In this document: one piece after another, positions 1 through 61,635 of the stretch
Layout of the letters: the number at the start of each line of letters is the position of its first letter
Position numbering within the stretch: position 1 is the stretch's first letter
Source: a virus
DNA length: 61,635 bases
Direction: 5' to 3' (one strand)
Virus record (IMG/VR): IMGVR_UViG_3300033049_000033
Coordinates: 64,001-125,635 of that record
Translations under genes and position numbers: made by a program
Notes under the pieces: generated by a model
Told to the model about the DNA's origin: nothing
Seen by the model: the letters and a program-made list of their open reading frames with translations, nothing else
Databases searched by the model: none

Positions 1-207
1 GACACGGTTACTCGAAGCCAAGCAAAGAAATTGGTGCTGAGGGAAGATGCCACGGGAAAACTATTTACATTACCTTTGGGTGGGCTATCAATTGCCAAGT
101 GTAAAGGTAATCCAAAACTACTAAGTCAATTGATTGGCATTGCCCAAAAACAAAAAGACTTAGGGTTCACAGTAATTAACCGAAATATAACCTTACCAAT
201 TAAATAA
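1..207 (+). CDS. Unknown phage protein, C-terminal part (cut by window start)
   Basis: Frame 1 is open from the first base to a TAA at 205-207, giving 68 residues with no start codon in the window. The segment is basic and ends in INRNITLPIK. I see no motif that identifies it. It sits one base upstream of the next gene with no promoter between them, so the two are probably co-transcribed. Confidence 0.6.
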   Translation, partial: DTVTRSQAKKLVLREDATGKLFTLPLGGLSIAKCKGNPKLLSQLIGIAQKQKDLGFTVINRNITLPIK

Positions 208-208
208 T

Positions 209-526
209 ATGGGAGCGTGTAGTTTTGAAGTAATTTATGTGGCAAAGACCGCACAAGAAGCATACAATAATGCGGTGGAAGATGCTATATTTGAGGATGG
301 GCACAACCCGTATAATGGTACAATATCAACCACTGACGGATTCAGTATGGCTAAGGATGCGCCACGCTACGGGACTAAAAAATTCCAAGAATGGGAGAGT
401 GAGAAGGATGAAGCAATGGAGAAACGGTCATGCCTATGTGTTGAGGTAAAAGGTGTAAAGGCTAAACAGTATAAAACAGGTAGGGGGATGAAGGTCTTTT
501 ATTTCTTTGGGGTGGCTGCCGAATAA
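209..526 (+). CDS. Small conserved phage protein of unknown function
   Basis: This is a 105-residue acidic-to-neutral protein. Its first half has an amphipathic helix (AYNNAVEDAIF) followed by EDGHNPYNGTI, an arrangement I recognise from recurrent small phage proteins that have no assigned role. There is no signal peptide, membrane segment or catalytic motif. It follows the upstream partial gene by one base. The next promoter cassette begins right at its stop codon, so it closes a transcription unit. Confidence 0.75.
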   Translation: MGACSFEVIYVAKTAQEAYNNAVEDAIFEDGHNPYNGTISTTDGFSMAKDAPRYGTKKFQEWESEKDEAMEKRSCLCVEVKGVKAKQYKTGRGMKVFYFFGVAAE

Positions 527-527
527 A

Positions 528-559
528 TTTGGTAGTGTGGAAATTTTTACTTAACTATG
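528..559 (+). promoter_or_regulatory. Bacteroidota-type promoter, early cassette
   Basis: TTTG at 528-531 and TAACTATG at 552-559 with a 20-base spacer. The spacer begins GTAGTGTGGAAATTT, matching the repeated cassette of this region. Confidence 0.75.
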
Positions 560-563
560 TGGT

Positions 564-650
564 ATGTTAATCGTAGCAACAATATTTTTTATAGGTCTTC
601 TTGTAATTGCGATACAAACAATTATTAAAGACAAAACCATAATGCGATGA
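564..650 (+). CDS. 28-residue membrane peptide
   Basis: ATG at 564 gives a 28-residue peptide made of one hydrophobic helix (LIVATIFFIGLLVIAI) and a short basic tail, ending at TGA 648-650. It lies five bases after a cassette promoter, which argues it is expressed. A competing ATG at 557 in another frame gives a non-hydrophobic peptide, and I prefer the membrane reading. The function is unknown; small phage membrane peptides can act on host envelope proteins, but nothing here shows that. Confidence 0.4.
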   Translation: MLIVATIFFIGLLVIAIQTIIKDKTIMR

Positions 651-669
651 ACACATTTGTGTACATGGG

Positions 670-701
670 GTTGTATATCTCAATTTAATTACTTACCTTT
701 G
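670..701 (+). promoter_or_regulatory. Bacteroidota-type promoter
   Basis: TACCTTTG at 694-701 with a weak GTTG at 670-673, 20-base spacing. Only the -7 half (TTTAATTACTTACCTTTG) matches the repeated cassette. The -33 side is preceded by an ACACATTTGTGTACATGG block that recurs near 6588 and 9226. Confidence 0.6.
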
Positions 702-705
702 AATT

Positions 706-903
706 ATGAAACAAAACGAAGGTATCACAAAAGAAGACGTATTAGACGTAGCTAATCAACTGAATCTCGACCCTACCGAAGCAGAAATACAAACTGTTAT
801 CGCGGAGTATAATGATGAGGCTGATGCTGACCCAACAGGTTACTGGCGCATCTGGATTGAGAGTTTACTATATAACAATGACGTTAAAAAGAAAGTGAAA
901 TGA
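706..903 (+). CDS. Small acidic phage protein of unknown function
   Basis: A 65-residue protein with two predicted helices and a conserved-looking end (YWRIWIESLLYN) before a lysine-rich tail. It resembles short acidic proteins found in many phages, all without known roles. The start follows the -7 element by four bases, so the leader is almost absent. Its TGA overlaps the ATG of the next gene (ATGA), implying translational coupling. Confidence 0.7.
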   Translation: MKQNEGITKEDVLDVANQLNLDPTEAEIQTVIAEYNDEADADPTGYWRIWIESLLYNNDVKKKVK

Positions 904-1049
904 AAGACGTAATAATTGCCATGTTGATAGGAGTAGCGACTGCGCTATTTTTAGAATTAATAGGTCTTGACATCACCCAACTATTATGGTGGGTTAGTAT
1001 GTTACTGATAAACACAGGTCTGACCATTCTTTGGAAACTATCAGATTAA
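900..1049 (+). CDS. 49-residue membrane protein
   Basis: ATG at 900 overlaps the upstream stop codon. The 49 residues form two hydrophobic helices (IIAMLIGVATALFLELIG and LLWWVSMLLINTGLTILW) joined by a short DIT turn. It is probably an inner-membrane hairpin protein. The ATGA overlap suggests it is translated together with the preceding 65-residue protein. I do not recognise a family. Confidence 0.6.
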   Translation: MKDVIIAMLIGVATALFLELIGLDITQLLWWVSMLLINTGLTILWKLSD

Positions 1050-1050
1050 A

Positions 1051-1082
1051 TTTGGTAGTGTGGAAATTTTTACCTATCTTTG
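1051..1082 (+). promoter_or_regulatory. Bacteroidota-type promoter, early cassette
   Basis: TTTG 1051-1054 and TATCTTTG 1075-1082 with a 20-base spacer (GTAGTGTGGAAATTTTTACC). It starts two bases after the previous stop codon. Confidence 0.8.
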
Positions 1083-1106
1083 AAGTATAATCAAAAACCA
1101 TATAAC

Positions 1107-1397
1107 ATGAAAAAGTTTCTATTAGTAATGACAGTAATGTCATTATCGTTTTCGACCTTTGCCGATAATGATGATAAGTACCAAGACCTTGTTGATAGGC
1201 TTGATGTCATCGAACAAAGCACCGATACGTTACCCGTGTCCATTGTGGATAATTCGGTATTCATATTCACTAAGACTGGTGATGTGGTGTACGCTGAAAT
1301 CCCTAAACCTGCCGAACCTCTAAGCACTGCGGAGATTCTTATCGGTTTCCTATCGGTGATACTCACTTTAGCTTACTATTTGGGTTGGTTGCACTAA
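1107..1397 (+). CDS. Exported protein with signal peptide and C-terminal membrane helix
   Basis: I start at ATG 1107 because an upstream in-frame ATG (1080) lies inside the promoter -7 element. The 96 residues begin with a clear signal peptide (MKKFLLVMTVMSLSFSTFA, cleavage likely after residue 19). A DNDDKYQDLVDRLDVIE coil and a short beta-rich region follow, then a C-terminal helix (ILIGFLSVILTLAYYLGWL). It is probably anchored in the inner membrane with a periplasmic middle. The role is unknown; it could affect the host envelope or lysis control. Confidence 0.7.
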   Translation: MKKFLLVMTVMSLSFSTFADNDDKYQDLVDRLDVIEQSTDTLPVSIVDNSVFIFTKTGDVVYAEIPKPAEPLSTAEILIGFLSVILTLAYYLGWLH

Positions 1398-1399
1398 CC

Positions 1400-1513
1400 A
1401 TGTGGACAGCATTTATATTTACCAATACTATATCATTCATGCACATAGCATTGATAAGTAACTTCTTCCAATTCGGATTACTGTTCGTAGATTACATAAT
1501 AAACAAAGAATAA
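1400..1513 (+). CDS. 37-residue membrane peptide
   Basis: ATG 1400 follows the previous stop by two bases and the ORF ends at TAA 1511-1513, whose last A is the A of the next ATG (TAATG). The peptide is almost wholly hydrophobic with Phe-rich patches (AFIFTNTISFMHIALI, FQFGLLFVDYII). Tight coupling to both neighbours supports expression. No function can be inferred. Confidence 0.5.
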   Translation: MWTAFIFTNTISFMHIALISNFFQFGLLFVDYIINKE

Positions 1514-1812
1514 TGGCGACAAAAACTTGGAAAATAGGTGAATATGCCAAAGGTGGTGTAATAACTACTGAAGTGAGAGGCACTAAGATTGTCGTTATTG
1601 GCAAGGATTGGGACTTCAGTACTGGTAGTCGCAGAAGCTCTAACCAAAAGAATGCCAAAGAATGGTGTAGGTTAGAACTTGAAACTAAAGGTAAGAACAT
1701 AAGACGTGAAGTCCAAATGTTCATTGAAGATATTACTACTTCTTATTATACTGACCAGATTATTAAGTGGTTTGAGAGTAAAGGTGTAGAAATGTCAAAT
1801 TCTATTTGGTAG
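1513..1812 (+). CDS. Unknown 99-residue protein
   Basis: A soluble protein with a beta-rich N-terminal half (GVITTEVRGTKIVVIGKDWDF) and a helical C-terminal half (QMFIEDITTSYYTDQIIKWF). It is coupled to the upstream membrane peptide through a TAATG overlap. Its last codons (NSIW) and stop run into the TTTGGTAGTGTC of the next promoter. I do not recognise it. Confidence 0.6.
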   Translation: MATKTWKIGEYAKGGVITTEVRGTKIVVIGKDWDFSTGSRRSSNQKNAKEWCRLELETKGKNIRREVQMFIEDITTSYYTDQIIKWFESKGVEMSNSIW

Positions 1813-1836
1813 TGTCGTTTGTTATGCGTACTTATG
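1805..1836 (+). promoter_or_regulatory. Bacteroidota-type promoter, early cassette
   Basis: TTTG 1805-1808, TACTTATG 1829-1836, 20-base spacer. The TTTG overlaps the last codons of the upstream gene. An A/C-rich leader (ACACTAACAAACACAACAC) follows up to the next ATG. Confidence 0.7.
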
Positions 1837-1859
1837 CAGTACACTAACAAACACAACAC

Positions 1860-2069
1860 ATGACACCACAACAAGAGGCAAGAGAAATCGCAGAAAAGTT
1901 TATTGGCCAATCCTTTACCTTTTTAAGTGCATACGGTAATATGGAAACCCTATGCGCCTATGATTTGGGTTATCGTTTCAGGTTCAACAATAAGAAACGA
2001 GCCGTTGGAACTTGTAGTTACCGAAACAAGACAATTGAACTTTCGCTGCCTATTATTCTATCAAGATAA
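1860..2069 (+). pseudogene. SprT-like metalloprotease N-terminal fragment
   Basis: The 69 residues match the first part of the SprT-like fold: an N-terminal helix, then LGYRFRFNNKKRAVGTCSY and KTIELSLPIIL, the strand block that normally precedes the zinc helix. The frame stops at 2067-2069, before any HExxH motif. The following 40 bases do not restore one in any frame, so the catalytic half is missing. Full SprT-like proteins are about 150 residues or more. It is either a decayed gene or a domain retained for binding. It has its own promoter. Confidence 0.55.
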
Positions 2070-2135
2070 AGGTAAGCGACCTATGACACTAACTATTCTT
2101 AAACGAACAAGCTAAGACGTTGTTGTGTGGGATGG

Positions 2136-2153
2136 ATGAGCCGAAAGGCTCAT
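2136..2153 (+). terminator. Possible hairpin after the SprT-like fragment
   Basis: ATGAGCC GAAA GGCTCAT is a perfect 7-bp stem with a GAAA loop. A second CGGCTCAT copy follows at 2159-2166 and could form an alternative stem. The downstream T tract is weak, so termination is uncertain. Confidence 0.4.
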
Positions 2154-2259
2154 TTATTCGGCTCATATTGTAACAACATACACACGACAATAGGGTTCGG
2201 TATCCCTTATTGCCTGCTAAGGTATGGAAAAAAAATGACATACACAAGTTTATTTTTTA

Positions 2260-2290
2260 TTTGGTAGTATCAAAAGTTTTACTATCTTTG
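2260..2290 (+). promoter_or_regulatory. Bacteroidota-type promoter, early cassette
   Basis: TTTG 2260-2263 and TATCTTTG 2283-2290 with a 19-base spacer starting GTAGTATC. It drives the gene at 2313. Confidence 0.75.
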
Positions 2291-2312
2291 TTTCATACTA
2301 AACACAACGACA

Positions 2313-2714
2313 ATGGAAACCTCAATTTTCAGATTAGAACATACCGATACGGACAAAATGGGGGTGGGCTTAGGGCCTTATGTAACACATAATTGCGTAA
2401 CACATAATTGCGTAACACATCCTTACAGTAAAAATCGTGATTTGTGTGCCGCACATAACAATTTTTCATATCCAACACCATACGAAGAAGGTATTAGAGA
2501 TATGACGCAGTATGATTATTGTGCCTGTACCTCTATTGATGGATTATCAAATTGGTTTGGCGAATGGTTAGAAGATATTATATCAGAGGGGTTTGAGGTG
2601 GTGGAATACGTTTTACATAGTAACGATATACGGTTAGGTGATAGACAATGTATATTTGATTTTCGAAAGGTAATCAAAAAGAAAAGTGTTACATATTTGG
2701 TGGTGTCGAATTAA
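2313..2714 (+). CDS. Conserved phage protein with N-terminal tandem repeat
   Basis: A 133-residue protein. It starts with IFRLEHTDTDKMGVGLGPY, then has an in-frame triplication of THNCV/THPYS encoded by a 15-base tandem repeat (about 2380-2422). The later part (YDYCACTSIDGLSNWFGEWL ... GFEVVEYVL ... RQCIFDFRKVI) matches a family seen in many phages, in which a small protein starts with an xYRLE and GPY pattern. The last residues (YLVVSN) are encoded by the next promoter. The function is unknown. Confidence 0.75.
   Translation: METSIFRLEHTDTDKMGVGLGPYVTHNCVTHNCVTHPYSKNRDLCAAHNNFSYPTPYEEGIRDMTQYDYCACTSIDGLSNWFGEWLEDIISEGFEVVEYVLHSNDIRLGDRQCIFDFRKVIKKKSVTYLVVSN
2380..2422 (+). repeat. 15-base tandem repeat inside a coding sequence
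   Basis: The unit GTAACACATAATTGC occurs twice in a row and is followed by a partial third copy (GTAACACAT). It keeps frame, duplicating the peptide VTHNC. Confidence 0.85.
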
Positions 2715-2727
2715 TTACTTACCTTTA
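2696..2727 (+). promoter_or_regulatory. Bacteroidota-type promoter, early cassette
   Basis: TTTG 2696-2699 and TACCTTTA 2720-2727, spacer 20. The upstream gene's last six codons and stop lie inside this promoter. Confidence 0.75.
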
Positions 2728-2749
2728 TCATTGAACAAACACAACGACA

Positions 2750-3217
2750 ATGAAACAGAATATACTAAGTGAAGAATTAGGCAACGCAGTAGACCTTATT
2801 TGTACGCACCTAATGGAAACTAAAGGAACGCAAGAGACAATACACCATTGCGATACAATCGGGTTGAATTATGGCTATTGTAAAGGGTGTGAGGTTGAAA
2901 ACCCAATAATTGAAACTTATGAAAATTGTACTTGCGCATTATGTGGAACGGAAGTTGCCCGACCAGTAGAGGATGCCAAATATACGGAGTATCAACTATT
3001 TCTATTCGGGCAACTTCTATATGCAAACCTTGAAGGTTGTGAAATTGCTGACTTGGCATACGATATTATTTTCCCAGTTATAAAGCATGAGTTAGGTATG
3101 TTTCTTGGTGGGTTATTTGATGTTGATACTCAGTCAGAATACGATTGCATGAATGAGTATTTGGCTGCCAACATTGACCGAATCTCAATTACTTTGGCTG
3201 ACCATTCTAACATTTGA
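2750..3217 (+). CDS. Unknown protein with Cys pairs
   Basis: A 155-residue acidic protein. Residues about 40-66 contain YCKGCEVE and CTCALCGTEV, two CxxC pairs that could hold a zinc. A hydrophobic amphipathic segment (FLFGQLLYANLEGCEIADLAYDI) and a helical C-terminus follow. No catalytic motif is visible. It has its own promoter, an A/C-rich leader and no co-transcribed partner. Confidence 0.65.
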   Translation: MKQNILSEELGNAVDLICTHLMETKGTQETIHHCDTIGLNYGYCKGCEVENPIIETYENCTCALCGTEVARPVEDAKYTEYQLFLFGQLLYANLEGCEIADLAYDIIFPVIKHELGMFLGGLFDVDTQSEYDCMNEYLAANIDRISITLADHSNI

Positions 3218-3224
3218 AGTTAAA

Positions 3225-3256
3225 TTTGGTAGTGTCAGATTAATTGCTTATCATTG
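3225..3256 (+). promoter_or_regulatory. Bacteroidota-type promoter, early cassette
   Basis: TTTG 3225-3228, TATCATTG 3249-3256, spacer 20. The TATCATTG form of the -7 box also occurs at 4850, 7712 and 8463. Confidence 0.75.
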
Positions 3257-3277
3257 TATTGACTTAAAACAACAACG

Positions 3278-3652
3278 ATGAAAATAGATGAAGTAGAAGT
3301 ATTGGGGGTTGATATTGTATTCGATGGTAAAATTGATTACGGAGTGGTCAATTGGGGTTCTATTACTTTACAAAACGATGGTCGAGAATTTATTTTAGAC
3401 CCTTACCAATCTAACATACTGTTTGAGGATGGACAAACTACAATATCTTCGGACTTACATAAAGATGAAGAGACATTTCCTGACTGTAAATGGGATTTGA
3501 CTAAAACAGACCTACACGGAAAATTGGATGTGGCGGTAATGTATGTGGATGAATTTGATGAAGAGCCTGAAAGTATCACACTATTTGTTAAGTTCATTAG
3601 TAAAGATGGTACGGGCATGACCAAAGCAATTGATTTAGATTTGGAAGTGTAG
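3278..3652 (+). CDS. Unknown acidic beta-rich protein
   Basis: A 124-residue protein, very rich in Asp and Glu, with alternating hydrophobic strands (VEVLGVDIVFDGKIDYGVV, GREFILDPYQ, ITLFVKFISK). It looks like a single beta-sandwich or barrel domain, but I cannot place it in a family. Its last codons (DLEV) and TAG are part of the next promoter (ATTTGGAAGTGTAG). Confidence 0.65.
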   Translation: MKIDEVEVLGVDIVFDGKIDYGVVNWGSITLQNDGREFILDPYQSNILFEDGQTTISSDLHKDEETFPDCKWDLTKTDLHGKLDVAVMYVDEFDEEPESITLFVKFISKDGTGMTKAIDLDLEV

Positions 3653-3671
3653 ATTATTTTACTTACCTATG
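3640..3671 (+). promoter_or_regulatory. Bacteroidota-type promoter overlapping an upstream gene end
   Basis: TTTG 3640-3643, TACCTATG 3664-3671, spacer 20. The -33 box and half the spacer are coding sequence of the preceding gene. Confidence 0.7.
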
Positions 3672-3677
3672 TACAAC

Positions 3678-4283
3678 ATGACAGACGCACTACTTTTAGC
3701 TATCTTTGAATGGACATTAATAATCTCATTAGGAGGGTCTTTAGGATTTCTTGCTTTCCATGTCCCCACTTTACTATTCGATTACATAGCCATTCGCAAT
3801 ATTGAGAAAAAGATGATTGGTCGGTACATTGATAGTGGCATGGTTGCAAAACAAACTTGTTGGTCGGCTAATACAGAACATAATGACTGTACGGTATTAG
3901 CACGAATGGTAGCGTTTGATATGTCTTACTCAGATGCACACAAGTATCTTGAAGTTAACTTTGGTCGTAAAGAAAGGGATGGTGTACCGACACTATTATA
4001 TTATGAAACGCTTAGATGTCTATATAAACGTGGCGATGTTGTTAATGGTAAATACTTTACAAGTGCCATTGACGACCCTAAGAGAGCCAATGGCACTCAA
4101 ATGATGGTTAAGGACTACTTAGAGAAAGATGGTACGTATATACTATCTATAAATGGTCATACCCTATGCGTTAAAGATGGTGTACTATTTGATTCAACCA
4201 CTAAGACATTTAGCTACAACGCAGTTGTATTTCTTGAAAATAAAGTAGAAAACTTTGACGAAAGTTTGCAATTGTCAAATTAA
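3678..4283 (+). CDS. Membrane-anchored papain-like cysteine peptidase (predicted)
   Basis: I start at ATG 3678 because the ATG at 3669 is inside the promoter -7 box. The 201 residues open with a membrane helix (residues about 4-32). A papain-like core follows: HNDCTVLARMVAF supplies the likely nucleophile Cys at the start of a helix, and SINGHTLCVKDGVLFDS supplies His and Asp in the usual GHxxxVxDGxxxD layout. YILSINGH resembles the strand seen in C39-like and other phage papain-fold peptidases. It could act on a membrane or periplasmic target, but the substrate is unknown. It has its own promoter and is not next to structural genes. Confidence 0.7.
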   Translation: MTDALLLAIFEWTLIISLGGSLGFLAFHVPTLLFDYIAIRNIEKKMIGRYIDSGMVAKQTCWSANTEHNDCTVLARMVAFDMSYSDAHKYLEVNFGRKERDGVPTLLYYETLRCLYKRGDVVNGKYFTSAIDDPKRANGTQMMVKDYLEKDGTYILSINGHTLCVKDGVLFDSTTKTFSYNAVVFLENKVENFDESLQLSN

Positions 4284-4296
4284 TTTCGTATATTTA
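4265..4296 (+). promoter_or_regulatory. Bacteroidota-type promoter inside gene end
   Basis: TTTG 4265-4268 and TATATTTA 4289-4296 with a 20-base spacer. The spacer does not match the early cassette, so this is a plain consensus promoter, overlapping the last codons of the peptidase gene. Confidence 0.6.
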
Positions 4297-4331
4297 CAGT
4301 TCTAAACAATTAACCTTAAATTATATCACGC

Positions 4332-4775
4332 ATGAAAAAAATGTTATCAGTAGTATTAATCCTGTCTATTCTTATGACATCTTGCGCAGACAGTCTGACC
4401 TATGAGAATGGTCAAGGACAAAAAGTAACCGTTACTTCAACTGGAGTATTCAATAAAGGCGATAGAGACCCTAACGTGAACTATGAGTTGTGCGTTGGTA
4501 ATGTGGTTTGGTCAATCATTTTGGTTGAAACCTTCTTTGCACCCGTTTACTTTGTCGGTTGGTCAATTATGGAACCAGTATCTGTAAGACAACAAGTTAT
4601 AATCGTAAGACCTGAAACAACATCGGAAATAAACGCTAAAGAAGTGCGCAAAGACAGTCTAAGACGGCAAGCATCGGCAGAACAAGCAAAGGTGGGTGAA
4701 AAGATTGAGGCACATTTGGATGCCGCAAGCAATGCCTTTTTCGGGAGCAATGAACCCGAACCTGATACGGAATAG
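4332..4775 (+). CDS. Lipoprotein with central hydrophobic segment
   Basis: A 147-residue protein with a type II signal peptide (lipobox LMTSC, Cys18). A hydrophobic stretch (VGNVVWSIILVETFFAPVYFVGW) and a charged coiled-coil tail (KEVRKDSLRRQ ... EKIEAHLDA) follow. Short lipoproteins with NYxLCVGNVVWSII are, as I recall, common in Bacteroidota genomes, so this may be host-derived. It should sit in the outer or inner membrane. A role in superinfection exclusion is conceivable but not shown. Confidence 0.75.
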   Translation: MKKMLSVVLILSILMTSCADSLTYENGQGQKVTVTSTGVFNKGDRDPNVNYELCVGNVVWSIILVETFFAPVYFVGWSIMEPVSVRQQVIIVRPETTSEINAKEVRKDSLRRQASAEQAKVGEKIEAHLDAASNAFFGSNEPEPDTE

Positions 4776-4800
4776 TATCATATAACATATTAGAATATTT

Positions 4801-4828
4801 AAGGTGGGATTTTTCTCACCTTTTTTTT
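4801..4828 (+). terminator. Rho-independent terminator
   Basis: AAGGTG GGATTTTTCT CACCTT followed by a run of T. The T run merges into the TTTG of the next promoter. Confidence 0.75.
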
Positions 4829-4857
4829 GGTGGTGTGGATTTAATTGCTTATCATTG
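4826..4857 (+). promoter_or_regulatory. Early cassette promoter driving the tRNA island
   Basis: TTTG 4826-4829 and TATCATTG 4850-4857, spacer 20. The tRNA-Leu gene begins seven bases after the -7 box. Confidence 0.8.
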
Positions 4858-4863
4858 TATTAT

Positions 4864-4948
4864 GCCTAAGTGGTGGAATTGGTAGACACGCTGGACTTAA
4901 AATCCAGTTCTTGATAAAGGAGTACGGGTTCGATTCCCGTCTTGGGTA
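4864..4948 (+). tRNA. tRNA-Leu (anticodon UAA)
   Basis: The acceptor GCCTAAG pairs with CTTGGGT (two wobble pairs). The D arm has the class II form TGGTGGAATTGGTAGACAC. The anticodon arm CTGGA CTTAAAA TCCAG carries TAA, a long variable arm follows, and the T arm is ACGGG TTCGATT CCCGT. At 85 bases it is a normal-length class II tRNA. No CCA is encoded. It would supplement reading of UUA, the most AT-rich Leu codon and frequent in these genes. Confidence 0.95.
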
Positions 4949-5030
4949 CAAACATGGTAATATCGATAGAAACAGATTTGGTGATTCTTATTATGTCTTG
5001 AAAAATTAACCTAAAATATTACGATAAAGG

Positions 5031-5062
5031 TTTGGTAGTGTGGATTTAATTGCTTACCTTTA
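5031..5062 (+). promoter_or_regulatory. Early cassette promoter before a non-coding stretch
   Basis: TTTG 5031-5034, TACCTTTA 5055-5062, spacer 20, spacer sequence of the common cassette type. No credible ORF follows for more than 600 bases, so it probably transcribes RNA genes. Confidence 0.75.
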
Positions 5063-5197
5063 TGATTCAGATGGGTGTTAAGCGATAGGGGGGGCAAGAC
5101 CATCAAACTCCGACCCCTAACCCGACACTGGGTTTATTCATGTCAAGAGGTAGTGTTCACTGACTTGACTACTTTATTAATGTTCTTTGAAATAAGC
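5063..5197 (+). ncRNA. Non-coding stretch with local hairpins
   Basis: There is no ORF. The sequence offers stems such as GTCAAG/CTTGAC (around 5140-5166) and a GGGGG run able to pair with the CCCCT downstream. It lies directly after a promoter and before the long-range stem at 5199, so it may be the 5' part of a structured transcript. No known RNA family recognised. Confidence 0.35.
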
Positions 5198-5198
5198 G

Positions 5199-5340
5199 GT
5201 TAGACTTAGTAATAAGTTCCACTGAATGTATTGAGTTAACATTATCGGGTTTATAGGGAAATGACCATACTTACCTATTTTAGAATGTGTTAGATACACA
5301 CATTTACCTTTAGTTGCAGTAATACTCATACCTAACCGCA
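5199..5340 (+). ncRNA. Candidate structured RNA closed by a long-range stem
   Basis: GCGGTTAG at 5199-5206 is perfectly complementary to CTAACCGC at 5333-5340, enclosing about 126 bases without an ORF. The stretch is between a promoter and a tRNA-like gene. It has no tRNA T-arm consensus and is too short for a group I intron core. I do not recognise the family. Confidence 0.4.
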
Positions 5341-5367
5341 AATACTAACCATGAATTGACATGGTGA

Positions 5368-5522
5368 TAACGATATGGCGGAGCGGTTTAACGCGGAGGT
5401 CTCAGTCCAAATGATTGTGTGTGGGTGAACTCCACACTCTTTAGCTCATGGACGAAAACCACTAACTTTAGTAGAGAAGCTAATATCAAACAAGTTCACA
5501 GGTTCGAATCCTGTTATTGTTA
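5368..5522 (+). tRNA. tRNA-like gene with a large internal insertion (identity uncertain)
   Basis: The 5' end TAACGAT pairs over seven bases with ATTGTTA at 5516-5522 (one G-U). The D arm ATGGCGGAGCGGTTTAACGC and the T arm ACAGG TTCGAAT CCTGT are canonical. The anticodon 5' side reads GAGGT CTCAG, suggesting a CAG (Leu) anticodon. No matching ACCTC follows; instead about 70 extra bases with their own hairpins (GTGTGG/CCACAC, GTCC/GGAC) separate it from the T arm. The total of 155 bases exceeds a class II tRNA by about 70. It may be an intron-bearing, decayed or repurposed tRNA. Confidence 0.6.
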
Positions 5523-5535
5523 TTTCCGAAAGGAT

Positions 5536-5624
5536 AGAATCGTAGTGTGGAGTAAGGGGAGGTAAGTATACCTCATTGAGGCAATCCCGACCACTTAGCA
5601 GTCAAAGGACTTCGGTACGATTAT
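5536..5624 (+). ncRNA. Candidate structured RNA next to the tRNA-like gene
   Basis: AATCGTA and TACGATT form a 7-bp closing stem about 75 bases apart. Inside are nested GTGG/CCAC and GGG/CCC pairs, a GAGGTA AGTA TACCTC hairpin and an AGTC AAAG GACT hairpin. It lacks a T-loop consensus and so is not a tRNA. There is no ORF. It lies between the tRNA-like gene and the next promoter. Confidence 0.4.
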
Positions 5625-5636
5625 TTTTAATTAATG

Positions 5637-5668
5637 TTTGGTAGTGTGGATTTAATTACTTATCTTTG
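5637..5668 (+). promoter_or_regulatory. Bacteroidota-type promoter, early cassette
   Basis: TTTG 5637-5640, TATCTTTG 5661-5668, spacer 20 of the common type. Confidence 0.8.
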
Positions 5669-5698
5669 TATTAAATAATTAACATAAAAACAATTAAC

Positions 5699-5878
5699 AT
5701 GAAATTTGTAGTGGCTCTTAAATATGCTAAGATGTTGTGTGGTGATGGTGACTATAACACAGAATATCATAGAGGTGTATGTGAAATACTGGCTGAAATA
5801 TACGGAGAAATGGATGTTCCGCATGAAGATAGAACTCAGCAGATAGCCGATATGTTAAACGTTACCATAAATCCATGA
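5699..5878 (+). CDS. Unknown 59-residue protein
   Basis: ATG 5699 to TGA 5876-5878. The peptide (starting MKFVVALKYAKMLCGDGDY) is mainly helical and acidic, ending ADMLNVTINP. It follows a consensus promoter by 30 bases, with an A-rich leader like its neighbours. No family recognised. Confidence 0.55.
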   Translation: MKFVVALKYAKMLCGDGDYNTEYHRGVCEILAEIYGEMDVPHEDRTQQIADMLNVTINP

Positions 5879-5885
5879 ATTAACG

Positions 5886-5916
5886 TTTGATAGTATGGAT
5901 TTAATTACTATCTTTG
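5886..5916 (+). promoter_or_regulatory. Bacteroidota-type promoter, early cassette
   Basis: TTTG 5886-5889 and TATCTTTG 5909-5916, with one base fewer in the spacer (19). The spacer starts ATAGTATGGATTTAATT. Confidence 0.75.
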
Positions 5917-5937
5917 TATTAAACAAAAACAAAAACA

Positions 5938-6162
5938 ATGTCGAATAGAATTAGTGATTTATCAGAGGACGAAATGGAAGATATGTTGGAACAAGTAATT
6001 GGCGACAGTTACACGTTAGTTCCTTTTCCTGAAAGCCAAGCATACATGACCGAGCCGTGGTTCGATGAAGAGGCTTCGTTGGATGTGGCGATGCTTGCAG
6101 GAGATAGTGCTTATTTCATCCCAACAAAATATGTGTTGGACGTTGAAATTGATGAAGATTAA
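5938..6162 (+). CDS. Unknown acidic 74-residue protein
   Basis: Strongly acidic (SEDEMEDMLEQVIGD at the start, VLDVEIDED at the end) with a hydrophobic middle (VAMLAGDSAYFIP). It could be a small inhibitor or DNA mimic by charge, but nothing specific supports that. A promoter lies 21 bases upstream, and its TAA is two bases before the next promoter. Confidence 0.6.
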   Translation: MSNRISDLSEDEMEDMLEQVIGDSYTLVPFPESQAYMTEPWFDEEASLDVAMLAGDSAYFIPTKYVLDVEIDED

Positions 6163-6163
6163 A

Positions 6164-6195
6164 TTTGGTAGTGTAGAATATTTTACTTAACTTTA
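6164..6195 (+). promoter_or_regulatory. Bacteroidota-type promoter, early cassette
   Basis: TTTG 6164-6167, TAACTTTA 6188-6195, spacer 20. The next ATG comes five bases later, a near-leaderless start. Confidence 0.75.
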
Positions 6196-6199
6196 CATT

Positions 6200-6436
6200 A
6201 TGACAACAGCAATAATAACAATCACACCAGTAACCAACATTAAAAATAATGTGGTGGTTAGTATGAATAAGGTTGAAACCGAATTCTACGATGCTAATAT
6301 GGATATGCTCACATTCTATAATGTTAAAACAGGTAAGACACGTAAGGGAAACCTTATGACCGTATCACTCTATGATGATAGAATAGTCAGAGAGGATAGT
6401 AGATACCATATTCTACATATGTTAACCAAAGGATAA
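6200..6436 (+). CDS. Unknown 78-residue beta-rich protein
   Basis: Strands alternate through the sequence (TAIITITPVTNIKNNVVVSM, FYNVKTGKTRKGNLMTVSLY) in a pattern like a small SH3 or OB barrel. No catalytic or metal residues stand out. The start codon is four bases after the promoter -7 box, so the mRNA has almost no leader. Confidence 0.6.
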   Translation: MTTAIITITPVTNIKNNVVVSMNKVETEFYDANMDMLTFYNVKTGKTRKGNLMTVSLYDDRIVREDSRYHILHMLTKG

Positions 6437-6468
6437 TTTGGTAGTGTGGATTTAATTGCTTACCTTTG
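6437..6468 (+). promoter_or_regulatory. Early cassette promoter followed by little coding sequence
   Basis: TTTG 6437-6440, TACCTTTG 6461-6468, spacer 20. Only a short non-ATG frame (6474-6557, starting TTG, ending QELEA) lies between it and the terminator at 6575. It may transcribe a short RNA or a remnant gene. Confidence 0.75.
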
Positions 6469-6574
6469 AAGTATTGATTGGTTGCGCGAGTGTAGATAAC
6501 AATGACGTTGACCGACTTAGGGAAATAGTAGGAGAACTACAAGAGTTAGAAGCATAAAGGTGTTGGTGTGTGAG

Positions 6575-6616
6575 AGCCGCCCATGATACACATTTGTGTA
6601 CATGGCGGCTTTTTTA
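6575..6616 (+). terminator. Rho-independent terminator
   Basis: AGCCGCCCATG (6575-6585) pairs with CATGGCGGCT (6601-6610) and is followed by T6. The loop contains the repeated ACACATTTGTGTA block. Confidence 0.85.
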
Positions 6617-6626
6617 TTACTCATAA

Positions 6627-6658
6627 CTTGCAAGTATCAATTCTTTTGCGTATCTTTA
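6627..6658 (+). promoter_or_regulatory. Bacteroidota-type promoter
   Basis: CTTG 6627-6630 and TATCTTTA 6651-6658, spacer 20. The spacer is unlike the early cassette. Confidence 0.6.
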
Positions 6659-6674
6659 AGAAAAACAAAACACA

Positions 6675-6791
6675 ATGGCAAAACCAGTAACATATTTTGA
6701 TATTCAGATTGGTGTTAATATCTTGGGACTTCCTGAGTATCATCGCATTTTCTTAAACGATGATAAACCAAAATACACCAAAACGCGATGA
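6675..6791 (+). CDS. Unknown 38-residue peptide
   Basis: ATG 6675 to TGA 6789-6791. The peptide (MAKPVTYFDIQIGVNILGLP ...) ends in a basic KYTKTR tail. It begins 16 bases after a promoter and its stop overlaps the next start codon (ATGA), which supports translation. No function can be inferred. Confidence 0.45.
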   Translation: MAKPVTYFDIQIGVNILGLPEYHRIFLNDDKPKYTKTR

Positions 6792-7016
6792 AAATTACAG
6801 ACCATAGAACAAGACAGTACGCGGCATTCTTAATGATATTCGCATTGTTCAATTTAATAGGGTTGGGGGATACAAGCATTGTTCTTGTCAGGTAGTCCAA
6901 TAGGTGGGGCTTTTAACTTCGCTGATTATAGCTTTATCGGTTGGGTCGTTCAGCTATTATATTGGGTAGGACTTTCCACTTTATTTGGTAGTGGTATAGC
7001 AACTGAAGTTACATAA
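6788..7016 (+). pseudogene. Two-helix membrane protein gene interrupted by a frameshift at G5
   Basis: The frame from ATG 6788 reads a membrane helix (QYAAFLMIFALFNLIGLG) and stops at 6893-6895. Removing one G from the G5 run at 6865-6869 continues it into a second hydrophobic stretch (SFIGWVVQLLYWVGLSTLFG) ending at TAA 7014-7016. The combined product of about 75 residues would be a normal two-span membrane protein. Either one G is an inserted error or the gene is broken. Confidence 0.45.
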
Positions 7017-7018
7017 CG

Positions 7019-7050
7019 TTTGGTGGTTTCAATTGTTTGTTGTATATTTG
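7019..7050 (+). promoter_or_regulatory. Bacteroidota-type promoter, early cassette variant
   Basis: TTTG 7019-7022, TATATTTG 7043-7050, spacer 20 beginning GTGGTTTCAATTG. Confidence 0.7.
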
Positions 7051-7061
7051 TATAGTACAAA

Positions 7062-7229
7062 ATGGCAAAGCAACGCAAACATACTATCACTACGGAGCAA
7101 ATCAGTAAGATGCACCGCAAGGTAAGTCGAGAGGAAAATCTGGGCGATGGATGGGTTGCAACCAAAAAGGTACACGCCTCGAAGAAAACCTACAACCGTA
7201 GGAAAAATAAACACAATGACTTGGATTAA
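7062..7229 (+). CDS. Small basic phage protein
   Basis: ATG 7062 to TAA 7227-7229 gives 55 residues, starting MAKQRKHTITTEQISKMHRK and ending in a Lys/Arg-rich tail. Basic peptides of this shape (H.K...Y.R....K) are frequent in phage genomes, role unknown. The charge suggests nucleic-acid binding. The next gene starts within its 3' end in another frame (14-base overlap). Confidence 0.6.
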   Translation: MAKQRKHTITTEQISKMHRKVSREENLGDGWVATKKVHASKKTYNRRKNKHNDLD

Positions 7230-7377
7230 CAAATATGGAGATATTAAGGTGGTATGGAATTGTACAAGGCAATCTTATACTGCGTGGCGTAACGGTAAAT
7301 GGATGGCCGTGGCCTACAAGTTCTCACATATTAAATGTTGGCTTGGAAATGATTATAATTTGGTAGTGTCGGATTAA
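7216..7377 (+). CDS. Unknown 53-residue protein
   Basis: I take ATG 7216 rather than an in-frame ATG at 7147, because the latter lies deep in the upstream gene. The product is Trp-rich (MTWINKYGDIKVVWN, TAWRNGKWMAVAYKF, KCWLG), suggesting a small beta fold. Its last six codons (NLVVSD) and stop are the start of the next promoter, as in the gene ending at 2714. Confidence 0.5.
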   Translation: MTWINKYGDIKVVWNCTRQSYTAWRNGKWMAVAYKFSHIKCWLGNDYNLVVSD

Positions 7378-7390
7378 TTGCTTACCTTTA
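7359..7390 (+). promoter_or_regulatory. Bacteroidota-type promoter, early cassette
   Basis: TTTG 7359-7362 and TACCTTTA 7383-7390, spacer 20, overlapping the previous gene's final codons. Confidence 0.75.
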
Positions 7391-7413
7391 CAATTCACTA
7401 ATCAATAAATAAC

Positions 7414-7629
7414 ATGAAAAAAGTATTTGGGTTTACACTAATTGTACTAATGGTCGCTATGACCTCTTGTTCAGAAACAACTATTTGTTGTGATTGTTCC
7501 AACGCGAATGGACTGTATGCTGGACAAAGTGAAGTTTGTTTCGGAGATAACCTTGCATCACAGGGAAAAGACCAAGACGATTGGAGGGATTGGATGGAAG
7601 GGAGTTCAATAGGTTGCAACTGTAACTAA
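7414..7629 (+). CDS. Cys-rich lipoprotein
   Basis: 71 residues. A type II signal peptide ends in the lipobox AMTSC (Cys19), followed by CSETTICCDC, QSEVCFGD and a final IGCNCN, giving many Cys that could form disulfides in the periplasm. The size fits a small surface-acting lipoprotein. Target unknown. A terminator follows. Confidence 0.7.
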   Translation: MKKVFGFTLIVLMVAMTSCSETTICCDCSNANGLYAGQSEVCFGDNLASQGKDQDDWRDWMEGSSIGCNCN

Positions 7630-7647
7630 GACGTTGTTGTGTGTAAG

Positions 7648-7677
7648 AGCCGTCCATGTGAAAGCATGGCGGCTTTT
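7648..7677 (+). terminator. Rho-independent terminator
   Basis: AGCCGTCCATG TGAAAG CATGGCGGCT then TTTT. It is nearly the same stem as the terminator at 6575, so the terminator belongs to the repeated intergenic unit. An ACGTTGTTGTGTG block precedes it. Confidence 0.85.
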
Positions 7678-7687
7678 CTACATTAAA

Positions 7688-7719
7688 TTTGGTGGTGTGG
7701 ATTTAATTGCTTATCATTG
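7688..7719 (+). promoter_or_regulatory. Bacteroidota-type promoter, early cassette
   Basis: TTTG 7688-7691, TATCATTG 7712-7719, spacer 20. Confidence 0.8.
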
Positions 7720-7744
7720 TAGTACACTAACAAAAACAACAAAC

Positions 7745-8086
7745 ATGGACGCATTAGTAATAGGAGAAAAGATTGACGAGACAAAGTTGGGAGACCGACC
7801 AATTGACTGTAACGAAACATTAGCGCAGCTTAAAGCCTTTGGCGGTTGGATGGGTACAGGTTCTTGGGGTATGCACAAGCTGATTAACTGTGCCAACAAA
7901 GCACTTAGAATGACCGTACAAGGTCGCCTATTCAAAGGACACGTTTATATTAGCGTTAACGGTGCTGACCTTTACGATGTAACTTTTTGCAGCAATAGAG
8001 GCACAATTAAGAAAGTACTGAATGATGTTTATTTCGATGACCTATTCAGACTTATGGATTATGAAATTGAAACACCAAAACCATAA
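7745..8086 (+). CDS. Conserved phage protein of unknown function
   Basis: The start at ATG 7745 leaves a 25-base A/C-rich leader after the promoter; upstream in-frame ATGs lie in the terminator/promoter. The 113-residue product has LKAFGGWMGTGSWGMHKLI followed by strands (MTVQGRLFKGHVYISVN, LYDVTFCSNRG) and a YFDDLFRLMDYEIE end. I recognise this layout from other large phages but know no function. Confidence 0.7.
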   Translation: MDALVIGEKIDETKLGDRPIDCNETLAQLKAFGGWMGTGSWGMHKLINCANKALRMTVQGRLFKGHVYISVNGADLYDVTFCSNRGTIKKVLNDVYFDDLFRLMDYEIETPKP

Positions 8087-8089
8087 ATA

Positions 8090-8121
8090 TTTGGTAGTCT
8101 GGATTATTAGTTATATATTTA
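8090..8121 (+). promoter_or_regulatory. Bacteroidota-type promoter, early cassette variant
   Basis: TTTG 8090-8093, TATATTTA 8114-8121, spacer 20. Confidence 0.7.
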
Positions 8122-8137
8122 CATAAACAAACAACAA

Positions 8138-8242
8138 ATGATTTACGCAGGTATAATATTAGGTAGTTATTTCTTATTTCTTATTCATAGCCATCAAAGT
8201 CGTAACCGTAAAAAGCTAAAGCAATGTCAAGATTCAAAGTAG
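8138..8242 (+). CDS. 34-residue membrane peptide
   Basis: ATG 8138 to TAG 8240-8242. It has one N-terminal helix (IYAGIILGSYFLFLI) and then a basic tail (HSHQSRNRKKLKQ), a positive-inside single-span peptide. It overlaps the next start by 19 bases. Placement 16 bases after a promoter supports expression. Confidence 0.45.
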   Translation: MIYAGIILGSYFLFLIHSHQSRNRKKLKQCQDSK

Positions 8243-8436
8243 GTCAAACCGTTTATATGGGTCGGGATAAAACCCTTATAACACTTATTGTTAAGAGGGT
8301 TATAAAAAATCCACTATTACCTATTAGACAATACGGATTTGAAGCCCCAAATGACGGATTTATATGTGGCGAACAATCAATCAGAAAATCAATTAACGGT
8401 AAAGACCTAAGAGTTAGAGACTGTTTTATTGATTAA
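8224..8436 (+). CDS. Small conserved phage protein
   Basis: 70 residues. FKVGQTVYMGRDKTLITLIVKRVI looks like an SH3/Tudor-type strand pair, and YGFEAPNDGFICGEQSIRK is a segment I recognise from recurrent phage proteins of unknown function. It overlaps the preceding membrane peptide and shares its promoter. Confidence 0.65.
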   Translation: MSRFKVGQTVYMGRDKTLITLIVKRVIKNPLLPIRQYGFEAPNDGFICGEQSIRKSINGKDLRVRDCFID

Positions 8437-8438
8437 AG

Positions 8439-8470
8439 TTTGGTGGTGTGGATTTAATTGCTTATCATTG
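8439..8470 (+). promoter_or_regulatory. Bacteroidota-type promoter, early cassette
   Basis: TTTG 8439-8442, TATCATTG 8463-8470, spacer 20. ATG follows four bases later. Confidence 0.8.
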
Positions 8471-8474
8471 TAGT

Positions 8475-8885
8475 ATGAAGCAACTTACAAAAGTAGAAAT
8501 CATTGACCTCATATTCACTAATGGATATGAGAAGAAGCCCGAAAGTCGAGCAATTAATGTAACCAATAGTGGCTACCAATCAGGATGTTTTTATTACGAT
8601 AAAGAAACTAATCGTAAGTGTGCCGTTGGTGCTTGCATGAACGCCAAAGGCATAAATGACTATGGCGAATTTGGTGGTAGTGTTGAGGGGTTAAGCGAGA
8701 CAATCAAAAATGGTACAAGAAATCAACTGGATGATTATCTCTACAAGAAATATAGTGGACATTCAATTGATTTTTGGCTTGAGGTTCAAGCCTTACACGA
8801 TGTTGCTGCATATTGGGATGAGAAAGGTCTTAATTTAGAGGGTAAAAGAGTCAAAGACCAGTTGATAGAAGACCATTCCGAATAA
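8475..8885 (+). CDS. Conserved phage protein of unknown function
   Basis: ATG 8475 (136 residues); the in-frame ATG at 8448 lies inside the promoter. The centre RKCAVGACMNAKGI and the end FWLEVQALHDVAAYWDEKGL match a family seen in many phages and some plasmids in which a Cys-containing loop precedes a Q.LHD...W motif. No catalytic assignment is possible. The start is near-leaderless. Confidence 0.75.
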   Translation: MKQLTKVEIIDLIFTNGYEKKPESRAINVTNSGYQSGCFYYDKETNRKCAVGACMNAKGINDYGEFGGSVEGLSETIKNGTRNQLDDYLYKKYSGHSIDFWLEVQALHDVAAYWDEKGLNLEGKRVKDQLIEDHSE

Positions 8886-8887
8886 TA

Positions 8888-8919
8888 TTTGGTGGTGTGG
8901 ATTTAATTGCTTACCTTTA
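8888..8919 (+). promoter_or_regulatory. Bacteroidota-type promoter, early cassette
   Basis: TTTG 8888-8891, TACCTTTA 8912-8919, spacer 20. ATG follows five bases later. Confidence 0.8.
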
Positions 8920-8924
8920 GTATC

Positions 8925-9218
8925 ATGGAACAAGACACATACACAACAGACGTTATCTTCAGAAAAGAAAAGGACAAAACTATTGTCGCAATCTTTCCCT
9001 ATTCAATTTATAACCAAAAAGGTTTAGTTGACTGTTACGCCCACTTAGGACAACATAGTGGATGCGACTACAATCACATGGTCAACACCACTAAATTAGC
9101 TACTCCAGTAGAATACGCTGACCTGAAAAAAGAATTAGAAGGGGTTGGATATAAGTTCAGGGTTATCCGTAAGCGACATTATAATACGTACATCAATAGG
9201 GTGTACGGCATTCGTTAA
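8925..9218 (+). CDS. Conserved phage/plasmid protein of unknown function
   Basis: 97 residues from ATG 8925. DVIFRKEKDKTIVAIFP, CYAHLGQHSGCDY and TPVEYADLKKELEGVGYKF follow the pattern of a widespread small protein (FRK...viAiFP ... GQH ... T.VEY..L..EL). It is common in phages and mobile elements of Bacteroidota as I recall, with no known activity. Confidence 0.75.
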   Translation: MEQDTYTTDVIFRKEKDKTIVAIFPYSIYNQKGLVDCYAHLGQHSGCDYNHMVNTTKLATPVEYADLKKELEGVGYKFRVIRKRHYNTYINRVYGIR

Positions 9219-9230
9219 TATCCGTACACA

Positions 9231-9262
9231 TTTGTGTATATGGATTCTTTTCCGTACCTATG
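9231..9262 (+). promoter_or_regulatory. Bacteroidota-type promoter
   Basis: TTTG 9231-9234, TACCTATG 9255-9262, spacer 20. The -33 TTTG is part of the recurring ACACATTTGTGTA block, showing how that block can serve as a -33 element. Confidence 0.7.
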
Positions 9263-9283
9263 TAGTACACTAACACAACAACG

Positions 9284-9649
9284 ATGAATATTCAAGACCT
9301 ACAAACAAAACTCCGTACTATTCCACAACTAAAAGACTTTGTGTGGACTGAGGATAATTATGGTACTATGGAAGTTGGCACTAAGACCTTCAAAGATAGT
9401 GGCAAAAATGAATACAAACTTGGTAATCAGTATTCTATTTTCCTTGCGCACATGTATGAAGGTCAACCAACAAAAGAATTCTTTTATATAATCATGGCAA
9501 GAAGTTCAGAATGTCGAGGCTTTAGAAAACACTCATTCTATACTATTGAGTTTAACAAAAGATTCATTAGTGGTAATAGCGTTGAGATAGTTTTCGCTAA
9601 GTTCAACGAATTGTTTACAAATACACGAAATCCTTACGAATTCTTATAA
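9284..9649 (+). CDS. Unknown 121-residue protein
   Basis: Begins with LRTIPQLKDFVWTEDNYGTMEVG and alternates strands and short helices (YSIFLAHMYEGQP, FFYIIMARSSECRGFRKH, NSVEIVFAKFNELF). Probably one compact alpha/beta domain. No motif recognised. It has its own promoter and an A/C-rich leader. Confidence 0.65.
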   Translation: MNIQDLQTKLRTIPQLKDFVWTEDNYGTMEVGTKTFKDSGKNEYKLGNQYSIFLAHMYEGQPTKEFFYIIMARSSECRGFRKHSFYTIEFNKRFISGNSVEIVFAKFNELFTNTRNPYEFL

Positions 9650-9654
9650 AAAGA

Positions 9655-9686
9655 TTTGGTGGTGTCAAAATAATTGCTTACCTATG
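9655..9686 (+). promoter_or_regulatory. Bacteroidota-type promoter, early cassette
   Basis: TTTG 9655-9658, TACCTATG 9679-9686, spacer 20. Confidence 0.75.
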
Positions 9687-9705
9687 CAATACACAAACAA
9701 CTACT

Positions 9706-10173
9706 ATGAGCAAATCAATTACAATAGAACAATTCAAGGAAATATACAAGGCATTCCGTCCACAAACACAACAGACCTTAATCACACGACACGCTGATGA
9801 AATTCTATTTGAGGAAGAGGTAATATTCTCACAAGAAGAAATAGCCGACCTTAGACCAAATGCTTCGACAACACAAGCCCAAGTATTAAATAACATCTTT
9901 GGCATTGCCGATAAAGGTCTGAAATGTGGAGACATTGTTAAGCTGATTGCATTTCCCGAAAACAAAGACTATTGGATATGTACCAATGTTAATACTAACT
10001 CAGGAGAAGTGGGTTTCCCAATAGGTTCTTACTTCGTGGTTATGAGTAAAACCAAGACTACGTATCAAGGTGGAATAATGCACACACTTGGAACAATTGA
10101 AGGTAATAGATTGGGTGGTTTGCCTGACGAATACATGGAAAAGGTGGCATTATTTATCCCAAATGATAAATAA
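9706..10173 (+). CDS. Unknown 155-residue protein
   Basis: The N-terminal third is helical and acidic (FKEIYKAFRPQTQQTLIT, EEEVIFSQEEIADL). The rest is beta-rich with GDIVKLIAFPENKDYWICTN and GGIMHTLGTIEG, like a small barrel. No catalytic residues are evident and I do not recognise the family. Confidence 0.65.
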   Translation: MSKSITIEQFKEIYKAFRPQTQQTLITRHADEILFEEEVIFSQEEIADLRPNASTTQAQVLNNIFGIADKGLKCGDIVKLIAFPENKDYWICTNVNTNSGEVGFPIGSYFVVMSKTKTTYQGGIMHTLGTIEGNRLGGLPDEYMEKVALFIPNDK

Positions 10174-10186
10174 AATTGAAGAAAAA

Positions 10187-10218
10187 CTTGCACAGTCCAA
10201 ATAAGTTACCTATATTTG
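10187..10218 (+). promoter_or_regulatory. Bacteroidota-type promoter
   Basis: CTTG 10187-10190, TATATTTG 10211-10218, spacer 20. The spacer (CACAGTCCAAATAAG) differs from the early cassette. Confidence 0.65.
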
Positions 10219-10242
10219 TTTCACACTAAAGCGACAAGCACC

Positions 10243-10773
10243 ATGAACAACAAAACAAAATTAGTAATCCTTAAAACCCTTATCAACGATGGCGGTTCAG
10301 CTACATTTGCAAGGGTTGAAGCAACCGTATCACAAAAGCAACTGAAACGTGGCAATCCATTACGTGATGCAGTAGTTACGAAAGATGTAGTGTTCAATGT
10401 TATGCTGAACGCCAACTACGGCAAAATGGTTAATCGTAGATTGAAAGCGGAGAACAAAGATGCAAATTTTGTACCTAAGCAAAACTGGCATCAAAAAGCA
10501 TACGATGGGGTTAACGGCTCAATCGTAGAAAAGCGAAGCGACACTTCATGCAAATACCTAATGGTAATTGTAAGTAAGACCACAACCGAAGCGTACTTTG
10601 TTAACGGTGTTCTTGCAACTCCAAGCGAAGTGGAAACCATTAAGGAATTTAAGCCGAAAGTAAGTGGTTCGGAAGGACAAGGACTAAGCAAAGAAAAAGA
10701 AGTTATCGTTCGCACCATTGCACTTGACAATATCAACCTTGTAAAATGTGGCGCAACCGTACTATTCGGATAA
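10243..10773 (+). CDS. Conserved phage protein of unknown function
   Basis: ATG 10243 gives 176 residues (the ATG at 10216 lies in the promoter). FNVMLNANYGKMVNRRLKAE and FVPKQNWHQKAYDGVNGSIVEK, then CKYLMVIVSKTTTEAYFVNG, form a pattern I know from many phage genomes, where a protein of this size has N.Y...VN followed by a W/R-rich stretch. The role is unknown. A terminator follows. Confidence 0.75.
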   Translation: MNNKTKLVILKTLINDGGSATFARVEATVSQKQLKRGNPLRDAVVTKDVVFNVMLNANYGKMVNRRLKAENKDANFVPKQNWHQKAYDGVNGSIVEKRSDTSCKYLMVIVSKTTTEAYFVNGVLATPSEVETIKEFKPKVSGSEGQGLSKEKEVIVRTIALDNINLVKCGATVLFG

Positions 10774-10801
10774 ACCAATACCATACCATAAACCTATTAA
10801 G

Positions 10802-10827
10802 GAGCACTCTAACGGGTGCTCTTTTTT
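10802..10827 (+). terminator. Rho-independent terminator
   Basis: GAGCAC TCTAACGG GTGCTC then T6. A TTTGGTGG promoter remnant without a -7 box follows at about 10829. Confidence 0.85.
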
Positions 10828-10907
10828 ATTTGGTGGCATTACACCTATTAGCATAGATAATCCATTAGACACGTTGTTATGACCCTTACAAATAACTTAA
10901 ACTATTA

Positions 10908-10939
10908 TTTGGTGGTGTGGATTTAATTGCTTAACTATG
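10908..10939 (+). promoter_or_regulatory. Bacteroidota-type promoter, early cassette
   Basis: TTTG 10908-10911, TAACTATG 10932-10939, spacer 20. Last cassette of the dense array. Confidence 0.8.
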
Positions 10940-10962
10940 CAGTACACTAACAAACAGAAATA

Positions 10963-11286
10963 ATGACGTATTCACAACGATGGATTAGAGGAATTGAAAT
11001 CAAAGCTAACGATAATGAAATTGGTATTGCAATACTGAAATCCAAATATAAACACCTAAAGGTTGGTGATGTTGTTGGTTCGGCTTTTGACGACACAATA
11101 GGTCAAATAAAAGGGTTTTATTTCTGTTACACGACAAAAAGTGTTCACGCAATATTAGGTAACGAATCTTCATTGGGTGTGAAATTTTTAAGTGTTGGTA
11201 ACGAATCAGATAAACGTATATTCAACTACTTTGCCGATATAAATTCAAACCCAGTAAAACGTAGAATGGGAATGCTATTAAATTAA
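10963..11286 (+). CDS. Unknown 107-residue protein
   Basis: Starts with RWIRGIEIKANDNEIGIAIL and contains KVGDVVGSAFDDTIGQIKGFY, a KOW/SH3-like strand pattern. It then has KSVHAILGNESSLGVKFLSV and a helical end. Possibly a small binding domain. It is followed 11 bases later by another small gene in the same direction. Confidence 0.65.
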   Translation: MTYSQRWIRGIEIKANDNEIGIAILKSKYKHLKVGDVVGSAFDDTIGQIKGFYFCYTTKSVHAILGNESSLGVKFLSVGNESDKRIFNYFADINSNPVKRRMGMLLN

Positions 11287-11297
11287 TCCAATACAAT

Positions 11298-11504
11298 ATG
11301 AAAAAAAGTGAACGCATTGTTAATGTGAGATTTTCAGGTCATGGTCATTACAAAGTTACCATAGTCAGATACGGTGTTGAACACACGGCAACCATTGACG
11401 ATATGCCAACAATTGATAACTATAAAGATGGTACAGAGGTTGCAGCTAACAACCTATACGATATGGTCATTAGGAAATGTAACCTCGCCAAGTATTCTTA
11501 TTAA
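11298..11504 (+). CDS. Unknown 68-residue protein
   Basis: Beta hairpins (RIVNVRFSGHGHYKVTIVRYGVEHTATI) followed by a helix (ANNLYDMVIRKCNLAKY). Co-transcribed with the gene before it. Its stop meets the stop of the minus-strand HNH gene (tail-to-tail, 4-base overlap), marking the end of the early plus-strand array. Confidence 0.6.
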   Translation: MKKSERIVNVRFSGHGHYKVTIVRYGVEHTATIDDMPTIDNYKDGTEVAANNLYDMVIRKCNLAKYSY

Positions 11505-12118
11505 CCATACATCTTTAGCACGTTGTTAGAAAAAGTTAATAACGTGTCAACGTTAGCGGAGTTTTTCATTCGATTAGCCAAAAATGAAATAACTTGTATA
11601 TTACCTTTCACGTAACCCTTAGTGGGGTCTATTCTATCTAAAGAAGGTGAAAAATCAGTAGCCTCTGAATTGGAGTACTCTAATGGTACATTCAAAAATG
11701 GACATTCGTTAATCAATATTATGTCCTCACTAAAAATGTTAAACTCAAGTTTACCCTCTTTCGCCCTTTTAGACGCTCCATTATGTAAACGATTCCTAAC
11801 ACTCTTGCCACCATTAGGGATATGATTTTGTAATATTAATATAGTTTCACCATATTCAGAATATAATCTATTAACTACGTTGTCATTAATCATACCAATA
11901 TTCTTTAATACTTTTGGATAATACATTACTAATTCGTATATTTGTTTTTTAGTAGTATTATTAACATCAAATACTACTTCACATAATGTATCGTCTACCG
12001 TAGTGTCACTATCATAACACTCTACAATATATTGTAGAACCGATTCTGGATTGAAGAAATATCTATTATATAATCCACCCCTACGTTTTAATTTTCTTTT
12101 TACTTGTTTTAAGCTCAT
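11501..12118 (-). CDS. HNH-type endonuclease, likely a mobile homing enzyme
   Basis: I start at ATG 12118 (205 residues); the frame stays open upstream only through a low-complexity G-run. The N-terminal half is a helical region of unknown type. The C-terminal third has CPFLNVPLEY, then SPSLDRIDPTKGYVKGNIQV and SFLANRMKN, the arrangement of phage HNH/endonuclease VII-like homing enzymes (a Cys, then SLDRID with GY..GN, then the final N). It is the only minus-strand gene for 19 kb, fitting a free-standing homing gene inserted between operons. An ATATTTATT motif lies just upstream. Confidence 0.75.
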   Translation of the reverse strand: MSLKQVKRKLKRRGGLYNRYFFNPESVLQYIVECYDSDTTVDDTLCEVVFDVNNTTKKQIYELVMYYPKVLKNIGMINDNVVNRLYSEYGETILILQNHIPNGGKSVRNRLHNGASKRAKEGKLEFNIFSEDIILINECPFLNVPLEYSNSEATDFSPSLDRIDPTKGYVKGNIQVISFLANRMKNSANVDTLLTFSNNVLKMYG

Positions 12119-12121
12119 ATT

Positions 12122-12130
12122 AATAAATAT
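12122..12130 (-). promoter_or_regulatory. Late-type promoter motif
   Basis: Minus strand ATATTTATT, three bases before the HNH start codon. Confidence 0.35.
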
Positions 12131-12138
12131 AATACTAA

Positions 12139-12230
12139 ACCCAAAAAGACCCCCTCCCCCGTTAAAACTTCCTACACCCCCCCCCATAGCCCCCTCCTAT
12201 GTAACCCCTCTTATATACCCCCCGTGTACC
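12139..12230. other. C-run tract (G-runs on the minus strand)
   Basis: Several runs of C3 to C9 (C9 at 12177-12185) in an otherwise AT-rich genome, with at least six G-runs of three or more on the minus strand. The region between the HNH gene and the next operon holds no convincing gene. The G-runs could form a quadruplex. Confidence 0.7.
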
Positions 12231-12330
12231 TTGTTATAAGGGTGTGTGATGTAGCGCGTAAAATTTCTGACAGATTTTTTTACTATTTTACTAAGGTCGA
12301 TACCCTCAATCAAAAAATTTTTCAGAAATA

Positions 12331-12362
12331 TTTGCATATGTCCCACAAAATGCGTATCTTTG
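12331..12362 (+). promoter_or_regulatory. Bacteroidota-type promoter of the 12.3-16.2 kb operon
   Basis: TTTG 12331-12334, TATCTTTG 12355-12362, spacer 20 (CATATGTCCCACAAAATGCG). It belongs to a second class, TTTGCAT..GTC, also at 16211, 20462 and 23117. No other promoter is seen until 16211. Confidence 0.8.
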
Positions 12363-12405
12363 TAAAAAAATATGACAATGATTAATGTGTCGAAGTTTAT
12401 TGGTG

Positions 12406-12618
12406 ATGATTGATTTAGACAAATATGTGGGTGACACTAAGAGGAGGTTAATTATGACCAAGAGGGGTCATATATCTATAAATATTCACGATGACAATGA
12501 TTTGGATTTAGGTATTTTGATTGAGGGTGTCATACGGGATAAACTCAATGATGGTACCACACTCTATAAATATACACAAACCGTATTAGACTTAACGATA
12601 TTAACGGGTTGGAAATGA
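12406..12618 (+). CDS. Unknown 70-residue protein, first gene of the paralogue operon
   Basis: Start at ATG 12406 (MIDLDKYVGDTKRRLIM); an upstream in-frame ATG exists at 12385. The product is mixed alpha/beta with an acidic loop (IHDDNDLDLGILIEGVI). Its TGA overlaps the next ATG. The N-terminus resembles that of the gene at 12856 (MINLEEYKNRDDL), hinting at relatedness. Function unknown. Confidence 0.55.
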   Translation: MIDLDKYVGDTKRRLIMTKRGHISINIHDDNDLDLGILIEGVIRDKLNDGTTLYKYTQTVLDLTILTGWK

Positions 12619-12863
12619 AATCACTGCATCAATATATTAATAACCCCAATTTCCATTGCTTATGTGTTGGTGAAGAGTGTCTTATAATCCCTACCAATCG
12701 GACAACTGATGGGTTTGATAGTATTATATTCAATATGGCTTTACGTTCGTTAACCCTTAGTCGTAATGTCAGGGAGGCTCAGAGAATAGTGGCTAACTCG
12801 GTACTTCAAGTGCAAAATTTGTCTAAGGTTATACAACCTACATCTATAATTTGGAATGATTAA
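12615..12863 (+). CDS. Unknown 82-residue protein
   Basis: ATG 12615 overlaps the preceding stop (ATGA). It contains HCLCVGEECLIIP and a helical C-terminal half (LTLSRNVREAQRIVANSVLQV). No recognised family. It overlaps the next gene by eight bases, so translation is coupled along the operon. Confidence 0.55.
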   Translation: MKSLHQYINNPNFHCLCVGEECLIIPTNRTTDGFDSIIFNMALRSLTLSRNVREAQRIVANSVLQVQNLSKVIQPTSIIWND

Positions 12864-13011
12864 TTTAGAAGAATATAAAAATAGGGATGACCTTTTCTTA
12901 TTAGCAATGGGTAATGTTGTGCTTAAGGTTAAGTCCCAGAATGTTAACTCACAATTCTCATTGATAGTCAGAGGGGTAATGTTGAGGAATAATAATTTAA
13001 TCAAAACGTAA
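12856..13011 (+). CDS. Unknown 51-residue protein
   Basis: ATG 12856 to TAA 13009-13011. The sequence starts MINLEEYKNRDDLFLLAMGN and continues as beta strands (VVLKVKSQNVNSQFSLIVRG). It overlaps the upstream gene and precedes the paralogue array by 58 bases. Similar to the first gene of the operon in its first ten residues. Confidence 0.45.
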   Translation: MINLEEYKNRDDLFLLAMGNVVLKVKSQNVNSQFSLIVRGVMLRNNNLIKT

Positions 13012-13069
13012 TATTCCACATTAAAGACAGCGTACCATTAACCGCCATACATATAACAGTATTACCGAA

Positions 13070-13552
13070 GTGATAGAAGATAATTTATATATGATTTTAG
13101 AGGATGGCACCAAGATACTTCTTGAGGTGGGCAGATGCTACGGTGCGTTCGATTATGGTTCATTCGATATGTATATTGATAACAGACAAGAGCATGACGG
13201 TATCTGGTCTGCTAAGTGGGGGGAGAGGCGTGAAGGAAGCCCCGACACTGAATTATACCTACACCTTGAGGGTTTTGTTAATGCCCAATTAAAGCTTAAA
13301 GAGTTGAGTGTGAATGAATATGTTAGAAATCTAAAAATATGGGCTAACGTATCGATTGAGAATCCTGTGGTATTGCCACAGAGTCTTGAATTTGCATATC
13401 TGAGTATTAATGCAGTTTATTCTAATTTGGTGGACTTTGCCCATACTGACACTGATATTGTCATATGCAGTGATGACTCAATAATATTAAACGATTGTCA
13501 TTTATTATCTTATAACAAGATATCCGAGGAGTTTACACATACCGAATGGTAA
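13070..13552 (+). CDS. Tandem paralogue family, copy 1
   Basis: 160 residues from GTG 13070 (an ATG at 13091 is the alternative; alignment to the other copies favours GTG). It shows the family layout: N-terminal YMILEDGTKILLEVGRCYG; central GIWSAKWGE; then leucine-rich turns (LKELSVNEYVRNLKIWANVS, ENPVVLPQSLEFAYLS) and a closing VYSNLVDFAHTDTDIVI. It is the longest copy, with extra residues at the C-terminus. No catalytic motif, signal peptide or membrane helix. Function unknown. Confidence 0.75.
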   Translation: MIEDNLYMILEDGTKILLEVGRCYGAFDYGSFDMYIDNRQEHDGIWSAKWGERREGSPDTELYLHLEGFVNAQLKLKELSVNEYVRNLKIWANVSIENPVVLPQSLEFAYLSINAVYSNLVDFAHTDTDIVICSDDSIILNDCHLLSYNKISEEFTHTEW

Positions 13553-13556
13553 TAAT

Positions 13557-13772
13557 ATGGAAAATAGAGAAATAGATACATTAATATCCTACTACGTCAG
13601 ACTCTGGTCTGACGGCATGTATGAGGTTATAAAAACAATCAAAAAGATAGACATGTCAAGTTGGTCACATACTGAATTATCCAACATTAATGAGGTGGTT
13701 TTTACGGGTCGTATATCGGATTGTGAGAGCTTCATAAATTTAGATAGTCAAAGGTTAATTAAGGATGACTGA
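13557..13772 (+). CDS. Unknown 71-residue protein within the paralogue array
   Basis: Lies between copies 1 and 2 and overlaps copy 2 by eight bases. The helical N-terminus (TLISYYVRLWSDGMYEVIKTI) is followed by SNINEVVFTGRISDCESFIN, which faintly recalls the leucine-rich turns of the family. It may be a divergent or shortened member, but lacks the ILxDG N-terminal motif. Confidence 0.5.
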   Translation: MENREIDTLISYYVRLWSDGMYEVIKTIKKIDMSSWSHTELSNINEVVFTGRISDCESFINLDSQRLIKDD

Positions 13773-14202
13773 TAGGCAAGGATATATGATATTAAAGGAT
13801 GGTCGAAAGGTAACACTATCGCTTGGTTGCGCTTACGGCTCATATGATTACAAACAGGATGACGAAGACGGGAAACGTAAAAATTATCCCCCCACATATA
13901 TGAATACTGGCCATTCCCATGGAGGTGTGGAAGGTTTGAATTGGGGTATGACTTATCCTAATGACGAATATGGTGACGCTTTAATTATTGAGAATACGGA
14001 CATTGAGCTTATTAGTTTGGTATTGCCAAAAGGTATTACTTATCTATCGCTCGACTATAAAATAACGGTTATGGAACCAGTAATCTTACCATCTGGAATG
14101 GAGGGGTTATATGCTGGGTCTAATATAACCTTCACCAACATAGGGGACTTTAGTGATACTGAGGTTGATTTTGTTTTAGGTTATGATAAATATGATGACT
14201 GA
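13765..14202 (+). CDS. Tandem paralogue family, copy 2
   Basis: 145 residues. N-terminus QGYMILKDGRKVTLSLGCAY; centre GGVEGLNWGMTYP; C-terminal turns ISLVLPKGITYLSLDYKIT and MEPVILPSGMEGLYAGS, ending TNIGDFSDTEVDFVL. Relative to other copies it has a longer acidic/His insert (DDEDGKRKNYPP ... GHSHGG) after the first motif. The last 20 bases contain the start codon of copy 3. Confidence 0.75.
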   Translation: MTDRQGYMILKDGRKVTLSLGCAYGSYDYKQDDEDGKRKNYPPTYMNTGHSHGGVEGLNWGMTYPNDEYGDALIIENTDIELISLVLPKGITYLSLDYKITVMEPVILPSGMEGLYAGSNITFTNIGDFSDTEVDFVLGYDKYDD

Positions 14203-14599
14203 CAGTAAAATGATTTTAATGGACGGTACTGAAGTATCGTTAAAACAATTTAGAATATACGACAATAAAGTGTTTGGTACTGCGTATGAAGACTGTAGAT
14301 GTGAATTAGATGGTAGAATATGGTCTGCGAAATGGGCTGATGCCACTTATGATGGTGTTACTTTTAAGCGTGGAGCATTTGCTCTTAATCTACTAATGGT
14401 AGAACCCATCAAAGAATTAATCATAGCTGACGACATAACACATGTCTTTGCCGCTAAAGCAATAGTAAAGCAACCAATTGTAGTACCAACTGGAATTATG
14501 GTTATTATAATAACCAATCATTGTACGATTGTAAACACTGAATTATTCATAGGTGTAGATTCAGCAATTTTGCAGATTATATCAGATGAACGACTCTAA
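14195..14599 (+). CDS. Tandem paralogue family, copy 3
   Basis: I start at ATG 14195 (MTDSKMILMDGTEV), which aligns with copy 2 (MTDRQGYMILKDG); in-frame ATGs at 14183 and 14192 are alternatives. 134 residues. The centre RIWSAKWADATYDG closely matches copy 1. The C-terminal turns are less regular (VEPIKELIIADDITHVF, KQPIVVPTGIMVII) and the NLxDF element is degraded to NTELFIG. Confidence 0.7.
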   Translation: MTDSKMILMDGTEVSLKQFRIYDNKVFGTAYEDCRCELDGRIWSAKWADATYDGVTFKRGAFALNLLMVEPIKELIIADDITHVFAAKAIVKQPIVVPTGIMVIIITNHCTIVNTELFIGVDSAILQIISDERL

Positions 14600-14601
14600 T
14601 C

Positions 14602-15000
14602 ATGAAATCACGATTAGAAGACGGTACAGAATTTGAAGTTAGGCTCAATTATAATTATAGTACGAGAGATTATAATGTGGGTATAACGTATTGTCGTTCT
14701 GGTGAATTAGGGACAACCCTGCGATGGGGCGAGTTAGACTTGACCAAGCCTTGGGTTAGTGATGGTTTGGATAGTTGTGTATTTGAAAATATACGTGGTA
14801 TCCACAGTGGGTATGTGTTGTCATTCGACAGGCTTATATTACCTAAAGACATTCAACAGATATTCATTACTCGTTTTATAACGATAAAGGAGCCTATAAT
14901 GCTACCTAAAACTATAATAGACGTTAAGATACCAAAATATATATCTATATCCAATTTAGAGGAGTTTACGTATATGGAAAATAACATAAGACTAATATGA
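14602..15000 (+). CDS. Tandem paralogue family, copy 4
   Basis: 132 residues. N-terminus SRLEDGTEFEVRLNYNY; centre TTLRWGELDLTKPW; C-terminal FDRLILPKDIQQIFITRFIT, KEPIMLPKTIIDVKIPKYIS, ISNLEEFTYMENNI. The leucine-rich C-terminal module is well preserved. It starts two bases after copy 3 and overlaps copy 5 by four bases (ATGA). Confidence 0.75.
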   Translation: MKSRLEDGTEFEVRLNYNYSTRDYNVGITYCRSGELGTTLRWGELDLTKPWVSDGLDSCVFENIRGIHSGYVLSFDRLILPKDIQQIFITRFITIKEPIMLPKTIIDVKIPKYISISNLEEFTYMENNIRLI

Positions 15001-15398
15001 TAGACGGATACGCAATAGGGTTGGATGGAACGAGATTTTCTATAAAGACTGGACTAATTTATTGTAGTGTTTTCGCACATAGAGACGAATGGGTATCAAC
15101 AATCGAACACTCTGGGTATGACAATGTTAGTATAGTTATACCCCATCTAGGTAATATGGCGTTCATTAATACTATATACCTTGAGGGTTCGGAATTAAGC
15201 CCTATAAGATTAAAATCGTTAGCATTACCATCAAGTGTTAGGGAAGTAGTAATGAACCAACACGTATACATTGAAGATGGTTTTACGTTACCATATGATA
15301 TTAGTTATATTGAACTTGATGGGCGATTATCTATTAACAATTTAACAGATTTTATAGATGATGATAGTGTCAATATAGCTTTATTCACAAATACATGA
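14997..15398 (+). CDS. Tandem paralogue family, copy 5
   Basis: 133 residues. N-terminus DGYAIGLDGTRFSIKTGLIY; the central Trp motif is lost (DNVSIVIPHLGNM instead). C-terminal LKSLALPSSVREVVMNQHVY, EDGFTLPYDISYIELDGRLS, INNLTDFIDDDSVNIA. Coupled by 4-base overlaps to copies 4 and 6. Confidence 0.75.
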   Translation: MIDGYAIGLDGTRFSIKTGLIYCSVFAHRDEWVSTIEHSGYDNVSIVIPHLGNMAFINTIYLEGSELSPIRLKSLALPSSVREVVMNQHVYIEDGFTLPYDISYIELDGRLSINNLTDFIDDDSVNIALFTNT

Positions 15399-15805
15399 AA
15401 AAAGGATACATAATACTGAATACTGGAGAACGTATCAAGATTGAATTAGGTTACACTTATGGTACGTATGACGTATTGGTGGATGCCACAACCACACCAA
15501 TATACGTAGGTGAAGAACTTGTTAGAATTAGGTTAGAGTCTAATGGGTTCGGTCTGGCTGCGACATATTACGAAACAACTATTCATTTTGAATCTAGCAG
15601 TCATCCTTTAATAATTAAAAAGATGGTATTACCAAAGGGTATAACAGAATTACATATTAGTCACGACATTTCAGTTTTGGAGCCTGTATGGATACCTAAC
15701 ACCATTAAAGAGTTAACGATTATGTCGACTGTGACTATAAGTAATTTAGATGAGTTTATTAATAGAGATGATACAATAATAGAATTAACAGTTCCATGGC
15801 TATAA
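15395..15805 (+). CDS. Tandem paralogue family, copy 6
   Basis: 136 residues. N-terminus KGYIILNTGERIKIELGYTY; C-terminal IKKMVLPKGITELHISHDIS, LEPVWIPNTIKELTIMSTVT, ISNLDEFINRDDTIIEL. This is the clearest example of the C-terminal repeat, in which two turns of LP.xI..L.I...I are followed by the NLxxF cap. Overlaps copy 7 by ten bases. Confidence 0.75.
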   Translation: MKKGYIILNTGERIKIELGYTYGTYDVLVDATTTPIYVGEELVRIRLESNGFGLAATYYETTIHFESSSHPLIIKKMVLPKGITELHISHDISVLEPVWIPNTIKELTIMSTVTISNLDEFINRDDTIIELTVPWL

Positions 15806-16209
15806 AGACAGGATACGCAATATTAGATTCAGGAAAACGTATACCCATTAAAGTTGGCCATGCGTATAGTAAAATATCGGCTAAGTTGTTAGGGTTACAG
15901 TTGGAACCTCATAAGCATGATTTGGATTATATTCACGTTGTAGATTATAACAATATTAATATGGTCTTCGAGAAAGACCACACCAAAGTATTATCCATAA
16001 CGGGAGGGGTAGACAATCCATTTATCATCGACAAACTAGAGATACCGATTGAGGTAGAGAGCTTGGAAATACATAACTGGGTCTGGATTAGTACTCCTAT
16101 TACTTTACCAGATAGTATTAAAATAGCTAGAATGCCAAGTCACGTTTCACTAACCAATATAGATGATTTCACTAACAAGAGTGATGTCCGTATCGTTTTT
16201 AGACGATAG
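15796..16209 (+). CDS. Tandem paralogue family, copy 7
   Basis: 137 residues. N-terminus TGYAILDSGKRIPIKVGHAY; C-terminal IDKLEIPIEVESLEIHNWVW, STPITLPDSIKIARMPSHVS, LTNIDDFTNKSDVRIVF. Last member of the array; a fresh promoter begins two bases after its stop codon. Confidence 0.75.
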   Translation: MAIKTGYAILDSGKRIPIKVGHAYSKISAKLLGLQLEPHKHDLDYIHVVDYNNINMVFEKDHTKVLSITGGVDNPFIIDKLEIPIEVESLEIHNWVWISTPITLPDSIKIARMPSHVSLTNIDDFTNKSDVRIVFRR

Positions 16210-16210
16210 A

Positions 16211-16242
16211 TTTGCATTTGTCAAAAACATTTTGTATCTTTG
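16211..16242 (+). promoter_or_regulatory. Bacteroidota-type promoter
   Basis: TTTG 16211-16214, TATCTTTG 16235-16242, spacer 20 of the TTTGCAT class. Confidence 0.8.
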
Positions 16243-16272
16243 TAACTCAATAGATTAATTAAATAACAAAAT

Positions 16273-16671
16273 ATGTATAAAGTAACAGTAAAAGGTAAGG
16301 CCACAGTTGTCGTATCAGATTACGAAGGTAATGATGTGGTATTTGATAACTTATCAGAGCTAAACGGCATTGATTGTCAGGATTGTTTTTGTGACTACAT
16401 TGACGATGATTATGACGGTGCAGTTTCTGGTGGATATATGGACTTCCGATATGAGGATGGCGAGTTAATAACTTACACCGTGTACGATTCCAAAAGAGAA
16501 TTAACTGACGATGAGTTGGCAAAATTGGAAGGGTATACTTCTGGTCAATGGTCAGATGGTATCGGAGAAGGATTCGAGCAGGTTGCATGTGCTGAGGTAG
16601 ATGAAGGTGAAGTATTTATTTCTCCTTGGTTTGGTGGTCAAACAAGAACAATCACTCAAGAAAAAGTATAA
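16273..16671 (+). CDS. Unknown acidic 132-residue protein
   Basis: Beta-rich start (MYKVTVKGKATVVVSDYEGNDVVF), then a very acidic Cys-containing loop (CQDCFCDYIDDDYDG), a helical segment and a C-terminal EVFISPWFGGQTR. It may bind metal through Cys and Asp, but no family comes to mind. It follows its own promoter. Confidence 0.65.
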   Translation: MYKVTVKGKATVVVSDYEGNDVVFDNLSELNGIDCQDCFCDYIDDDYDGAVSGGYMDFRYEDGELITYTVYDSKRELTDDELAKLEGYTSGQWSDGIGEGFEQVACAEVDEGEVFISPWFGGQTRTITQEKV

Positions 16672-16730
16672 TGGGCTTTCTATCGCCATTCCACTTGGCA
16701 TAGCTAAGATAACCAAAAAATTAGATGATA

Positions 16731-17096
16731 ATGAGTAAAGAAATAGATAATTTTATTGGTACACTGTACCATCCCAAGTATTTAATCAGTATGAAGGACT
16801 TCACAATAAACTGCTATATGCACCACAACGATGGTGAGAGCGATGAGGATATTGCGAAGCATTCTGGTAGTTGCTATGGGTATGCTATATTCTTGAATCA
16901 AAGAACACATATAGACTTATTTTTGGGTAATACTACTAGGTTTAAGAATTTTGGTAAGTATACTGAATTAGAAAGCGGATATAGTCGCATTGTATTCAAT
17001 AATGGTACAGAGCTTATTTTCGACCCAGAGGGTTATGCTGGCGATGGAAGTGTTGAGCAATTGATTGGTCTTTATGATGAACTCGAAATGATTTAA
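16731..17096 (+). CDS. Unknown 121-residue protein
   Basis: ATG 16731 or 16725. It contains GTLYHPKYLISMKDFTINCY, SGSCYGYAIFLNQRTHIDLFLGN and TELIFDPEGYAGDGS, suggesting a beta-sandwich. No motif recognised. An early-cassette promoter follows its stop codon. Confidence 0.6.
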   Translation: MSKEIDNFIGTLYHPKYLISMKDFTINCYMHHNDGESDEDIAKHSGSCYGYAIFLNQRTHIDLFLGNTTRFKNFGKYTELESGYSRIVFNNGTELIFDPEGYAGDGSVEQLIGLYDELEMI

Positions 17097-17104
17097 CAAA
17101 TAAA

Positions 17105-17136
17105 TTTGGTAATGTCAAATATTTTACCTACCTTTG
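17105..17136 (+). promoter_or_regulatory. Bacteroidota-type promoter, outlying early cassette
   Basis: TTTG 17105-17108, TACCTTTG 17129-17136, spacer 20 beginning GTAATGTCAAATATT. It is the only TTTGGTA cassette outside the 0.5-11 kb array. Confidence 0.75.
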
Positions 17137-17140
17137 TAGT

Positions 17141-17524
17141 ATGGGATTAGCGATTAAACAATATAGACGCGCATATAGCACGATGCAAAGGATGCGCGAG
17201 TTCGTTCTCACTATAGAAGGTAATGACTACACTTTAGATGAGGTATATAATGGCGCACCAACTCTATTTAACGAGTTCATTTTTCATTCCGATTGTGAAG
17301 GAGGTTATATTTCATTTCGAACATTTGGAATAACTTCGTTAATATCTAAAACACTACAATGCGGTGACTTGGATAAGTTAAAGCTTGAAATGGAAGTATT
17401 GCGATTGGCATTAATTGGGTGGGACATAGATAGTACATCATCATCGTTAGACCCATTTAGGGACGCTATAAAGGAGTTTATATGTGATGTGGAGGAATCA
17501 GAAAACGTATTAGAATTTCACTAA
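17141..17524 (+). CDS. Unknown 127-residue protein
   Basis: The start is four bases after the promoter -7 box. Basic N-terminus (IKQYRRAYSTMQRMREFVL), strands around YTLDEVYNGAPTLF and an acidic helical C-terminus (FICDVEESENVLEF). Its stop overlaps the next ATG by one base. No family recognised. Confidence 0.6.
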   Translation: MGLAIKQYRRAYSTMQRMREFVLTIEGNDYTLDEVYNGAPTLFNEFIFHSDCEGGYISFRTFGITSLISKTLQCGDLDKLKLEMEVLRLALIGWDIDSTSSSLDPFRDAIKEFICDVEESENVLEFH

Positions 17525-18120
17525 TGATAAAAGAAGACAAGGTAACGCTGTATAATACATTCATGAAAGAACTCACCGAAGGGCGAGTTACAGCTAAAAG
17601 CAAATGGAAAGAGGGTAGCTATGGTGACATCTATAGTCATCTATTTGAGATGTTACCCACTGAGGATTTTAAACAAACATTAACATATACCTACGACATA
17701 AGTCGAGGTAATGATAAGTATTACGGAAAAGATGGTAAGGAGGGCTGGTTCTTCAGTTTCCACAAGAGTATTCGTCAATGTGATTTCTATGATAATATAT
17801 TCGCCACATGTGAGCAGAAGCTATTATCAGATGATGAAGCGTCTGAGTATAAATTTCTTCGTACTAAAGTATTTGATAAGACTATCGTGAAGAAGAGTGA
17901 GGTAGATGGAGAATTATGGACTGAGGAGTACAATAGATATAAGGAATTACTAGGTAAGGTACAGAGAGAAAAACAAGACTATGAGATTTCTGGTCGTATG
18001 GATTCTATTTTATGGAATATGATTCACATAGATGAAGGATTCTTGCATGGTATTATGGAAATGACCTTTGCCAAGTGGGACGTGATTAAGCAGAACGTTA
18101 AATTAAAACAGAAAGCATGA
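17524..18120 (+). CDS. Unknown 198-residue protein
   Basis: Mostly helical and charged, with a central GNDKYYGKDGKEGWFFSFH and long helices (EYNRYKELLGKVQREKQDYEI). No nucleotide-binding or metal motif visible. First gene of a coupled run: its TGA overlaps the next ATG. Confidence 0.6.
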   Translation: MIKEDKVTLYNTFMKELTEGRVTAKSKWKEGSYGDIYSHLFEMLPTEDFKQTLTYTYDISRGNDKYYGKDGKEGWFFSFHKSIRQCDFYDNIFATCEQKLLSDDEASEYKFLRTKVFDKTIVKKSEVDGELWTEEYNRYKELLGKVQREKQDYEISGRMDSILWNMIHIDEGFLHGIMEMTFAKWDVIKQNVKLKQKA

Positions 18121-18335
18121 TAAACGTACTAATAGGACTTTGTTTGATATGTGCCATGGCACATTTCTTAGGTTACCAAATTAAGTTTGGTCAAGGAGGA
18201 CTTGCTTGGGAGAATAGTAATAAGACCATACGATATATTATGTATACGTATGTTACTATGATTGCATTTGGTTATGTTGGGATGTTAGTATTATTGTTCT
18301 TAGGGTTAGATTGTATTATTTCTCAAATACTCTAA
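18117..18335 (+). CDS. 72-residue two-span membrane protein
   Basis: Two hydrophobic segments (INVLIGLCLICAMAHFLGY and IMYTYVTMIAFGYVGMLVLL) separated by a hydrophilic loop (KFGQGGLAWENSNKT). An inner-membrane hairpin, function unknown. It is translationally coupled to the gene before it. A holin role is possible from the shape alone, but the neighbours do not support it. Confidence 0.6.
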   Translation: MINVLIGLCLICAMAHFLGYQIKFGQGGLAWENSNKTIRYIMYTYVTMIAFGYVGMLVLLFLGLDCIISQIL

Positions 18336-18342
18336 ATTGAAA

Positions 18343-18603
18343 ATGCGAAATAAATATCCAGAGCGTAAAGAGTCTGTAATTGTTATAATCTTTAATATCA
18401 TTAAGGGATTATTTTTGGTACCATTAAAGTGGACATTAATTTTATTTGGGGTGATATTGGCTGGTAAGGCCATATATAGTTTTGGAACGTGGGACTCCAC
18501 AATAATGGTCGAAGCATTATCCAATCTAAGTTGGTTGAGGTGGACGTTCATCGCCTTTTTTGGATTTAATATTTACCTATACATAAGCGAATTAATACCA
18601 TGA
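18343..18603 (+). CDS. 86-residue membrane protein
   Basis: ATG 18343 (an in-frame TTG at 18337 is less likely). Hydrophobic segments IVIIFNIIKGLFLVPLKW, TLILFGVILAGKAIYSF and LSWLRWTFIAFFGFNIYLYI suggest two or three spans. It forms a pair with the membrane gene just upstream. The TGA overlaps the next ATG. Confidence 0.6.
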   Translation: MRNKYPERKESVIVIIFNIIKGLFLVPLKWTLILFGVILAGKAIYSFGTWDSTIMVEALSNLSWLRWTFIAFFGFNIYLYISELIP

Positions 18604-19019
18604 AAGTAAGAGTAGATGCAATAACCACATACAAAGACGGTGGAACGAAACAAATTGTACTTAGTGACGGACTCACGTACTATGTAGATAACCGTCTACT
18701 TTCTACAACTAAAGGTGAGGTGTACGCTTCGTACCCTAAAGGTGATTCAAATCTATCCCCAGTGACGGATAGGGAGAAAGAGATATTGATTGCGTGTTTG
18801 GAAGAGTACGGTAAAGAGAGTGCAATGTATGATGTTGGTGCTACGATTTATACTATCAGCGCCACCATGGTCAAACCAGAATCTTGGAGTTATACCGTTG
18901 TCAATGTACATACTGAGAATACAGTTGTAGGTTATACAATTATAACTGATAACGGAGACGAGCAGTATCTAACGGTACAAGAATTCACAGATTTTAAAAT
19001 CAGAAGAACAGAAGTATGA
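18600..19019 (+). CDS. Unknown 139-residue protein
   Basis: Strand-rich (KVRVDAITTYKDGGTKQIVL, LTYYVDNRLLS) with a later repeat-like section (MYDVGATIYTISATMVKPE, SWSYTVVNVHTENTVVGYTI) that resembles a small barrel. Coupled at both ends by 4-base overlaps. Function unknown. Confidence 0.6.
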   Translation: MKVRVDAITTYKDGGTKQIVLSDGLTYYVDNRLLSTTKGEVYASYPKGDSNLSPVTDREKEILIACLEEYGKESAMYDVGATIYTISATMVKPESWSYTVVNVHTENTVVGYTIITDNGDEQYLTVQEFTDFKIRRTEV

Positions 19020-19534
19020 TAAAGTATAATTTATTTGCAAATAATAGCAAAACAAAATACGCTTGTATTCGCAGGGCAAATAAAGCTGGACAATACATCA
19101 CATTATTTGATTATTTTCCAAGTGATTACGCATCAGAATTTAGACATTCATTTGATGTTATCAGACTCACTGAATTGTCCATAGATAGTGGTGGTATCTT
19201 AACATTAGAGGGCAAACGACAAACTAAAGTATCATGTTTTAAGTACGGTAGTGATGGTTATACCAAACTGGAATATTCCATTGCCGAAGTCGCGGAAAAA
19301 CAAGGAATTAGTGTTGAGGAATTAATGAACTTAAATAATACCACAGAAAGGACAATATGGGACAAGAGGTGGTATTGGTTTAACAAGGATACTGGTAGAA
19401 AGGAGACGATATTTGCATACTGGACAGTATTTAATGGTAAGGAAACTCCTATTACCGAAGTATTCTCAAACTTCACTTTAAGTGATGAGTATGAGATTTT
19501 ATCTTGGGGTGAAGAGGTTATCCTTAAGGGGTAA
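19016..19534 (+). CDS. Unknown 172-residue protein
   Basis: The N-terminal half has a strand/helix pattern (FANNSKTKYACIRRANKAGQ). The centre EKQGISVEELMNLNN may be a short helix-turn-helix-like or helical hairpin segment, and the C-terminus is Trp-rich (DKRWYWFNKDTGRKETIFAY). Its 3' end overlaps a convergent minus-strand gene by 11 bases. No family recognised. Confidence 0.6.
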   Translation: MIKYNLFANNSKTKYACIRRANKAGQYITLFDYFPSDYASEFRHSFDVIRLTELSIDSGGILTLEGKRQTKVSCFKYGSDGYTKLEYSIAEVAEKQGISVEELMNLNNTTERTIWDKRWYWFNKDTGRKETIFAYWTVFNGKETPITEVFSNFTLSDEYEILSWGEEVILKG

Positions 19535-19997
19535 TACTATCTGTACCAATAACGTTCTGAGATGAGAATGTTGCTGGAATAACATCAAAAACAATGGTTG
19601 AATTTGGCGATGGTTGAGCCATCACCGAGGCAGGTCTTTGGTAATTACCATTAACTCTATCACCCAAAGTGTTTGTACGTTCCATTACCAGCATAATACT
19701 CAAGTCTTGGTCGATATTCTTATCAGTATTAGGTTTTACCTCTTCCCTTTTAAGTTCCTTAAGAGCAGTTAGGATTTCTTTCTTGTCTTTAGCGATTAGC
19801 TCTATGAGAGCTTTGTCAGCCTCCTTACGCCCGTCTTCAGCTTTCCAGTATAGACCATAGGCAAACATTAGAATAGATATAGTCCCACCTATTAATGCAC
19901 CAATAGCATACTTCATTAGTTTAGTACTGATGGTCATACTACCTTTATCAGCGACAAGGTTTTCAGCTACGTTTAGGGGTTGATTTTGTTCTGACAT
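19524..19997 (-). CDS. Membrane protein with coiled coil
   Basis: 157 residues: a short cytoplasmic N-terminus, one membrane helix at about 29-50 (YAIGALIGGTISILMFAYG), a charged coiled coil at about 52-92 (EADKALIELIAKDKKEILT) and a Pro/Ser-rich tail. The N-in single-span plus periplasmic coil layout fits an i-spanin or a holin accessory protein. It sits three bases after an exported-protein gene, so together they may form a lysis or envelope unit. The function is an inference only. Confidence 0.7.
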   Translation of the reverse strand: MSEQNQPLNVAENLVADKGSMTISTKLMKYAIGALIGGTISILMFAYGLYWKAEDGRKEADKALIELIAKDKKEILTALKELKREEVKPNTDKNIDQDLSIMLVMERTNTLGDRVNGNYQRPASVMAQPSPNSTIVFDVIPATFSSQNVIGTDSITP

Positions 19998-19999
19998 AA

Positions 20000-20440
20000 T
20001 TAATATTTTATTGAACGAGTGTAAGGTGTGGCGTTATCATAACTAACGGAGAACTGATTATATGGACTATAAGACCAAAACCAAGCCACTGGAGAGCCTC
20101 TTTCATGGTCACATGATATGTAGGGTACATTTATGGTTACAAGGTTGTAAACGGCTCCATATTGATTAAGTTCACTCATTGTGGCATTAAAATTACGAAT
20201 GTAAGTTATAGCTTTATCATTATTATACCCATCTTCTTTGGTTCTATAGAATGAATTTGAGTGAGTGAAGACATGATAATAATAGATGTTACCTTCTTGT
20301 ACTCTTGTTATTTGCCAGAAGAAGGAACCCCACTCACCTTCGTTTTCAATTTGCCAATTGGTATGTTCAACTGGTTGTGATTGACCAATACAAATAAAGC
20401 TGGAAAATAATAGTCCTAATATTAATAATATTCGTTTCAT
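20000..20440 (-). CDS. Secreted protein of unknown function
   Basis: 146 residues with a signal peptide (residues 1-19, hydrophobic core ILLILGLLFSSFICIG). The mature part is aromatic-rich (SFFWQITRVQEGNIYYYHVF, VAWFWSYSPYNQFSVSY). The Cys in the signal region is not in a clear lipobox. It is co-transcribed with the membrane coiled-coil gene downstream. An ATATTTATA motif lies just upstream, so late expression is likely. Confidence 0.65.
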   Translation of the reverse strand: MKRILLILGLLFSSFICIGQSQPVEHTNWQIENEGEWGSFFWQITRVQEGNIYYYHVFTHSNSFYRTKEDGYNNDKAITYIRNFNATMSELNQYGAVYNLVTINVPYISCDHERGSPVAWFWSYSPYNQFSVSYDNATPYTRSIKY

Positions 20441-20453
20441 AATAATCTTTTTC

Positions 20454-20463
20454 TATAAATATT
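20454..20463 (-). promoter_or_regulatory. Late-type promoter motif
   Basis: Minus strand AATATTTATA, 14 bases upstream of the start codon of the secreted-protein gene. It is overlapped head-on by the plus-strand host-type promoter at 20462. Confidence 0.45.
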
Positions 20464-20493
20464 TGCATAAGTCAAAAAAATTCACTATCTTTG
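20462..20493 (+). promoter_or_regulatory. Bacteroidota-type promoter
   Basis: TTTG 20462-20465, TATCTTTG 20486-20493, spacer 20 of the TTTGCAT class. ATG follows four bases later. Confidence 0.8.
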
Positions 20494-20497
20494 TACA

Positions 20498-20713
20498 ATG
20501 GATATAGGAAGAGGTATAGAAGGGCTATTTAAGAATTTGATAGCGATGGCTTTAATTGGTATTATTAGTACATTAGGTTTAGGTATTTACACAATTGTAG
20601 ATTTCTTTTCTGATGATGTGTATACTACAAAGGAACTAATAATACCAAATATTGAAATAGTCACCACTGATGGCGTATCAGATACGACATACACATATAC
20701 ATTTAAAGATTAA
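20498..20713 (+). CDS. 71-residue single-span membrane protein
   Basis: One membrane helix (LIAMALIGIISTLGLGIYTIV) after a short amphipathic N-terminus, then an acidic periplasmic or cytoplasmic tail (DGVSDTTYTYTFKD). Near-leaderless start after the promoter. Function unknown. Confidence 0.6.
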   Translation: MDIGRGIEGLFKNLIAMALIGIISTLGLGIYTIVDFFSDDVYTTKELIIPNIEIVTTDGVSDTTYTYTFKD

Positions 20714-20715
20714 TT

Positions 20716-21099
20716 ATGCCGACAGCATTAACTAAAGACCTACTTAGAGAATCTACTGAGAAGTATGATGACAGAAATATATATGTCACTCTAACCGCAG
20801 ACCAGAAAATAAAGATGAAGCTAAAGGGTATGAAATCTGGAGAGGTTTCTACCAGTATTAGAAGCTTGTATCTTGAATTGTGTGGTTGTGAGGACGAAGA
20901 AGGTACTGCACCTGTTAAAGAGGTTAAGTCCGTTAGTTATACTCGAAAAGAGTCTGGTAAATACGTTCAACCAGACCCAAGGATAGCTAAGGTCATACTA
21001 CAAGATTTGAGAAGTCAAAATGCCATTTCTGGATTAGACATAGAAACATTGGCCAAGTTTGACCAAATTATCGTTAATTTATTACAATCATACAAATGA
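20716..21099 (+). CDS. Unknown 127-residue helical protein
   Basis: Starts with TKDLLRESTEKYDDRNIYVT and contains LTADQKIKMKLKGMKSGEVS, which resembles the helix of ribbon-helix-helix type DNA-binding proteins but is not convincing. The C-terminus is helical. Its stop overlaps the ATG of the SET gene, so the two are coupled and may act together. Confidence 0.6.
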   Translation: MPTALTKDLLRESTEKYDDRNIYVTLTADQKIKMKLKGMKSGEVSTSIRSLYLELCGCEDEEGTAPVKEVKSVSYTRKESGKYVQPDPRIAKVILQDLRSQNAISGLDIETLAKFDQIIVNLLQSYK

Positions 21100-21389
21100 A
21101 ATACCGACCATTACCAGAAAATGTAACGATTAAGAACTCTACAATTGGAGGGTTAGGATTGTTTGCAACCGAAGACATCAGAGAGGGAGTCGAAATAGGG
21201 CTAACCCATATCCCAGAGGAACATGCTCCAAATGGATTTATTAGAACACCTTTAGGTGGATTCTATAATCATTCTGAAGACCCTAACTGTATTAGTACCA
21301 TATTTGCTGGGTTTAGGTTTTTGAGCACTATTAAAGACATAAAAGCTGGGGATGAACTTACTAGTTTTTACACTTTGTACGAGATTTAG
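21096..21389 (+). CDS. SET-domain protein (predicted lysine methyltransferase)
   Basis: 97 residues that cover a compact SET domain. STIGGLGLFATEDIREG is the SAM-binding GxG strand, LGGFYNHSEDPNC is the NHSxxPN motif that forms the pseudoknot, and IKAGDELTSFYTLYE is the GEELTxxY end with the catalytic Tyr. Such domains transfer methyl groups from SAM to protein lysines. It lacks pre-SET and a post-SET zinc site, so it is close to the minimum size. The substrate is unknown; the coupled gene upstream is a candidate partner. Confidence 0.85.
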   Translation: MKYRPLPENVTIKNSTIGGLGLFATEDIREGVEIGLTHIPEEHAPNGFIRTPLGGFYNHSEDPNCISTIFAGFRFLSTIKDIKAGDELTSFYTLYEI

Positions 21390-21524
21390 CGATTTATTCA
21401 AGTCACAAACACATTCTAATTCACCACAAAAGTCACACCTCCACGGTTGGTCAAACTGACAGACACACTTTCTTTCGGTACATATTTTGCACCAATCATA
21501 TTCATCTGGTTCAGAGCTATTCAT
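21252..21524 (-). CDS. Small Cys-motif protein overlapping the SET gene
   Basis: The first 45 residues carry two units of the same pattern, CKICTERKCVC and CDFCGELECVC, likely zinc-binding. The rest (after SLNLVQSVKTSK) overlaps the end of the SET gene antisense by 138 bases and is probably under little selection. I accept it because the upstream minus-strand gene carries the same CxxCxxxxCxC units. It may be a shortened relative of that gene. Confidence 0.55.
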   Translation of the reverse strand: MNSSEPDEYDWCKICTERKCVCQFDQPWRCDFCGELECVCDLNKSLNLVQSVKTSKFIPSFYVFNSAQKPKPSKYGTNTVRVFRMIIEST

Positions 21525-21545
21525 ATAACGTTAGGTTAAACTAAA

Positions 21546-21569
21546 AAGAGACCCGATTAGGGGTCTCTT
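21546..21569 (-). terminator. Rho-independent terminator
   Basis: AAGAGACCC GATTA GGGGTCTCTT. The minus-strand copy runs into TTTTTAG. It would end the 22.1 kb to 21.6 kb minus transcript and separates it from the gene at 21524. Confidence 0.8.
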
Positions 21570-21632
21570 AGTTGTGCCATACCCTAAAGGGAATGGTCTA
21601 ATTCCGCATCAAATTTTATTGATGGTGTCATA

Positions 21633-22124
21633 TTAATTTAAAGCTGTATTTCCACTCATTATCATTGTGTTATCCATTGAAGGGTTATACGTCATTGGCA
21701 CTTCGGTACCACTCATTGTTGCTGGCTCACAAATACACCCATTTTCACATCCATCATTGATACAATTAGCACACATACAAGGATTCGAATTACAGGCTCC
21801 ACAGCTAAGTAAACCACTATCTGTAGTACATACACAAGGGTTCATTTTACAGGTAATACATTGGTCGCTATAATCTTCGTAGACTGGTCTAGGTGTTACG
21901 GTAAATAATTTTCCTAGGTCGATACTCTGTAGGTTAAGGTTAATTTCAAACCCACCACCCATTTGCTCTTGAATTATTTCATATGCTTTGATTTCTGCCA
22001 TCAATGCCAACGCATTGCCAAACACATCTTTTTGGTCTTCGGGCATTGATTCAAAGAAGCCACCAGCCCCCAATAAAATCTTACCATATTCATCTAATTG
22101 TTGTTTCTTTTGTTCAATATCCAT
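21633..22124 (-). CDS. Protein with helical N-terminus and Cys-cluster C-terminus
   Basis: 163 residues. The N-terminal 65 are helical (QQLDEYGKILLGAGGF, FGNALALMAEIKAYEIIQE). The second half has repeated Cys units (CITCKMNPCVC, CGACNSNPCMC, CINDGCENGCIC), 14 or so Cys that could bind two or three zinc ions, and then a low-complexity tail. No family known to me. It is transcribed with the nuclease gene upstream. Confidence 0.65.
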   Translation of the reverse strand: MDIEQKKQQLDEYGKILLGAGGFFESMPEDQKDVFGNALALMAEIKAYEIIQEQMGGGFEINLNLQSIDLGKLFTVTPRPVYEDYSDQCITCKMNPCVCTTDSGLLSCGACNSNPCMCANCINDGCENGCICEPATMSGTEVPMTYNPSMDNTMIMSGNTALN

Positions 22125-22188
22125 TTTTGCTTTTAATTTGGTACTTTATAATGGGAGACTCCCGTAGATAAATAGAAACTGCGACACT

Positions 22189-22647
22189 CTAAATCTCTCT
22201 TACGATGAAGTTTTCTCTATATTTTTCTCGTGGTAGTAAAAAACCTCTGGTATTACTTCCCATGTCGCCACTAAATTGGGTTATAGGGATATTATCTTCC
22301 TCTTCTTTGAGTAAAATTCTGAGGTCTTCAACACTGATGTACCATGCCTCCTTTAGGAACTTATAATACATAACAAACCACTTAGCTTCAGTAACATATA
22401 TCCCAGATGCGTAGCCCCTACATTCGAATTCAATAAACATATTTCCAGTATCATATGTTGGCTTGCAATAGACATCAGTCTTAACTTCGTATTTAATTTG
22501 TTCTCCAGCTTTTTCCATCAGTAGGTCGTATCGATAATCCTTATTGGTATCAATGAGCTTGGCACCCATTTGTATTAGGTCATCTTTGATGACAATTTCT
22601 CCTTGTTCCCCCACAAGTATATCTTGTTTAAAATCGTAATTAGCCAT
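22189..22647 (-). CDS. PD-(D/E)XK-type nuclease (predicted)
   Basis: 152 residues. GEQGEIVIKDDLIQMG gives the N-terminal helix. DYRYDLLMEKAGEQIKYEVKTDVY provides the D...ExK catalytic core. FIEFECRGYASGIYVTEAKWFVMYY resembles the strand pair of Holliday-junction-resolvase-like and related phage nucleases in which (N/F)IEF...SGI.T..AxWyv is conserved. It probably cuts DNA with Mg2+; recombination or branch processing is the likeliest role. First gene of a minus-strand pair. Confidence 0.7.
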   Translation of the reverse strand: MANYDFKQDILVGEQGEIVIKDDLIQMGAKLIDTNKDYRYDLLMEKAGEQIKYEVKTDVYCKPTYDTGNMFIEFECRGYASGIYVTEAKWFVMYYKFLKEAWYISVEDLRILLKEEEDNIPITQFSGDMGSNTRGFLLPREKYRENFIVREI

Positions 22648-22653
22648 GTTTTA

Positions 22654-22682
22654 AGTATAGGCAAAATTATTTGGATTGTCAA
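22654..22682 (-). promoter_or_regulatory. Possible promoter of the nuclease gene
   Basis: Minus strand TTGACA and TATACT with a 17-base spacer, an enterobacterial-looking consensus. In Bacteroidota terms only the TA of the -7 box fits, so it may be chance. Confidence 0.3.
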
Positions 22683-22684
22683 GC

Positions 22685-22693
22685 ATATTTATT
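22685..22693 (+). promoter_or_regulatory. Late-type promoter motif
   Basis: ATATTTATT, four bases upstream of ATG 22697. Confidence 0.4.
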
Positions 22694-22696
22694 AAT

Positions 22697-23116
22697 ATGA
22701 AAAGGATTAAACTTACTGAAGGTCAAGTAGCTATGTTACGGCTAAATGAAGGTAGAATAGATATTGAAAAGACCATTGAGCCAGAGGTTAATGAGATTAA
22801 CGTAACGTTAATGGATATCGCTAAAAGATTGAAGACTATGACAGCTCCGAGAGCGATTAGTAACCCATCTATATTGGCAGACATGGTTAATACCTTAGAA
22901 CCTTTGGATGATAAAATCTATAATTTATCCAATAAGGTTGACCAATACAATGAAGACCCACAATACAGTAATGTTGATAAGTACATAGTTAACACTCTTA
23001 ACGGTTTGGAATTGAAGCGTAGAGAGTTAGCTAGAATTGCAGGCGCATTAGCTAAATTAGGTGCCGACTCCAATCTGAATGGGAAGCCAGAGGTTTTTGA
23101 CAAACTGTTCAAATAA
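22697..23116 (+). CDS. Unknown protein with N-terminal leader ending LNE
   Basis: I start at ATG 22697 rather than the in-frame ATG 22676, because the late motif lies between them. The 139 residues begin with MKRIKLTEGQVAMLRLNEG, a leader shared in style with other genes here and ending in a possible gp21-type cleavage site (LNE/G). The rest is helical (AKRLKTMTAPRAISNPSILA, LNGLELKRRELARIAGALAK). It could be an internal head protein. Confidence 0.65.
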   Translation: MKRIKLTEGQVAMLRLNEGRIDIEKTIEPEVNEINVTLMDIAKRLKTMTAPRAISNPSILADMVNTLEPLDDKIYNLSNKVDQYNEDPQYSNVDKYIVNTLNGLELKRRELARIAGALAKLGADSNLNGKPEVFDKLFK

Positions 23117-23148
23117 TTTGCATTTATAAATAATATTTTGTATCTTTG
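23117..23148 (+). promoter_or_regulatory. Bacteroidota-type promoter
   Basis: TTTG 23117-23120, TATCTTTG 23141-23148, spacer 20 of the TTTGCAT class. It contains an ATTTATAAATAAT stretch. Confidence 0.8.
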
Positions 23149-23153
23149 TAGTT

Positions 23154-23720
23154 ATGAGATACCTTTTATTATTATTCGTAGGGTTCACTTCTTGCAATAT
23201 GCTATATGAAGATGAAGACCCCCAACCACCAATCACCCAAATAGAAGTACCTGAATGGGATACTGAAGAATTTATCCGTGGCCGATGGCTACTAATAAAT
23301 GGTCAGTTTTATGTTAATAATCACGTATCCGATAATACGGAAATTTATAACCACTTTGAGGGTGGTGATACTAGTAGCCTGAATATTGACGGAACAGCTT
23401 ACGATTTCGAAGAAATAATAAGGAATACTACTACTTGGACGTTTTATCCAGAAAATAGACCCATAGACCAGTTTTGGTTAAATAACGATTCAATAATGCC
23501 GTTATGGTTGACCAGCTTTGGCGATACAGTGTTTAATGTAAATGAATATCCTGTGCCGATTAACGTACAGCAAATCGGTGGGAGTACCAGACCAATCATT
23601 ATAATCAGTCATGAATATGATATGATGCGAATAATAGTACAAGAAGCCGAGGTTAACCACCAAGGATGGAATATAAAATATTGGTCAGAATTGACGTTTA
23701 GGAAAGTGGCGTCTTGGTAG
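23154..23720 (+). CDS. Lipoprotein with a possible lipocalin-like domain
   Basis: 188 residues. The type II signal peptide ends at FTSC (Cys14). After an acidic/proline linker comes FIRGRWLLINGQFYV and a series of strands (GTAYDFEEIIRNTTTWTFYP, RPIIIISHEYDMMRIIVQEA, KYWSELTFRKV). The G.W opening followed by about eight strands recalls lipocalin-like Bacteroidota lipoproteins. It is probably an outer-membrane lipoprotein made early by the infected cell. The last 36 bases overlap a convergent gene. Confidence 0.65.
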   Translation: MRYLLLLFVGFTSCNMLYEDEDPQPPITQIEVPEWDTEEFIRGRWLLINGQFYVNNHVSDNTEIYNHFEGGDTSSLNIDGTAYDFEEIIRNTTTWTFYPENRPIDQFWLNNDSIMPLWLTSFGDTVFNVNEYPVPINVQQIGGSTRPIIIISHEYDMMRIIVQEAEVNHQGWNIKYWSELTFRKVASW

Positions 23721-23984
23721 ATTCTTCTTTGGTCTATTGTTTGTGAGATAGTCATTCATAGCTAATTCTATGACTGCATCAGTAACAGGAAACAATTCCT
23801 TTAGCGATTCAAATATAAGTGCTCGTAATTGACTACGTGTATGACTTCTCACGTATCTAATAGTACTAGCGTCAAAGATTATTCCTCTCTGAAATTTATT
23901 CGTATTAGTGTCTTTAATTCTGGCTATTTTATACCCAGACCTCATGAACTCGCTTATTAGTCCAGCTTTTTTATCGTCTTCCAT
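23685..23984 (-). CDS. Unknown 99-residue protein
   Basis: Helical and basic at the C-terminus (NNRPKKNLPRRHFPKR). Middle: GIIFDASTIRYVRSHTRSQLRALIFESL. It overlaps the convergent lipoprotein gene by 36 bases. A late-type motif ends four bases before its start codon, so it is probably a late gene on its own. No family recognised. Confidence 0.55.
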   Translation of the reverse strand: MEDDKKAGLISEFMRSGYKIARIKDTNTNKFQRGIIFDASTIRYVRSHTRSQLRALIFESLKELFPVTDAVIELAMNDYLTNNRPKKNLPRRHFPKRQF

Positions 23985-23987
23985 AAT

Positions 23988-23997
23988 TATAAATATT
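23988..23997 (-). promoter_or_regulatory. Late-type promoter motif
   Basis: Minus strand AATATTTATA, followed by ATT and the start codon ATG at 23984. Confidence 0.5.
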
Positions 23998-24026
23998 GAT
24001 TTTGTGGAATAAAAATCGTATCTTTG
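23995..24026 (+). promoter_or_regulatory. Bacteroidota-type promoter
   Basis: ATTG 23995-23998, TATCTTTG 24019-24026, spacer 20. Divergent from, and overlapping by three bases, the minus-strand late motif. Confidence 0.65.
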
Positions 24027-24030
24027 TACT

Positions 24031-24396
24031 ATGCCTAACGAGAAACTTCATATGGACTTCATGGTTATTATGAGTGAGATGAGTGTAATGTACTACGTTC
24101 ACTATATTACTAGAAAACTATATAGTTTTGAGAGTCATTGTTTAAAAGTAACCAATGCGATGGAAGACCCGATTAAATACAAATCGGAGGTTAATAGTAC
24201 CAGTTATCAAAACTTGATATTATTCCTCATGATGGAATTGGAGACTCAATATGGACTTGTTGGGGGTAGAGCTACAAAAATTATAGTAGATTTCTATACT
24301 AACAGATTCTGGGTAGGTATTTATAATGCACAGATTAAGGTTAATAAAAGCCTTTTTCCTGATGGATATTACAAAAAGTTAAAAAAAGGAATATAA
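24031..24396 (+). CDS. Unknown 121-residue protein
   Basis: Hydrophobic-rich helices (MDFMVIMSEMSVMYYVHYI, YQNLILFLMMELETQYG) and a C-terminal strand region (ATKIIVDFYTNRFWVGIYNA). Not clearly membrane-spanning. Its stop overlaps the thioredoxin ATG by one base, so they form an operon. Confidence 0.6.
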   Translation: MPNEKLHMDFMVIMSEMSVMYYVHYITRKLYSFESHCLKVTNAMEDPIKYKSEVNSTSYQNLILFLMMELETQYGLVGGRATKIIVDFYTNRFWVGIYNAQIKVNKSLFPDGYYKKLKKGI

Positions 24397-24698
24397 TGGA
24401 AGTTACAGATGCAAATATTGACGCCACAATTAAGGAAGGTGTTGTGTTATTAGATTTTTGGGCAGAGTGGTGCGGACCTTGTCGAACACTAACCCCTATA
24501 ATTGATGGGTTAGTAACGGATAACCCAGACATTAAGATTGGTAAAGTTAACGTTGATAGCAATGGTGTGGCAGCACGTAAGTACGGAGTAAGAGGGATAC
24601 CTATGTTGGTTTTTCTTAAAGATGGTGAAGTGGTTGATACTTCCGTAGGAGTTTTATCGAAAGCTCAAATTCAAGCTAAATTAGACGTACTTAAGTAA
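24396..24698 (+). CDS. trxA: Thioredoxin
   Basis: 100 residues covering a full thioredoxin fold: VVLLDFWAEWCGPCRTLTP has the WCGPC redox motif at about residues 25-29, IKIGKVNVDSN is the third strand and YGVRGIPMLVFLKDG has the cis-Pro. It reduces protein disulfides using host thioredoxin reductase. In phages it can serve ribonucleotide reductase or act as a polymerase processivity factor, but neither partner is in the window. The last gene of a two-gene operon. Confidence 0.97.
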   Translation: MEVTDANIDATIKEGVVLLDFWAEWCGPCRTLTPIIDGLVTDNPDIKIGKVNVDSNGVAARKYGVRGIPMLVFLKDGEVVDTSVGVLSKAQIQAKLDVLK

Positions 24699-24706
24699 GG
24701 TTGCCC

Positions 24707-24716
24707 CATATTTATT
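24707..24716 (+). promoter_or_regulatory. Late-type promoter motif
   Basis: CATATTTATT, ending three bases before the ATG at 24720. Confidence 0.45.
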
Positions 24717-24719
24717 GAT

Positions 24720-25064
24720 ATGGGAAAAAGAATTATCATACGTGAGGGACAACTGAAAACTCTGGTGGGGCACATCAAAGAAAACAGTGACCACACAACT
24801 ATGGTCAAAAATATTCAAGATGATTTAGATAAAAATTACTCTCCAGAAGTAATGACACAAAGACAAGGAGGAGAATATTTTGAGAAGCCATCGTTTGTTA
24901 TTAAGGCTGACGGTTCCATGACCACAGGTAAAAATCTATTGCGATATTTATCTATGAAGTATGGAGATATGGTAGGAGACATATTTATCAAGCAAGTTAT
25001 ACGAGATTGGGCAGACGATTCAATCAGAGATGGTTATCTTAGCAAAAACGTTTCAATGAGCTAA
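24720..25064 (+). CDS. Unknown protein with N-terminal leader ending IKE
   Basis: 114 residues starting MGKRIIIREGQLKTLVGHIKE, similar in style to the leader of the gene at 22697 (K.I.L.EGQ...L) and ending at IKE/N, a gp21-type cleavage consensus. The remainder is mixed (EVMTQRQGGEYFEKPSFVIK). A late-type motif directly upstream fits a packaged protein. Function unknown. Confidence 0.6.
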   Translation: MGKRIIIREGQLKTLVGHIKENSDHTTMVKNIQDDLDKNYSPEVMTQRQGGEYFEKPSFVIKADGSMTTGKNLLRYLSMKYGDMVGDIFIKQVIRDWADDSIRDGYLSKNVSMS

Positions 25065-25065
25065 A

Positions 25066-25380
25066 ATGAAAACGAAGATACGACATATGTTGCGAGAACA
25101 ATATGGAGAGTTCGACACATATCTTGAGCTTGTCTACGAAAAGCAATTATTAGAAAACGTATCAACAAAACATCGCAAAAAGGTTAGAGCATGGCTCACC
25201 TACAATCAAGTTATTTTAGAATTAAAGCATAACATCAAAGATTCACTCAAATTACGAGAATTACAGTACCGACTTACTGATAATGAGAATCCTAATAAGG
25301 TATGTTTGGAAGTTTTGAGCGAGTTGAAAGAATCGCATCCAGAAATTGAGAGGCTTTATTATAAAATAATGAACTTTTAA
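25066..25380 (+). CDS. Unknown protein, paralogue of the gene at 25446
   Basis: 104 residues. LRELQYRLTDNENPNKVCLEV aligns with FKEIKYRLTDELADENPNDV in the next gene, and both have an all-helical outline of about the same length. The N-terminus MKTKIRHMLREQYGE also ends in an LRE site. The function is unknown. Follows the previous gene by one base. Confidence 0.6.
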   Translation: MKTKIRHMLREQYGEFDTYLELVYEKQLLENVSTKHRKKVRAWLTYNQVILELKHNIKDSLKLRELQYRLTDNENPNKVCLEVLSELKESHPEIERLYYKIMNF

Positions 25381-25445
25381 CTGACGTTCCAGTGTGTAGA
25401 ATGATATTTATAATTGAATAACATTTTATTAAAAAAACGTGAGAT

Positions 25446-25787
25446 ATGAGCTTAAACGACTTCATAATTAACAACGGCTACACTGAAAAAAGCTACTTAA
25501 ATTACGCTTACAGGAGCCTACTCATGAACACCGTCACAACATTAGACGACAAAACCTTCGAAAGATGGGAAACATATCACATGATTATTGATGAACTTGA
25601 TAAGCAAGGATACGGAAAGGCGTTCAAAGAGATAAAGTATAGACTAACCGATGAGTTAGCTGATGAAAATCCTAACGATGTATTTATTGATGTTTTAAGT
25701 AGATTTGAATTAACTCCACTATTAGTCTTCTTACAACGAAGAATCGATATGTATATTGACGATGAGTTAATGAGTCGATTCCTGTAA
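25446..25787 (+). CDS. Unknown protein, paralogue of the gene at 25066
   Basis: 113 residues, all helical (MSLNDFIINNGYTEKSYLNY, FERWETYHMIIDELDKQGYG). It shares the YRLTD....ENPN.V core with the neighbouring gene. It lacks the short basic LRE leader of that gene. A duplication followed by divergence is the simplest explanation. Confidence 0.6.
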   Translation: MSLNDFIINNGYTEKSYLNYAYRSLLMNTVTTLDDKTFERWETYHMIIDELDKQGYGKAFKEIKYRLTDELADENPNDVFIDVLSRFELTPLLVFLQRRIDMYIDDELMSRFL

Positions 25788-25819
25788 GTTGTAAAAGTCA
25801 AATAAATTCGATATCTTTG
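25788..25819 (+). promoter_or_regulatory. Bacteroidota-type promoter
   Basis: GTTG 25788-25791, TATCTTTG 25812-25819, spacer 20. ATG follows four bases later. Confidence 0.7.
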
Positions 25820-25823
25820 TATT

Positions 25824-27239
25824 ATGGCTAAGATTGATAAGCGTATTTCGTTTCTCGCTCAGAAGTTTAACGTCTTTGATATCGAAGATGTTGAGGATAA
25901 TGAGGAAGAGTTTACAAAAGCTGGATATAGCGATATTGAGGTGGTGGCAGACCCCCTTACTGAAGATACCATTGCGTTGTTATCGGAGAAGTACCGTAAT
26001 GAGAAGTCGACCAAGAAACTACGTAAGATAGCTGTTGAAATAACCATCTTTGGTAGAATGATTTCTGCCGACCCCACGAACAATAAGCAGTTCGTCCAAT
26101 GGATGTTAACTGTATTCACTAACTTCCTTAAAGACCGAGACATTAGTGAGGCCATCAGGTTTGCCTGTGAAGACCTCCCTAGGGCTAAAGAGTATTTAGA
26201 GGTTTTCGAAGCCAATAAACGTAAGGCCAGCTTTAAGAGGTTCTGTGATAAGAACTTCAGTTTAAGACATATCGATGACTGTACTAATATTGACCAATAT
26301 CACAGCCTTTCAGAGCTATTTGATGCAGTTGACCCATTCATTGAGAAGGATGTATCTGGCCTGAAAAGAGACCTTATGCGTTTCGTTAATAATGGTGATG
26401 CAGAGATTACGTTCAAAGACCGACATTTTATCGTTTACATTCCACTAACCAGAGACGCTTCAACCGTATTTAATAACTTTTCAAATTGGTGTACAAACTC
26501 TCCAGGAAATGGAATGTATAAGAGTTATACCGACAATCTAAGACCAGACAAGAGCAAATCTAAGTTATACGTGATTATTCCGACTGACTATTTTACAGGA
26601 GAAACTGAGGAAATATATCAGCTTCATTTTGAAAGTAACCAATTCATGGATAGAAAAGACCGTAGAGCTAACATTGTAGAACTATTTGACATTAGTGAGG
26701 AGCTATCTGAATACTTCGAAGATGAATTATTTGACATATTGGGTCAGTGTAATTCTATTATCGATAGGAACTATAAGAATTGGTTATTCCAGTTCAATCT
26801 TGGGTATGTTATGTTCTCTTTTATGGACGATAAAATGCTTAATCTCAGGTTCAAGAATGATATGCTTGGTAAAATACCAGATACTATCAGTAGATTCACA
26901 AACTTAAAACACTTAGTTGTGACCAAATGTAGGGTTAAATCAATTGATGAGAATATTGGTGACCTAACCAACCTAACTGTTTTAGGTTTAAATGACAATA
27001 AACTGACCAGATTACCTATAAATCTATGTAAGTTGAAGAGTCTCAAGTTTTTAAGCTTAACTGATAATCCCATTAAGGATATAGATAAGAGCATATCAAA
27101 TTTAGACATATCAAATGGAGGGTCGTTAGAATGGGTGGTGGTATCAAAAAAATCTGTCGCTGACAAATTATCTCGCTATTTACCTAATGCAGAGATAGAC
27201 GTAATCAGCAGAACAAAGCATAGCTACGAGAACCTATAA
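25824..27239 (+). CDS. LRR protein with NWCTN-type phage domain
   Basis: 471 residues in three parts. Residues 1-180 are helical. The middle has FIVYIPLTRDASTVFNNFSN, then WCTNSPGNGMYKSYTD, SKLYVIIPTDYF and YQLHFESNQFMDRKDR, a domain I know from other large phages (W-C-T, a Tyr-rich segment, LYVI, Y.HFES.QF.D..D) without a known function. Residues about 345-440 are leucine-rich repeats (IPDTISRFTNLKHLVVTKCR, LTNLTVLGLNDNKLTRLPIN). The LRRs suggest binding to a protein target, perhaps of the host. It is alone behind its own promoter. Confidence 0.8.
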   Translation: MAKIDKRISFLAQKFNVFDIEDVEDNEEEFTKAGYSDIEVVADPLTEDTIALLSEKYRNEKSTKKLRKIAVEITIFGRMISADPTNNKQFVQWMLTVFTNFLKDRDISEAIRFACEDLPRAKEYLEVFEANKRKASFKRFCDKNFSLRHIDDCTNIDQYHSLSELFDAVDPFIEKDVSGLKRDLMRFVNNGDAEITFKDRHFIVYIPLTRDASTVFNNFSNWCTNSPGNGMYKSYTDNLRPDKSKSKLYVIIPTDYFTGETEEIYQLHFESNQFMDRKDRRANIVELFDISEELSEYFEDELFDILGQCNSIIDRNYKNWLFQFNLGYVMFSFMDDKMLNLRFKNDMLGKIPDTISRFTNLKHLVVTKCRVKSIDENIGDLTNLTVLGLNDNKLTRLPINLCKLKSLKFLSLTDNPIKDIDKSISNLDISNGGSLEWVVVSKKSVADKLSRYLPNAEIDVISRTKHSYENL

Positions 27240-27302
27240 TGGGATTTCTTAGTGTATTTTATGGGATAATGGGAAATAAGGGAGACTTTTACCCTTTTCT
27301 GT

Positions 27303-27312
27303 CATATTTATT
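27303..27312 (+). promoter_or_regulatory. Late-type promoter motif
   Basis: CATATTTATT, 38 bases upstream of ATG 27350. Confidence 0.4.
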
Positions 27313-27349
27313 AAGTGAAAAATAATTTAAGCTTAAAAAATATTTTGAT

Positions 27350-27547
27350 ATGTCTAACAAAAAAACACCTATAAACGAATCCGTAAAAATTACCGAGAAT
27401 GACTTGGTTGCAATGATTGAAGGTATTGTCCTTGAAGAAGTTGCTAAAGCAAAAGGTAAGTGGTTACAAGAACAAAAAGAGTCTAAAGAGACACTATTGG
27501 AGAACCGACTTGCTGCTCTAGAGAAGAGACTCTCTACCAAGAAGTAA
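27350..27547 (+). CDS. Small helical protein, possible internal head protein
   Basis: 65 residues, highly charged and helical (NDLVAMIEGIVLEEVAKAKG, LENRLAALEKRLSTKK), probably a coiled coil. INESVKITENDLVAMIEG resembles the leader style of the genes at 22697 and 24720. Preceded by a late-type motif and followed by a strong terminator, so it is a one-gene transcript. Confidence 0.6.
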   Translation: MSNKKTPINESVKITENDLVAMIEGIVLEEVAKAKGKWLQEQKESKETLLENRLAALEKRLSTKK

Positions 27548-27570
27548 TTTAACCTATTCAAACATACTAA

Positions 27571-27602
27571 AAGCCAAGGCGTGATTACACGCCTTGGCTT
27601 TT
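27571..27602 (+). terminator. Rho-independent terminator
   Basis: AAGCCAAGGCGTG ATTAC ACGCCTTGGCTT then TT: a 12 to 13 bp stem, the strongest hairpin in the window. Confidence 0.9.
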
Positions 27603-27615
27603 AACGTTACAGAAA

Positions 27616-27647
27616 CTTGTATTTCTCGATAATTATACGTATCTTTG
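27616..27647 (+). promoter_or_regulatory. Bacteroidota-type promoter
   Basis: CTTG 27616-27619, TATCTTTG 27640-27647, spacer 20. ATG at 27652. Confidence 0.7.
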
Positions 27648-27651
27648 TTTA

Positions 27652-28733
27652 ATGCTAGAAATAAAAGAGACTTTAATACGTAAAGATGTCCCCCTTACTG
27701 TATCAGTAGAGAAGGACGAATTTATAGAAGCGAGTGAGAAAGCTTTTGATTGTGCTTTCAATGGTACATCGGAGTTCTATCCTTGGGAGCTTCCTGAGTC
27801 ATTACCATCCGAATTCTCTCTTGGAGTCATTGTGGGTGGCTCTGGTTCTGGAAAGTCTACAATGCTTAAAGAGTTTGGAAAAGAAGAAGTACCAAAATGG
27901 GATATTAATAAAGCGATAGTATCACATTTTGAATCTCCAGATGAAGCAATAAATAAACTTACAGCCGTAGGTTTGAATACGGTACCTTCTTGGTACAAAC
28001 CATATCAATCATTATCAAATGGGGAGAAGTTCAGGGCTGACCTTGCCCGTAAACTAAAAGACGGTGCAGTTATCGATGAGTTCACTAGTGTTGTGGATAG
28101 AAACGTAGCTAAGGCCGCAAGTATGGCTTTGGCCAGATATGTAAAAAATAATAACCTTAAAAATGTGGTAATATCAACGTGCCACCATGATATAGTCGAC
28201 TGGCTTGAACCTGAATGGGTTATAAATACTGATATGGGTCATTTGTATGACGGTTTTTTTTTGTCCGACCAGAAATCAATATCGAAGTATATAAGGCAGA
28301 CCGCAGTATCTGGGGAATGTTTAAAGACCATCACTATTTAAGCGGAGATTTAGCCACAGCATCAAGATGTTACGTTGGTATAATGAATGGTGAGGTAGTT
28401 GCCTTTAGTGCCAGTATGACAATGCCAAATGGGTACATTAAAAATGCTTGGAGGGGTCACAGAACGGTTGTATTACCAGATTATCAAGGAATGGGTATCG
28501 GGATGAGATTCTCTAATGCCATGGGTGAAATTCATTTAGCCGAGGGGCATAGATACTTCTCACGGACGGCACATCCTAAGATGATTTACTATCGTGAACA
28601 TTCCCCGTTATGGCGACCCACAAGTAAGAATATGAAACTTAGAAAAGATATTACACATAATAATATTTTCAATAATCATTATGCTGACAATAAACGTATT
28701 TGTGGTAGTCACGAATATATGGGTGAGTCATAA
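27652..28733 (+). CDS. ABC-type ATPase fused to GNAT acetyltransferase, split by a frameshift at T9
   Basis: Frame 1 (27652-28341) is an ABC ATPase: Walker A GGSGSGKST, signature LSNGEKFRADLARKL, Walker B AVIDEFTSVVD, H-loop STCHHDIVDW. It then runs into unrelated residues. Frame 2, readable from just after the T9 run at 28254-28262 (INIEVYKADRSIWGMFKDHH) to TAA 28731-28733, is a GNAT domain (RTVVLPDYQGMGIG, HPKMIYYREHS). In the phage and plasmid relatives I know, these are one continuous protein of about 360 residues, so the split is abnormal. The separate GNAT ATG is at 28317. Substrate unknown. Confidence 0.8.
28254..28262 (+). other. T9 homopolymer at the frameshift point
   Basis: Nine T in the linker between ATPase and GNAT domains. 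A shift of one base here joins both domains in frame. Confidence 0.85.
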
Positions 28734-29594
28734 CGACTCTATAAGTTTATTATCAATATCCTCATCGTATTTTATTCTTATTAATTTTATCCCCATATTC
28801 TCACAATAATTTGTTTTTATATTATCGTTGTGTAATGTCTGCATGTGTCCAGCTATACCACCAAAACGCTTTACTGGTTTATAATGTTGTATTCCATCAT
28901 ACTCAATACAGATATTAAGCTCTGGTAAATAAAAATCAAATGGTAGTGGTAACTCATTTCTACAGTCGTTAAATCTATATTGTGATATAAAATTAACCTC
29001 CTCATTACGTAAATGTTGTTTTATTTGTTTCTCACCTTTAGACTCGCCACATATATTACACCCATGACCTTTCTTATGGTTTTTAGGTGTCTGCACGAAT
29101 TTACCATGTTCTGGGCACACAATAATAACTTTAGTAACGTTATTAGTATAGGACACTAAAGAATAATCGTATTTGTCTCCGTGAACCTTTTTAGATTTTC
29201 CTATAAATTCACTTACGGTATCTTTAAGTTTATTAGACGTCCTTTTTTTACCACATCGATAACATCCTTTACCAATTAAATGTTTGTTCGGTGTTTGATG
29301 GAATTGTCCGTGTTTGGAACAAACTATATTAACCTCAATATTACTACGCATATATTTAACTAACGAATAATCGTATTTATCCCCATGCACCTGTATAGCC
29401 TTCTGAATAAAACTATCAGTATTACTGGTTTTTGTTCTTACCCTATTTAACTTTGCGCAGTCTGGGCACCCTTTTCCGTATAAGTGATTATATATCATTT
29501 GTTCGAACTCGCCATGCTCTGAACAAATAATTGTAACTTTATCTTTAGTGGATAGAAATTCATATTTAGAATAATCGTATTTATCCCCATGCAC
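28728..29594 (-). CDS. Homing endonuclease with DUF723-type repeats and a Vsr-like nuclease domain
   Basis: 288 residues. Three tandem units (HGDKYDYS ... KVTIICSEHGEFEQ ... H..GKGCP.C) are zinc-finger-like DNA-binding repeats. The C-terminal nuclease domain has FDFYLPELNICIEYDGIQHY, PVKRFGGIAG and KTNYCENMGIKLIRIKYDED, the pattern of Vsr-related (EDxHD) homing enzymes of phages. The start is GTG 29594, directly after an in-frame TAG, so the N-terminus may be trimmed. It overlaps the end of the GNAT gene by six bases, and a second copy of that gene's 3' end lies on its other side. Confidence 0.85.
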   Translation of the reverse strand: MHGDKYDYSKYEFLSTKDKVTIICSEHGEFEQMIYNHLYGKGCPDCAKLNRVRTKTSNTDSFIQKAIQVHGDKYDYSLVKYMRSNIEVNIVCSKHGQFHQTPNKHLIGKGCYRCGKKRTSNKLKDTVSEFIGKSKKVHGDKYDYSLVSYTNNVTKVIIVCPEHGKFVQTPKNHKKGHGCNICGESKGEKQIKQHLRNEEVNFISQYRFNDCRNELPLPFDFYLPELNICIEYDGIQHYKPVKRFGGIAGHMQTLHNDNIKTNYCENMGIKLIRIKYDEDIDNKLIESL

Positions 29595-29604
29595 CTAAAC
29601 GAAT

Positions 29605-29635
29605 TTTGTTTTCTTAATAAATATACGTATCTTTG
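29605..29635 (+). promoter_or_regulatory. Bacteroidota-type promoter
   Basis: TTTG 29605-29608, TATCTTTG 29628-29635, spacer 19. It lies between the endonuclease gene and the duplicated GNAT tail and would transcribe the transglycosylase gene. Confidence 0.7.
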
Positions 29636-29640
29636 TAAAA

Positions 29641-29808
29641 CGACATCCTAAGATGGGGTTTTACCGAGAGAACTCCAAATTATGGAGGGCAACTAGTAAG
29701 AATAGGAAGCTACGAAAAGATATTACACATAATAACATATTTAACAACCATTACGCTGATAACAAACGAATTTGTTTCAGTCACGAATATATAGGATATG
29801 ACAGCTAA
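29641..29808 (+). pseudogene. Duplicated 3' end of the ATPase/GNAT gene
   Basis: From CATCCTAAGATG onward the sequence repeats the last 54 codons of the GNAT gene (28569-28733) with moderate divergence: MGFYRENSKLWRATSKNRKL versus MIYYREHSPLWRPTSKNMKL, ending SHEYIGYDS. It begins after the endonuclease gene and lacks the catalytic core. ATG 29653 could allow a 51-residue peptide. The stop overlaps the start of the transglycosylase gene. Confidence 0.85.
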
Positions 29809-30550
29809 ACAGACTATATTTGGACTCGTTTTACTATTCTTAATAGGTGGAGCACAATTCTATCAGAATATTAGGAAAGATAATAATATCAAGGAGATAA
29901 AAGAAATGTTGGAAACACATATAGAGGCTTCTAAGGTAGAAATTAAACTTCCTGATGGGTTTACCTATGTTTATGACCGATTTGCCATCTACAACGCTAA
30001 AATCGATACTCAGACAGTTATTACCTACCTTTCGGTAGTAGATAGTTTCGGGTTGCGAGAAGATAGTACCCATTTTGACTGGTTTATAGGTCAAATACTT
30101 TACGAGAGTGGCGCTAGACAGCGAAAGGCTGATGGTAGTATTCTTAGAGGTACTTCTGGTGAGGTAGGCATAGCACAGATTATGCCTTCAACTGCATTGG
30201 GAGTGTTATCTCAGATTAAAGACCCTAATATCTTATTGAGGTTGGGTGTTCACGATTTCTCATTTGCTAATAATAAATCAATTAAAAAGGTAAATAAAAT
30301 TAAACTAACCATTGAATGGTTAAGTGACATTAATAATAACCTGACATTGTGGGGATATATTATGCGAGGTAAAATGGAACGTAATGGGCTATTAAAAGGA
30401 TTGGTAGCGTACAATGCTGGTACTGGTGGAATGATGAAATTCATCAGTCAATTTCGTAAGCCTGAAAAGCATAAATATATTAAAGGGATTAGGGATACGC
30501 TACGTTATATAGCCAATAAAGGTTTAGTGCCCTCTTTGGAAAGCGTGTAA
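29798..30550 (+). CDS. Membrane-anchored lytic transglycosylase
   Basis: 250 residues. An N-terminal signal anchor (TIFGLVLLFLIGGAQFY) and coiled stalk lead to an SLT-type domain at about residues 85-225: FIGQILYESGARQRK holds the catalytic Glu, GEVGIAQIMPSTALGVL is the GIxQxxP motif and LVAYNAGTGGM is the AYNAG motif. It cleaves peptidoglycan glycan strands to anhydro products. As it is anchored and not next to tail genes, a lysis role is likelier than entry. Its last 27 bases overlap the convergent gene. Confidence 0.9.
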   Translation: MTAKQTIFGLVLLFLIGGAQFYQNIRKDNNIKEIKEMLETHIEASKVEIKLPDGFTYVYDRFAIYNAKIDTQTVITYLSVVDSFGLREDSTHFDWFIGQILYESGARQRKADGSILRGTSGEVGIAQIMPSTALGVLSQIKDPNILLRLGVHDFSFANNKSIKKVNKIKLTIEWLSDINNNLTLWGYIMRGKMERNGLLKGLVAYNAGTGGMMKFISQFRKPEKHKYIKGIRDTLRYIANKGLVPSLESV

Positions 30551-31123
30551 CCCATCTTTAATTCGATTGGCTCCAGCTCTTTCCCAGAAGTCTCTATTCT
30601 TAGGGTTTGTCGGTATTAATAGAGTATTCATTGTAGGCATAGTTCTAAAGATTAATGGAATAGCGTCAGTAATTACCTTAATAGGTCGTTCCAATGGTGA
30701 TATTCTAATATCAATAATATTAGAAGTGTCATCGGTAAGTGAGCCAGTCACATTATCAATTTCAATTCCACCTATTGGAGTGTTACCTTTACATATAAAG
30801 TAGATTGTTGATTCAGGATTCTCGTCAGCAATTTTAATGTTAACATGTTCTCTAAGTCTACTTAGAATGGTTCTCTTAATAATCGGCATATCAGCTTCGT
30901 CAATCTCTACTTTTTCCATATCACTATAATATTTTGGATTACCCATTAAATGGTCTTTGGCGATTTCTTTACTGGTCGCTTCATCATCAGTATGCTCCAG
31001 TTCGTCCTCAGTACCCTTTTTAAGTTCACCTTTAAGGTTTTTGGTGTCCATGTCATGATGCTTGGCGATATCCTTCATTGAGAGGTTATCCGCTTTGCCA
31101 CCTTTAAGTTTATCTTTACTCAT
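30524..31123 (-). CDS. DUF5661-like domain fused to GNAT-like domain
   Basis: 199 residues from ATG 31123 (the frame extends to a GTG at 31168 inside the terminator). Residues 1-75 (GGKADNLSMKDIAKHHD, DELEHTDDEATSKEIAKDHL, NPKYYSDMEKVEI) match the small DUF5661-type phage protein as I remember it. The C-terminal 110 residues (IYFICKGNTPIGGIEIDN, MNTLLIPTNPKNRDFWERAG) resemble a degenerate GNAT fold, with no clear acetyl-CoA P-loop. A late-type motif is just upstream. Confidence 0.7.
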   Translation of the reverse strand: MSKDKLKGGKADNLSMKDIAKHHDMDTKNLKGELKKGTEDELEHTDDEATSKEIAKDHLMGNPKYYSDMEKVEIDEADMPIIKRTILSRLREHVNIKIADENPESTIYFICKGNTPIGGIEIDNVTGSLTDDTSNIIDIRISPLERPIKVITDAIPLIFRTMPTMNTLLIPTNPKNRDFWERAGANRIKDGLHAFQRGH

Positions 31124-31126
31124 ATT

Positions 31127-31136
31127 TATAAATATG
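31127..31136 (-). promoter_or_regulatory. Late-type promoter motif
   Basis: Minus strand CATATTTATA followed by AAT and ATG 31123. Confidence 0.5.
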
Positions 31137-31166
31137 AAAAGGTCGAGCAAAATACTCGACCTTTTC
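31136..31166 (-). terminator. Rho-independent terminator after the Clp gene
   Basis: GAAAAGGTCGAG and CTCGACCTTTTC form a 12-bp perfect stem with a 7-base loop. The minus-strand reading ends in CCTTTTC, directly before the late motif of the next gene. Confidence 0.85.
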
Positions 31167-31188
31167 ACGTTTGTTATGATGTAGAGCC

Positions 31189-33672
31189 TTATGCTTTCAC
31201 AAACATCTCATCCTTCTTCTTATTGTATGATACGTTAATTACAGCATCTGAACTTACTGTATCCAATAGAATTTGGTCGGCAATTAAATTACCAACTACC
31301 TTTTGTAATACTCTAGCTAACGGCCTTGCACCATATTCTTCATGATAACCTTCTTCAGCTAAATAGTCAATTGCAGCCTTGTCAAGCTTGATTTCATATC
31401 CAGCATCGGCTATTTGAGCTTTAAGCTTTGCCAACTCAATGTGGATAATCTTATCAATATCTTGTCTAGAAAGACTGTTGAAGATAATAGCCTCGTCAAG
31501 ACGATTAAGGAATTCTGGTGGGAATTTCTTCTTAAGTGCCTTTTCAATGATACCTCTCTTACGCTCATCGCTGGCCGCAAGACTTGTATCTGTTTTGAAA
31601 CCAACACCTGCACCCATGATATTTAATTGTTTAACACCTACGTTAGATGTCATAATTATCAAACAATTCTTAAAGCTTACTTTACGACCTAAACCATCAG
31701 TAAGATGCCCTTCATCCAATAGTTGCAATAATGTATTGAAGATATCTGGGTGAGCCTTTTCTATTTCGTCAAATAGTACTACAGAATAAGGTCGTCTCCT
31801 AACCTCTTCAGTCAATTGTCCACCTTTTTCATGTCCAACATATCCTGGAGGACTACCCAACATTCTAGATACTGTATGTCCCTCTCGATATTCACTCATA
31901 TCAATTCGCACTAGAGCTTCTCGGTCACCGAACATTTCTGCCGCTAATTGCTTGGCCAGTTCTGTCTTACCAACTCCAGTAGGACCTAGAAAAATAAATG
32001 ACCCGATTGGCTTGTTTTTAGGTTTAAGACCTAATCTATTTCGTTTAAGAGCTTGTGTTACGGTATCTACCGCTTCGTCCTGTCCAATTAATACTTTCTT
32101 AATAGTTTCGTCCATATAAAGTAATTTCTTAGTCTCTTGACTTGAAATCTTGGTAATTGGAATGCCAGTCATAGTTGAAATTACATCACATATTTCTTCT
32201 ACACCAACTTCGGTTCTCTTACTATCCATTTCTTTAGACCAAGCTTCTTTAGCTGCATCCAAATCCTTTTGTATGTTCTTTTCTTGGTCTCTCAATTCTG
32301 CTGCCTCTTCATAGTTTTGGCTACGGACAACTTCTAATTTCTTTCTTTTAATGTTGGTCTTGGCTGTTTCCAAAGCTTTGATTCTATCTGGTTTTTCCAT
32401 ACCTACGTTCGTAGCGGCTCCAGCTTCATCCAAGACATCAATTGCCTTGTCTGGCATTGCTCTTTCGGTAATATACCTGTCAGACAACTTAACGCATTCT
32501 TCAATGGCTTCATCTGTATAAACTACCTTGTGATGCTCTTCGTACTTGTCTTTGATATTTTCAAGAATAATTTTAGTTTCCTCTAAAGATGGTTCATTTA
32601 CGAGTACTTGTTGGAAACGTCTTGTTAACGCACCATCCTTTTCCACATTCTCTCTGAATTCATCCAATGTAGTTGCACCTATAATTTGAATCTCTCCGTT
32701 TGCCAATGCTGGCTTAAATATGTTAGCTGCATCCATCGAGCCTGATGCGGCACCTGCTCCAACCATAGTGTGAAGTTCATCAATGAATAGAACTACATTA
32801 GGGTTCTCCTTAAGCTCATCCATCAGAGCTTTCATTCTTTCTTCAAATTGGCCACGGTATTTTGTTCCAGCTACTAAACTGGCTAGATTAAGTGAATAGA
32901 TACGCTTATCTGATATAATCATCGGTGCATCCTGTTCATGAATCAGTTTGGCCAATCCCTCAACGATTGAGGTTTTTCCAACTCCTGGGTCACCAATAAG
33001 TACTGGATTATTTTTCTTTCGTCTTGATAAAATTTGAGTGACACGTTTAATCTCTTTTTCACGACCAACTACTGGGTCAATCTCCCCTCTTTCTGCTGAT
33101 GCAGAAATGTCTCTACAGAAGCTATCTAATACTGGCGTATTTCTACCATTGTTAGATTGCTTACGTCTTTCCTTCACTCTTCTTTTAGGATTACCACTAT
33201 TTGGTGCTTCTTCATTTTCTGGGTCTTCAAAATCGCTCATAATTACTACTTTTTCTTTAAATTCTTTATAGTTAATACCATGGTTAGATAAAACACCGTT
33301 AATAGGTGAGTCTTTTTTAATCGCACTTAAAAACATATGTACCGTATCCAATGTGAAGTCACCTAAACTATTACATTCTTCGTCAATACCTTGAAATACT
33401 TCTTTGATGTCAGCACTCATTTCATTATGACGCTTCTGCTTACCAACCCTAGGTATGATATCTTTGTTATAAACTTCATCATATAGAGAGTCAAATAAAC
33501 CGTTTAGGTCTACGTCCATATTGAGTAGTACTTCAGTCGCTCTATTATCTCCATCTTCTACAATGGATAGTATAACATGTTCTGGTCGAAGTTGGTTACC
33601 GTTATGGTTTAACACTTCTTGCATAGCCTCACGGACTATAGCTTTAAGTTTGGGTCTAATGTTTCTATTCAT
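31189..33672 (-). CDS. clpC: ClpC/ClpA-type AAA+ unfoldase
   Basis: 827 residues, full length for ClpC. Clp-N repeats lie at about 1-150. AAA-1 has [14 protein letters not shown] (Walker A) and [13 protein letters not shown] (Walker B). The middle domain has a UVR-like [22 protein letters not shown]-2 has [30 protein letters not shown] and sensor-2 [18 protein letters not shown] keeps the VGF tripeptide of the ClpP-docking loop. It would unfold proteins with ATP and could feed host ClpP, since no clpP is in the window. It has its own host-type promoter and terminator. Confidence 0.97.
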
Positions 33673-33686
33673 ATTATTTACTTATG

Positions 33687-33718
33687 CAAATATACGGATA
33701 ATATCCCAGTAAAACAAA
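33687..33718 (-). promoter_or_regulatory. Bacteroidota-type promoter of the Clp gene
   Basis: Minus strand TTTG (33718-33715) and TATATTTG (33694-33687), spacer 20. Back to back with the plus-strand promoter at 33726. Confidence 0.8.
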
Positions 33719-33725
33719 TTTATCT

Positions 33726-33757
33726 GTTGATTTTTTCAACTTTTATACGTATCTTTG
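33726..33757 (+). promoter_or_regulatory. Bacteroidota-type promoter
   Basis: GTTG 33726-33729, TATCTTTG 33750-33757, spacer 20. Confidence 0.75.
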
Positions 33758-33793
33758 TACTATAATAACAACAACAAACACAAAAGTAAACTA

Positions 33794-34210
33794 ATGTTAG
33801 TACACAAAAAACAAGTCGAAGAGACAACAAAGGCACTTTATAAATCAAGCAATATTTTAGCATCGTCATATAATCCAAGCGCAAAAACGTTGGAGATTAT
33901 ATTCAAAAAGGGTACCAAGTACGCTTACAGTGATGTAGATGCTACCGCTTATATGCGATTCGAAACGGCTGAAAGCCAAGGGAAAATTTTAAACTCTCAT
34001 ATCAAGAAATTTGCATTCACTAAGTTAGATGACGTTGACCCAAATGGAATTGAAACAATGATTACATCTTACCAATCTGCTAATGACGCTACTCTTATGA
34101 AAGAATTTGCGGTTAGGGTTACAGGATTATTGGGGGAAGAGGTAACTAAGGACACTATAATGACCATTAGAGACCTTACGGAAAAAACCATTACTATCTT
34201 AGAAGGATAA
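33794..34210 (+). CDS. KTSY-domain protein
   Basis: 138 residues from ATG 33794 (an earlier in-frame ATG at 33755 lies in the promoter). Residues about 16-75 (SSNILASSYNPSAKTLEIIF, KKGTKYAYSDVDATAYMRFE, SQGKILNSHIKKFAF) are a KTSY domain, a small fold found alone or beside nucleic-acid enzymes. The helical C-terminal part (MKEFAVRVTGLLGEEV) is extra. Its stop overlaps the next ATG. Confidence 0.8.
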   Translation: MLVHKKQVEETTKALYKSSNILASSYNPSAKTLEIIFKKGTKYAYSDVDATAYMRFETAESQGKILNSHIKKFAFTKLDDVDPNGIETMITSYQSANDATLMKEFAVRVTGLLGEEVTKDTIMTIRDLTEKTITILEG

Positions 34211-34317
34211 TGGCAGAATCATATGATATGTATCGTACCCGAATAGATATAAGGCAGAGCTATTACAGGTATACATTGATTAGTCCTATAATAGACTTTT
34301 TATTTGAAGATTTATAA
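34210..34317 (+). CDS. Unknown 35-residue peptide
   Basis: ATG 34210 overlaps the previous stop; TAA 34315-34317. The peptide (MAESYDMYRTRIDIRQSYYR ...) is Tyr-rich and ends in PIIDFLFEDL. Location in a tight run of coupled genes is the only support. Confidence 0.45.
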   Translation: MAESYDMYRTRIDIRQSYYRYTLISPIIDFLFEDL

Positions 34318-34319
34318 AA

Positions 34320-34592
34320 ATGGAAGAAAAAGAACCAGATGTTAAGGGCATCAAACACGGACTAATAGTCGTTGACCCCTCTCAAAAGGGTGAGATGTTA
34401 GAAATTCTACACTTCGTAGGATACTGGAAAGAACCGACCAAAGAATCAATTGATGATTTTAGACGAGAAATTAAAACCGATAAAGAATTCGGATTAACAG
34501 AGATTGCTGACAGGTTAAGTATATTGCCTGCACCCGACTACATAGTCGAGCGATTTAAAGAAATAGCTAAAAACGAAATAGAAGATGAGTAA
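34320..34592 (+). CDS. Unknown acidic 90-residue protein
   Basis: Contains GIKHGLIVVDPSQKGEMLEI and a helical C-terminal half (ESIDDFRREIKTDKEFGLTE). No known fold seen. Overlaps the next gene by eight bases and belongs to the operon that leads to thymidylate synthase. Confidence 0.6.
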   Translation: MEEKEPDVKGIKHGLIVVDPSQKGEMLEILHFVGYWKEPTKESIDDFRREIKTDKEFGLTEIADRLSILPAPDYIVERFKEIAKNEIEDE

Positions 34593-34959
34593 AGAGAAGA
34601 TTGAACTGGATGAGTTTATAAAACTAGCAACAAAAGATTGGGACGATGTTCCTACAATTGACGAACGTTATGATGATGAATGGCAAATGGATTTCGTTAT
34701 GGGATTAGGCGAGTATAGCTGGGGTGAAGAGTTTGGGGAAGAGTTTCCTTACGAGTATGTCGAGTCAATAGAGGTTATCGGACATAAGAATAGTTATATT
34801 AACTTCACTATTATCAAGCGTAAGAGTGACGATAAATATTTTGAAATAAGTATTAGACATGGTAGTATGAGTTCCGATATGGAATACGATTCGTTTACTG
34901 AAACCAAAAAGGTGGTTGTAGAACCACGTTGGGAGTTTCAAGATTGGGATATGGATTAA
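34585..34959 (+). CDS. Unknown acidic 124-residue protein
   Basis: Very acidic at the start (FIKLATKDWDDVPTIDERYD) then strands with Tyr/Glu-rich turns (YVESIEVIGHKNSYINFTII, DKYFEISIRHGSMSSDMEYD). Directly upstream of thymidylate synthase in the same operon. Function unknown. Confidence 0.6.
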   Translation: MSKEKIELDEFIKLATKDWDDVPTIDERYDDEWQMDFVMGLGEYSWGEEFGEEFPYEYVESIEVIGHKNSYINFTIIKRKSDDKYFEISIRHGSMSSDMEYDSFTETKKVVVEPRWEFQDWDMD

Positions 34960-34973
34960 AACGAGAAATAGAA

Positions 34974-36344
34974 ATGAATAAATTAGACAAAGATTATCAA
35001 GCACTATTAGCCGATATTTTAGAGAACGGAGTTATTAAAGGTGACCGAACTGGAACTGGAACTAAATCCGTATTTGGTAGGACAATCAGACACAAGATGT
35101 CAGATGGATTTCCACTATTAACAACCAAGAAGATGTTCCATAAAGGAGTATTCACAGAGCTACTATGGCTTCTGAACGGTGATACCAACATCCAGTGGTT
35201 AGTTCAGAACGATTGTAACATATGGGTTGGTGACGCTTATAAAAAGTTTGTTAAATTCATTAGTAATGAATGGAATGGTGGGAACTTAGATAAAATGGTT
35301 GAGGCAGGTTATATCATTGAGACCATGGTTCTTCAAGAGGAGAGTGGGATGGATTTCGATTCAGTTAATTATGCTCCTCTTTCTGAAAAAGGGTTTACTG
35401 AACGAATTAGGGTTGAGGACGACTTTGCTGAGAAGTGGGGAGACTTAGGTCCTATCTACGGAAAACAATGGAGAGATTGGGGCGATAGTACTAACTACAT
35501 TAAGCTTAGAGACGGTGATGAACACAAACTACATACCAAAGGTGTAGACCAAATATCCAAATTGCTTGACGATTTAACTAATAATCCTGACAGCAGAAGG
35601 ATGATGGTTAATGCGTGGAAGGTAGATGAGATTAATCAAATGACTTTGCCGCCATGTCACTACGGATTCCAAGTAACTACTAGAGAATTAAGTTTAGAAG
35701 AAAGAGTTGCCATCTGGGATGAAAGTCATTTGAAAAATGTTAAGCCTGAGAATTCTATGGATAACTTGGATTTAGATGGGGATGGAATACCTAAACGAGC
35801 AATATCTCTATTGTGGATTCAACGAAGTGTTGATACCTTCCTTGGCTTGCCCTTTAATATTGCGTCTTACGGAGCTTTACTAATGATTCTAGGGGAATTA
35901 ACCAATATGGTACCAGACGAGCTTGTAGGACAACTAGGTGACACTCATTTGTACAGTAATCATTTCAACCAAGCTGAGGAACAGATTGGGAGCGAATTAG
36001 ACGTATTCGAAAGATACAATTTAGTGGTTGAGGCTGGTAAGATGACGGATGGTATGGCAGCTAATTTCGATGCTGCGTTTGAAGCGTTAGAGAAATCTGA
36101 CCCTAAAGTGGCATCTACGACTTTATTCGATAGCTGGCATGGTATTTTTGATGAATTTGACGTCATCAGACATACTCGTAAGCCTTATGATTTACCAAAA
36201 TTAAGAATAAATACGGAGTTTTGGAATCCAGAGAACGTACTTGGAACTAATTGGGACGCAATTCTTGAGGGTATCGAGATAGATGACTTCCAATTGGAAG
36301 GTTATGAATCTCACTCAAGAATTAAAGCACCTTTAAGTAACTAA
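34974..36344 (+). CDS. thyA: Thymidylate synthase, enlarged
   Basis: 456 residues from ATG 34974, the natural ThyA start; bacterial ThyA is about 264. Present: GDRTGTGTKSVFGRTIRHKM, FTELLWLLNGDTNIQWL, LGPIYGKQWRDW, SRRMMVNAW, the catalytic Cys in LPPCHYGFQV, FLGLPFNIASYG and GDTHLYSNHFNQ. Insertions after the catalytic site (RELSLEERVAIWDE to IPKRAIS) and after the HLYSNH motif account for most of the extra length. It makes dTMP from dUMP with methylene-folate; the DHFR gene just downstream recycles the folate. Confidence 0.97.
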   Translation: MNKLDKDYQALLADILENGVIKGDRTGTGTKSVFGRTIRHKMSDGFPLLTTKKMFHKGVFTELLWLLNGDTNIQWLVQNDCNIWVGDAYKKFVKFISNEWNGGNLDKMVEAGYIIETMVLQEESGMDFDSVNYAPLSEKGFTERIRVEDDFAEKWGDLGPIYGKQWRDWGDSTNYIKLRDGDEHKLHTKGVDQISKLLDDLTNNPDSRRMMVNAWKVDEINQMTLPPCHYGFQVTTRELSLEERVAIWDESHLKNVKPENSMDNLDLDGDGIPKRAISLLWIQRSVDTFLGLPFNIASYGALLMILGELTNMVPDELVGQLGDTHLYSNHFNQAEEQIGSELDVFERYNLVVEAGKMTDGMAANFDAAFEALEKSDPKVASTTLFDSWHGIFDEFDVIRHTRKPYDLPKLRINTEFWNPENVLGTNWDAILEGIEIDDFQLEGYESHSRIKAPLSN

Positions 36345-36345
36345 G

Positions 36346-36564
36346 ATGACTGATAATATGATATTAAAACTAACAGCTTACGACCCAGCAGGTGTTGAAC
36401 TAGGTTCGACACAGCCTATAAATTATACCAACTTAGATATGACTGAGGGAAGGAGAACTATTCGACATCTACTAACTATCGGTAAGTATGAATATTGGGT
36501 TAAATTAGATGGTGAGATTATAGACCAATTGGAAGACAATGAAAGCAATATTAGCCGTAAATAA
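36346..36564 (+). CDS. Unknown 72-residue protein between thyA and dhfr
   Basis: A strand-rich product (NMILKLTAYDPAGVELGSTQ ... GKYEYWVKLDGEIIDQLEDN). It starts two bases after thyA and overlaps the DHFR start by 26 bases. Possibly a small accessory protein; no homology recognised. Confidence 0.55.
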   Translation: MTDNMILKLTAYDPAGVELGSTQPINYTNLDMTEGRRTIRHLLTIGKYEYWVKLDGEIIDQLEDNESNISRK

Positions 36565-36901
36565 TCTAGGATTCATTGGTCTAAACGATGGTCTACCGTG
36601 GAGAAATATAGAGGATTTCAAACACTTCAAATTAATGACTAATGGATGTAAACTTTTAGTTGGGTATAATACCAATGAAACTTTACCACCGCTTAGAAAT
36701 AGGGAAGTGATGGTGGACAAACGAGGAGAATTAACCTTCGTTGAGTGGTGTATAGGTGGTAAAAAGACATATGAGAAATATGCATCACATTTCACAGAAT
36801 TACATATCTCTCACATAGATGATAATACTATTGGTGACACCTTATTTCCAGACTTTTCCAATCTAAACCCAGATTGCGTTATCTACAATTACCATTTCTA
36901 A
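36539..36901 (+). CDS. folA: Dihydrofolate reductase, shortened
   Basis: 120 residues against about 160 for usual DHFR. AILAVNNLGFIGLNDGLPW matches the N-terminal strand and Met20-loop region, IEDFKHFK contains the active-site acidic residue, and CIGGKKTYEKY (GG motif of the cofactor site) with LHISHIDDNTIGDTLFPDF match the C-terminal half. The segment between the substrate helix and the GG motif is compressed (LLVGYNTNETLPPLRNREV) and the final strand is cut short. It reduces dihydrofolate made by the adjacent thymidylate synthase. Confidence 0.85.
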   Translation: MKAILAVNNLGFIGLNDGLPWRNIEDFKHFKLMTNGCKLLVGYNTNETLPPLRNREVMVDKRGELTFVEWCIGGKKTYEKYASHFTELHISHIDDNTIGDTLFPDFSNLNPDCVIYNYHF

Positions 36902-36930
36902 CCAATATCCGTCTTTTTTGCTAGTTTGTT

Positions 36931-36940
36931 TATATTTATA
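36931..36940 (+). promoter_or_regulatory. Late-type promoter motif
   Basis: TATATTTATA, 18 bases before ATG 36959. First motif of the long late plus-strand block. Confidence 0.5.
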
Positions 36941-36958
36941 AATGATAAATTAGATAAC

Positions 36959-37219
36959 ATGCCAAGAGCAAACGGAATATACTCAATAATTCACCCAGCT
37001 AGTGGGGCAACACTTAGTGCTTATACTTATTACGAAATATATGCTGGTGCTGGAGGTGGCGTGGCCACCGTAAATGGTACCGTCATTAACTTTGGCGAAA
37101 GTAGCAATATTGAAGTGTTGGTAAGGAAACTGAATAATGTTTCAGGTAACCTATACTTATTGGGGGAAATTAAGAGTGTTTCAACAGGTGGAACTTATAT
37201 TGGGGGGACATACGGATAA
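36959..37219 (+). CDS. Small Gly-rich virion protein (predicted)
   Basis: 86 residues from ATG 36959. GIYSIIHPASGATLSAYTYY, GAGGGVATVNGTVINFG and GNLYLLGEIKSVSTGG suggest a compact beta domain of the kind found in small head or decoration proteins of large phages. The assignment rests on its position at the head of the late structural block and on composition, not on a family match. Confidence 0.6.
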   Translation: MPRANGIYSIIHPASGATLSAYTYYEIYAGAGGGVATVNGTVINFGESSNIEVLVRKLNNVSGNLYLLGEIKSVSTGGTYIGGTYG

Positions 37220-37232
37220 AAAATAAATTAGG

Positions 37233-38848
37233 ATGACTAAGAAAAAATTAAATATTAGACCAGTAGGTCTTAAAGGCCGAGAGGTCAACGAAAGAATGCT
37301 GGAACTTATGGATGCAACTCTAATAAAGGAAGGTGTAGACCGTGGAGTATTAGAAATTACTAAGAAAGGTCCTGACGGAAAAGTGTATGCAATCGTTCGT
37401 GAAAATAAATATTACTATATTAAAACTGCTGACATGAAAGAAGGTCTTGTAAAGGAAGACTTCAAATACATGGGTGGTCTGGCAAACAAGAAAGATTTCG
37501 CATATCCATCATATGCAAAAGCACTTAAACACTTAAACCTTAAGTTTCATTCACTTAATGAATCATTAGGACTTGTTAGTTCAGCTAATATCTTTCGAGA
37601 TGATGAAATTGTTGAGACTAATATGTCTTACAAAAATTATGGTCACGTAGAGTATGATGCTAATATTGTAGACAAGAAAGGTGAGAAGCTTTCTTCCGAT
37701 GGTGTATCTGATGCTGCTGAAGAAGGGGTAACTGGTGATAACCTTACCAAGAATAAAGGTAAAGGAAAGGCTGATAATGAGTTCGCTAAAGCCTCCGACC
37801 CAATATTCGAAGATAAGATTGAATTGACTGATGCGGAAAAGATTATAGAAGGTATGCTTACTGGTGAAGAAATTGTAATTCCTGAACCTGAAGCTGACTA
37901 TGTATTCGAAGGTAATAATATAACAGTTAAGAAGCCAATGAGTATTTCAACTACCATTGAAGCCATTGACGAGACTATTTACAAGGTAACTGGTGAAGGT
38001 ACTAAAGAAGCTATGAGTGAAGCTGCTAACATCCTTAGAGGATTGAAGAAGGAAGAGGTCATCGCTGTCTTAGAAACCATTACTGGTAAAAAAAAAGTCT
38101 AACCGAGACTAAGTACAAGCTTAAAATTGATAATCCAGCGCCTGTTCCAGAAATGGGTGACGATGGATTAGGTGGAGGTGGATTTGACGAGCCTACAACC
38201 GATAAGCCGTTTAATGACGAACCGTTCGAGGCTGGTGTAGAGGCCGATGAAACCGAAGACCCAAAACAGTACATCCAACAATTGGCTGGCAAAATTGGCC
38301 AATCCCTTAGAAAATATGAAAAAGATATAGGTGACCCAGACTTTGAATTAGAGAAGTTTGTGGTCAATTCTGTATTATCGGCAACCAATACTGGTGAGAT
38401 GGATTCTGAAGACCAAAAGGATATTATTACTAAAGTTAAATCTAGTGGTCTTGATAATGGAGGAGGAGATGACGTTGATGTGAATATTGATGCTGGTGGT
38501 GATGAAGAGGTTGATGTGAATATTGATGAGCCTGCTCCAGAGCCAGAAATGGAAGAAGGATTAGTGGAAGCTGGTAATAAAGACTTGCAAACGTCAGATG
38601 AAATCGGTAACTTTGTAAAAGGAATACAAGCTTTAATGCAAAAAGGTGCAGAAGGTGGGATGGAAGAAACAATAGGTATACATAACAACGAAGAGGATAC
38701 AAGAGATGATTTAGATTTAGGTTTAGATAATATTCCAGTTGTAGAGCCTGAAGTTAAACCCATAGTAAAGCCAACGAGACGTAGGTCTCCTTTTACCCCA
38801 CCTGATAAGAAGCCTAAAGTTGACCCTAAACCTAAATTTGGAGTATGA
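37233..38848 (+). CDS. Phage structural-block protein split by a frameshift at A9
   Basis: Frame 1 (37233-38102, 289 residues) starts KKKLNIRPVGLKGREVNERM and ends ...VLETITGKKKV at a TAA just after the A9 run 38088-38096. Reading one base back after the run gives SLTETKYKLKIDNPAPVPEM and continues without stop to 38848. That part includes IGDPDFELEKFVVNSVLSAT and MDSEDQKDIITKVKSSG, a segment recurrent in related phages, and an Asp/Val repeat. The joined product is about 537 residues. The second part alone could start at ATG 38153. Role unknown; position argues for a virion or head-assembly protein. Confidence 0.75.
38088..38096 (+). other. A9 homopolymer at the frameshift point
   Basis: GGT AAAAAAAAA GTC TAA. 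The A AAA AAA context is a classical -1 slippery sequence, and a one-base indel would have the same effect. Confidence 0.85.
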
Positions 38849-39255
38849 AACTAATATTTGTTAGAAAAATAGGTGAAGAATGGAATGGGAAATATATTTA
38901 CGAATTTATTTTCGCAAAGGATAGTGAAGGTGTAGATGGTGAGGGTTGGGATGCTTACCCTGCAAGTGGTAATCCCGAACCACCAGAAGAGACATATGTT
39001 GATAAAGTGGGCAGAGTAGAGACTTCCGCTTTCAATCTTAAGTGTGTTCAAGATAGCGATTCTTTTGCAGTCTGGGATGCCGTAGACGGAGTAGTAGCAT
39101 TGGCACATGAGGATATTACTGATTATGATGAATATCCTGAACATAGAATTAAATTCTTTTATGGTGACGATGAAGAGATAGTTTGTGACACCTTATACGC
39201 TAGAGACATAATTATAGAATGGAAATACGAAAAGAAAAATGAAATTAACGAATAA
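38845..39255 (+). CDS. Unknown acidic 136-residue protein
   Basis: Strand-rich start (KLIFVRKIGEEWNGKYIYEF), Pro/Glu loop (NPEPPEETYVDK), and DEYPEHRIKFFYGDDEEIVC near the end. Overlaps the gene before by four bases and the next by 17. Part of the late block; no family recognised. Confidence 0.6.
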   Translation: MKLIFVRKIGEEWNGKYIYEFIFAKDSEGVDGEGWDAYPASGNPEPPEETYVDKVGRVETSAFNLKCVQDSDSFAVWDAVDGVVALAHEDITDYDEYPEHRIKFFYGDDEEIVCDTLYARDIIIEWKYEKKNEINE

Positions 39256-39631
39256 AATAGCCCAAACCTTAAGAGAAGCCACAGTTAGTAGTACTATGGG
39301 TGATGATAATACCACCACAGTCGTAGCTAGCGCTAATAATCTAACTAAAACACTTAAAGATGTTGAATCTTCTAGGAAGCAAGGAGGTGGGGATGTTGAG
39401 GTAGAGGTTATGGATGAGAATATTGGTGACGATTTAGAATCTGTAGACAGAGGAGCAGATATGGGTGAGGAAGGTGAAGAGGCTCATGAAGAAGAAGAAG
39501 ACTTAAAGAATCAAGTCGCTATGGATGAGGTTGTAGCTAAGATGAGTAAGGGAGATTTAGAGAAATTAATTGAGACTAAGATTAGACCTAAGAAGCGAAT
39601 AATTAAGGTTGGAGACCTAAAGAGAAAGTAA
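39239..39631 (+). CDS. Acidic low-complexity protein with LRE leader
   Basis: 130 residues. MKLTNKIAQTLREATVSS is a short basic-hydrophobic leader ending in LRE, a gp21-type cleavage consensus. The rest is acidic and Glu-rich (GEEGEEAHEEEEDLK) with a basic C-terminus (IETKIRPKKRIIKVGDLKRK). It fits an internal head or scaffold-associated protein. Its stop overlaps the next ATG by one base. Confidence 0.6.
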   Translation: MKLTNKIAQTLREATVSSTMGDDNTTTVVASANNLTKTLKDVESSRKQGGGDVEVEVMDENIGDDLESVDRGADMGEEGEEAHEEEEDLKNQVAMDEVVAKMSKGDLEKLIETKIRPKKRIIKVGDLKRK

Positions 39632-40887
39632 TGGGTAAGAATTATAAAGATATTGCACGTAAAGCTCTTAGAATGGCTACGGAGAACAAGAATATTCTTA
39701 ATGAAGGGTTTGGATATCCAGAAGGTATGATGGAAAGAATCCACCCCACAATTGAGAAGAATATCATTGAGCGTAAAACCGCTATTGGTGACCACCCTGC
39801 ATTACCTAAAGGTGGTGTTAGAGGTTTCGACCAAAAGTTACTATTAGACCGTTTTTGTGAGGTGGTTAATCGGTATAAAGAAGCCTTTGAGGTTGAACAA
39901 ATAGATGATGAATCCATTAATGCAGAAATGCACCAATTACTTATGGATTGTCAGATGACTGAGCAGCCACATAAAAAGGCATTGGTCGAGTTGGCCGTGA
40001 ATATGGTCAGAGAGGAGTTTGATATGGATGAGGATATGGTTGATATTGAGGCTGATATCACTGAACAAATATCGCTAAGTCCAAATTTAGATAGAGAAAC
40101 TTCAGACGAGGAGTTTGAGATGGAATATGAAAGCCATGAAGATATAGATAGTTCTGAAAAAGAAGTAATGAAGAGACGTATGATTAATGCTCTTATTCAA
40201 GGCGCATCTATGAAGACTAATCATATGTTCAATTTAGTTAACGATGAATTAATGGAGCTGAACCCCACATTGTCAGGTAAATATAAAAAACTTATGGCAT
40301 CTGCTGACTATAGCTACTTTAAGAACTTAGCACCAGCAAGTGGTAATCATACCGCAGGTGGTGTATGTAATATCGAATCAGATGGTGAGAAACCTAAAAT
40401 CATTGCCGAAGCATTAACATTCCCAGTATTGATTCATGAATTGGTTAAGGGTATTATGGAATTGATTTCATTGCATGGATTTACCGAAGACGACCAACTT
40501 AACGAATTCGTTATGAGTCAAGCTGATTTCACTGGTGCAGAACCAAGTGATATGAGAATGGGACCTGCTCTATGGGGAAAATTCACTGGAGCGATTGACG
40601 CTGAAGATAATAAGTATAAACATCACATATACCATAATTTAATTTCTAAGCCCGTAGACGAGTTTAATGAGTGTCTTAGAGAGATATTTGCAGGTACCAA
40701 GAGAGGTAAGAAGTTGATAGAGGATATGGTAGACGAAGTTAAATCCAATATTGAACTTGACGAGATGGCAGAAATTACAGAGGAAGGTGGAGAGTCTTTC
40801 GAGGATATTCAAGCTACTCAGAAACAACTAAGAGACCTACTAAATCGAGACGATTTCGATGATATATTAGGTGGCATGATAGGCTAA
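39631..40887 (+). CDS. Conserved late protein of unknown function
   Basis: 418 residues. The N-terminal 28 residues (YKDIARKALRMATENKNILN, then E/G) follow the leader-plus-LNE pattern. The centre has RRMINALIQGASMKTNHMFN and the conserved-looking ALTFPVLIHELVKGIMELIS; the HELVK is not a full HExxH, so I do not call it a zinc protease. The C-terminus is acidic. It lies just upstream of terminase, where T4-like relatives of Bacteroidota carry a similarly sized uncharacterised protein. Confidence 0.65.
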   Translation: MGKNYKDIARKALRMATENKNILNEGFGYPEGMMERIHPTIEKNIIERKTAIGDHPALPKGGVRGFDQKLLLDRFCEVVNRYKEAFEVEQIDDESINAEMHQLLMDCQMTEQPHKKALVELAVNMVREEFDMDEDMVDIEADITEQISLSPNLDRETSDEEFEMEYESHEDIDSSEKEVMKRRMINALIQGASMKTNHMFNLVNDELMELNPTLSGKYKKLMASADYSYFKNLAPASGNHTAGGVCNIESDGEKPKIIAEALTFPVLIHELVKGIMELISLHGFTEDDQLNEFVMSQADFTGAEPSDMRMGPALWGKFTGAIDAEDNKYKHHIYHNLISKPVDEFNECLREIFAGTKRGKKLIEDMVDEVKSNIELDEMAEITEEGGESFEDIQATQKQLRDLLNRDDFDDILGGMIG

Positions 40888-40910
40888 AATAGTCAATTCC
40901 ATGTATTCAG

Positions 40911-40920
40911 CATATTTATA
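40911..40920 (+). promoter_or_regulatory. Late-type promoter motif before terminase
   Basis: CATATTTATA, 11 bases before ATG 40932. Confidence 0.55.
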
Positions 40921-40931
40921 TATAAAAAAGT

Positions 40932-42758
40932 ATGCTAACATCCTCCGAAATATTAACGGAATACGGTAAGTGCGTTTTAGACTCAACCTATCCCATTCAA
41001 ACGTTTTTTAAGACATTTGACAAAACCCAAAATGGGTTTGTTCCATTCAAATTATTTCCAAAACAAGTCGAAATTATCCACGACTATGAGGAATACCGAA
41101 TGAACTTAGTTACCAAGCCAAGACAGGCTGGTATATCCACAACTACAGCCGCATTCCTTGCGGTAGTCGTAGGGTTTGCAAGCAAAGACAACCCAGAAGC
41201 GATTCTAATTGTTGCTAATAAGCAAGATATGGCCTTCGAATTTCTTGGTAAGGTTAAAGATTTTATAAATCAATTACCTAGATGGGTATGGGGTTCCGAA
41301 TATTACGGTACCCCCGAAAAAGAAAAGAAGAAATTATTTGATACTGAATCTAAAAAGGAAATTAGACTTCCTAATGGCTCAAGACTAAAGGCAGTTGCGA
41401 CATCTCCAGATGCATTGCGTGGGTATACTCCTACATACTTAATCATGGATGAGGCTGCATTTATTGATAATGGAGCAGAGCTATTCGCTGCTGCCCTTAC
41501 TTCACTTGGTACTGGTGGACGAGCAACACTCATTTCAACCCCAAATGGGCAAGACCCACTATATTACGAAACATACGAGAATGCCAAGCCAGGAGAACAC
41601 TGTAATGGTTTTAACGTAATTGAAATGCGTTGGTATCAAGATTTAAGATACAATAAAGACCTTAGTTGGTGGAAATGGGCTGACGAAAACAAGACCAATA
41701 AGATTGTAGTCTTAGAGACCAAATTCACGTTTGAATCATACGATAAAATGGTTAAGGACGGATACAAACCAACTTCAAGCTGGTATGAAGAAATGTGTAG
41801 AGCAATGAATAATGATAAACGTATGATTGCTCAAGAACTTGATGTATCATTCCTTGGCTCTGGTGGTAACGTAGTTGATGAAGAGTATATTGAGCATCAC
41901 AAGACTGTTAACGTCATGGAACCAGAGTGGTATGATGATAAGGATAATGTAACTTGGATATGGCAACAACCAATTGAAGACCACGAATATATCTTATCTT
42001 CCGATGTTTCTAGGGGTGATGGTGAAGACTGGTCTACATTCACTATTATTGATTTCACGACAATGGAACAAGTAGTGGAATATCGTGCCAAAGTACCGCC
42101 AGACAAATTAGCACTAATTTTAGACGAATATGGTAGATTATACGGTAACGCATTATTAATTGTAGATATTACGGGTGGTATGGGTACAACCACCACTCTT
42201 AAGCTACAAGAAATGAAGTATCCTAACCTTTACTACGAAGAAAGGGTTAAACCTCTTAAAAAAAGAAAAGAAGAAGGAAAATATCACGAAAGGAATGAAA
42301 CTCCAGGATTCCAAGTTGGCGCTGATAGAAGCAGATTAGTTGCCCAATTTGAAAAGATGATTAGAATTAACTGTGACGAAGGTGCCGATAAAGGTATTAA
42401 AATTAGGTCTAGTAGAATAATCACTGAATTGAACACATTTATTTATAAAAATGGTAGACCTGACCATGCTACGGGTAAGCATGATGACCTTATTATGGCA
42501 ATGGCAATGGCACTATTCGTTATGGAATTCTCTTTTAAGAGATTGAAAGCGTTTAAGTCTAAAACAAAGAACATGTTAGCAAGTTGGGTTATGAATGCTG
42601 CTGACCCAATTGAGGTGGAGGTCACTAAAGGTTCGGGGTTCGTACCGAAGGGCGCTAAGAAAGCTACAGGAAGGCCACCAGCGTTTAATAGGAATGTAAG
42701 TAAAAACATGCAAGACCCAGAAGGTAAATATTTGTGGCTTTTCAGTGGTACACGATGA
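40932..42758 (+). CDS. terL: Terminase large subunit
   Basis: 608 residues, the same size as T4 gp17 (610). ATPase: VTKPRQAGISTTTAAFL (Walker A, about residues 60-76), TYLIMDEAAFID (Walker B), ATLISTPNGQ (coupling motif). Nuclease: YILSSDVSRGDGEDWS (first Asp), LIVDITGGMGTT, and HDDLIMAMAMAL (final Asp pair). It drives DNA into proheads with ATP and cuts the concatemer. No small subunit is adjacent. Confidence 0.98.
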   Translation: MLTSSEILTEYGKCVLDSTYPIQTFFKTFDKTQNGFVPFKLFPKQVEIIHDYEEYRMNLVTKPRQAGISTTTAAFLAVVVGFASKDNPEAILIVANKQDMAFEFLGKVKDFINQLPRWVWGSEYYGTPEKEKKKLFDTESKKEIRLPNGSRLKAVATSPDALRGYTPTYLIMDEAAFIDNGAELFAAALTSLGTGGRATLISTPNGQDPLYYETYENAKPGEHCNGFNVIEMRWYQDLRYNKDLSWWKWADENKTNKIVVLETKFTFESYDKMVKDGYKPTSSWYEEMCRAMNNDKRMIAQELDVSFLGSGGNVVDEEYIEHHKTVNVMEPEWYDDKDNVTWIWQQPIEDHEYILSSDVSRGDGEDWSTFTIIDFTTMEQVVEYRAKVPPDKLALILDEYGRLYGNALLIVDITGGMGTTTTLKLQEMKYPNLYYEERVKPLKKRKEEGKYHERNETPGFQVGADRSRLVAQFEKMIRINCDEGADKGIKIRSSRIITELNTFIYKNGRPDHATGKHDDLIMAMAMALFVMEFSFKRLKAFKSKTKNMLASWVMNAADPIEVEVTKGSGFVPKGAKKATGRPPAFNRNVSKNMQDPEGKYLWLFSGTR

Positions 42759-42779
42759 TATTTAGATAAAAGGAATAAG

Positions 42780-43007
42780 ATGGCACAAGAAAAGACATTT
42801 ACTAGAAAGAATTACGGAACACTGTATAAGTGGAGTGTGAGGACTGGACTGCAAGGTCGTAAAGGAATAAAACAAACGAGTATTGGGTGTACGGCTATTA
42901 TTGGAAGTCAAGGACAAGATTGGTTGACAGGGTATGTCTATAATAAAGTAGTTGTAGATGGCCAATTACAAAGATTAGCGTATGTACAATGCGGATACGC
43001 ACAGTAA
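42780..43007 (+). CDS. Small late protein of unknown function
   Basis: 75 residues between terminase and portal. Basic N-terminal half (FTRKNYGTLYKWSVRTGLQG) then strands with IGCTAIIGSQGQDWLTGYVY. The location suggests a neck or head-completion accessory protein, but nothing in the sequence confirms it. An AT-rich GATATTTAGATAAAAGG precedes it. Confidence 0.6.
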   Translation: MAQEKTFTRKNYGTLYKWSVRTGLQGRKGIKQTSIGCTAIIGSQGQDWLTGYVYNKVVVDGQLQRLAYVQCGYAQ

Positions 43008-43052
43008 GTCTTTAGTTTCCAGACAAATCACCTATATTAAGAAGAAAAAGCA

Positions 43053-45134
43053 ATGGCTAAACAACAATTAACGGTATTTCAACGATTGAATAAAATTACT
43101 ACGCCTAATGGTTTTGAACCAGAGAAAGCGAAAAGTAATAAGTATAATATCGGTAATGGTGAGTTATTAAGAACTTCATCAAAAGAGGAATATGAAGCTA
43201 AGGCTTTACAAGCCAAACAAAATAAATATTTAGGACAGGTGTGGGGTAAGGTTGAAGACAACCTTTTTCAACAATCTATTCAATATGAAATGACCAGAAT
43301 TGGGGCGTACTCCGATTTTGAGAATATGGAGTTCTACCCTGAGATTGCGGCAACGTTAGATATTCTTATGGAAGAATCTACAACTGTTAATGATGTTGGT
43401 CGGGTACTGAATATTTATTCAGATAGCCCAAGAGTTAAGGGTATTCTTGAAGACTTATTCTTTAACAGAATGGATATTCATACTACTCTTCCTATGTGGG
43501 TACGAAACATGTGTAAATATGGAGATAATTTTCTATATCTCAATATCACAGATACTAAAGGTATCATCAGTGTAAAACAACTACCAAATTTCGAAATGGA
43601 AAGACGAGAAGGTGGGGTATATGATGTTATCACTGCTAAACTTAATAGTAGTGAAGGCGGTGGAACAACTGAAGAAGAAAGAGCCAATGCAGGTAAAGAA
43701 GAGAAAGTAAGATTCTTCTGGAGAGGTAGAGACTTAGAGTTCCAAGCATGGCAAATTGCTCACTTTCGTTTATTAGGAGATGATAGGCGATTACCATATG
43801 GAACAAGTGTACTTGAAAAGGCTAGAAGAATCTGGAAACAATTACTTTTAGCCGAAGATGCGATGCTTGTGTATCGTGTCACTAGGGCACCTGAGCGTAG
43901 AGTATATAAAGTTTACGTAGGTAACATTGATGAAGAAGACGTACAAGCCTATGTAAACGATATTGCGGACAACTTTAAACGGGCAAGTGTAGTTGACTCA
44001 CAAACAGGTCAAGTCGACCTTAGATTTAACCAATTAGCTAATGACCAAGACATTTTCATCCCAGTCAGGGATGAAAATGCTGCAACCCCTATTGATACTC
44101 TTCCAGGTGCTCAAAATTTAGACCAAATCGCAGATATTGAATACCTTCAAAGAAAGTTATTCACATCATTAAGGGTTCCTAAATCTTTTCTAGGATTTGA
44201 TGACCCAGTTGGTGACGGAAAGAATTTGGCGTTGATGGATATTCGATTTGCTAGAACTATTAACAGGTTACAACAATCGATTATTCAAGAACTAAATAAG
44301 ATGGCTATTATCCACCTATATCTATTAGGTTTTGATGACGACTTAGATAATTTCACCATCACAATGAATAATCCTTCAACTCAAGCCAAGATGCTTAGGG
44401 TTGAGAATTTACAACAACAATTCACTGCAATTCAAACTGCGGTAGCTGATGCTGGAAATGGATTTGGTATTATGTCGATGACAAGAGCTAGGAGAGAAAT
44501 TCTAGGGTGGAGTAATGAAGAAATTAAACAAGACTTACTTGAACAAAGAATGGAGAAAGCGGCTGCTGCTGAATTGGCCAATACTGCGGCTGTTATCAAA
44601 AATACAGGGTTCTTTGATAAGGTTGACAAATTGTACGGAGATATTGAGATTGCAAAGGAGGGTGGCCAAGTTGGTGAAGAGGGTGGTGATGGCGGTCCTG
44701 CTGGTGGTGGTGGATTCGGTGGTGGCGGCATGGGTGGAGAAGATATCGACTTTGGCGATGAGGATGTAGAATTAGAGGATGAAGGTGGTGATAATTTTGG
44801 TGGGGAAGAAGGAGCTGAAGACTTTGGAACTGATGCTGGTGGTGATGAAGGAGCTGAAGAAGCGATACCAGAAATGGGAGAAAGCCTTAAACGGGCTGGA
44901 AAGCTCTTAAATGAAGAGAAAATAATATTAGCTAATAAGTTACAAAATATTAGAACCAACCGACAAGACATTTGGATGAATGTCTTGATGAAGTCCTTGG
45001 TAGATAAAAAGGAAAAAACCATCAACGAAAATAAGATTAAGATGACTGACAGGGGATTACGAATTAATAATGATATTGACGGGGTGTTAGGTAGTATCGA
45101 TAAGTTATTAAGTGGTCGGGAGGTAAAGGACTAA
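43053..45134 (+). CDS. Portal protein (T4 gp20-like) with Gly/Glu-rich C-terminal extension
   Basis: 693 residues against 524 in T4. The core follows the gp20 pattern: RIGAYSDFENMEFYPEIAAT, LDILMEESTT, FRLLGDDRRLPYGTSVLEKA, AMLVYRVTRAPERRVYKVYV, IEYLQRKLFTSLRVPKSFLG and ALMDIRFARTINRLQQSIIQ. Residues about 540-615 form a Gly- then Asp/Glu-rich tail (AGGGGFGGGGMGGEDIDFGD), followed by a helical end. It forms the dodecameric channel at the head vertex and docks terminase. Confidence 0.93.
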   Translation: MAKQQLTVFQRLNKITTPNGFEPEKAKSNKYNIGNGELLRTSSKEEYEAKALQAKQNKYLGQVWGKVEDNLFQQSIQYEMTRIGAYSDFENMEFYPEIAATLDILMEESTTVNDVGRVLNIYSDSPRVKGILEDLFFNRMDIHTTLPMWVRNMCKYGDNFLYLNITDTKGIISVKQLPNFEMERREGGVYDVITAKLNSSEGGGTTEEERANAGKEEKVRFFWRGRDLEFQAWQIAHFRLLGDDRRLPYGTSVLEKARRIWKQLLLAEDAMLVYRVTRAPERRVYKVYVGNIDEEDVQAYVNDIADNFKRASVVDSQTGQVDLRFNQLANDQDIFIPVRDENAATPIDTLPGAQNLDQIADIEYLQRKLFTSLRVPKSFLGFDDPVGDGKNLALMDIRFARTINRLQQSIIQELNKMAIIHLYLLGFDDDLDNFTITMNNPSTQAKMLRVENLQQQFTAIQTAVADAGNGFGIMSMTRARREILGWSNEEIKQDLLEQRMEKAAAAELANTAAVIKNTGFFDKVDKLYGDIEIAKEGGQVGEEGGDGGPAGGGGFGGGGMGGEDIDFGDEDVELEDEGGDNFGGEEGAEDFGTDAGGDEGAEEAIPEMGESLKRAGKLLNEEKIILANKLQNIRTNRQDIWMNVLMKSLVDKKEKTINENKIKMTDRGLRINNDIDGVLGSIDKLLSGREVKD

Positions 45135-45180
45135 TAGTCTTTTACTTGTATAGGTGTCTATTTAATAGAAAAGATTAATT

Positions 45181-45945
45181 ATGCAAAATTTTGGTGAATT
45201 AAATCATATAGTTATGGAATTTTTAGCGGAAGGTGTTTCAACCAACAAAAAGTCCAACAAAAAGTTATTCAAGAAGTTCATGAGAACTCTTAAAGAAAAT
45301 AAAGTTTTGAGAGATGAATTTCTAGTTTATAATAATCTTCAGAATAAGTTTGGTGGTAGCGATACTAACATCTCAGAGTTTATTCAAGAGAATATTAGAC
45401 TTATGGAAATACATAGTAAAAAACAAATTGAGGAGGCAAACATTAAGTTGAGTGATTTGTTAGCAGTTGCTAACATCGAATACCCCGATAACCCATTAGC
45501 AAAATTACATGAAGCTATCCACCAATTAATGATTATTAAGGCTAACCTTAAGAATGTTGATGATAGACTTAACGCTAAAGATGTTATAGTTGAGTACATT
45601 AAAAATAATAAACCAGTCGAGAAAGGTGGTGATTATATACCAACAGACCTTATGACCAAGATTATGGTTGGTAATTTCAACAGGAAATATGAAAAACTGA
45701 ACGAGGATACTAAGAGTCTTCTAAAGAAAGTTATAAATTCACCTGCCGAAGAACGGGAAGCAATATTTGTAGAGCTGGTAAGAGAGTGTGTAGATTTGGT
45801 CAACGAAAATATTATCGAGGCGAATTTAACTGTAAAGGAAAAACTTCTTTCAACGAAAGATAAGTTACTAAGGTTAAAATATGATGGAGAGACTTTCATA
45901 ATGGAGGCCGCAAAGTTGCTAAACCTCAAGGTGACCCTAAAATAA
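45181..45945 (+). CDS. Conserved head-block protein with N-terminal LAE leader
   Basis: 254 residues, all helical. MQNFGELNHIVMEFLAEGVS matches the style of T4 capsid-targeting leaders (short, ending ..FLAE/G, a gp21-type site). The remainder (IEEANIKLSDLLAVANIEYP, KLHEAIHQLMIIKANLKNVD) forms long helices. Lying between portal and protease, it may be an internal or core protein. Function unproven. Confidence 0.65.
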   Translation: MQNFGELNHIVMEFLAEGVSTNKKSNKKLFKKFMRTLKENKVLRDEFLVYNNLQNKFGGSDTNISEFIQENIRLMEIHSKKQIEEANIKLSDLLAVANIEYPDNPLAKLHEAIHQLMIIKANLKNVDDRLNAKDVIVEYIKNNKPVEKGGDYIPTDLMTKIMVGNFNRKYEKLNEDTKSLLKKVINSPAEEREAIFVELVRECVDLVNENIIEANLTVKEKLLSTKDKLLRLKYDGETFIMEAAKLLNLKVTLK

Positions 45946-45951
45946 ATTATA

Positions 45952-46335
45952 ATGAATGACAGTTTCAATGATGATGTCATAACTACGAGTATTAAGTTTT
46001 CTAGTACAGAATTAATAAACGAAACGTCTTATGACCAGTGGAGTACAGTGACAATCTGTGAAGATGCTGTATGTAAGAGAATAAAAACCCCTAAAGACTA
46101 TAATGGTTTTTTAGTCAGGTATGAAACTGGCGCAAGAACAGTCAGACATGAAAATCATAATGAGTATGAAATCCTAGATATTCGAGTTGGTAGCATTCGT
46201 AACACTATTACGAATGAAGTATATCACGAGGGAGATACCATTATGTTCACTAAGGGTGAGGAGCATGAGCTTATATGTGAAGAAGAAGCCTATGTTTACT
46301 GTGTAATGTCCAAGAAACAGAGGCAGTTAGGTTAA
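45952..46335 (+). CDS. Cupin-fold protein
   Basis: 127 residues. GFLVRYETGARTVRHENHNE and YEILDIRVGSIRNTITNEVY, GDTIMFTKGEEHELIC give the two cupin motifs (H.N/H..E and G...F..G..H). Metal ligands could be His, Glu and the last His. A small-molecule or sugar-binding role is typical of the fold. Why it sits among head genes is unclear. Confidence 0.75.
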   Translation: MNDSFNDDVITTSIKFSSTELINETSYDQWSTVTICEDAVCKRIKTPKDYNGFLVRYETGARTVRHENHNEYEILDIRVGSIRNTITNEVYHEGDTIMFTKGEEHELICEEEAYVYCVMSKKQRQLG

Positions 46336-46371
46336 CCACTTAAAGTACTTGATTAAGTCCTTTTTTTTGCT

Positions 46372-46380
46372 TATATTTAA
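46372..46380 (+). promoter_or_regulatory. Weak late-type promoter motif
   Basis: TATATTTAA, four bases before ATG 46385. Confidence 0.35.
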
Positions 46381-46384
46381 AAGT

Positions 46385-46828
46385 ATGAAAAAGAAAGGTA
46401 AGAAATTTATATTTGCGGAGATTGAGGGTGGTGATAATTTCTCTATGTCATATGGTACGGTTGACAAAACAACAGATTCATCAGTATATTTAGATATTAC
46501 ATCTTGGGTAGAGCCGCTATTTGAGGATAGCGAAGATGCAGGTGCTCATATTAAGAGCATACGTAAATCAATTAAAACATGCGTATTCGAGAATGCGCCA
46601 AAAGAATTTAATAAGAACATGTTCATTGTCGACTTAGATTTGAGAGAGTCGGGTATTCATGTAGGTAAGAAAAGTTTCATGTCAATTGATATAACACTTT
46701 ACACGAACGTAAAGATTAATGAGATATGGAACAACCAATCATGTACCAAGATGCTCACACATGTCTTTACAATGCTTCTAAACGACTATTCAGATAAGTT
46801 CGTATTCCACAAAAGTAAGAAAACGTAA
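46385..46828 (+). CDS. Unknown late protein
   Basis: 147 residues from ATG 46385, which fits the motif just upstream (an in-frame ATG at 46349 precedes it). Strand-rich with KFIFAEIEGGDNFSMSYGTV, KNMFIVDLDLRESGIHVGKK and MSIDITLYTNVKINEIWNNQ. Resembles tail-completion or sheath-terminator proteins in size and location only. Role not assignable. Confidence 0.6.
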   Translation: MKKKGKKFIFAEIEGGDNFSMSYGTVDKTTDSSVYLDITSWVEPLFEDSEDAGAHIKSIRKSIKTCVFENAPKEFNKNMFIVDLDLRESGIHVGKKSFMSIDITLYTNVKINEIWNNQSCTKMLTHVFTMLLNDYSDKFVFHKSKKT

Positions 46829-46845
46829 TCTTTACTCCCATTCAA

Positions 46846-46855
46846 CATATTTATA
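46846..46855 (+). promoter_or_regulatory. Late-type promoter motif before the prohead protease
   Basis: CATATTTATA followed by A5, 12 bases before ATG 46868. Confidence 0.55.
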
Positions 46856-46867
46856 AAAAAAGCGAAT

Positions 46868-47566
46868 ATGTTGGAATTAAGTACATTAAGGGCTGGAGAG
46901 ATAGGAACGGGATATTTAATCGAGCAAGATGCTGGATACATATCTCCAAGTGATGAGAGGAACTTACCTTTTATTAATGAGATAAAGAATTTAGAGAGAG
47001 GTAAACAAGTTATTGTCGAACCACTATACGTATATGCCGTACTACAGAAGTATGGTATCAAAAATAGAAACGGTAGGGTATATCCAGAGGCCGTTCTACG
47101 AACGCAAGAACAAGCGTATCAACAATTAATTCAAGAAAAACGGGCATTAGGAGAATTAGACCACCCCGAATCATCAATCATTTCAGGAAGTAAAGTATCA
47201 CATAACATCGTAGAGATGTGGTGGGAAGGTAATACTCTTATGGGTAAACTTGAGATATTAATGACACCAGGATTTGTTAATCTGGGAATCGCATCTACAA
47301 TGGGAGACCATGTTGCAAATTTATTAAGACTTGGCATAAAGGTAGGTGTATCATCAAGAGGTGTTGGTTCGGTTGAAGATGTTCAAGGTGTACAACTAGT
47401 ACAATCAGATTTCGAATTAATCTGTTGGGATGTCGTTACGAACCCAAGTACTCCAGGTTCTTGGATATTCAATTCACCAAACGAAAAAGCCGAATATCAA
47501 GAAAACGTAGAAATCATCAAGCCCAGTTTGCTTGAGGGTGGATTAGACAAATTTTTATTGAACTAA
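46868..47566 (+). CDS. Prohead core protease (T4 gp21-like)
   Basis: 232 residues (T4 gp21: 212). VIVEPLYVYAVLQKYGIKNR, NGRVYPEAVL, ALGELDHPESS (catalytic His) and GIKVGVSSRGVGSVEDV (catalytic Ser region) match this serine protease family. It matures the capsid by cutting scaffold, capsid protein and internal proteins after (L/I)xE. It lies directly upstream of scaffold and capsid genes, as in T4. Confidence 0.93.
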   Translation: MLELSTLRAGEIGTGYLIEQDAGYISPSDERNLPFINEIKNLERGKQVIVEPLYVYAVLQKYGIKNRNGRVYPEAVLRTQEQAYQQLIQEKRALGELDHPESSIISGSKVSHNIVEMWWEGNTLMGKLEILMTPGFVNLGIASTMGDHVANLLRLGIKVGVSSRGVGSVEDVQGVQLVQSDFELICWDVVTNPSTPGSWIFNSPNEKAEYQENVEIIKPSLLEGGLDKFLLN

Positions 47567-47576
47567 GAACAAATTT

Positions 47577-47596
47577 CGAAAGTCTATAGACTTTCG
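47577..47596 (+). terminator. Possible terminator or processing hairpin
   Basis: Perfect palindrome CGAAAGTCTATAGACTTTCG followed by TTGGTTTG; the T tract is weak. It separates protease from scaffold. Confidence 0.45.
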
Positions 47597-47663
47597 TTGG
47601 TTTGTAAGCTATTTATATTCAGGACGATAAATCTAAATTTTTAGACTTTTGCTCTAAGACGAT

Positions 47664-47671
47664 ATATTTAT
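47664..47671 (+). promoter_or_regulatory. Late-type promoter motif before scaffold
   Basis: ATATTTAT, 39 bases upstream of ATG 47711. Confidence 0.4.
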
Positions 47672-47710
47672 CTAGTAGAAAATAAAAACTTTCTAAATCC
47701 AACATTTAAA

Positions 47711-49183
47711 ATGGACGAAAAAAATAAAGAAATTACGAACGAGGCGTTGCTTGAAATCCAAGCGATTAAGGACGCTTTAAACGAAAACACTAAAGAAATA
47801 CTTCGACAGGTAGCCAGAGAAGAAATTGAAAGTGTTGTAAAGGAATCTTTAAACGAAGATTTCGAAGAAGAAGATGTAGAAGATGAAGTTTCAGACGAAG
47901 CTCCAATGGACTTGCCAGTTGACGCTGAGGGAGGACTAGGAGGAGAAGATGATTCGGTATCTCTAGATGTAGGCGCTGACTCTGTAGGTGGTGAACCTGA
48001 GAGTGGAGAAGGTCTTGATGACTTGTCATCAGACATAGGAGGCGAATTAGACCTAACATCGGCATCGGATGATGAAGTCATTTCAGTGTACAAGGAATTG
48101 TCAGTGGAAGATGAAATCGAGGTTGTAGGTGATGAAGTACATTTGAACATCTCAGAACCAGGAAAATATATCATTAAGCCAAATACAGGTGGAGCCGAAA
48201 TGGGAGGACTTGAAGAGCCAATGGGAGAACCAGAAGGTGAAGGTGAAGAAGAACTGGAATTTGAGGAAGGAAAAGTATATGAAATCACAGGTTTACATGA
48301 AAACGAAGGTGGACATGCCGAACACATGAAAGAAACTACACCACCTAATACAGGTGATATAGATTCTCAAACTTCTAAAGAATTACCAGCAGACTTAACA
48401 GGGGATAACCTTGAAGGTGGATTTGGTGAACAAGAAGCTAAGAATGGTTCAGGCGATGCACACGCAGAGCACATCATGGGAGCTGAAGGAAAAACCGACC
48501 CTACTGCAAAAACTAACGCAACTGCAAAACCAGCCGAAGAGAAAATCGAAGGAAACGGTGGTGGAAGTGATGGTAACCATGGCGCACACGTTATGGAAGG
48601 AGAAGAATCTGAAGAAGAAGAACTTACCGAAGGTGAGGAAGAAACTTTAGAAGAGCACATTCCTAAAGGACAATCTGATTCCAGACGAGTTCCAGGACAA
48701 GCCAAAATTGGCGCACCTAGAGGAGCTGGAGCAGTACCTATTGCAGCAGATGGTAAAGTACCTACGGCTGAGTCAACAGTAACCTATGCTGACCTTTTAG
48801 CAGAGTCAAAAGCTCTAAAAGAAGAAAATGCGTTGTTCAAGTCTAACTTGAGCGAATTCAGAAAGATGATAGCAACTACTGGTGTTTACAGCACGAATCT
48901 AACAAATGCAGTCCGAATCTTTATGGAACACGCTACTACTAAAAACGAAAAAGCAGCGATTATCAAGAGATTCGACAATGAAGTTAAGTCAATCACTGAA
49001 TCTAAAGAACTTTACAAGAAAATTGTAGGCGAACTTGATTCAAGAACCACATTAACTGAAAGTGTTAACTCTTTAGATAACACTATCGGAACTGGTTCTG
49101 CACAGCTTAACGAACAAAGCGTATTCGTAGATAAAGAAACTGCCCGAACGTTGGAATTAATCAATTTCCGAGCAGGAAAATAA
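47711..49183 (+). CDS. Prohead scaffold protein (T4 gp22-like)
   Basis: 490 residues, strongly acidic. The N-terminal helix (EALLEIQAIKDALNENTKEI) has several (L/I)xE sites. A long Glu/Gly/Asp-rich middle follows with LSVEDEIEVVGDEVHLNISE and a GxxxAEHxM repeat seen three times (GGHAEHMKE, DAHAEHIMG, GAHVMEG). The C-terminal helices (YADLLAESKALKEENALFKS) are typical of scaffold cores. It assembles with the capsid protein and is then digested by the upstream protease. Confidence 0.85.
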   Translation: MDEKNKEITNEALLEIQAIKDALNENTKEILRQVAREEIESVVKESLNEDFEEEDVEDEVSDEAPMDLPVDAEGGLGGEDDSVSLDVGADSVGGEPESGEGLDDLSSDIGGELDLTSASDDEVISVYKELSVEDEIEVVGDEVHLNISEPGKYIIKPNTGGAEMGGLEEPMGEPEGEGEEELEFEEGKVYEITGLHENEGGHAEHMKETTPPNTGDIDSQTSKELPADLTGDNLEGGFGEQEAKNGSGDAHAEHIMGAEGKTDPTAKTNATAKPAEEKIEGNGGGSDGNHGAHVMEGEESEEEELTEGEEETLEEHIPKGQSDSRRVPGQAKIGAPRGAGAVPIAADGKVPTAESTVTYADLLAESKALKEENALFKSNLSEFRKMIATTGVYSTNLTNAVRIFMEHATTKNEKAAIIKRFDNEVKSITESKELYKKIVGELDSRTTLTESVNSLDNTIGTGSAQLNEQSVFVDKETARTLELINFRAGK

Positions 49184-49216
49184 AATAACAATAATAAAGA
49201 CAAAAAACTATAAATC

Positions 49217-51034
49217 ATGTCATTTTTAAACTCTGGAACTGTCGGAAACATTGGTCTTGACCACATGAAAGACATCCGTCATAAAGTTCAATCAAAATGG
49301 GATTCAACAGGATTCCTTAAAGGATTGGAAGGCCACGTAAAAGAGAACGTAGCTCAATTATTCGAAAACCAAGCTTCTAGCTTGATTAAAGAATCAACTG
49401 ATGCGACTTCTTCAGGTTCTTTCGAGACCGTAGTATTCCCTATCGTAAGAAGGGTATTCTCAAAATTATTAGCTAACGATATCGTTAGTGTACAAGCTAT
49501 GAACATGCCAATTGGTAAATTGTTCTTCTTTGTACCTCAAACTTCATCTCGTTTCGATGAGAATGGAAACCAAGGAAACGATTACGCTAGCGTAACTCCA
49601 CCATATGGAAACACACAATTCTCTGCACATACATCAATGGGTTCAGATGGTCTTCCTGACTGTGTAGGGTCAACTGGATGTACCGTTCCAGGATGGATGG
49701 TAAAGAACCTATACGACATTTTTTACAATGACGGAATGTTCGATAACTCTAAGGGTGCGCTTACAATGATTACAGGTTCTACGAACCCAGTAACTCTTAA
49801 CGCAAACGGAGAGTTCTCACCAGCATTAGGTATCGCACTACCAACAGCTACTGACGGTTCAGTTCGTGAAGTAATTGTAGAAGTGTCTGGATTCTCATCA
49901 ATTAACAAAGGTCGATTGACTGGACCTGATGGAAATCAAATGGATACTGAATCATTCCTTGCTTCTTTGGCAGTATGGAACGGAACAGGTGCTGACATCT
50001 TAGACCAAGATGGTAACGTAATTGCTGCAACTAATGCATCAATACCATTTAGAGTTGTTACTCAAAAATACGGAAAAGGACTTGTTTCTTATGACGATAT
50101 TTGCGATGTAAACGGTGTTATTTACTTAGGAATTGACCTATCACATCCAGTATTTGCTGATGGTACATCAACTTATGATGGTTACATCGGAGCGACTGGA
50201 CAAACTTCTGGTTCTTCAGTGTTTACTGCAACAACTGACTCTTTTGGAGCAGTATGGGCACAGTACGCATCTCTAGAATTCGAAACTGAAATGGGAGAAG
50301 TAACCTTCACACTTGATGAGGTTGTTGTTTCTGTAGAAGAACGAAAGCTAAGAGCTACATGGTCACCAGAATTGGCGCAAGATGTTAGTGCATTCCACAA
50401 CATTGATGCTGAAGCTGAATTGACTGCATTGCTTTCTGAGCAAGTAGCGTCTGAAATTGATAGAGAAATCTTGAGAGACCTAAGAAAGGTAGGTGCATGG
50501 CAACTACGTTGGGATTATAACGGATGGAGAAAGGCTAGCCTTGCTGCAAACGCATACACCCAAAAGGACTGGAACCAAACTTTGATTACGAAAGTAAACC
50601 AAATTTCGGCTCAAATCCATAAATCAACACTTAGAGGTGGTGCAAACTTCATCGTAATCTCTTCAGAAATTTCTGCAATATTCGATGACTTGGAATACTT
50701 CCACGTAAGTGATGCTAGCCCAGAGCAAGACCAATACAACATGGGTATCGAGAGAATCGGTTCATTAGGAGGACGTTACCAAGTGTATCGTGACCCATAT
50801 GCGCCAGCTAACTCAATGATAATTGGACACAAAGGGAAATCTTTGTTGGACACAGGTTACATCTACGCACCATACGTGCCAATGCAACTTACACCTACAA
50901 TGTACAACCCGTTCAACTTCGCACCAGTGAAGGGTATCATGACTCGTTACGCTAAGAAGTCTGTTAATAACAGATTCTACGGAGCAATCCGAGTAGATGG
51001 TGTTGTAACATTTAACACTAACGAACTGAGATAA
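49217..51034 (+). CDS. Major capsid protein (T4 gp23-like)
   Basis: 605 residues. The N-terminus has LFENQASSLIKESTDATSSG, where LFE/N or IKE/S are candidate gp21 cleavage points; gp23 is likewise trimmed. Core features include FETVVFPIVRRVFSKLLAND, MPIGKLFFFVPQTSS, DREILRDLRKVGAW, RGGANFIVISSEISAI, GGRYQVYRDPYAPANSMIIG and YAPYVPMQLTPTMYNP, the usual gp23-family landmarks (HK97 fold). A strong terminator follows, ending the late plus-strand block. Confidence 0.96.
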   Translation: MSFLNSGTVGNIGLDHMKDIRHKVQSKWDSTGFLKGLEGHVKENVAQLFENQASSLIKESTDATSSGSFETVVFPIVRRVFSKLLANDIVSVQAMNMPIGKLFFFVPQTSSRFDENGNQGNDYASVTPPYGNTQFSAHTSMGSDGLPDCVGSTGCTVPGWMVKNLYDIFYNDGMFDNSKGALTMITGSTNPVTLNANGEFSPALGIALPTATDGSVREVIVEVSGFSSINKGRLTGPDGNQMDTESFLASLAVWNGTGADILDQDGNVIAATNASIPFRVVTQKYGKGLVSYDDICDVNGVIYLGIDLSHPVFADGTSTYDGYIGATGQTSGSSVFTATTDSFGAVWAQYASLEFETEMGEVTFTLDEVVVSVEERKLRATWSPELAQDVSAFHNIDAEAELTALLSEQVASEIDREILRDLRKVGAWQLRWDYNGWRKASLAANAYTQKDWNQTLITKVNQISAQIHKSTLRGGANFIVISSEISAIFDDLEYFHVSDASPEQDQYNMGIERIGSLGGRYQVYRDPYAPANSMIIGHKGKSLLDTGYIYAPYVPMQLTPTMYNPFNFAPVKGIMTRYAKKSVNNRFYGAIRVDGVVTFNTNELR

Positions 51035-51049
51035 TCATTCGTTCAAATA

Positions 51050-51082
51050 AAAAAAAGCCTATCTTCGGATAGGCTTTTTTTT
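51050..51082. terminator. Bidirectional terminator between convergent genes
   Basis: AGCCTATC TTCG GATAGGCT flanked by A-run on the left and T8 on the right. It serves the capsid gene on the plus strand and, reversed, the minus-strand genes. Confidence 0.92.
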
Positions 51083-51085
51083 ATC

Positions 51086-51286
51086 TTATAATTTCTTAGT
51101 GTGCTGATTAAAGTAATCCTTATCTTCATCATTGGTGAAGTAGTTGCAATTATTCTCTACATATATGACATCATCATCAAGTAATTCTTGTATAATGTTG
51201 AGTCTACGAGACCTTTCATCTTCATTCAGCCCAATTAATCTGGACGACACACATAACTTAGTGAATTCTTCTACTCTAGCGTCCAC
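51086..51286 (-). CDS. Unknown 66-residue protein
   Basis: GTG start at 51286 overlapping the preceding gene's stop. Helical N-terminal half (VEEFTKLCVSSRLIGLNEDE) and an acidic C-terminal half (DDDVIYVENNCNYFTNDEDK). Last gene of a three-gene minus-strand transcript. Confidence 0.55.
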   Translation of the reverse strand: MDARVEEFTKLCVSSRLIGLNEDERSRRLNIIQELLDDDVIYVENNCNYFTNDEDKDYFNQHTKKL

Positions 51287-51483
51287 TATAATTGTAACTT
51301 TAATTTGGTTGGGTCTACTGTAGCACCCATAGCTCCATCTTCGTGCTTGAACTCAATTACGAAGTAAAAACCATCAAATGAAATGTTAGTTACGGTTACT
51401 GGCAATAAGTCCTCTACGTCATATTCCTTATAATTATAGGAATTTCCGATACGGATATCGTAATCTGTGGTCTTTTTCATCAT
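51286..51483 (-). CDS. Unknown 65-residue protein
   Basis: ATG 51483 (a GTG at 51501 is the longest alternative). A beta-rich product: YDIRIGNSYNYKEYDVEDLL, VTVTNISFDGFYFVIEFKHE, GATVDPTKLKLQL, likely a small barrel. Coupled to the next gene. Confidence 0.55.
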   Translation of the reverse strand: MMKKTTDYDIRIGNSYNYKEYDVEDLLPVTVTNISFDGFYFVIEFKHEDGAMGATVDPTKLKLQL

Positions 51484-51571
51484 ATTATTATTATGTACCA
51501 CGAAATCACTATTATTGGGTAGGTTGCATGACTTTCGCCAAGTAGGATAATAGCTCTTTCGGGTATATAAT

Positions 51572-51760
51572 TTAGGCCGTAACCGCTTCTTCTAATTGTT
51601 CTGTCAATTTTTCACTCGCTTCGGACATTGTTTTACCAAAGGTATAATCTCCCTTTTGTTCATCTCTATTGAAGTAATGTCCAACACTCTCTCTCGTCAT
51701 CGCTCCCCATTGCTTAGAATAGGTATTATAATGGTAAATAAAATTGTAATTATGCTTCAT
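51572..51760 (-). CDS. Small conserved phage protein
   Basis: 62 residues. FIYHYNTYSKQWGAMTRESV and HYFNRDEQKGDYTFGKTMSE follow a pattern seen in many phage small proteins (yHyN.y...W.a..R......fN) of unknown role. First gene after a host-type promoter, which suggests early or middle expression although it neighbours late genes. Confidence 0.65.
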   Translation of the reverse strand: MKHNYNFIYHYNTYSKQWGAMTRESVGHYFNRDEQKGDYTFGKTMSEASEKLTEQLEEAVTA

Positions 51761-51789
51761 CCGAATGTTTAAGTTAAATGTTTATGGTA

Positions 51790-51821
51790 CAAAGATACAA
51801 AAAAAAAGCCAGTAAAACAAA
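51790..51821 (-). promoter_or_regulatory. Bacteroidota-type promoter inside a terminator
   Basis: Minus strand TTTG (51821-51818) and TATCTTTG (51797-51790), spacer 20. The -33 box overlaps the loop of the terminator at 51799-51829. Confidence 0.75.
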
Positions 51822-51829
51822 TTACTGGC
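51799..51829 (-). terminator. Rho-independent terminator of the late minus-strand block
   Basis: Minus strand GCCAGTAA TTTGTT TTACTGGC then T9. It ends transcription from the virion gene at 51852. Confidence 0.85.
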
Positions 51830-51851
51830 AATTTTAATCGATTCTCTAAGG

Positions 51852-52748
51852 TTAAACCTTAGTCCCACACGTAGGGCAGAACTTGAAGTTGGACTTAGCT
51901 TTGGTACCGCAATTGGTACAATATCTTCTATTTCCCACTTCAGCTACACTAATTTCCTTTGTGGAAGTAGGCATAAGCTTAAGCTCAATTGTAGCAAATG
52001 GGAAGTATTCCCATTTCTTCTGTACGTCTTGGAACTTTTGGTCAGAATTAGACCCTTCGGCCACTACACCAGTTTCGGTCTTTCTCTTCTTATTAACGGT
52101 TCTTTTTCTCTTGAACTTATCACCTAAAGCGGCAAATTTCATATCACTAGCATCTACTGGTTGGATTACATCAGCGCTATAATTCATTGTAGTCGCATTG
52201 ATATTCATAGACTGTACATTAAACGATGAAGTGTCATTATTCATCATAGCTCCAGTAATATTATCACCACCGCAAACAGCATTAACCACGTCACCAGCCG
52301 ATGAGGTATATGCCCATCCACCATTATATGGTGGCGTTACAGTAATTGTAGAATTATCATATGGCTTATACTTTGGGGTAGTATCTTCTCTGTAGAATTT
52401 TACCTTTAGTGTACCGTTATCTTTGATTGCAGCTTGAACTTCTTTCGTGTTACTTACAATGTAAGTTTCGAATTTGAACCGTTTGGCTACATCTAGATAT
52501 CTTTCTAAGAAGACTCTTTCACCTTGTCGTAATACTAATCCACCTTGGCTGATTGGCTTATCATTTAGAATTATCTCAGCGACAATAACATCTGTTGTCG
52601 GATTGAATAGTTCAATTTCGAATTCAGCGTCTTTCTCTAAATAAATGGTTGGGGTTTGTGAGTCCTTGTTATAGACTTTGAGTCTATTTTTTGCTACGGA
52701 TACGTTTACAGTGGGCGTAGCTACCCCTGTTTTTGAAGTTGTTTTCAT
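51852..52748 (-). CDS. Virion protein with C-terminal zinc ribbon
   Basis: 298 residues. Residues about 20-125 form a beta-sandwich-like part (IYLEKDAEFEIELFNPTTDV, VIVAEIILNDKPISQGGLVL, RQGERVFLERYLDVAKRFKF) similar to capsid-associated proteins of large viruses. A Gly/Asn-rich middle and a basic patch (KFKRKRTVNKKRKTE) follow. The last 25 residues are a zinc ribbon with CTNC and CPTC pairs. Probably a head decoration or structural protein. It has a long leader from a late-type motif at 52855. Confidence 0.75.
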   Translation of the reverse strand: MKTTSKTGVATPTVNVSVAKNRLKVYNKDSQTPTIYLEKDAEFEIELFNPTTDVIVAEIILNDKPISQGGLVLRQGERVFLERYLDVAKRFKFETYIVSNTKEVQAAIKDNGTLKVKFYREDTTPKYKPYDNSTITVTPPYNGGWAYTSSAGDVVNAVCGGDNITGAMMNNDTSSFNVQSMNINATTMNYSADVIQPVDASDMKFAALGDKFKRKRTVNKKRKTETGVVAEGSNSDQKFQDVQKKWEYFPFATIELKLMPTSTKEISVAEVGNRRYCTNCGTKAKSNFKFCPTCGTKV

Positions 52749-52854
52749 ACTATTAAGTTTTTTAATATGTTATTAACATTCCAATCTAATTGTTACCAGT
52801 GATAACTCAGACGCCATTGATGACGCAAGACTGAAATTTAGCTTAACTTTCAAT

Positions 52855-52863
52855 TATAAATAT
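52855..52863 (-). promoter_or_regulatory. Late-type promoter motif
   Basis: Minus strand ATATTTATA, 106 bases upstream of the virion gene start; the region between has no ORF. Confidence 0.4.
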
Positions 52864-52900
52864 ACACAAAAGACTTTTAATTGTCAAGTCTTTAAAAAAA

Positions 52901-54310
52901 TTACTGAGAGTTACGAAGCTCTGACTGAGAAATAATATCAAAATATAGCTGTTCTTTAAGCGTTTTGACCTCATTATTGGTTGTAATTTTAATGTCTACA
53001 TAGTAGGTTGTAGGTATCAAACTAGCCGTATCAATTAGGAAATAATTATGATTATTTGCCAGTTGAATCGGTTGGTAATCGACAATTGTTAGTTGATTTT
53101 TACCCTCTTTTATGTAAATTCTGTATTGTGCATCATCTATAGATTGCTCTTGATTTGTGGTGTAGGGAATCTTCATTGTAAGGATGACTTTACGTATGTC
53201 ACCTCTCTTGATTTCTTCACCTCTGTCAATACCTGATGCCACAATTCCAACGCTCTTAGGTAACATATTATTGTCTCCAATATTATACCAATCATCGGCA
53301 GATTTTAGTGCGAAATCTAAGGTTATTGGAGGTCTTGTAATGCTATTAATTGTTACTCCAGACCATACATCGTTAAACATTATACAATCGACAGCAGTAT
53401 TGGTTGTTGGGATGGTAATATTTATGCTGTAGATACCTTTTGTAACGTGCGTAACGGCACTTTGAGTGTATGACGAGTACACACTACCATCTTGGTCTAA
53501 AATTTGCACAGTTGGCAGAGCATCTAGGTTTGTTGGCTCACCACCAATATTAGTGTAAAGATACAATTTATTGGCTTTATCTAAATAAAAATCGTGTCTA
53601 TCGTCAGTGATTACTTCCGAATAAGTTGTCTCTACATATGGTTCGTAAATCGTTTGTGTGTGCTGAGTGAAGAAGCCTACGTATTGATGGTTATCGGTAA
53701 TTAATACCTCATATTCTCGTTGATAGGCCAACGCTAATCCGTTATTAGTATCACCAGTTATTAATCCATTTACATAATCAGTAATATCAACCTCTATATT
53801 CTCATTTCCCAATGGGAAATTTTGAGTAGCTATCGTAACACCACTAGTAGCTCCAGTAATTACACCAGATTCACCCCAAGCATTTAAAGTCGTTGCTGAG
53901 TACCAATTAGATGGTACAGCCTTGTATGCTGGTTCACCTGCTGTATATGTACAATTAGAATAATCGTATCCAGTCCCACCTACCCAGTTTTGAGTGATAG
54001 GGAATATAATTAAATCAAATGAAGATGCTCTATCTTTCCCATCACAGTTCTCTTTTCCTAATAACTTCTTATCCAAACAACCAGTATTAACCATACGCAA
54101 CGTATGGGTCATTTTGGTTAGTTCTGGATATGTACCACCAGAATAAAATGCCTGTAATCGTGACACATCAAAATGGAATAAGAATCTTGTGTACTGGGTT
54201 TCGCCAGTGGTACCACCATAATATAATTCCGATACTGGATTTAGTCCAGTGTTAGTCCAACTATCTAATATAATAGTATTACTTCTATCAAAGTATGTTC
54301 TTATTACCAT
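52901..54310 (-). CDS. Large virion protein with DNRLRE-like N-terminal domain
   Basis: 469 residues. The N-terminal 210 (TYFDRSNTIILDSWTNTGLN, TRFLFHFDVSRL, ITQNWVGGTGYDYSNCTY, VDITDYVNGLITGDTNNGLA) have the architecture of DNRLRE/carbohydrate-binding-like modules seen in cell-surface and tail proteins. The rest contains Ig-like strands (GIYSINITIPTTNTAVDCIM, YYVDIKITTNNEVKTLKEQL). A baseplate-peripheral or adsorption-associated protein is likely, and sugar binding is plausible. Upstream sequence GCTATTTACTAATAAAAG is a weak late motif. Confidence 0.75.
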   Translation of the reverse strand: MVIRTYFDRSNTIILDSWTNTGLNPVSELYYGGTTGETQYTRFLFHFDVSRLQAFYSGGTYPELTKMTHTLRMVNTGCLDKKLLGKENCDGKDRASSFDLIIFPITQNWVGGTGYDYSNCTYTAGEPAYKAVPSNWYSATTLNAWGESGVITGATSGVTIATQNFPLGNENIEVDITDYVNGLITGDTNNGLALAYQREYEVLITDNHQYVGFFTQHTQTIYEPYVETTYSEVITDDRHDFYLDKANKLYLYTNIGGEPTNLDALPTVQILDQDGSVYSSYTQSAVTHVTKGIYSINITIPTTNTAVDCIMFNDVWSGVTINSITRPPITLDFALKSADDWYNIGDNNMLPKSVGIVASGIDRGEEIKRGDIRKVILTMKIPYTTNQEQSIDDAQYRIYIKEGKNQLTIVDYQPIQLANNHNYFLIDTASLIPTTYYVDIKITTNNEVKTLKEQLYFDIISQSELRNSQ

Positions 54311-54340
54311 CTTCTTTTATTAGTAAATAGCCACAAAATC

Positions 54341-55315
54341 TTAATTAGCCATGATATTTTTAGATAAAATAGTCTCGGTTGGGAACTCTAAGTATTGCTT
54401 GATGAAGTCCTCACCGTCTACTGCCGACCACTTTAATCCAGGAAACCTATGAACGTGGTTAGCTAATGCTAATTCAAGTTTCTTCATATACTCTAATAGT
54501 GTGTCACCGAACGCAATTGGGTGTGCAGTGTCTAAGATATTAAGTAATTCTTCATCTGTAATGTTATTCTCACTGTCTGCTAATATAAATCTAGGTGCCC
54601 CACCCTTGTGTGTCAGTAGATTAATTTTGTTTGCAACAATGTTAGTCACACTACCAGTTTCAGGCTCATTATTATTCTCACCTTTTTTAATCGGAGCATT
54701 AAATCGTAATTGAATGTATGCTGGATTTTGTTTGTTGAATATCTTATTATCATTCAAATCATGTTGACCAGCTCTAAGTAGGGCTTGATTTTCCTTAAAA
54801 ATTATGTCAGAATTGCGCCTTCCTTGCAATGCAATATCCGATACATTTGGATAGACGCCTTTGGCATCGGTAATCGTATCTACGTCAACGTTAGGTGCTA
54901 CAGGTGAGATACTTAGACTAGCTAAAGCTGTCTTATCAATGGTATCTTTTTGAAGCGTTAGGGGGCTTGAAATGATGGGACCCATATAAAATCTATCAGC
55001 ATACTTTGTATCATCATCAAACGTGAAAATGAATACCGCCTCACCCACTTTAGGTACCACGTTTAAATGGGCTGGTAATAGTGGAAAGCAGTTAGCTAAT
55101 TCTTTATCATTCTTATTCTTATCCCAACTAGCTCCTTCTATTCGTACACGTATTACATTAGGGTCAGAGTTAAATCTTTCATCGGCTGCTCTTTGTTGGT
55201 CATTAGTGGTATCTACCCCTACCTTACCTATAAATTTAACAGTACCAATTTGTATGCCCTTATCACTAGGGGCTTTATTAAATGCACTTTTTTGACCGAA
55301 CGTATACTTAGACAT
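54341..55315 (-). CDS. Baseplate hub/spike OB-fold protein (gp5-like)
   Basis: 324 residues. IGTVKFIGKVGVDTTNDQQR, NVIRVRIEGASWDKNKNDKE, LLPAHLNVVPKVGEAVFIFT and DRFYMGPIISSP form the OB-fold barrel of gpV/gp5-type proteins, in which VP.xGE.V.I.. is characteristic. The C-terminal part lacks a lysozyme domain and ends in a helical segment (LLEYMKKLELALANHVHRFP). It likely carries or caps the central spike of the contractile tail. Confidence 0.8.
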   Translation of the reverse strand: MSKYTFGQKSAFNKAPSDKGIQIGTVKFIGKVGVDTTNDQQRAADERFNSDPNVIRVRIEGASWDKNKNDKELANCFPLLPAHLNVVPKVGEAVFIFTFDDDTKYADRFYMGPIISSPLTLQKDTIDKTALASLSISPVAPNVDVDTITDAKGVYPNVSDIALQGRRNSDIIFKENQALLRAGQHDLNDNKIFNKQNPAYIQLRFNAPIKKGENNNEPETGSVTNIVANKINLLTHKGGAPRFILADSENNITDEELLNILDTAHPIAFGDTLLEYMKKLELALANHVHRFPGLKWSAVDGEDFIKQYLEFPTETILSKNIMAN

Positions 55316-55514
55316 TTCTACTCTTTAATACTCTATTTATGTTCTCAAATTTAGACTCAAATTCCAACAGCGTAGCATAACCTTTATCTAAATCTTGAAC
55401 TAATTTGTTTTTAAGTGCCGTATGTGCGTCTGATAGTCGCTTTGCCTCCATCGCTAACTCATCATTAGTCATATCTATAAATTTATCTTCTTTTACTTCT
55501 TCTATCTTATTCAT
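55308..55514 (-). CDS. Small coiled-coil protein
   Basis: 68 residues, fully helical and charged (MTNDELAMEAKRLSDAHTAL, LLEFESKFENINRVLKSR). Overlaps the spike gene start by eight bases. Possibly a baseplate assembly helper; no family seen. Confidence 0.6.
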   Translation of the reverse strand: MNKIEEVKEDKFIDMTNDELAMEAKRLSDAHTALKNKLVQDLDKGYATLLEFESKFENINRVLKSRNV

Positions 55515-55518
55515 AACT

Positions 55519-55974
55519 TTACTGTGCTACCCCACCACTACTAACAATGCTTGGGTTTGTACCAACGCTAGCCACTGGCCATCCAGCATACCCAACACCG
55601 TTGGATTGAACTAAAATTGAACCTGGGTCGATGGTTGATGAAATTTTCATTTCGGTTTGTATTGCATTAACTATTTCCTCCATTCTGATTACCTCCAACG
55701 CGGTCATAACATTATCACCACCTTGAAATATCTCCCCCCCGACAGCTTCTGCTTCTGAGAATCTTGAGATTACTCTAGCGGAAAGGTCTCTGGCCGATAA
55801 TCCTGGACGCATCTTACTACCAATCATAATCAATGGTGGTGGTAAGGTTGCTGCTGGGGCTTTCATAATAGAAAATGCTGCCATTATTATCTTCAATATG
55901 TTACTCATGGAACTGAAACTACCACCAGCTCCAGCTCCCATTTTTTGTGTGCTTTTATTACAATTATCTGCCAT
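55519..55974 (-). CDS. Probable baseplate protein
   Basis: 151 residues. Gly/Ser start, one hydrophobic segment (ILKIIMAAFSIMKAPAATLP), then LIMIGSKMRPGLSARDLSAR, a basic loop, and a helical/strand end (ALEVIRMEEIVNAIQTEMKI). Seen between OB-fold and larger baseplate genes, it probably belongs to the same assembly. I recognise similar proteins from related phages but not a function. Confidence 0.6.
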   Translation of the reverse strand: MADNCNKSTQKMGAGAGGSFSSMSNILKIIMAAFSIMKAPAATLPPPLIMIGSKMRPGLSARDLSARVISRFSEAEAVGGEIFQGGDNVMTALEVIRMEEIVNAIQTEMKISSTIDPGSILVQSNGVGYAGWPVASVGTNPSIVSSGGVAQ

Positions 55975-55976
55975 GA

Positions 55977-57398
55977 TTATACACTTATAGGGCTATTTTC
56001 TCTCATCATTCGTATAATGTCTTGAGGTACACCGATAAGACTTAATAGTTGTGCTATTTTAGCTGACGCCTGTTCTTTTAACATTCCGAGAGCGCTGGCT
56101 GCAATTAATTTCATTATGAACTTCAATACCTTATCTAATAGAACTTTAACAATCATGTCTCTAATTTTATTCACTAGATTACGTATTAGTGTCTTATTCT
56201 TGGATAGGAAATCTAATCCATTATCGTATGTAGAGGATTGTCCGTATACTATCATATAATTAATCAAGAATATAGTTAATACTTTTGGACTTATTATCGA
56301 ATTTACAATAGACCTAATTAATGAAGTCAGCATTAGATTAATAAACCCTAACTCAATACCATATTGGTCAACTGGTTCAGAGCTTTCTGCTGTGCTTTCT
56401 GCCATAATTGTGATATTAGAATTGATGACATCCCTTCGTTCCACTTGGGTGGATGTCGCAGCCATTTCTGATTTTAATTTTGTTAATTGCTTAATAGGTA
56501 CGTCCACTTGTACATTACCACAAGTTTCTAAGTATCTAATTCCATTTCTCCTGTTAGTTGCATCCTCTTTAATCTTTAGTAATTGGTCGTTTGTGAAGGA
56601 GAAGTAAGTATCATCGAATACATCTTCAACATCAGCATTAATTAGACAGTTTATTACGTTATCAATCTTACCTTCCATTTCAAGTTGTTCTTCAGACTTA
56701 TTAACTTCAGGTTGGACGGCAATACTACCGAATAATGTATCAATAATACTAATAATTAAATCTTCAGAGGCAAATAGTTTAATACTATCTACAAAATCGT
56801 TATTTAAATCAGTTAAATTTGTATAGCTTGAGTTCGGTCTGAAGTTTAAAACATTGTTGTCTGGAGTGGAAATTTGAGTAAACTCAACATCAAAAATATT
56901 ATCCCACGTATATGTATTACCCTCTTCTTGAATTGTATAATAAAGATATGTATTGAAGTCGGTAGTATTTAATGGGTCACCGTCTGTTGGTACGTCATCA
57001 AATATTAGGCTACCTGCTTGCGTGACTGGGTTGATTTTCATGATGTTCATGAAATCAATTTTCTTCACGGGAATGGTAATTCCATCATTAATCAACCAAT
57101 CTGGTAATGATGGGTCAACGCCACAGGCCACAAGACCCTTTAATTCTGTTTTTAAGGACTCCTTAACGACTATCTCAGCTTCTTCAGTGGCATACACCAG
57201 AATATCAACCAAAGTGTCTCTAAGCTCCTCATATCCAACCAAAGCCTTTAACAAGTCTATAAGAAAGTCTTGGGCACTTCCTTGGTTGTTGATAGAAGGG
57301 AAAGAGTTATTTAATTTAAGTTTTGGAAAGTCATCGGTCAGCGTTCGTAATGCCGCTATGTTTCCAAAGGCTTTTTCCTTTTGGTCTAATATTGGCAT
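55977..57398 (-). CDS. Probable large baseplate or tail protein
   Basis: 473 residues. Helical N-terminus (AFGNIAALRTLTDDFPKLKL, FLIDLLKALVGYEELRDTLV), a Cys-containing centre (ELKGLVACGVDPSLPDWLIN) and a long hydrophobic C-terminus (MLTSLIRSIVNSIISPKVLT, KVLLDKVLKFIMKLIAASAL). Large proteins with LVACG...P.WL are, as I recall, conserved in T4-like Bacteroidota phages near the baseplate genes. Exact role unknown. Confidence 0.65.
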   Translation of the reverse strand: MPILDQKEKAFGNIAALRTLTDDFPKLKLNNSFPSINNQGSAQDFLIDLLKALVGYEELRDTLVDILVYATEEAEIVVKESLKTELKGLVACGVDPSLPDWLINDGITIPVKKIDFMNIMKINPVTQAGSLIFDDVPTDGDPLNTTDFNTYLYYTIQEEGNTYTWDNIFDVEFTQISTPDNNVLNFRPNSSYTNLTDLNNDFVDSIKLFASEDLIISIIDTLFGSIAVQPEVNKSEEQLEMEGKIDNVINCLINADVEDVFDDTYFSFTNDQLLKIKEDATNRRNGIRYLETCGNVQVDVPIKQLTKLKSEMAATSTQVERRDVINSNITIMAESTAESSEPVDQYGIELGFINLMLTSLIRSIVNSIISPKVLTIFLINYMIVYGQSSTYDNGLDFLSKNKTLIRNLVNKIRDMIVKVLLDKVLKFIMKLIAASALGMLKEQASAKIAQLLSLIGVPQDIIRMMRENSPISV

Positions 57399-57793
57399 TA
57401 GTCATCTGTTTCTGTTTTAGCCGCTTCTTGTTCGGCCTTGTCTTTTATCATCTTTCTGACGGCTGTGAAGTCGTCAATTGAGACTTCACCATCAGATGCT
57501 TCATTTAATGTTGCTTGGATATCTCCAGCGTGTTTAACACTATCATTCTGCAATTTAGCTATTTCTAACTTAACCTTGATGTTAGTCGTCTTTTCCTTTA
57601 TAGCATCGGTTTTAGCTTTAGCAATCTTTGTGTGGTCATCCACATCTTCTGGTACGGTACCGTTAGTTAACTCATTAACGATACCTTGGGCATCTCTGAT
57701 GTTCCCACACGCTTCATTGTAAACCTCTTGCAACACGCCCTCTAGACTTGTTATATTATTTACCTTAACTACTTGTTTTCTTTTTCTTGGCAT
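57398..57793 (-). CDS. Helical protein, unknown (small-terminase-like in composition)
   Basis: 131 residues: basic N-terminus (PRKRKQVVKVNNITSLEG) and long helices (VLQEVYNEACGNIRDAQGIV, KAKTDAIKEKTTNIKVKLEI). The pattern is reminiscent of small-terminase subunits or assembly chaperones. The baseplate location argues for a structural helper instead. Its stop overlaps the next start by one base. A late-type motif is 27 bases upstream. Confidence 0.6.
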   Translation of the reverse strand: MPRKRKQVVKVNNITSLEGVLQEVYNEACGNIRDAQGIVNELTNGTVPEDVDDHTKIAKAKTDAIKEKTTNIKVKLEIAKLQNDSVKHAGDIQATLNEASDGEVSIDDFTAVRKMIKDKAEQEAAKTETDD

Positions 57794-57819
57794 CTTAGTT
57801 CAGTTTTACTTGTTATACT

Positions 57820-57828
57820 AATAAATAT
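57820..57828 (-). promoter_or_regulatory. Late-type promoter motif
   Basis: Minus strand ATATTTATT, 26 bases upstream of the start at 57793. Confidence 0.45.
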
Positions 57829-57857
57829 CAATTACTTGACATTTTTCACCATAAAGT

Positions 57858-58616
57858 TTAATGTAACCCCTTTTCTATGCCATCTATTTTAATGAAATCG
57901 TAGAGACTTTTGTACCTCTTCATAGCTAATCTAATGTCTTTAGTAGTCAATCCTGTATTATTACGCATTGTCTCTAAGATAGCAATTTTATTATACTTAC
58001 TACCCGAACCCATATCTTCAAAAATGGTTTCCCAATTCTCTAAAATATCAATTAACGCATATCCCACTGATTGTTCATTATCAGTAAATTTCTTCTTAGT
58101 GAGAGATTTCTTATTTTCTTCTAACCCTTTCTCAATCTCTAGTTTAATCTCATCAACCAATTTTAACATGAATTTTGTAATACTAAAATCATCATGATTC
58201 GTTAACTCATATTGATATTCGTCTTTCGTTTCTAGATAGCTAGAAACGTCATCAAACGAGCTATATTTCTTCATATTCTTGTCATCTTCGATAAGTTTCA
58301 CTATCAAGTACCTTTTAATTATCGTTCCGTAGTAAGAGTAGGCTTTTTTGCCTCTTCCACCATCAAATTTATCCGCTTTCATTATGAGGTCACCCAGCGC
58401 ATCCATGTGCTGTTCCTCAAATGTCATGCCTTTTCTGTAGAGCTTGTATCTTTTTATGATGTATTCCACCATCTTATTCAGAGGCTCATGAAGGTTTCTG
58501 CTGTATATTATATTTCGTTCATGCTGGTCATCTGACGCAACATATAAAATTACCGCTTCTTCTTGTACAGGACCGAAGTAAGGTGCTATTGTCCTTTTTC
58601 GCCCTTTTGTTGCCAT
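57858..58616 (-). CDS. Late sigma factor (T4 gp55-like, predicted)
   Basis: 252 residues. The segment LNKMVEYIIKRYKLYRKGMT, EEQHMDALGDLIMKADKFDG and RGKKAYSYYGTIIKRYLIVK matches sigma-70 region 2 as shortened in gp55, where a helix, a (D)AL...I...F stretch and A(F/Y)SYF..I...Y are conserved. No region 4 is evident. gp55-type factors direct host RNA polymerase to TATAAATA-like late promoters, which fits the ATATTTATA motifs in this genome. The C-terminal half is helical. Confidence 0.7.
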   Translation of the reverse strand: MATKGRKRTIAPYFGPVQEEAVILYVASDDQHERNIIYSRNLHEPLNKMVEYIIKRYKLYRKGMTFEEQHMDALGDLIMKADKFDGGRGKKAYSYYGTIIKRYLIVKLIEDDKNMKKYSSFDDVSSYLETKDEYQYELTNHDDFSITKFMLKLVDEIKLEIEKGLEENKKSLTKKKFTDNEQSVGYALIDILENWETIFEDMGSGSKYNKIAILETMRNNTGLTTKDIRLAMKRYKSLYDFIKIDGIEKGLH

Positions 58617-58618
58617 GA

Positions 58619-59422
58619 TTAAATTGTTTCGTATTTTAGTTCTCTGTTCTCAGACCAATGAAATTCTTTCTTAGCTTGTTCTAACCACCATTTACTTTCA
58701 TTACCATCTAACGTATCCGCATAACCTGCAAATAGTGAGCCTTTTCTTAAGTTCATGTGCTTATATCCAATTCTAGGAATTACCATAGTCGGTACAGCGT
58801 TATGAGTCATTCTCAGTAGGAATTCGTAGATAAATGTAAGCGTCATTTTGGATTTGAATCCACCGAAATCTTCTATCAGTTCTTTCCTTATTACAGCACC
58901 ATCAGTGTTGAAGTTTTGAAATCTTAATAAAGCCCCTTCGTCTAAGAATCCCATCTCGTCAGAGAATTGGTTTGCCCAAACAGCTTCGTTAGTTCCTCCG
59001 ATGTATACTCCATCCTCGTTTATATCTGCAATTATCGGCATGAAGATACCCACCTCTGGATACGCTTCTTGGTACTTGATTACATTATCAAACCATATTG
59101 TTGAGTATTCATCGTCAAATTCTAGAATAGAGAACCATTCAGTCCACGTATTCTTAATACCCAGATTAACTTGACTACAGAAATCTGTTTCACCATCATT
59201 CAGTATTGTAATTGCACTCGTTTCATCACCCAAGTTGAATTCATATTTCTTAATGAACTTTGCTGCGTCAGACCCTTTAGGTACTATCACTAAAACCGCA
59301 TCTGGTCTTACTTTTTGTTGACGGATACTCTCGATAGCAATATCGAATAGTTTCTTTGTTTCATCGTTAAATTCGTGAACTGGAATGACTACACTTATGT
59401 TAGTTCTTATTATTTTTTCCAT
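58619..59422 (-). CDS. Glycosyltransferase family 2-like (GT-A)
   Basis: 267 residues from ATG 59422, chosen because the longer frame (59443) runs into the upstream gene. ISVVIPVHEFNDETKKLFDI is the first strand and nucleotide-binding turn, SQVNLGIKNTWTEWFSILEF and DDEYS supply the DxD-type metal site, and TDGAVIRKELIEDFGGF matches the acceptor-side loop. It transfers a sugar from a nucleotide sugar. Paired with the next glycosyltransferase, it may modify phage DNA, capsid or host glycans. Confidence 0.85.
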   Translation of the reverse strand: MEKIIRTNISVVIPVHEFNDETKKLFDIAIESIRQQKVRPDAVLVIVPKGSDAAKFIKKYEFNLGDETSAITILNDGETDFCSQVNLGIKNTWTEWFSILEFDDEYSTIWFDNVIKYQEAYPEVGIFMPIIADINEDGVYIGGTNEAVWANQFSDEMGFLDEGALLRFQNFNTDGAVIRKELIEDFGGFKSKMTLTFIYEFLLRMTHNAVPTMVIPRIGYKHMNLRKGSLFAGYADTLDGNESKWWLEQAKKEFHWSENRELKYETI

Positions 59423-59432
59423 ATTTTTATTT

Positions 59433-60542
59433 TTATGTGGCAACTGTTGCCTGTTCTATTAATGCCTCAATCTCTTCAATTCGATTGTTTACTAATTGAG
59501 CATATACCGTTTCAATCTTGTCTTTTTGAGCGTCCATAGTATAATCACCAGTAGATTGTCGCATAGTTTCAAGAAGTTCTTCAGGTACTCCATCTTCCAA
59601 CCACACCTTGATGTAGGTGGCAATCAGTTCTGGAATATTATGTGGTGTATTTGTCCATACACCGTTATTTTTAATTGTAGGTTTATCATCAGCATCCTTA
59701 GTTTCCATCCATTCTGGTATAATATTAGGCATTTTACCGATTACTGGGGTGTCACATTCAAATGCTTCCAATGGGAACGTTCCAAATCCTGACATATCGT
59801 CCACCCAAACGGCTAAACAAGCCTTACCTAATTCCTCAGCGAAAGTCTTTCTTGGAAGTCCTCTTAGTTCCTTAAACGAAACCCATTTGTATTGTGGGTA
59901 CTGTAAGTAAAACGCTTTAGCCGCTTTAGCCGCATCGTTTTGATTTCTAGTTACCAATGCTACCAAAGGAATCTTTGGTTTATCATCAGCTTTGAAATAT
60001 TCTGGGATACCTATTGGAATAACATGAGTATTTACATCTCTAAATAAACTCTTGACATAATTTGCTTGCTTCTCACTTGTTGTGATAACATCGTGAAATC
60101 CGTAGTCCAATGTCCATCTCCTACCCACTGGTAATAATTCCAATAGGTATTCAGGACTTTGACAAAATACAATCTTCTTACACGGGAATGCTTTAACTTG
60201 CTCCATCACATTAGCGAAAATCTCAGGGATAATAATGAAATCGCTAGGCTTAACGGTAAGTTGTTGTTGTTCGATTGAGATATGGCTCAATTCACCATAT
60301 TCATCTCCAAGCCAATCTACCAATCCCATTCCGTTTTCGTCACCACGTAATTTGTAGTTATTCTTCTCATGTAATATATGCGCCTTATACCCTAGCCCCG
60401 TTAATACTTTAACGTGCTCATAAATGTTTGCCACACCAGCAGTTGGGTTACCCATGGTGTCCAATGTGAAGAAGTATAAGTTAATATCCTTGTTCTTCAA
60501 ATTAGCTAAAACATCTGTCAATTCTACTTGTTGATTGTTCAT
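59433..60542 (-). CDS. Glycosyltransferase, GT-B fold (GT4-like)
   Basis: 369 residues. The N-terminal Rossmann half has LYFFTLDTMGNPTAGVANIY, VLTGLGYKAHILHEK and IVFCQSPEYLLELLPVGRRW. The C-terminal half has VTTSEKQANYVKSLFRDVNT-like acceptor-side helices (here ITTSEKQ), VIPIGIPEYF and the donor-site SGFGTFPLEAFECDTPVIG, where FPLEAFxC is the usual nucleotide-sugar loop. Overlaps nothing; the GT2 gene follows by ten bases. The acceptor is unknown. Confidence 0.85.
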   Translation of the reverse strand: MNNQQVELTDVLANLKNKDINLYFFTLDTMGNPTAGVANIYEHVKVLTGLGYKAHILHEKNNYKLRGDENGMGLVDWLGDEYGELSHISIEQQQLTVKPSDFIIIPEIFANVMEQVKAFPCKKIVFCQSPEYLLELLPVGRRWTLDYGFHDVITTSEKQANYVKSLFRDVNTHVIPIGIPEYFKADDKPKIPLVALVTRNQNDAAKAAKAFYLQYPQYKWVSFKELRGLPRKTFAEELGKACLAVWVDDMSGFGTFPLEAFECDTPVIGKMPNIIPEWMETKDADDKPTIKNNGVWTNTPHNIPELIATYIKVWLEDGVPEELLETMRQSTGDYTMDAQKDKIETVYAQLVNNRIEEIEALIEQATVAT

Positions 60543-60544
60543 AT

Positions 60545-60868
60545 TTAATCTTTAAATTCTTTAATTAGTCCAAATTCTTCTAAAGTGTTAAATGCCACTC
60601 TAAAGCCCATTGAAGCGTCCTTTAATGCCCTGTCAATTCCCATAGTGAAATCTAATTCGGAAGAGTCTTGGCTTAGGAATACCTCTAATAAGGTATTCAC
60701 CATATTATACTTGGTTGTATCGATTTCCATTTGCTTTGGAAACTCTTTTTTGATTACCGTCTTTTCACCTTTTTCACTAACTATAACCTCCGTTTCAACT
60801 AATTTAGCCCCTTTCGGGTCAACTGTTACAAACTTGGATACTGCGTTTAAATCAATGTAATAATCCAT
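60545..60868 (-). CDS. Unknown 107-residue protein
   Basis: Starts YYIDLNAVSKFVTVDPKGAK, then a Lys/Glu-rich strand pair (TEVIVSEKGEKTVIKKEFPK) and a helical end (DRALKDASMGFRVAFNTLEE). Could be a small tail or assembly protein. It sits between the glycosyltransferases and the truncated gene, separated by two bases on one side and three on the other. Confidence 0.6.
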   Translation of the reverse strand: MDYYIDLNAVSKFVTVDPKGAKLVETEVIVSEKGEKTVIKKEFPKQMEIDTTKYNMVNTLLEVFLSQDSSELDFTMGIDRALKDASMGFRVAFNTLEEFGLIKEFKD

Positions 60869-60871
60869 ATC

Positions 60872-61203
60872 TTATCTTTCTTCTGTGTTATACCCTAGTA
60901 TCTTATCTTGGGTGTCAATGTTATTAATAAAATCCAATAATGAATCTAATTCAAAATCTCCAACACTATTAGTGTTATACGGAGCTTTGATTTTAACCGC
61001 AGTTTTACCTTCTGGTTTAGATTCCAATGCTACTGGATTGGCGGTTATCAGTGTGTCCACATAATTCCACATATCTTCGTATTCATTTACAAATCTAATA
61101 TTAGGTATTTCACACTCAAGTTTAGATAGGAAAAAGAATGTTGCTGGTATTGCTCTACAAACGGAACGTTCAATGATGACAAATTCAATATCTTCTTCAT
61201 GTT
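60872..61203 (-). CDS. Unknown phage protein, cut by the foreign junction (5' end missing)
   Basis: The phage-like part reads HEEDIEFVIIERSVCRAIPA (from about 61201 downward) through LITANPVALESKPEGKTAVK to YNTEER. LITANP...SKPEGK recalls the conserved block of HAD-type 5'-nucleotidases, but other motifs are not visible, so the assignment is weak. Upstream of residue H the frame continues into GC-rich sequence with unrelated composition, so the true N-terminus is missing. Confidence 0.6.
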
Positions 61204-61635
61204 TTCTGGCCGGAAGTCGGCAAGGCGAGAAGAAAAATTCAGCGACTCGACTCTCTATGACCGCCGCCGGCACTCTGTACGCTTTTCGCTTCAGGGCGTG
61301 CCTAGATCGTCATCAAGGGAAAGTATTTCTCCTTGGGAAGGAACTCGTGAGCACACAAGCTATCAAAAATTTGCCCCGAGGGATCTTCGCTGTGCCGTGG
61401 GGGAAATTGATGGCAGAAAGCGGGTGCAGTCCTGTTCTTGAGCGTCTAAGGCTCTTTCTCTGGCATATAGTGCAGCTTATGAAGGCGCCTCAAAAGGCCC
61501 GGAGCCTTTTCGCGGTCGTATTTTTTCTCGGGCTAGGTGCCCTGCGAGGAACCGAGCCTGGGGCCGGCGAGATCTCGCCGCCGGAGGTTCGGCCAGACAC
61601 GATCCAGGAAGAGTTCCACTATCGGTGGCGGCTCA
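61201..61635. other. GC-rich foreign segment joined to the phage sequence
   Basis: From about 61201-61211 the composition changes abruptly from AT-rich to clearly GC-rich (for example CGGCGAGATCTCGCCGCCGG near 61567). The phage gene is cut at this point. There are no phage promoters, no repeat and no integrase site at the join. It looks like sequence from another bacterium. Confidence 0.85.
61479..61635 (+). CDS. Exported protein of a GC-rich bacterium (partial, runs off the window)
   Basis: ATG 61479 begins MKAPQKARSLFAVVFFLGLG, a signal peptide with basic start and hydrophobic core, then a Gly/Pro-rich linker and EEFHYRWRL at the window end. The last residues faintly resemble the start of DUF3108-type periplasmic proteins. 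The same frame is open back to an ATG at 61257, so a longer N-terminus is possible. It is not phage-like in codon use. Confidence 0.5.
   Translation, partial: MKAPQKARSLFAVVFFLGLGALRGTEPGAGEISPPEVRPDTIQEEFHYRWRL

What the first reader, a model, noticed from the sequence alone, without database searches (positions are those of the whole stretch)
13070..16209. Seven tandem, highly diverged paralogues in one operon: candidate undescribed protein family
Seven adjacent genes of 132-160 codons share a common plan despite low identity: an N-terminal (Y/M)ILxDGxxIxLxxGxxY element, in several copies a central W(S/G) motif (IWSAKWGE, IWSAKWAD, LRWGE, LNWG), and a C-terminal leucine-rich module with two turns of LP.xI..L.I...I and a NLxxF cap. 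They overlap by 4 to 20 bases or abut, sit behind one promoter (12331) and have no internal promoters. Repeated duplication with fast divergence is typical of proteins in conflict with variable targets (host receptors or defence proteins) or of modular ligand-binding sets. I recognise no known family.
Basis: partly seen in the sequence, partly recalled or inferred. Interest (0 to 1): 0.75.

Follow-up and report, generated by a model that had tools for sequence, protein, structure and literature searches.

The report
Phage array of small leucine-rich-repeat proteins
A large phage, probably of Bacteroidota bacteria, carries at least 20 strongly diverged copies of one small leucine-rich-repeat (protein-binding) gene in several clusters, a bacteriophage counterpart of the huge repeat-protein families of giant viruses; the copies are most likely intracellular binders used against varied host proteins, but that function is untested.

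Summary
Seven ORFs (window 13070-16209) are true paralogues: each is recovered by a profile of the other six (E 1e-10 to 2e-25; 500 shuffles each never above 11 bits). They lie between two Bacteroidota-type promoters, at 12331 and 16211.

The same 125.6-kb virus record holds 13 more well-supported members and 2 marginal ones at 28.5-42 kb, so at least 20 paralogues.

'No known family' is partly wrong. This is a short leucine-rich-repeat (LRR) fold. A sister copy matches the solved FNIP protein Crov588 (E=6e-7), the family profile matches Crov588 and BspA-type LRRs (1.8e-7, 6e-6), and its model matches YopM/IpaH LRRs. The motif defining FNIP (FGxxFN) is absent. The N-terminal cap matches nothing in PDB sequences, and no relative was found in the phage records searched.

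Most likely function: host-promoter-driven, cytoplasmic protein-binding scaffolds, for counter-defence or host takeover (inference). Closest parallel: giant-virus FNIP expansions. New variant of a known kind.

The parts
11501..12187 (-). HNH-type (homing-endonuclease-like) gene next to the operon, opposite strand; possible driver of duplication, not a family member
   Evidence: phrog_3322 endonuclease E=3.4e-24, endonuclease VII 2.7e-11
12331..12362 (+). Bacteroidota-type -33/-7 promoter (TTTG-N20-TATCTTTG) at the head of the array
   Evidence: motif 20 found vs 1.6 expected in window
12406..12618 (+). small ORF a1 (70 aa, MIDLDKY...), probably related to a3
   Evidence: local alignment a1/a3 reached by 28 of 2000 shuffles
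12609..12863 (+). small ORF a2 (MKSLHQY...), related to a3
   Evidence: a2/a3 reached by 2 of 2000 shuffles
12856..13011 (+). small ORF a3 (51 aa) that begins with the family's C-terminal cap motif (INLEEYKNRDD); possible offshoot of a family member
   Evidence: best non-family hit of the C-cap profile, E=0.006, 0 of 2000 shuffles; 35-nt DNA repeat at 77% with 15737-15771
13070..13552 (+). copy 1, 160 aa, LRR mini-protein
13557..13772 (+). interposed 71-aa ORF, membership not shown
   Evidence: no significant family profile match
13765..14202 (+). copy 2, 145 aa
14183..14599 (+). copy 3, 138 aa
14602..15000 (+). copy 4, 132 aa
14997..15398 (+). copy 5, 133 aa
15395..15805 (+). copy 6, 136 aa; modelled with mean pLDDT 83; FNIP-repeat match
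15796..16209 (+). copy 7, 137 aa
16211..16242 (+). next Bacteroidota-type promoter, marks the end of the unit
   Evidence: 73% identical over 48 nt to the 12331 promoter region

Best explanation
A lineage-specific family of at least 20 small cytoplasmic leucine-rich-repeat proteins in a large T4-like myovirus, probably of Bacteroidota. Each protein has an N-terminal beta-hairpin cap (..ILxDGxxIxLxxGxxY..), about 3-4 short LRR turns of 19-21 residues (LPxxIxxLxIxxx) and an N-(L/I)-xx-F cap. The array in the window is read as one unit from a host-type promoter, so probably early. The proteins have no signal peptide, transmembrane segment or enzyme domain, so they most likely act as stoichiometric binders of host proteins such as defence, regulatory or metabolic factors. 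Repeated tandem duplication and fast divergence gave each copy its own target. Shown: homology, copy number, operon layout, LRR-type repeat. Inferred: early timing, protein binding, counter-defence or takeover role.
For: Paralogy. 13 further members at 28.5-42 kb of the same record. LRR identity: copy 6 hits the FNIP repeat at 19.1 bits alone and 23.5 bits with its neighbour, against a cut-off of 21. Sister copy L010:8929-9333 against Crov588 (FNIP LRR) E=6e-7; whole-family profile against Crov588 1.8e-7 and BspA-type LRRs 6e-6 to 1e-4. Model of the sister copy (pLDDT 78) matches YopM, IpaH and SDS22 LRRs with probability 0.97-0.99, YopM 1g9u at TM 0.51 and 2.5 A rmsd over 96 columns. Model of copy 6 (pLDDT 83) has strands about every 22 residues, and its weak fold hits are enriched in FNIP and LRR proteins. 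LP-to-LP period is 21 in the window array and 19-20 elsewhere. Host-type promoters before and after. No secretion signals. About 25 kb upstream of terminase, portal and capsid genes. A syntenic relative lacks the second cluster after the shared flanking genes. Tandem amplification of counter-defence genes is documented in T4-like phages (PMC9391042, PMC13096335).
Against: No partner, expression or phenotype data. The window copies alone do not hit any solved structure, and the fold match of the window copy itself is weak (best E 0.44 viral, 2.3 PDB), so the LRR assignment of the window array rests on its homology to the sister copies. The asparagine ladder of classical LRRs is lost in the window copies. 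Excess variability on the exposed strand positions is not significant (p=0.06). With only 3-4 repeats the binding surface is small.
Confidence: 0.45

Rival explanations
1. They are LRR mini-proteins that bind phage components (replication-factory or assembly scaffold, or each other as hetero-oligomers) rather than host targets; divergence reflects subunit specialisation.
For: Co-transcription of seven copies; one FNIP protein forms a cap-swapped dimer, and structural roles in virus factories were proposed for the CroV FNIP proteins (PMC9525666).
Against: Star-like tree with very long branches is more than subunit specialisation needs; absent from related phages with 58-78% identical capsid protein, so not part of conserved phage machinery.
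Confidence: 0.25
2. Virion, tail-fibre or receptor-binding modules.
For: BspA-like repeat proteins do occur beside tail-type genes in related phages (L221, L222).
Against: The array is far from the structural module, consists of separate 132-160 aa ORFs, has no tail-fibre or chaperone match, and sits behind host-type promoters among small ORFans.
Confidence: 0.07
3. Duplication without strong function: a selfish or neutral tandem expansion seeded by a neighbouring homing-type endonuclease, most copies decaying.
For: HNH-type gene directly upstream; possible truncated offshoots (a3 begins with the family's C-cap).
Against: All copies are intact, with conserved core positions (entropy 1.26 vs 2.1-2.3 at exposed sites) despite more than one change per site between copies: long purifying selection on the fold. 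No second copy of the endonuclease in the record.
Confidence: 0.1

Closest known systems
FNIP / FGxxFN LRR families of giant viruses and Dictyostelium (PF05725; Crov588, Crov539)
   Same: Large lineage-specific expansion in one virus genome (about 70 in CroV, 82 reported in Megavirus baoshan; PMC9525666); short LRR of 21-22 residues with LP/IP sub-motif; no attached enzyme in CroV; best sequence match of the family profile
   Different: No FGxxFN motif and so no double phenylalanine spine; only 3-4 repeats instead of 12-25; own N-terminal cap; in a bacteriophage; tandem operon behind a host-type promoter
IpaH/YopM-type bacterial LRR
   Same: 20-residue repeat with LP motif; best fold match of the modelled sister copy (TM 0.51)
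   Different: No E3-ligase domain seen; few repeats; phage gene; no secretion context
BspA-type LRR (PF13306)
   Same: Profile matches to solved BspA-like proteins 4fdw, 4h09, 4fd0
   Different: Own record has no PF13306 match; no signal peptide; different repeat length
Segmentally amplified counter-defence loci of T4-like phages (tifA; SegB-driven amplification)
   Same: Tandem copy expansion in a T4-like phage, with an HNH-type endonuclease nearby (PMC9391042, PMC13096335)
   Different: Those are recent near-identical copies; these are ancient or fast-diverged (over one change per site). Function here unknown

Membership tests
LRR superfamily | tandem repeats of about 20-30 residues with LxxLxL strand | tested here: met
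   LP-to-LP periods 19-21, strands about every 19-23 residues in models
LRR superfamily | statistical match to known LRR proteins | tested here: met
   Crov588 6e-7 / 1.8e-7, BspA-type 6e-6 for sister copy and whole family; the seven-copy profile alone: none
LRR superfamily | fold match to solved LRR structures | tested here: met
   Sister copy: YopM/IpaH/SDS22 probability 0.97-0.99, though E values are above 0.03; window copy 6 only weakly
LRR superfamily | asparagine (N/C) ladder LxxLxLxxNxL | tested here: inconclusive
   Seen in sister copy L010:8929-9333 (CGDNEL, ATNNPNL), not in the window copies
FNIP (PF05725) | Pfam cut-off 21 bits | tested here: inconclusive
   One of 22 proteins: 19.1 bits alone, 23.5 with neighbouring match
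FNIP (PF05725) | FGxxFN / FNx7IP motif and phenylalanine spine | tested here: not met
   Motif absent from all copies by reading the alignments; only the LP/IP half present
BspA LRR_5 (PF13306) | Pfam cut-off 27.7 bits | tested here: not met
   Best 13.1 bits; none in own record
IpaH/YopM effectors | secreted effector with LRR (plus NEL ligase domain in IpaH) | tested here: not met
   No other domain in any copy; phage context
Phage counter-defence protein | inhibits a defence system | not testable with these tools
   needs experiment; padloc not searched with these proteins

The most novel reading that the evidence does not exclude
A bacteriophage keeps a repertoire of 20 or more intracellular LRR binders, diversified by gene duplication like the giant-virus FNIP families or, loosely, lamprey VLRs, each neutralising a different host defence or control protein early in infection.
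Probability: 0.3. Interest if true: 0.8.

Novelty: new variant of a known kind. Interest (0 to 1): 0.57.

Why it matters
Paralogous expansions of LRR proteins are known from giant viruses, where their function is unknown. A phage with a comparable expansion of very small, single-domain copies would bring the question into a bacterial system where deletion, expression and pull-down are easy. If the copies are counter-defence binders, they would point to many Bacteroidota defence proteins at once.

Tried and rejected
Curated families: no convincing match in Pfam, PHROGs or NCBIfam apart from FNIP. Weak profile hits in two related phage contigs (L203, L205) looked like relatives but lie in no credible open gene of the locus. 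Hits in G008 and LR745206 contain several stop codons and were rejected. LRR_5 hits in G009, G041, G042 and G046: those of G009 and G041 read are large BspA-like proteins beside tail-type genes, not small tandem copies. Family tree: unresolved, long branches, no inference on duplication order. Binding-face variability: p=0.06, not claimed. Intra-population selection: second contig identical over the array. N-cap alone against solved structures: nothing. Scan of bacterial genomes with a sister copy: no relative. A profile search across Bacteroidota genomes could not be run for lack of a genome handle. The 71-aa ORF 13557-13772 as an eighth copy: not supported.

Full report
1. What is there. A profile of any six finds the seventh among 683 ORFs of the record with E between 1e-10 and 2e-25, while 500 shuffles of each protein never exceed 10.7 bits. 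They are homologous beyond doubt. A 71-aa ORF (13557-13772) lies between copies 1 and 2 and is not a demonstrated member. The unit is framed by two copies of the Bacteroidota -33/-7 promoter (12331-12362 and 16211-16242). This motif is strongly enriched in the window (20 vs 1.6 expected), none lies between, and the two promoter regions resemble each other over 48 nt. Established knowledge of this promoter class makes a Bacteroidota host and host-polymerase, hence early, transcription likely; both are inferences.

2. It is larger than the finding. The window is 64001-125635 of a 125,635-base IMG/VR virus record. The seven-copy profile finds further members at 28.5-35.4 kb and 39.4-42 kb of that record. 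Leave-one-out profiles support 13 of these (24-67 bits, except 19 bits for the one at 40575; shuffles at most 15.6, and always below the true score); the ORFs at 29880 and 40301 are marginal. That makes at least 20 paralogues. Four of the distant ones (33532, 34929, 40575, 41595) share a C-terminal CxxC...HxC stretch, possibly a zinc site. The tree is a star with terminal branches around 1-2.9 changes per site, so duplication order cannot be read.

3. Fold. Copy 6 matches the FNIP repeat (19.1 bits alone, 23.5 with a neighbouring match, cut-off 21). Sister copy L010:8929-9333 finds the crystallised FNIP LRR protein Crov588 at E=6e-7, and the 22-row profile finds Crov588 (1.8e-7) and BspA-type LRRs (6e-6 to 1e-4). 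AlphaFold2 gives copy 6 mean pLDDT 83 with strands about every 22 residues. Its Foldseek hits are individually weak but many of the best carry the names FNIP or LRR. The model of the sister copy (pLDDT 78) matches almost only LRR proteins, e.g. YopM 1g9u with probability 0.99, TM 0.51, 2.5 A over 96 columns, although E-values stay above 0.03. The LP-to-LP period is 21 in the window array and 19-20 in several others. I therefore assign the C-terminal module to the LRR superfamily. The link for the window copies is partly transitive: the seven-copy profile alone hits no solved structure. The N-terminal hairpin cap found no match in PDB sequences.

4. Distribution. tblastn with four members against 50,697 phage records found nothing except chance-level hits of the LRR-rich sister copy in Listeria phage records. 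Profile searches of about 57 other viral and phage records, most of them relatives picked by the protease, capsid or terminase gene and including megaphages up to 735 kb, found no credible member. The only other contig with the array is a near-identical 33.9-kb fragment. In a syntenic relative (L209) the two genes that precede the second cluster are conserved but the cluster is absent. Many of these records are fragments, and pattern-based scans find only close relatives, so absence elsewhere is not proved.

5. Phage identity. The terminase is T4-like (28.9% to Flavobacterium phages of the Immutovirus group, 30.6% to Microcystis phage Mel-JY01). Portal and major capsid match T4-type PHROGs, and the capsid is 73% identical to that of a 345-kb contig. 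The record has no end repeats and is probably a fragment of a larger genome.

6. How it may work. None of the 20 solid members has an N-terminal signal or convincing transmembrane segment (copy 3 reaches 1.97 in a 19-residue window, in its repeat core), and no enzymatic domain is found. LRRs are protein-binding scaffolds (established). A set of co-transcribed, host-promoter-driven, diverged binders absent from relatives fits counter-defence or host takeover. T4-like phages are known to amplify counter-defence genes in tandem (PMC9391042), sometimes driven by homing endonucleases (PMC13096335), and an HNH-type gene lies directly upstream of this operon (11501-12187). That is suggestive only: those copies are recent and identical, these are old. 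The small ORF at 12856 begins with the family's C-cap (0 of 2000 shuffles; DNA repeat) and may be an offshoot of a family member.

7. Comparison. Giant-virus FNIP proteins are the nearest parallel: about 70 in CroV and 82 in Megavirus baoshan, function unknown, thought to bind varied ligands (PMC9525666). The defining FGxxFN motif is absent here, so these are not filed as FNIP proteins although they may work like them. Verdict: real, a new phage family within the LRR superfamily, a new variant of a known kind; function inferred.

Noticed in passing
L011:2268-2744 (record 42268-42744, +): Phage record encodes a c-type cytochrome with a CxxCH haem motif and a hydrophobic N-terminal segment (Cytochrom_C E=3e-10).
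   Followed up: partly
window 21096-21389 +: Small SET-domain protein (E=1.4e-9), matching a phage family of unknown function (phrog_28741).
   Followed up: partly
window 25824-27239 +: 471-aa protein with a classical LRR_4/LRR_8 stretch at 354-426, a different LRR type from the array.
   Followed up: partly
L010:13532-14038, L010:14929-15429, L011:575-1072, L011:1595-2059: Four distant family members carry a C-terminal CxxC...HxC stretch, a possible zinc site fused to the LRR.
   Followed up: no
window 29596-29608: The near-identical contig IMGVR_UViG_3300029226_000033 differs from the window only by about 26 inserted or substituted bases clustered here, just upstream of a Bacteroidota-type promoter at 29605.
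   Followed up: no
window 16273-16671 +: Gene just after the array has relatives in 635- and 735-kb megaphages (68.8% and 50% identity over about 80 residues).
   Followed up: partly
window 34929-36344 +: Thymidylate synthase of 471 aa whose family match is split in two stretches (residues 13-359), possibly an insertion.
   Followed up: no
L010:8480-8540: An intrinsic-terminator-like hairpin (ACGCCATAGGA-TTTCCTATGGCGT then T-run) ends directly before the second cluster begins at 8540, with no host-type promoter between.
   Followed up: partly
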